Origin: Streptococcus parasanguinis | Lineage (GTDB): Bacteria; Bacillota; Bacilli; Lactobacillales; Streptococcaceae | Reading direction: 5' to 3' | Length of the DNA: 8,038 bases | Assembly: GCF_901875555.1 (NCBI RefSeq) | Contig: NZ_CABFMD010000018.1 | Coordinates: forward strand, 1-8,038 | In this document: one piece after another, positions 1 to 8,038 of the stretch | How positions within the stretch are numbered: position 1 is the first letter of the stretch | Layout of the letters: each line of letters opens with the position of its first letter | Position numbers and translations under genes: made by a program | Notes under the pieces: generated by a model | What the model was told of the DNA's origin: nothing | What the model saw: only the letters and a program-made list of their open reading frames with translations | Databases searched by the model: none

Positions 1-215
1 CCATCGCTCAAGCCACCTACGACGGACAACAATTGGGAATTAAAAAAGGGGTTAAACAGGGGATTGAACAGGGAATTGAAAAAGGAATTCAAAAATCTAA
101 AACGGAGATGGCAAAAGCCATGTTAAAAGACAAACTGGATATTTCCTTTATCGCCAAATACACTGGCTTAACCAAACAAGAACTCCAACAACTTACCCAA
201 ACTACTCACATATAA
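1..215 (+). CDS. C-terminal fragment of Rpn-family (PD-(D/E)XK) nuclease/transposase-like protein, 5' end outside window
   Basis: The frame is open from the left edge (first whole codon at 3) to TAA at 213-215, so this is the 3' end of a longer gene. A TTG at 33 is in frame, but the frame continues upstream of it, so I do not treat it as the start. What is visible is an ATYDGQQ stretch, five four-residue GIxK/GIxQ units, and a C-terminal tail with a small helical segment (ISFIAKYTGLTKQELQQL). This tail is typical of Rpn-family recombination-promoting nuclease/putative transposase proteins, which commonly end in G-rich charged repeats followed by a 'IAKATGLS..EI..L' motif. The catalytic nuclease domain would lie upstream and is not in the window, so function and intactness cannot be judged. 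It converges on the sortase gene, with a shared hairpin between them. Family assignment is by recognition only. Confidence 0.7.
   Translation, partial: IAQATYDGQQLGIKKGVKQGIEQGIEKGIQKSKTEMAKAMLKDKLDISFIAKYTGLTKQELQQLTQTTHI
36..95 (+). repeat. five imperfect 12-nt in-frame tandem units (GIxK repeat)
   Basis: Five consecutive 12-nt units encode GIKK, GVKQ, GIEQ, GIEK and GIQK. The unit starts GGA/GGG ATT/GTT and ends in AA-rich codons. Such repeats in the tail of Rpn-like proteins can expand or contract by slippage. Confidence 0.8.
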
Positions 216-249
216 CAAAAAGGCCTAGCACTGCTAAGCCTTTATTTTT
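213..249. terminator. bidirectional terminator between the Rpn-like gene and the sortase gene
   Basis: An inverted repeat at 220-229 and 233-242 (AAGGCCTAGC / GCTAAGCCTT) has a 3-nt loop. It pairs fully on the minus strand with one G-U pair and has one C-A mismatch on the plus strand. A T-rich run follows on both sides: TTTATTTTTTTATT on plus, TTTTTGTTATA on minus. It lies between converging genes, so it can end both transcripts. Confidence 0.8.
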
Positions 250-1098
250 TTATTGTTGGCCACGTGTTGCCACATATTTCAATTGATCAGCATGTTTTGC
301 CACAAAATCCTTCATTTCTGAATCAGGAATTTGACGAAGGTAGAGGTTAGAACGAATGGTTTCATCCTCTTCACGACAAGTTGACAATACTAAATACTTA
401 TCAGTCGCTTTGATCTTCATATTAGGATTCTTCGTACGAGCTGACTCATAGATATTCTTCAACTGAGTGGTGAAATCTTTATCATCAGTAAAGCTTGTAC
501 GATAGAAAGCAGTGTCCTCAGGGACAATGACCAAGCCCATCGCTTCATAGTAGTATTTCCGCTCTGGTGTCTCAATCACGACATACGGATGTTGATCAAA
601 ATACTCTTGTTTGTCATAGTAGTTGACATCGTTAAACATGCGGTGGTCGCCGACCTTACTACCACGAGCATGACCAAATAGCCATGTCAAACGATCACTG
701 AAGTCTTTCTTGTTATCCATATCCATGAAGACTGTTCCCATGTATGGCTCATTCCCACCATCAAACGTCTTATTCAAATAAGTTTCATTATCTGTAGTTT
801 GTACAACAGGTTCATCCAACTCAGTACCTGGTGCGTAGACATAAGCAATTGCTTCAGGGTTAACAGCTGTTAACTGAGCAAAACGATTTTTCAAGTAATC
901 TTTTTCTTCTTGACTAGGTTCATATTTGGCTGCTTGCTTGGTTGAACTTGTTCCAGTTGTCTTTTTTGCCGTGCTAGATGACTTACTTCCTCCAAAAGGA
1001 TTAAAGAAAATAAATCCAGCAACAAGCACAACAACTGCAACAAGAGCAGCAATCACAAGGCCCAATTTAGTTGAACTTTTTTCCCCAGCTCTTTTCAT
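250..1098 (-). CDS. srtB: class B-type sortase, membrane-anchored transpeptidase
   Basis: The 282-residue protein has a short basic N-terminus, one membrane segment (about residues 12-33), an S/T/K-rich linker (38-58) and a sortase domain (about 65-275). Catalytic residues can be placed as His143 in FGHAR, Cys241 in the LSTC motif (237-241), and Arg249 eight residues after the Cys, the usual sortase spacing. The NPEAIAYVYAPGT opening, the GTVFMD strand and the long stretch between His and Cys fit class B sortases, so the extracytoplasmic catalytic domain should cleave a sorting motif and join the Thr to an amino group. The ATG at 1098 has GAGGAG nine bases upstream (1108-1113). The gene lies downstream of a secreted protein ending in LPKTSAAK, its most likely substrate. 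No promoter fits between the upstream terminator and this start, so expression probably depends on read-through. The gene symbol reflects class; orthology to a named SrtB is not proven. Confidence 0.9.
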   Translation of the reverse strand: MKRAGEKSSTKLGLVIAALVAVVVLVAGFIFFNPFGGSKSSSTAKKTTGTSSTKQAAKYEPSQEEKDYLKNRFAQLTAVNPEAIAYVYAPGTELDEPVVQTTDNETYLNKTFDGGNEPYMGTVFMDMDNKKDFSDRLTWLFGHARGSKVGDHRMFNDVNYYDKQEYFDQHPYVVIETPERKYYYEAMGLVIVPEDTAFYRTSFTDDKDFTTQLKNIYESARTKNPNMKIKATDKYLVLSTCREEDETIRSNLYLRQIPDSEMKDFVAKHADQLKYVATRGQQ

Positions 1099-1127
1099 TC
1101 AATTGATCTCCTCTTGATGATTTTTTC

Positions 1128-1159
1128 TAAAAAATAACACTGAACCCGAAGGTCCAGTG
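1128..1159 (-). terminator. UUCG-loop intrinsic terminator (possible attenuator) between substrate and sortase genes
   Basis: On the minus strand CACTGGACC pairs with GGTTCAGTG (1151-1159 with 1138-1146, one G-U pair) around a stable TTCG loop. TTATTTTTTAG follows at 1137-1128. It lies 28 bases after the substrate stop codon. The sortase ribosome binding site starts 14 bases beyond the T-run, so some transcripts must pass it if the genes share a promoter. Confidence 0.85.
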
Positions 1160-1187
1160 ATATTTTACGAGCTAATTAATAATCAAA

Positions 1188-1889
1188 TTATTTAGCTGCG
1201 CTTGTTTTTGGAAGAGCTTTACCAGCTTGAGCTGATGATGCTTTACCATCTTTAGCTGCTTTAGCCACTTTTTCAGTTTTTTGAGCTTCTGATTTAGCTT
1301 CTGATTTAGTTTGGTTGTTGTCAGAAGCTTTTACTTCTTTAGAGTTTGTGTTGATTGTTGCAGCACGGTCATCCAATTTGTATGGAAGTGTTACTGAACC
1401 GTTAGTGTACATATCAGCAGTAACTGTTACTGAACCAGTAGCTGTTACAAGTTCTTTAAAGTCTGTAGCAGTAGTACCTACACGGTATTCTACAACTTCA
1501 CCTTGGTTGAACAAACGTGGAGCTTCAGCATCACCACTTTGGTCAGTTACAGCAGAACCAATTGCAAAACCATTCAACATAAAGTCAATAGTTGCACCTG
1601 GAACTGGGCGTCCACCACCATCAAGAACAGTTACACGAACATGTTTGTTTGTATCAGCTGTTTTCACAGTGATTGGGCCATTTGTTTTACCAGAGATAAC
1701 AGCTTCAGAAGTAGCGCCAAAACGGTTGTTGTCACCTTTGTCTGTTTCAGCAGCTGGTGTTTTAACTTCTGATTTAAGACGTCCATCTGGTGTGTAAGCT
1801 CCAAATGTATCTGGACCTGTTGCAAATGCTGGTGCTGCTGCTGCAAATACTGCAAGAGCTGCTACTGATGATAATAAAACTTTTTTCAT
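1188..1889 (-). CDS. secreted Ig-like-domain protein ending in an LPKTS motif, probable sortase B substrate
   Basis: The 233-residue protein has a clear signal peptide (MKK, hydrophobic 4-20, likely cleavage after AFA at 21-23). A beta-rich middle region (about 82-170) carries VTVLDGGGRPVPGATIDF and a TDQSGDA turn, like bacterial Ig-like or carboxypeptidase-regulatory-like folds. A K/A/S/E-rich low-complexity tail (about 184-225) follows, ending in LPKTSAAK (226-233). LPKTS resembles a sortase motif, but no hydrophobic segment or basic tail follows. Only 28 bases separate the stop from the terminator stem, and I see no lost anchor in other frames. There is no cysteine. The start at ATG 1889 has AAGGAGA (1897-1903) seven bases upstream and a near-consensus promoter. 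The sortase gene follows directly. It could be a non-canonical sortase substrate or a freely secreted surface-associated protein. I do not recognise a named homologue. Confidence 0.9.
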   Translation of the reverse strand: MKKVLLSSVAALAVFAAAAPAFATGPDTFGAYTPDGRLKSEVKTPAAETDKGDNNRFGATSEAVISGKTNGPITVKTADTNKHVRVTVLDGGGRPVPGATIDFMLNGFAIGSAVTDQSGDAEAPRLFNQGEVVEYRVGTTATDFKELVTATGSVTVTADMYTNGSVTLPYKLDDRAATINTNSKEVKASDNNQTKSEAKSEAQKTEKVAKAAKDGKASSAQAGKALPKTSAAK

Positions 1890-1924
1890 TGTTTTATCTC
1901 CTTTTTTCTTTTCAAAAATTATTC

Positions 1925-1937
1925 GTTACTTCGTAAC
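1925..1937 (-). promoter_or_regulatory. hairpin at the predicted 5' end of the substrate mRNA
   Basis: GTTAC-GAA-GTAAC forms a 5-bp stem with a 3-base loop. It begins close to the transcription start expected about 7 bases after the -10 box. A stem at the extreme 5' end can protect an mRNA from decay; that role is inferred. Confidence 0.4.
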
Positions 1938-1942
1938 TATGA

Positions 1943-1954
1943 CTAGTATACTAG
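1943..1954. promoter_or_regulatory. perfect 12-bp palindrome over the -10 box (operator candidate)
   Basis: CTAGTATACTAG is self-complementary and contains the whole -10 hexamer. A dimeric repressor could bind here, or the symmetry may be chance from TATACT plus flanking TAG. No regulator is encoded in the window. Confidence 0.35.
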
Positions 1955-1973
1955 GATATTCTTCCCATGTCAA
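1945..1973 (-). promoter_or_regulatory. near-consensus sigma-A promoter of the secreted substrate gene
   Basis: The -35 box TTGACA (1968-1973, perfect) and -10 box TATACT (1945-1950, one mismatch) are separated by exactly 17 bases. A/T tracts upstream (about 1977-2005) resemble an UP element. The start would fall near 1938, giving a leader of about 49 bases. This is the strongest promoter I can see in the window. Confidence 0.9.
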
Positions 1974-2062
1974 GACTTTTTCTTTAAAAATTTAAAAAAA
2001 TTTTAAGGTTTTGATCTATTTGAAAGATGAAAGTACGAAAGCGTAACGTTTCTAAACGAATC

Positions 2063-2203
2063 CTATTTTACCACTTCATTTTTAGGTAATCGTTTCTTGG
2101 GCAAACTAGGATCCGCCTTTGCTTCTAATTCTTTAGCTGCTTGAACCAATTTTTTTCGTTTCTTTTCTTTTTTTAGATCTTTCAACCATTTAACAATTTC
2201 CAT
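2063..2203 (-). CDS. small highly basic protein of 46 residues, unknown function
   Basis: ATG at 2203 to TAG at 2063-2065. The start has AGGAG seven bases upstream (2211-2215), which is good evidence of translation. The product begins MEIVKWLKDLKKEKKRKK, continues with an alanine/glutamate helix (about 20-30), then PSLPKKRLPKNEVVK. It is very lysine-rich, has no cysteine, signal peptide or membrane segment, and is probably a charged helical cytoplasmic protein. The ribosome binding site abuts the T-run of the prs terminator, so it is likely expressed by read-through from prs. It precedes the promoter of the secreted substrate gene but is not obviously in that operon. I do not recognise a family. 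Confidence 0.75.
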   Translation of the reverse strand: MEIVKWLKDLKKEKKRKKLVQAAKELEAKADPSLPKKRLPKNEVVK

Positions 2204-2215
2204 ATATTTTCTCCT

Positions 2216-2243
2216 AAACAAAAGAGGCCTTTAGTTTGGCCTC
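2216..2243 (-). terminator. prs terminator, directly followed by the small ORF's ribosome binding site
   Basis: On the minus strand GAGGCC (2243-2238) pairs with GGCCTC (2229-2224) around an 8-base loop, followed by TTTTGTTT (2223-2216). It starts 8 bases after the prs stop codon. The T-run touches AGGAG of the next gene, so termination is probably partial. Confidence 0.8.
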
Positions 2244-2251
2244 CTCATATC

Positions 2252-3226
2252 TTAACTCTTTTTCGCATTTCCTGTTTCAAACAAAGGTGAAAGAGGACGA
2301 TTTTCATGAATACGCACAATTGCTTCAGCAAGGAGTTTGGCAATTGAAATTTGCTCAATCTTATCAATCAATCGACCTTCCGATAGATAAATCGTATCCA
2401 ATACAACCAGCTTCTTAATGGCTGATTTTTGAATGTTGTCCATCGCTGGGCCTGATAAAACTGGGTGAGTACAGCTTGCATAAACCTCTACAGCACCCGC
2501 TTCTGCAAGGGCATCCGCCGCATGACAGATTGTACCAGCTGTATCAATCATATCATCAATCAAAATACAAGTCTTTCCTTCAACACTCCCAATGATATTC
2601 ATGACTTCACTCGTATTCATCTTATCGACACTTCGACGTTTATCAATAATCGCTATCGGTGTCTTCAAAAATTCTGCCAACTTCCGAGCACGAGTCACAC
2701 CACCATGGTCTGGACTGACAACAACATAGTCTTTTCCAATCATCCCGCGACGTTCGAAATAGTCTGCGATCAAAGGCGCCCCCATCAAGTGATCCACAGG
2801 AATATCAAAGAAACCTTGAATCTGAGCGGCGTGCAAATCAATTGTCAACAGACGATCAACTCCAGCAACCTCAAGCATATTGGCTACCAACTTAGAAGTG
2901 ATCGGTTCACGAGCTCGAGCTTTCCGGTCTTGACGAGCATAGCCATAATACGGCATCACTACATTAATAGATTGCGCACTAGCCCGTTTCAAGGCATCTA
3001 CCATAATCAAAATTTCCATTAGATTATCATTAACCGGTGAGCTAGTGGATTGCAAAATATAAACATCTTTCCCACGGATTGATTCTTCAATATTAACCTG
3101 AATTTCTCCATCAGAAAATTGACGAACCGTTGACTTTCCAAGCGGTAGTCCCATTTCACGAGACACACGTTGAGCCAATTCTTGATTTGACGACAAAGCA
3201 AAGAGCATTAAATCAGAAAATGACAT
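2252..3226 (-). CDS. prs: ribose-phosphate pyrophosphokinase (PRPP synthase)
   Basis: Makes 5-phosphoribosyl-1-pyrophosphate from ribose 5-phosphate and ATP in the cytoplasm, feeding purine, pyrimidine, NAD, histidine and tryptophan synthesis. The 324-residue length is normal. Visible class I motifs are the FSDGE ribose/ATP region (37-41), the [16 protein letters not shown] flexible active-site segment (93-108), the [11 protein letters not shown] metal/active-site region with His132, the IDKRR catalytic loop (Lys196), and the PRPP-binding loop [10 protein letters not shown] (223-232). ATG at 3226 has GGAGG five to six bases upstream, which supports this start. The gene has its own promoter (3289-3317) and its own terminator (2216-2243), so it is mainly monocistronic with possible read-through into the small ORF. 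Nothing looks damaged. Streptococci may carry a second prs-like gene; which paralogue this is depends on the rest of the genome. Confidence 0.98.
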
Positions 3227-3244
3227 GATTTCCTCCAGTAAAAT

Positions 3245-3271
3245 CTAAAAACCATATTGTACAGTCAGCAC
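3245..3271 (-). other. possible 8-codon leader ORF in the prs 5' untranslated region
   Basis: GTG at 3271 follows AGGAG by six bases and reads MLTVQYGF before TAG at 3245-3247, ahead of the prs ribosome binding site. The Shine-Dalgarno would sit at the very 5' end of the predicted transcript, which weakens the case. Confidence 0.25.
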
Positions 3272-3288
3272 AAATTTCTCCTGTAAAC

Positions 3289-3317
3289 ATTTTATCGCTT
3301 TTTAAACAAATATTCAA
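3289..3317 (-). promoter_or_regulatory. prs promoter
   Basis: The -35 box TTGAAT (3312-3317) and -10 box TAAAAT (3289-3294) are 17 bases apart, in AT-rich DNA. The start would be near 3282, giving a leader of about 55 bases. No obvious purine-box operator is visible. Confidence 0.75.
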
Positions 3318-3365
3318 ATATTAATTTATGGAAATTACAAAATCTATCACTACCTAAATTCACTC

Positions 3366-3395
3366 AAAAAAGAAGCAGAACAAATGTTCTGCTTC
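3366..3395 (-). terminator. strong intrinsic terminator of pcsB
   Basis: A perfect 10-bp stem GAAGCAGAAC / GTTCTGCTTC (3386-3395 with 3372-3381) with a 4-base loop is followed by six Ts (3371-3366). It lies 10 bases after the pcsB stop and isolates prs from pcsB. Confidence 0.95.
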
Positions 3396-3405
3396 AGTGT
3401 AATTC

Positions 3406-4647
3406 TTAGTTTGGATAGATATAAGTAACAGTTCCTTGTGCTGTTGTTGGGTTAAACCAACCACGGTAGTTACCAATACTACGGATACCATTGTAGTTAG
3501 ACTCAGAGACTTGGATACTTGTTGTAGATTGAACAGCTGTAACGACTGCTACGTGTCCATATCCACCATCATTCCAACATGCAATAGCACCAACTTGTGG
3601 TTGAGATCCTGTACGGAATCCTGCTGCTGCTGCACTTGCTGCCCATTGTCCACCATTACCCCAGTAATCACCTGCCCATGGAGCCAATGTCTTCGCACCC
3701 CAAGTACATTCACCTACTGGATAAGAAGAAGCAGATGAGCTGTATGTAGGACGAGAAGTAGTAGCTACTGGAGCTGCAGCTGCTTGAGTTTGAACAGCAG
3801 GTTGAGCTGCTGCTTGAGTTTGTGCAGCCGCTGGTGTTGCAGCAGGTGTTTGAGCTGCTGCCTGAACTTGCGCTTGAAGAGTTGTATTAGCAGAAGCTTT
3901 TACAGCTGCTTGTTGTTCTTTTTGTTTTGCACGGTAAGCTGCTTCAGCCGCTGCCGCTGCTGCTGCTGCTTTTTCAGCTTCAGCTTTTTGTTGCAACAAA
4001 GCATTCTTTTCGTTTTCAGCAGTTGATTTTTCAGCAGCCAAGTTCAATTGTGCTACTTTCAACTCAGCTTCTTTTGTTGACAAAGCTTGCGCATCATCTT
4101 CTAATTGCTGTTTGTTTGCAATGACAGTATTGATAGCATCGTTGTTTTCTTTTTGTTTTTGTGCAATGTCTTCTTTATCACGTTTTTGCTCTTGCAACAT
4201 TTTGTTGTTAGCATCTGCAATTTCATTCATAGCAGAAATACGTGAGATAGCTTCTGTCAAAGATCCAGAGCTAACAATCGCATTAATATAGCTTGTTGCA
4301 GTCCCAGTTGTTTGAGCACTACGTGCTTGATTTGCAAGTGATTCTTGACGAGCAACAATATTTTTTGACAACTCATCGATCTCAGCAGATAATTTTTCAG
4401 ATTCGTCATTCAAACGATCATTTTCAGCCTGAAGATCTGCTTGTTGTTTCTTGATTTCAGATACTTGGCCTTGAATTTGATCTACTTGAGCTTGCGCACC
4501 TTGTTGTTGTTGATTAATACTATTGATTTTGTTATCTTGAGCAGCAATCTTATCATCTGTCGAGTCAGCTGATACTCCAGCTACAACAGAACCTTGTGAT
4601 AAAGCTACTGTACTCAATAAGATTGTGGCAAATAATTTTTTCTTCAT
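3406..4647 (-). CDS. pcsB: PcsB, secreted peptidoglycan hydrolase for cell separation (coiled coil plus CHAP domain)
   Basis: PcsB splits septal peptidoglycan during division and is activated by the FtsEX complex through its coiled coil. The 413-residue protein has a signal peptide (cleavage probably after VSA27), a long coiled-coil domain (about 30-225, QQQ/QVDQIQ/LQAEN heptads), an Ala/Gln/Thr/Pro linker (about 226-308) and a C-terminal CHAP domain (309-413). Catalytic Cys314 (GECTWG), His365 (GYGHVAVV) and Glu382 (VSESNY) have the same spacing (51 and 17) as the triad I recall for the pneumococcal protein. The linker makes it about 20 residues longer than the pneumococcal one. The ATG at 4647 has AAAGGG (4660-4665) 12 bases upstream, a longer than usual spacing. 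The promoter carries a WalR box, fitting WalRK/VicRK control of this often essential gene. Its neighbours mreD and mreC are also cell-wall genes. Confidence 0.98.
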
Positions 4648-4682
4648 TAGATAAATTTTCCCTTTCTAATAAGACACTAACT

Positions 4683-4688
4683 AGTATA
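4683..4688 (-). promoter_or_regulatory. pcsB promoter -10 box, with no good -35
   Basis: TATACT lies about 36 bases upstream of the pcsB start codon. Seventeen bases further up is ATATAA, a poor -35, and the WalR box overlaps that position. This is the layout expected of an activator-dependent promoter. Confidence 0.7.
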
Positions 4689-4709
4689 ACAAATTTTTTG
4701 AAAATTTAT

Positions 4710-4726
4710 ATTACGCTATTGTTACA
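4710..4726 (-). promoter_or_regulatory. WalR (VicR) binding box upstream of pcsB
   Basis: The minus strand reads TGTAAC-AATAG-CGTAAT. This matches the known WalR direct repeat (TGTWAH, five bases, TGTWAH) at all but one position. It overlaps the place of the missing -35 box. pcsB is an established WalRK target in pneumococcus, so the call rests on both sequence and knowledge. Confidence 0.85.
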
Positions 4727-4740
4727 TTTTTATTTCGAGT

Positions 4741-5241
4741 TTATAAATAAATCTTTTCAAGTAAAGGCTGCAATACGATCAATAGCAGCACATTCAAAAT
4801 TAAACTTGGTGCAATTTGGTAAATAATTAGTGTGACCCAGTTGAATTTTATACCAATAAAAAGAATCAAAAGAAGATTGGTTAAAAACTGAAATAATAGA
4901 ATCGTTAATAAAAATGTAAAAAAACGAGTCAATCGATTGACCAAAATAATTTGATTACACCGATAAAAAATCACCTGTATTAAAGGGAAGACTAGGAAGG
5001 CAATTCCTATAGTGTGAAAAAAATACACATCAAAACAAAAACCAAAAAGGATTCCCCACCAAATACTAGCTATCTCCGAGAAATAGAGACTCAATAACAT
5101 AAAACCATATAGAAATAAAAATGAAGTAGGTTCAAATGGGTCTGGACAGAAACGAGAAATAAGAAAAGAGATTTGCCCGTCAACAAATAAAAATAAGAAT
5201 AAGATTAAAGGGAAAAAATAGTACTTACGTATGACTTTCAC
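4741..5241 (-). CDS. mreD: MreD, membrane protein of the elongation machinery
   Basis: MreD works with MreC in the membrane to guide peripheral peptidoglycan synthesis in streptococci. From the chosen start the product has 166 residues, a normal length, and is almost wholly hydrophobic with about five to six membrane segments. The family motif GILFGFCFD (63-71) with Asp71 is present. I chose GTG at 5241: it has GGAG six bases upstream (5248-5251), whereas the in-frame TTG at 5253 overlaps mreC and lies within that Shine-Dalgarno. The GTG is one base past the mreC stop, so the two are almost certainly co-translated. No convincing terminator follows before the pcsB promoter, so read-through into pcsB is possible. 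Confidence 0.92.
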   Translation of the reverse strand: MKVIRKYYFFPLILFLFLFVDGQISFLISRFCPDPFEPTSFLFLYGFMLLSLYFSEIASIWWGILFGFCFDVYFFHTIGIAFLVFPLIQVIFYRCNQIILVNRLTRFFTFLLTILLFQFLTNLLLILFIGIKFNWVTLIIYQIAPSLILNVLLLIVLQPLLEKIYL

Positions 5242-5242
5242 G

Positions 5243-6061
5243 CTACTCTCCAATCAATAGTACATAACGATTGACATCTAAATTAGCCTTTGGTTTCACA
5301 CGAATTTCTTGTCCTAACTGATCAGATGCCTTTTGAGTAGAAGTCACCGTACCAAGAGGTAAGTCACTACTCTTGTATTTTCCTAAGCCACTTGTTGAAA
5401 CGAGTGATCCTTTTTTAATTTCAATTGGATCTCCAATTTGCAACAACCGAAACTCACCCGTCTTCTCGTCATAACCATTTAATAAAGCAAAAATAGATTG
5501 ACCTTGACTCTCAATTTTAAACGTCAGGTGTTGTGATGAAATAGTATCTTCGACTAATAATTTCACTTTACTAGAATGCTTCTCTATACTTTCTACCACA
5601 CCAATGACACCACCAGATGAAAGAACAAACATGGAATCAGAAATTCCATCCGAACCACCCTTATCAATAACAAATTCCTGATCCCAAGAACCGTAATTAC
5701 GGTCAATAATCTCACTAACAATTTGTTTAGAACCAGACACAGAATTTTTGATAGCCAACAAATCTTTTAATTCTCTATTTTCTGATTCCAAACGACTAAG
5801 TTTTGACTGGTCAATATCCTTTTCATAAAGACGTGATTTCAAGGAGCGGTTTTCATCATTCAATTCAGATAAATTTTTTAAATCTTTTGCCTTAGATTCC
5901 ACAAGAACAAATGGTACCGATACCACCTTATCAACCATAGCTAATAGATCAGAAGATTTTAAAACAATCGAAGTTCTAACAGATGGAAAAAGAAATAAAA
6001 TTCCTGAAACAGTTAAAACAAATACAAAACTAAAAATTTTAAAAAAACGATTCAAGAACAT
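5243..6061 (-). CDS. mreC: MreC, cell-shape/elongation scaffold protein
   Basis: MreC is a single-pass membrane protein that organises peripheral cell-wall synthesis with MreD, RodZ and PBPs. From ATG 6061 the product has 272 residues: a short N-terminus, a membrane helix (about 8-26), a coiled coil (about 55-105, LNDENRSLKSRL and LESENRELKDLL) and the beta-domain pair (about 110-270) with the family segment RNYGSWDQEFVIDKGGSDGI. I chose ATG 6061 because GAAGG lies eight bases upstream (6070-6074). The longer reading from TTG 6109 would start inside the terminator hairpin of the tRNA operon and adds 16 unlikely residues. The gene lies 62 bases after the last tRNA, with no room for a separate promoter beyond the terminator. 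mreD follows after one base. Confidence 0.95.
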   Translation of the reverse strand: MFLNRFFKIFSFVFVLTVSGILFLFPSVRTSIVLKSSDLLAMVDKVVSVPFVLVESKAKDLKNLSELNDENRSLKSRLYEKDIDQSKLSRLESENRELKDLLAIKNSVSGSKQIVSEIIDRNYGSWDQEFVIDKGGSDGISDSMFVLSSGGVIGVVESIEKHSSKVKLLVEDTISSQHLTFKIESQGQSIFALLNGYDEKTGEFRLLQIGDPIEIKKGSLVSTSGLGKYKSSDLPLGTVTSTQKASDQLGQEIRVKPKANLDVNRYVLLIGE

Positions 6062-6080
6062 AGACAAAACCTTCAAAAAT

Positions 6081-6111
6081 ATAAAAAATAGTTTGAGATA
6101 ACATCTCAAAC
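6081..6111 (-). terminator. terminator-like hairpin at the end of the rRNA-tRNA operon
   Basis: A perfect 9-bp stem GTTTGAGAT / ATCTCAAAC (6111-6103 with 6099-6091) with a 3-base loop is followed by TATTTTTTAT (6090-6081). The stem is AT-rich and the T-run starts one base late, so it is probably leaky. The mreC Shine-Dalgarno lies seven bases downstream. Confidence 0.8.
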
Positions 6112-6123
6112 TTCGAAATTATA

Positions 6124-6211
6124 CGGAGAATGGGGGATTCGAACCCCCGCGCCAGTTACCCGACCTAACGATTTAGCAAACCGTCCTCTTCAGCCTCTTG
6201 AGTAATTCTCC
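6124..6211 (-). tRNA. tRNA-Ser(GCU)
   Basis: Class II tRNA with a long variable arm. The anticodon loop TTGCTAA reads codons AGU/AGC. The acceptor GGAGAAT/ATTCTCC is perfect, discriminator G. No encoded CCA. Last gene of the cluster. Confidence 0.95.
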
Positions 6212-6215
6212 AAAA

Positions 6216-6289
<74 letters not shown>

Positions 6290-6324
6290 AAGTTAAAAAC
6301 TTGGTAAATTGAACAATCGTTCAA

Positions 6325-6395
6325 AGCGGGTGACGAGAATCGAACTCGCGACAACAGCTTGGAAGGCTGTAGTTTTACCACTAAACTACACCCGC
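6325..6395 (-). tRNA. tRNA-Gly(UCC)
   Basis: Anticodon loop CTTCCAA, acceptor GCGGGTG, short D loop typical of tRNA-Gly, discriminator U. CCA not encoded. Confidence 0.95.
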
Positions 6396-6411
6396 TTATT
6401 ACTAAAAGGAA

Positions 6412-6484
6412 TGGCGCGAGACGGAATCGAACCGCCGACACATGGAGCTTCAATCCATTGCTCTACCAACTGAGCTACCGAGCC
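6412..6484 (-). tRNA. tRNA-Phe(GAA)
   Basis: Anticodon loop TTGAAGC, discriminator A, TTCGATT T loop. The acceptor GGCTCGG/TCGCGCC has one U-C mismatch at pair 4-69; all other stems pair well. CCA not encoded. Confidence 0.93.
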
Positions 6485-6487
6485 AAA

Positions 6488-6561
<74 letters not shown>

Positions 6562-6573
6562 ATAATATAAATA

Positions 6574-6663
6574 AGGAGGATGTGGGATTCGAACCCACGC
6601 ACGCTTTTACACGCCTGACGGTTTTCAAGACCGTTCCCTTCAGCCGGACTTGGGTAATCCTCC
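6574..6663 (-). tRNA. tRNA-Ser(UGA)
   Basis: Class II tRNA with a long variable arm. The anticodon loop CTTGAAA reads UCN codons. Acceptor GGAGGAT/ATCCTCC is perfect. The discriminator base reads U, where serine tRNAs normally have G. CCA not encoded. Confidence 0.94.
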
Positions 6664-6673
6664 AAGATAATAA

Positions 6674-6747
6674 TGGACCTTGTAGGACTTGAACCTACGA
6701 CCACTCGGTTATGAGCCGAGAGCTCTAACCAGCTGAGCTAAAGGTCC
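6674..6747 (-). tRNA. tRNA-Ile2(CAU), lysidine type
   Basis: The anticodon reads CAU (loop CTCATAA), so it could be called Met. The acceptor GGACCTT with C4-G69 and C5-G68 matches the TilS substrate pattern and, as I recall, the Bacillus tRNA-Ile2. The neighbouring order Met, Ile2, Ser, fMet also agrees. TilS would turn C34 into lysidine to read AUA. Confidence 0.78.
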
Positions 6748-6763
6748 GACAAGATCAACAATA

Positions 6764-6837
6764 TAGCGGCGAAGGGGATCGAACCCCCGACCTCCCGGGT
6801 ATGAACCGGACGCTCTAGCCAGCTGAGCTACACCGCC
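6764..6837 (-). tRNA. elongator tRNA-Met(CAU)
   Basis: Anticodon loop TTCATAC. Acceptor GGCGGTG with a G1-U72 pair, discriminator A, as in Bacillus elongator tRNA-Met. It differs clearly from the other two CAU tRNAs nearby. CCA not encoded. Confidence 0.92.
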
Positions 6838-6843
6838 ATAATA

Positions 6844-6917
6844 TCGGGAAGACAGGATTCGAACCTGCGACACCTTGGTCCCAAACCAAGTACTCTACCA
6901 AGCTGAGCTACTTCCCG
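6844..6917 (-). tRNA. tRNA-Pro(UGG)
   Basis: Anticodon loop TTTGGGA, C1-G72 start of the acceptor (CGGGAAG/CTTCCCG), discriminator A. CCA not encoded. Confidence 0.95.
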
Positions 6918-6936
6918 ATCTAAAGCTTCCGCTTTA

Positions 6937-7010
6937 TGCACCCTAGAGGAGTCGAACCTCTAACCGCCTGATTCGTAGTCAGGTACTCTATCCAGTTGAG
7001 CTAAGGGTGC
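6937..7010 (-). tRNA. tRNA-Arg(ACG), copy 2 in transcription order
   Basis: Anticodon loop CTACGAA; A34 becomes inosine to read CGU/CGC/CGA. Acceptor GCACCCT. Identical over all 74 bases to the copy at 7047-7120. CCA not encoded. Confidence 0.95.
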
Positions 7011-7046
7011 TCGTTATTATTCAATTATTACATAGCCTTGCGACCA

Positions 7047-7120
7047 TGCACCCTAGAGGAGTCGAACCTCTAACCGCCTGATTCGTAGTCAGGTACTCTA
7101 TCCAGTTGAGCTAAGGGTGC
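7047..7120 (-). tRNA. tRNA-Arg(ACG), copy 1 in transcription order
   Basis: Same 74-base sequence as the copy at 6937-7010. The spacers on either side are different, so only the tRNA itself is duplicated or retained. CCA not encoded. Confidence 0.95.
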
Positions 7121-7139
7121 TACTTTCAACCTTCGTCTA

Positions 7140-7225
7140 TGCCGAGGACCGGAATCGAACCGGTACGATCGTTACCAATCGCAGGATTTTAAGTCCTGTG
7201 CGTCTGCCAGTTCCGCCACCCCGGC
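7140..7225 (-). tRNA. tRNA-Leu(UAA)
   Basis: Class II tRNA, anticodon loop CTTAAAA, acceptor GCCGGGG/CCTCGGC with one G-U, discriminator A. CCA not encoded. Confidence 0.95.
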
Positions 7226-7232
7226 CTCCTCA

Positions 7233-7304
7233 AGCGAACGACGGGATTCGAACCCGCGACCCCCACCTTGGCAAGGTGGTGTTCTACCACTGAACTACGT
7301 TCGC
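7233..7304 (-). tRNA. tRNA-Gly(GCC)
   Basis: Anticodon loop TTGCCAA in a CCACC/GGTGG stem, acceptor GCGAACG, discriminator U. CCA not encoded. Confidence 0.95.
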
Positions 7305-7327
7305 ATTGCTTTCTTTATATAAAAAAA

Positions 7328-7400
7328 TGCCGGCTACATGACTTGAACACGCGACCCTCTGATTACAAATCAGATGCTCTACCAACTGAGCTAAGCCGGC
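7328..7400 (-). tRNA. tRNA-Thr(UGU)
   Basis: Anticodon loop TTTGTAA, acceptor GCCGGCT/AGCCGGC, discriminator A. The T stem has two G-U pairs. CCA not encoded. Confidence 0.95.
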
Positions 7401-7417
7401 TCATTATTATTCTCTTA

Positions 7418-7499
7418 TGCGGGTTAAGGGACTTGAACCCCCACGCCGTAAAGCGCCAGATCCTAAATCTGGTGCGTCTGCCAATTCCGCCAAACCCGC
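7418..7499 (-). tRNA. tRNA-Leu(UAG)
   Basis: Class II tRNA, anticodon loop TTTAGGA, acceptor GCGGGTT/AACCCGC, discriminator A. CCA not encoded. Confidence 0.95.
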
Positions 7500-7505
7500 A
7501 AAATA

Positions 7506-7578
7506 TGACCCGTACTGGGCTCGAACCAGTGACCCATTGATTAAAAGTCAATTGCTCTACCAACTGAGCTAACGAGTC
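7506..7578 (-). tRNA. tRNA-Lys(UUU)
   Basis: Anticodon loop CTTTTAA, acceptor GACTCGT/ACGGGTC with one U-G pair, discriminator A. CCA not encoded. Confidence 0.95.
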
Positions 7579-7602
7579 TTAAAATAATTTTCATTATCTT
7601 AA

Positions 7603-7675
7603 CGGTCCCGACGGGAATCGAACCCGCGATCTTCGCCGTGACAGGGCGACGTGATAACCGCTACACTACGGGACC
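7603..7675 (-). tRNA. tRNA-Asp(GUC)
   Basis: Anticodon loop CTGTCAC, acceptor GGTCCCG/CGGGACC, discriminator G as expected for Asp. CCA not encoded. Confidence 0.95.
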
Positions 7676-7677
7676 TA

Positions 7678-7750
7678 TGGGAGTTAACGGGATCGAACCG
7701 CTGACCCTCTGCTTGTAAGGCAGATGCTCTCCCAGCTGAGCTAAACTCCC
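7678..7750 (-). tRNA. tRNA-Val(UAC)
   Basis: Anticodon loop CTTACAA, acceptor GGGAGTT/AACTCCC, discriminator A. First complete tRNA after 5S rRNA. CCA not encoded. Confidence 0.95.
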
Positions 7751-7782
7751 TTATGGTCGTTTAACCTAATTGTATTTCAATT

Positions 7783-7801
7783 CCAACTAAGCTAAACTCC
7801 C
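7783..7801 (-). pseudogene. remnant of a tRNA-Val 5' end
   Basis: On the minus strand this 19-nt stretch (GGGAGTTTAGCTTAGTTGG) equals the first 19 bases of the tRNA-Val at 7732-7750 except for two C-to-T changes. Similarity ends there: no anticodon or T arm follows. It reads as a decayed partial copy of tRNA-Val between 5S and the intact gene. Confidence 0.7.
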
Positions 7802-7804
7802 AAA

Positions 7805-7828
7805 TGAGCCTAGTATCTACTAGGCTCA
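7805..7828 (-). promoter_or_regulatory. strong hairpin just after 5S rRNA (processing signal or weak terminator)
   Basis: TGAGCCTAGTA and TACTAGGCTCA are perfect inverted repeats two bases apart, in practice a stem of about 10 bp with a 4-base loop. Only TTT follows on the minus strand, so full termination is unlikely. It lies 7 bases after the 5S 3' end. Confidence 0.6.
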
Positions 7829-7835
7829 ATCTCTT

Positions 7836-7951
7836 GCTAAGCGACTACCTTATCTCACAGGGGGCAACCCCCAACTACTTCCGGCGTTCTAGGGCTTAAC
7901 TGCTGTGTTCGGCATGGGTACAGGTGTATCTCCTAGGCTATCGTCACTTAA
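7836..7951 (-). rRNA. rrf: 5S ribosomal RNA
   Basis: Complete 5S rRNA of about 116 bases. It runs from TTAAGTGACGATAGCC at the 5' end through the conserved CCCATGCCGAACACAG segment to GTCGCTTAGC, with terminal helix pairing between the ends. The sequence is typical of Streptococcus. Ends are estimated from the terminal stem and may be off by one or two bases. Confidence 0.96.
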
Positions 7952-8038
7952 CTCTGAATGTTTAAACATTCAAAATTGAATATCTATATTCTAACAAATT
8001 TCTAAACCTCTGTAAATATCCTCAGTTAATTTGGATAA
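7952..8038 (-). other. 23S-5S intergenic spacer of the rRNA operon
   Basis: AT-rich sequence upstream of 5S in the operon. It contains a perfect 16-bp palindrome GAATGTTTAAACATTC (7956-7971) next to the 5S 5' end and a smaller inverted repeat (7978-7991), probably processing signals. I do not see 23S sequence, which should lie beyond the right edge. Confidence 0.7.

What the first reader, a model, noticed from the sequence alone, without database searches (positions are those of the whole stretch)
250..1889. Two-gene unit: class B-type sortase with a dedicated secreted partner
A secreted single-Ig-domain protein whose last residues are LPKTSAAK lies directly upstream of a complete class B-type sortase (His143, Cys241, Arg249), on the same strand and downstream of one strong promoter. 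Sortase genes beside their substrate usually form dedicated pairs, so this may be a small private surface-display or release system, separate from housekeeping SrtA.
Basis: partly seen in the sequence, partly recalled or inferred. Interest (0 to 1): 0.75.

Follow-up and report, generated by a model that had tools for sequence, protein, structure and literature searches.

The report
One sortase, swappable display protein
In DNA closely matching mouth streptococci, an anchoring enzyme of a known kind sits beside a surface protein whose export and anchoring ends resemble those of close relatives while its middle shows no similarity to theirs, so the enzyme likely displays interchangeable proteins on the cell.

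Summary
Confirmed, on the minus strand: a secreted protein (1889-1188) ending LPKTSAAK lies 89 bases before a class B sortase (1098-250). The pair belongs to a known kind, the abpA-srtB locus of oral streptococci; the sortase scores 469.6 bits (cut-off 200) on NCBI's LPKTxAVK-specific model. The partner is not AbpA (52 of 150 bits, mainly the signal peptide). Its middle is a predicted CnaB-like beta domain instead of AbpA's amylase-binding helices. Close relatives share 91-94% DNA on both sides, but the roughly 500 bases between align to three AbpA-type relatives no better than shuffled DNA. In three sets, sortases identical over their last 225 residues sit beside unrelated middles; 97 partners form 25 clusters. 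A homologous domain occurs in choline-binding proteins of streptococci where the sortase was not found. A terminator-like hairpin lies between the genes in 93 of 97 loci. Of 284 Streptococcus genomes, 94 hold sortase and tail, 14 the sortase without the tail pattern, 1 a tail match alone (no stop codon, false). Best reading: one dedicated sortase with exchangeable passengers, a new variant of a known kind. Anchoring and ligand here are untested.

The parts
1945..1973 (-). promoter-like site TTGACA-17-TATACT (11 of 12)
   Evidence: the 1979-1890 segment is 98-100% identical in ten of 16 compared relatives and 90-92% in the other six
1188..1889 (-). secreted substrate gene, 233 aa
   Evidence: homologues with the same layout
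1821..1889 (-). signal peptide (residues 1-23), the conserved 5' end of the exchange
   Evidence: 90-99% DNA identity to 16 compared loci; best stretch of the AbpA model NF040523 is residues 2-33
1644..1820 (-). N-terminal spacer (residues 24-82), itself variable among relatives that share the core
   Evidence: spacer 32-97% identical among the tailed homologues printed; core 84-100% in those from P0003 to P0054
1380..1643 (-). passenger core (residues 83-170), predicted CnaB/transthyretin-like beta domain
1191..1379 (-). linker and conserved tail; LPKTSAAK is residues 226-233 (1214-1191)
   Evidence: cut between T and S is inferred from AbpA (PMC4974636)
1138..1159 (-). terminator-like hairpin between substrate and sortase
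   Evidence: 93 of 97 intergenic regions against 33 of 485 shuffled; 91.8% of cells paired, 5 pairs with changes on both sides
250..1098 (-). class B sortase, LPKTxAVK-specific type (His143, Cys241, Arg249)
219..243 (-). terminator-like hairpin after srtB (11 pairs)

Best explanation
This is an abpA-srtB-type locus in which the sortase is predicted to cut the upstream secreted protein at LPKT|SAAK and link it to the cell wall, and in which the displayed middle, a predicted CnaB-like beta domain, likely replaced AbpA's amylase-binding helices by recombination between the conserved ends. Shown here: sortase family, tail, gene order, tight pairing across genomes, conserved flanks with an unrelated middle, identical sortases beside unrelated middles, and a conserved hairpin between the genes. 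Inferred: the anchoring chemistry (from published work on AbpA), the exchange by homologous recombination through the promoter/signal-peptide block on one side and the tail/srtB block on the other (direction of replacement not known), and the role of the hairpin in making much substrate and little enzyme. The ligand of the beta domain is unknown; my leading guess is a host salivary or mucosal protein, possibly amylase.
For: Sortase: NF040525 469.6 bits against 200. Pairing: 94 of 108 SrtB genomes hold the tail, 1 false match in 176 others; by reading frame, an adjacent substrate in 96 of 117 loci, gaps 31-188 bp. Exchange: window against L001, L002, L004, L005 aligns at 91-94% from 217 to 1300-1313 and from 1820 or 1829 to beyond 6240, with no BLASTN match between; by module against L001: promoter block 100%, signal peptide 96%, core 48% of aligned letters, tail 81%, intergenic 99%, srtB 94%. 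Core DNA against L001, L002, L004 is 44.9, 44.0, 47.2%, with maxima of ten shuffles each of 46.6, 47.3, 47.3%; against L102, which has the same kind of core, 74.4%. Sortases identical over their last 225 residues occur with different cores in three sets: L002/L101/L105 (c00) with L102 (c05), L007 (c06) with L008 (c02), L133 (c02) with L140 (c06). The last two sets give both passengers (c02, c06) in each of two sortase backgrounds, 84% and 61% identical to the window's: all four combinations. 97 substrates fall into 25 core clusters. AbpA model, cut-off 150: L001 246.8, L003 218.9, L020 169.4 bits but window 52.4, L006 40.4, L007 44.2, L008 45.3, L010 57.0, P0032 51.5, L018 and L044 no match. 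Hairpin. Homologous core on choline-binding proteins.
Against: The tail is AAK, not AVK, and scores 18.9 bits, just under the NF040524 cut-off of 20; AAK was not tested in what I read of the 2016 paper. Core clusters are by single-linkage BLASTP on short, partly low-complexity sequences and 17 of 25 are single members, so 25 is not a count of folds. The sortase tree is a quick one with 34 of 84 inner branches weak; the identical-sortase sets do not depend on it. 14 of 108 sortase genomes lack the tail pattern. All 8 loci named S. sanguinis (and 4 unnamed ones) share one core cluster, so exchange is not equally active everywhere, and core labels follow the sortase tree more than shuffles do (35 changes against 54.0). 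No recombination event was dated or watched. Only the CnaB-like core has a usable structure model; that of another core (A3) was poor (mean pLDDT 44.5).
Confidence: 0.8

Rival explanations
1. An ordinary AbpA-SrtB pair: the partner is a fast-diverged AbpA that still folds as helices and binds amylase.
For: Same signal peptide, tail and locus; a published survey calls AbpA subgroup 5, in which S. parasanguinis predominates, the most diverse (PMC5399409, passages).
Against: AbpA model 52.4 of 150 bits, best stretch residues 2-33; Pfam AbpA-like 13.2 of 27 bits, residues 181-233 only; beta model; core DNA at shuffled level while flanks are 91-94%, which divergence by mutation of the core alone would hardly give.
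Confidence: 0.07
2. A release system: SrtB cuts the tail and frees the protein into the medium, with little anchoring.
For: No hydrophobic segment follows the motif; AbpA is found both in the supernatant and on the wall (PMC4974636).
Against: Without srtB, AbpA is absent from the wall, and GFP with AbpA's signal peptide and tail appears on the wall as well as in the medium (PMC4974636). The window tail is within the natural range: LPKTSAAK in 8 of 96 loci, LPKTHAAK in 14.
Confidence: 0.06
3. An assembly chimera: the unusual middle was joined to abpA-srtB flanks by mis-assembly of a mixed sample.
For: The window's own genome is not held, and many homologues come from short contigs.
Against: The same layout (75% identical protein, same kind of signal peptide and tail, srtB next to it) lies on a 2.13 Mb contig in G236/L102. 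Tailed homologues number 89 of the 120 listed.
Confidence: 0.03
4. The middle was not exchanged in these lineages: several paralogous substrates existed and different ones were lost.
For: L003 has a second secreted ORF with a similar signal peptide just upstream of its substrate, and L010 shows a repeat of the substrate's start beside an assembly gap.
Against: The pattern finds one tail per genome in 45 of 48 genomes and none in 3; in 284 genomes only G183 has two, the second reading FPKTSACK about 0.5 Mb from srtB. Promoter block and tail stay near-identical across different cores, which paralogues would not keep without exchange.
Confidence: 0.04

Closest known systems
AbpA-SrtB of S. parasanguinis and S. 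gordonii (PMC4974636)
   Same: Gene order, signal peptide, KALPKTSAxK tail, sortase (89% identical to several named S. parasanguinis; 96% in L002, named S. parasanguinis)
   Different: AbpA's middle is mainly a helical coiled coil that binds amylase; here it is a predicted beta domain with no detected sequence relation. AbpA tail AVK, here AAK
AbpA-like subgroups 1-5 (PMC5399409, passages seen)
   Same: That paper already describes a conserved signal sequence, a variable region and a tail LP(K/N)T(S/A/H) plus A(V/A)K, and infers horizontal transfer of the locus
   Different: It models a representative of each subgroup with a mainly helical N-terminal half; cores unrelated to AbpA in otherwise near-identical loci are not in the passages I saw
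Choline-binding proteins with a homologous core (P0055 and kin; L170, L171, L172)
   Same: MKKVLL-type signal peptide and a VRVTVVDGGGRPVP core, 57-65% identical in the five printed
   Different: Choline-binding repeats in place of the LPKT tail; the three genomes read are not among the 143 with a match to the sortase model
Class B sortases of S. aureus and S. pneumoniae
   Same: Family by sequence (for solved class B sortases) and, by the paper's account, similar active sites
   Different: Their SrtB cannot replace the oral streptococcal SrtB (PMC4974636)
CnaB domains of pilins and adhesins
   Different: About 10-16% identity in those rows; stabilising isopeptide bond not tested

Membership tests
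LPKTxAVK-specific class B sortase (NF040525) | score above curated cut-off 200 bits | tested here: met
   469.6 bits, residues 21-279 to profile positions 4-261 of 261
LPKTxAVK-specific class B sortase (NF040525) | catalytic His, Cys, Arg | tested here: met
   GHARG His143, STCRE Cys241, TIRSN Arg249; their roles are recalled from sortase B
LPKTxAVK-specific class B sortase (NF040525) | cleaves and anchors its partner in the cell | not testable with these tools
   shown for AbpA in PMC4974636, not for this protein
AbpA (NF040523) | whole-length score of 150 bits | tested here: not met
   52.4 bits in two stretches, the best at residues 2-33
AbpA (NF040523) | helical amylase-binding domain | tested here: not met
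   beta strands only in the confident part of the model; Pfam PF22224 13.2 of 27 bits; amylase binding itself not testable
LPKTxAVK-anchored surface protein (NF040524) | tail score of 20 bits | tested here: not met
   18.9 bits, the tail being AAK and not AVK; 8 of 96 loci carry LPKTSAAK
CnaB-like domain | fold | tested here: met
CnaB-like domain | intramolecular isopeptide bond | not tested
   lysines in and near the core are only K76, K82, K145 and K171; bond geometry was not examined
Choline-binding protein | choline-binding repeats (PF01473) | tested here: not met
   no match in the window protein at E up to 1

The most novel reading that the evidence does not exclude
Oral streptococci and Gemella keep one exchangeable display slot: a fixed promoter, signal peptide, tail, attenuating hairpin and private sortase into which competence-driven recombination drops unrelated passenger domains; homologous passengers are also carried by choline-binding proteins in species without the sortase, so binding domains move between two anchoring chemistries. 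AbpA and its amylase binding would be only one of many passengers, and the window's beta domain another, perhaps an amylase binder like the 36-kDa AbpC with its reported homology to choline-binding proteins.
Probability: 0.5. Interest if true: 0.7.

Novelty: new variant of a known kind. Interest (0 to 1): 0.5.

Why it matters
It recasts a published one-adhesin system as a general display slot. It predicts that many strains carrying srtB do not bind amylase through this locus, names passengers to test, gives a short tail found on unrelated proteins, and points to a conserved hairpin that could set the substrate-to-enzyme ratio. It also widens the range: a sortase over the family cut-off with an adjacent tailed protein occurs in an S. 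suis genome (L048), and the pair in other streptococci and the two genes apart in Gemella, whereas a 2025 review speaks of a lack of evidence for such a system in S. suis (PMC12650345, passages).

Tried and rejected
A typical LPXTG signal was rejected: no hydrophobic segment or charged tail follows the motif. A phage origin of the substrate: tblastn found no match in the phage collection. A second passenger model (L006 with L011) had mean pLDDT 44.5, so no fold is claimed and no fold search was run on it. A tRNA-Ser call inside the substrate gene (1492-1587) has no Rfam match at gathering score and was set aside. The Rpn fragment beside srtB as the agent of exchange was set aside: among the loci held its 70-residue piece matched only L048 and L169.

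Literature searched for passenger exchange at this locus: 10 of 12 listed; 12 of 4,727 listed; in those listings I saw no paper bearing on it beyond PMC4974636 and PMC5399409. Only open-licence papers are held, so this is no proof of absence. PMC5399409, PMC12650345 and PMC8112260 were seen as passages only.

Selections: the hairpin alignment used the window plus 49 of the 70 distinct intergenic regions; I left out near-duplicates and distant species whose hairpins have unrelated sequence, which flatters the pairing figures; the count used all 97. In one search two measures do not favour the structure: further pair types (160 of 500 shuffles as high), and a slide of -1 gives 31 cells changed on both sides against 29. 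The structure alignment A1 used the window protein plus 53 of the 120 listed homologues. One search used 56 sequences: the window's sortase and those at least 75% identical to it.

Full report
What is there. On the minus strand the window holds a 233-residue secreted protein (1889-1188) and, 89 bases on, a 282-residue class B sortase (1098-250). A promoter-like site lies at 1973-1945 and terminator-like hairpins lie between the genes (1159-1138) and after srtB (243-219). Upstream lie prs, pcsB, mreD, mreC and a tRNA/5S cluster. The nearest loci found are from Streptococcus, several named S. parasanguinis.

The sortase. It exceeds the curated cut-off for 'class B sortase, LPKTxAVK-specific' (469.6 against 200 bits) and for class B sortases, matches solved class B sortases by sequence, and has the expected His, Cys and Arg. 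The founding paper (PMC4974636, parts 1-3 of 6 read) shows for AbpA that SrtB, not SrtA, places it on the wall, that the tail KAGKALPKTSAVK with AbpA's signal peptide brings GFP to the wall, that SrtB cuts between T and S, and that it forms a ladder of AbpA.

The exchange. Against L001, L002, L004 and L005 the window aligns at 91-94% from 217 to 1300-1313 and from 1820 or 1829 onward, with no BLASTN match between. The 5' break falls at the signal-peptide boundary (residue 23), the 3' break inside the linker before the tail. The core of L001, L002 and L004 is at shuffled level (44.0-47.2%, maxima of ten shuffles 46.6-47.3%), while L102, a genome with the same kind of core, gives 74.4%. Sixteen loci were compared by module; the segment upstream of the promoter varies more (78-86% in most, 70% in L103, 46% in L003 and L101, 13% in L010); L003 has an extra gene there and L010 an assembly gap.

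How general. Of 117 sortase loci examined (48, 69, four of them second copies), 96 have an adjacent substrate with an LPxT-type tail. The 21 without are five Gemella loci, L029, two with apparently interrupted frames (L042, L126), two with variant tails LPNTCVLPE and LPNTSALPE (L143, L151), and 11 with none found near, three of which are second copies. Ninety-six substrates plus the window's give 25 clusters by core. On a quick sortase tree the core label changes at least 35 times (24 is the least possible; shuffled mean 54.0, as low in 0 of 200), so cores follow descent in part but switch often. Three sets of sortases identical over their last 225 residues carry different cores. Two of these sets, L007/L008 and L133/L140, lie in sortase backgrounds 84% and 61% identical to the window's and each holds both passengers c06 and c02: all four combinations, the classical mark of exchange. 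Among 56 sortases at least 75% identical to the window's (itself included), 10 pairs are identical over 225 residues, of which 6 share a core cluster and 4 do not.

Co-occurrence. Of 284 Streptococcus genomes, 108 have the sortase over cut-off and 95 a tail match: both 94, sortase only 14, tail only 1 (false, no stop codon), neither 175. Of the 14, G270, G271 and G272 have LPKTSVAK beside srtB and G062 and G175 the variant tails about 380 bp upstream; for the other nine no tail was seen in the fetched stretch. The pattern finds one tail per genome in 45 of the 48 first genomes and none in 3.

The hairpin. A terminator-like hairpin is found in 93 of 97 intergenic regions, against 33 of 485 mononucleotide shuffles. 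On 50 aligned regions 91.8% of cells pair (slid structures 32-43%) and five pairs show changes on both sides, 0 of 500 shuffles reaching either; pair types do not stand out (160 of 500), and a slide of -1 gives as many doubly changed cells (31 against 29). In distant species the hairpin has another sequence but the same place. Co-transcription of abpA and srtB is reported for S. gordonii (PMC12650345, passages). I infer that the hairpin lets only part of transcription pass, giving much substrate and little enzyme.

A second anchoring route. Of the 120 homologues of the partner listed (of 684), 89 end in the tail, 29 carry choline-binding repeats and 2 neither, by simple motif tests. The choline-binding ones have a similar signal peptide and a 57-65% identical core in the five printed. 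Three such genes were read in G239, G146 and G275, genomes not among the 143 with a match to the sortase model. So homologous domains are worn on two kinds of anchor. One amylase-binding protein, AbpC of S. mitis, is described as a 36-kDa protein with homology to choline-binding proteins (PMC8112260 and PMC5399409, passages); whether it has this core I could not test.

Verdict. The finding is real and its interpretation right, but the pair belongs to a published system. What is new here, as far as the listings show, is that the displayed part is an exchangeable passenger and that this window carries a predicted beta-domain passenger with homologues on choline-binding proteins.

Noticed in passing
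window 3-215 (+): C-terminal piece resembling Rpn-family recombination-promoting nucleases (42.3 bits, cut-off 52.1), convergent with srtB; alignments to the five nearest loci stop at 217, so it is not at this place there.
   Followed up: partly
window 2063-2206 (-): Small 47-residue basic ORF between prs and the substrate gene; a similar reading lies at that place in L001 and L010.
   Followed up: no
L048 (S. suis strain 614), substrate 5289-5879, sortase match 6001-6780: Sortase over the NF040525 cut-off with an adjacent LPKTSAAK substrate, although a 2025 review speaks of a lack of evidence for such a system in S. suis.
   Followed up: partly
L034, L035, L037, L041, L047 (Gemella): The sortase stands without a tailed neighbour; four of the five have a lipobox-like N-terminus (VSGC or VAGC), and a tailed protein, found in three of the five genomes, lies elsewhere.
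   Followed up: partly
L029 (S. massiliensis): prs is followed directly by the sortase with no substrate, and no tail pattern occurs in the genome: an apparently empty slot.
   Followed up: partly
L042 and L126: Substrate reading frames look interrupted although the tail and the sortase remain.
   Followed up: no
L003 4392-5066: A second secreted protein with a similar signal peptide but no LPKT tail, just upstream of the substrate.
   Followed up: no
G038, G043, G045, G125 (L165, L164, L163, L166): Genomes with a second sortase of the same family over the cut-off; of these second copies only L165 has a tailed protein (LPKTSVAK) beside it in the fetched stretch.
   Followed up: partly
window 1492-1587 (-): ARAGORN calls a tRNA-Ser inside the substrate core; Rfam does not support it, probably spurious.
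   Followed up: yes
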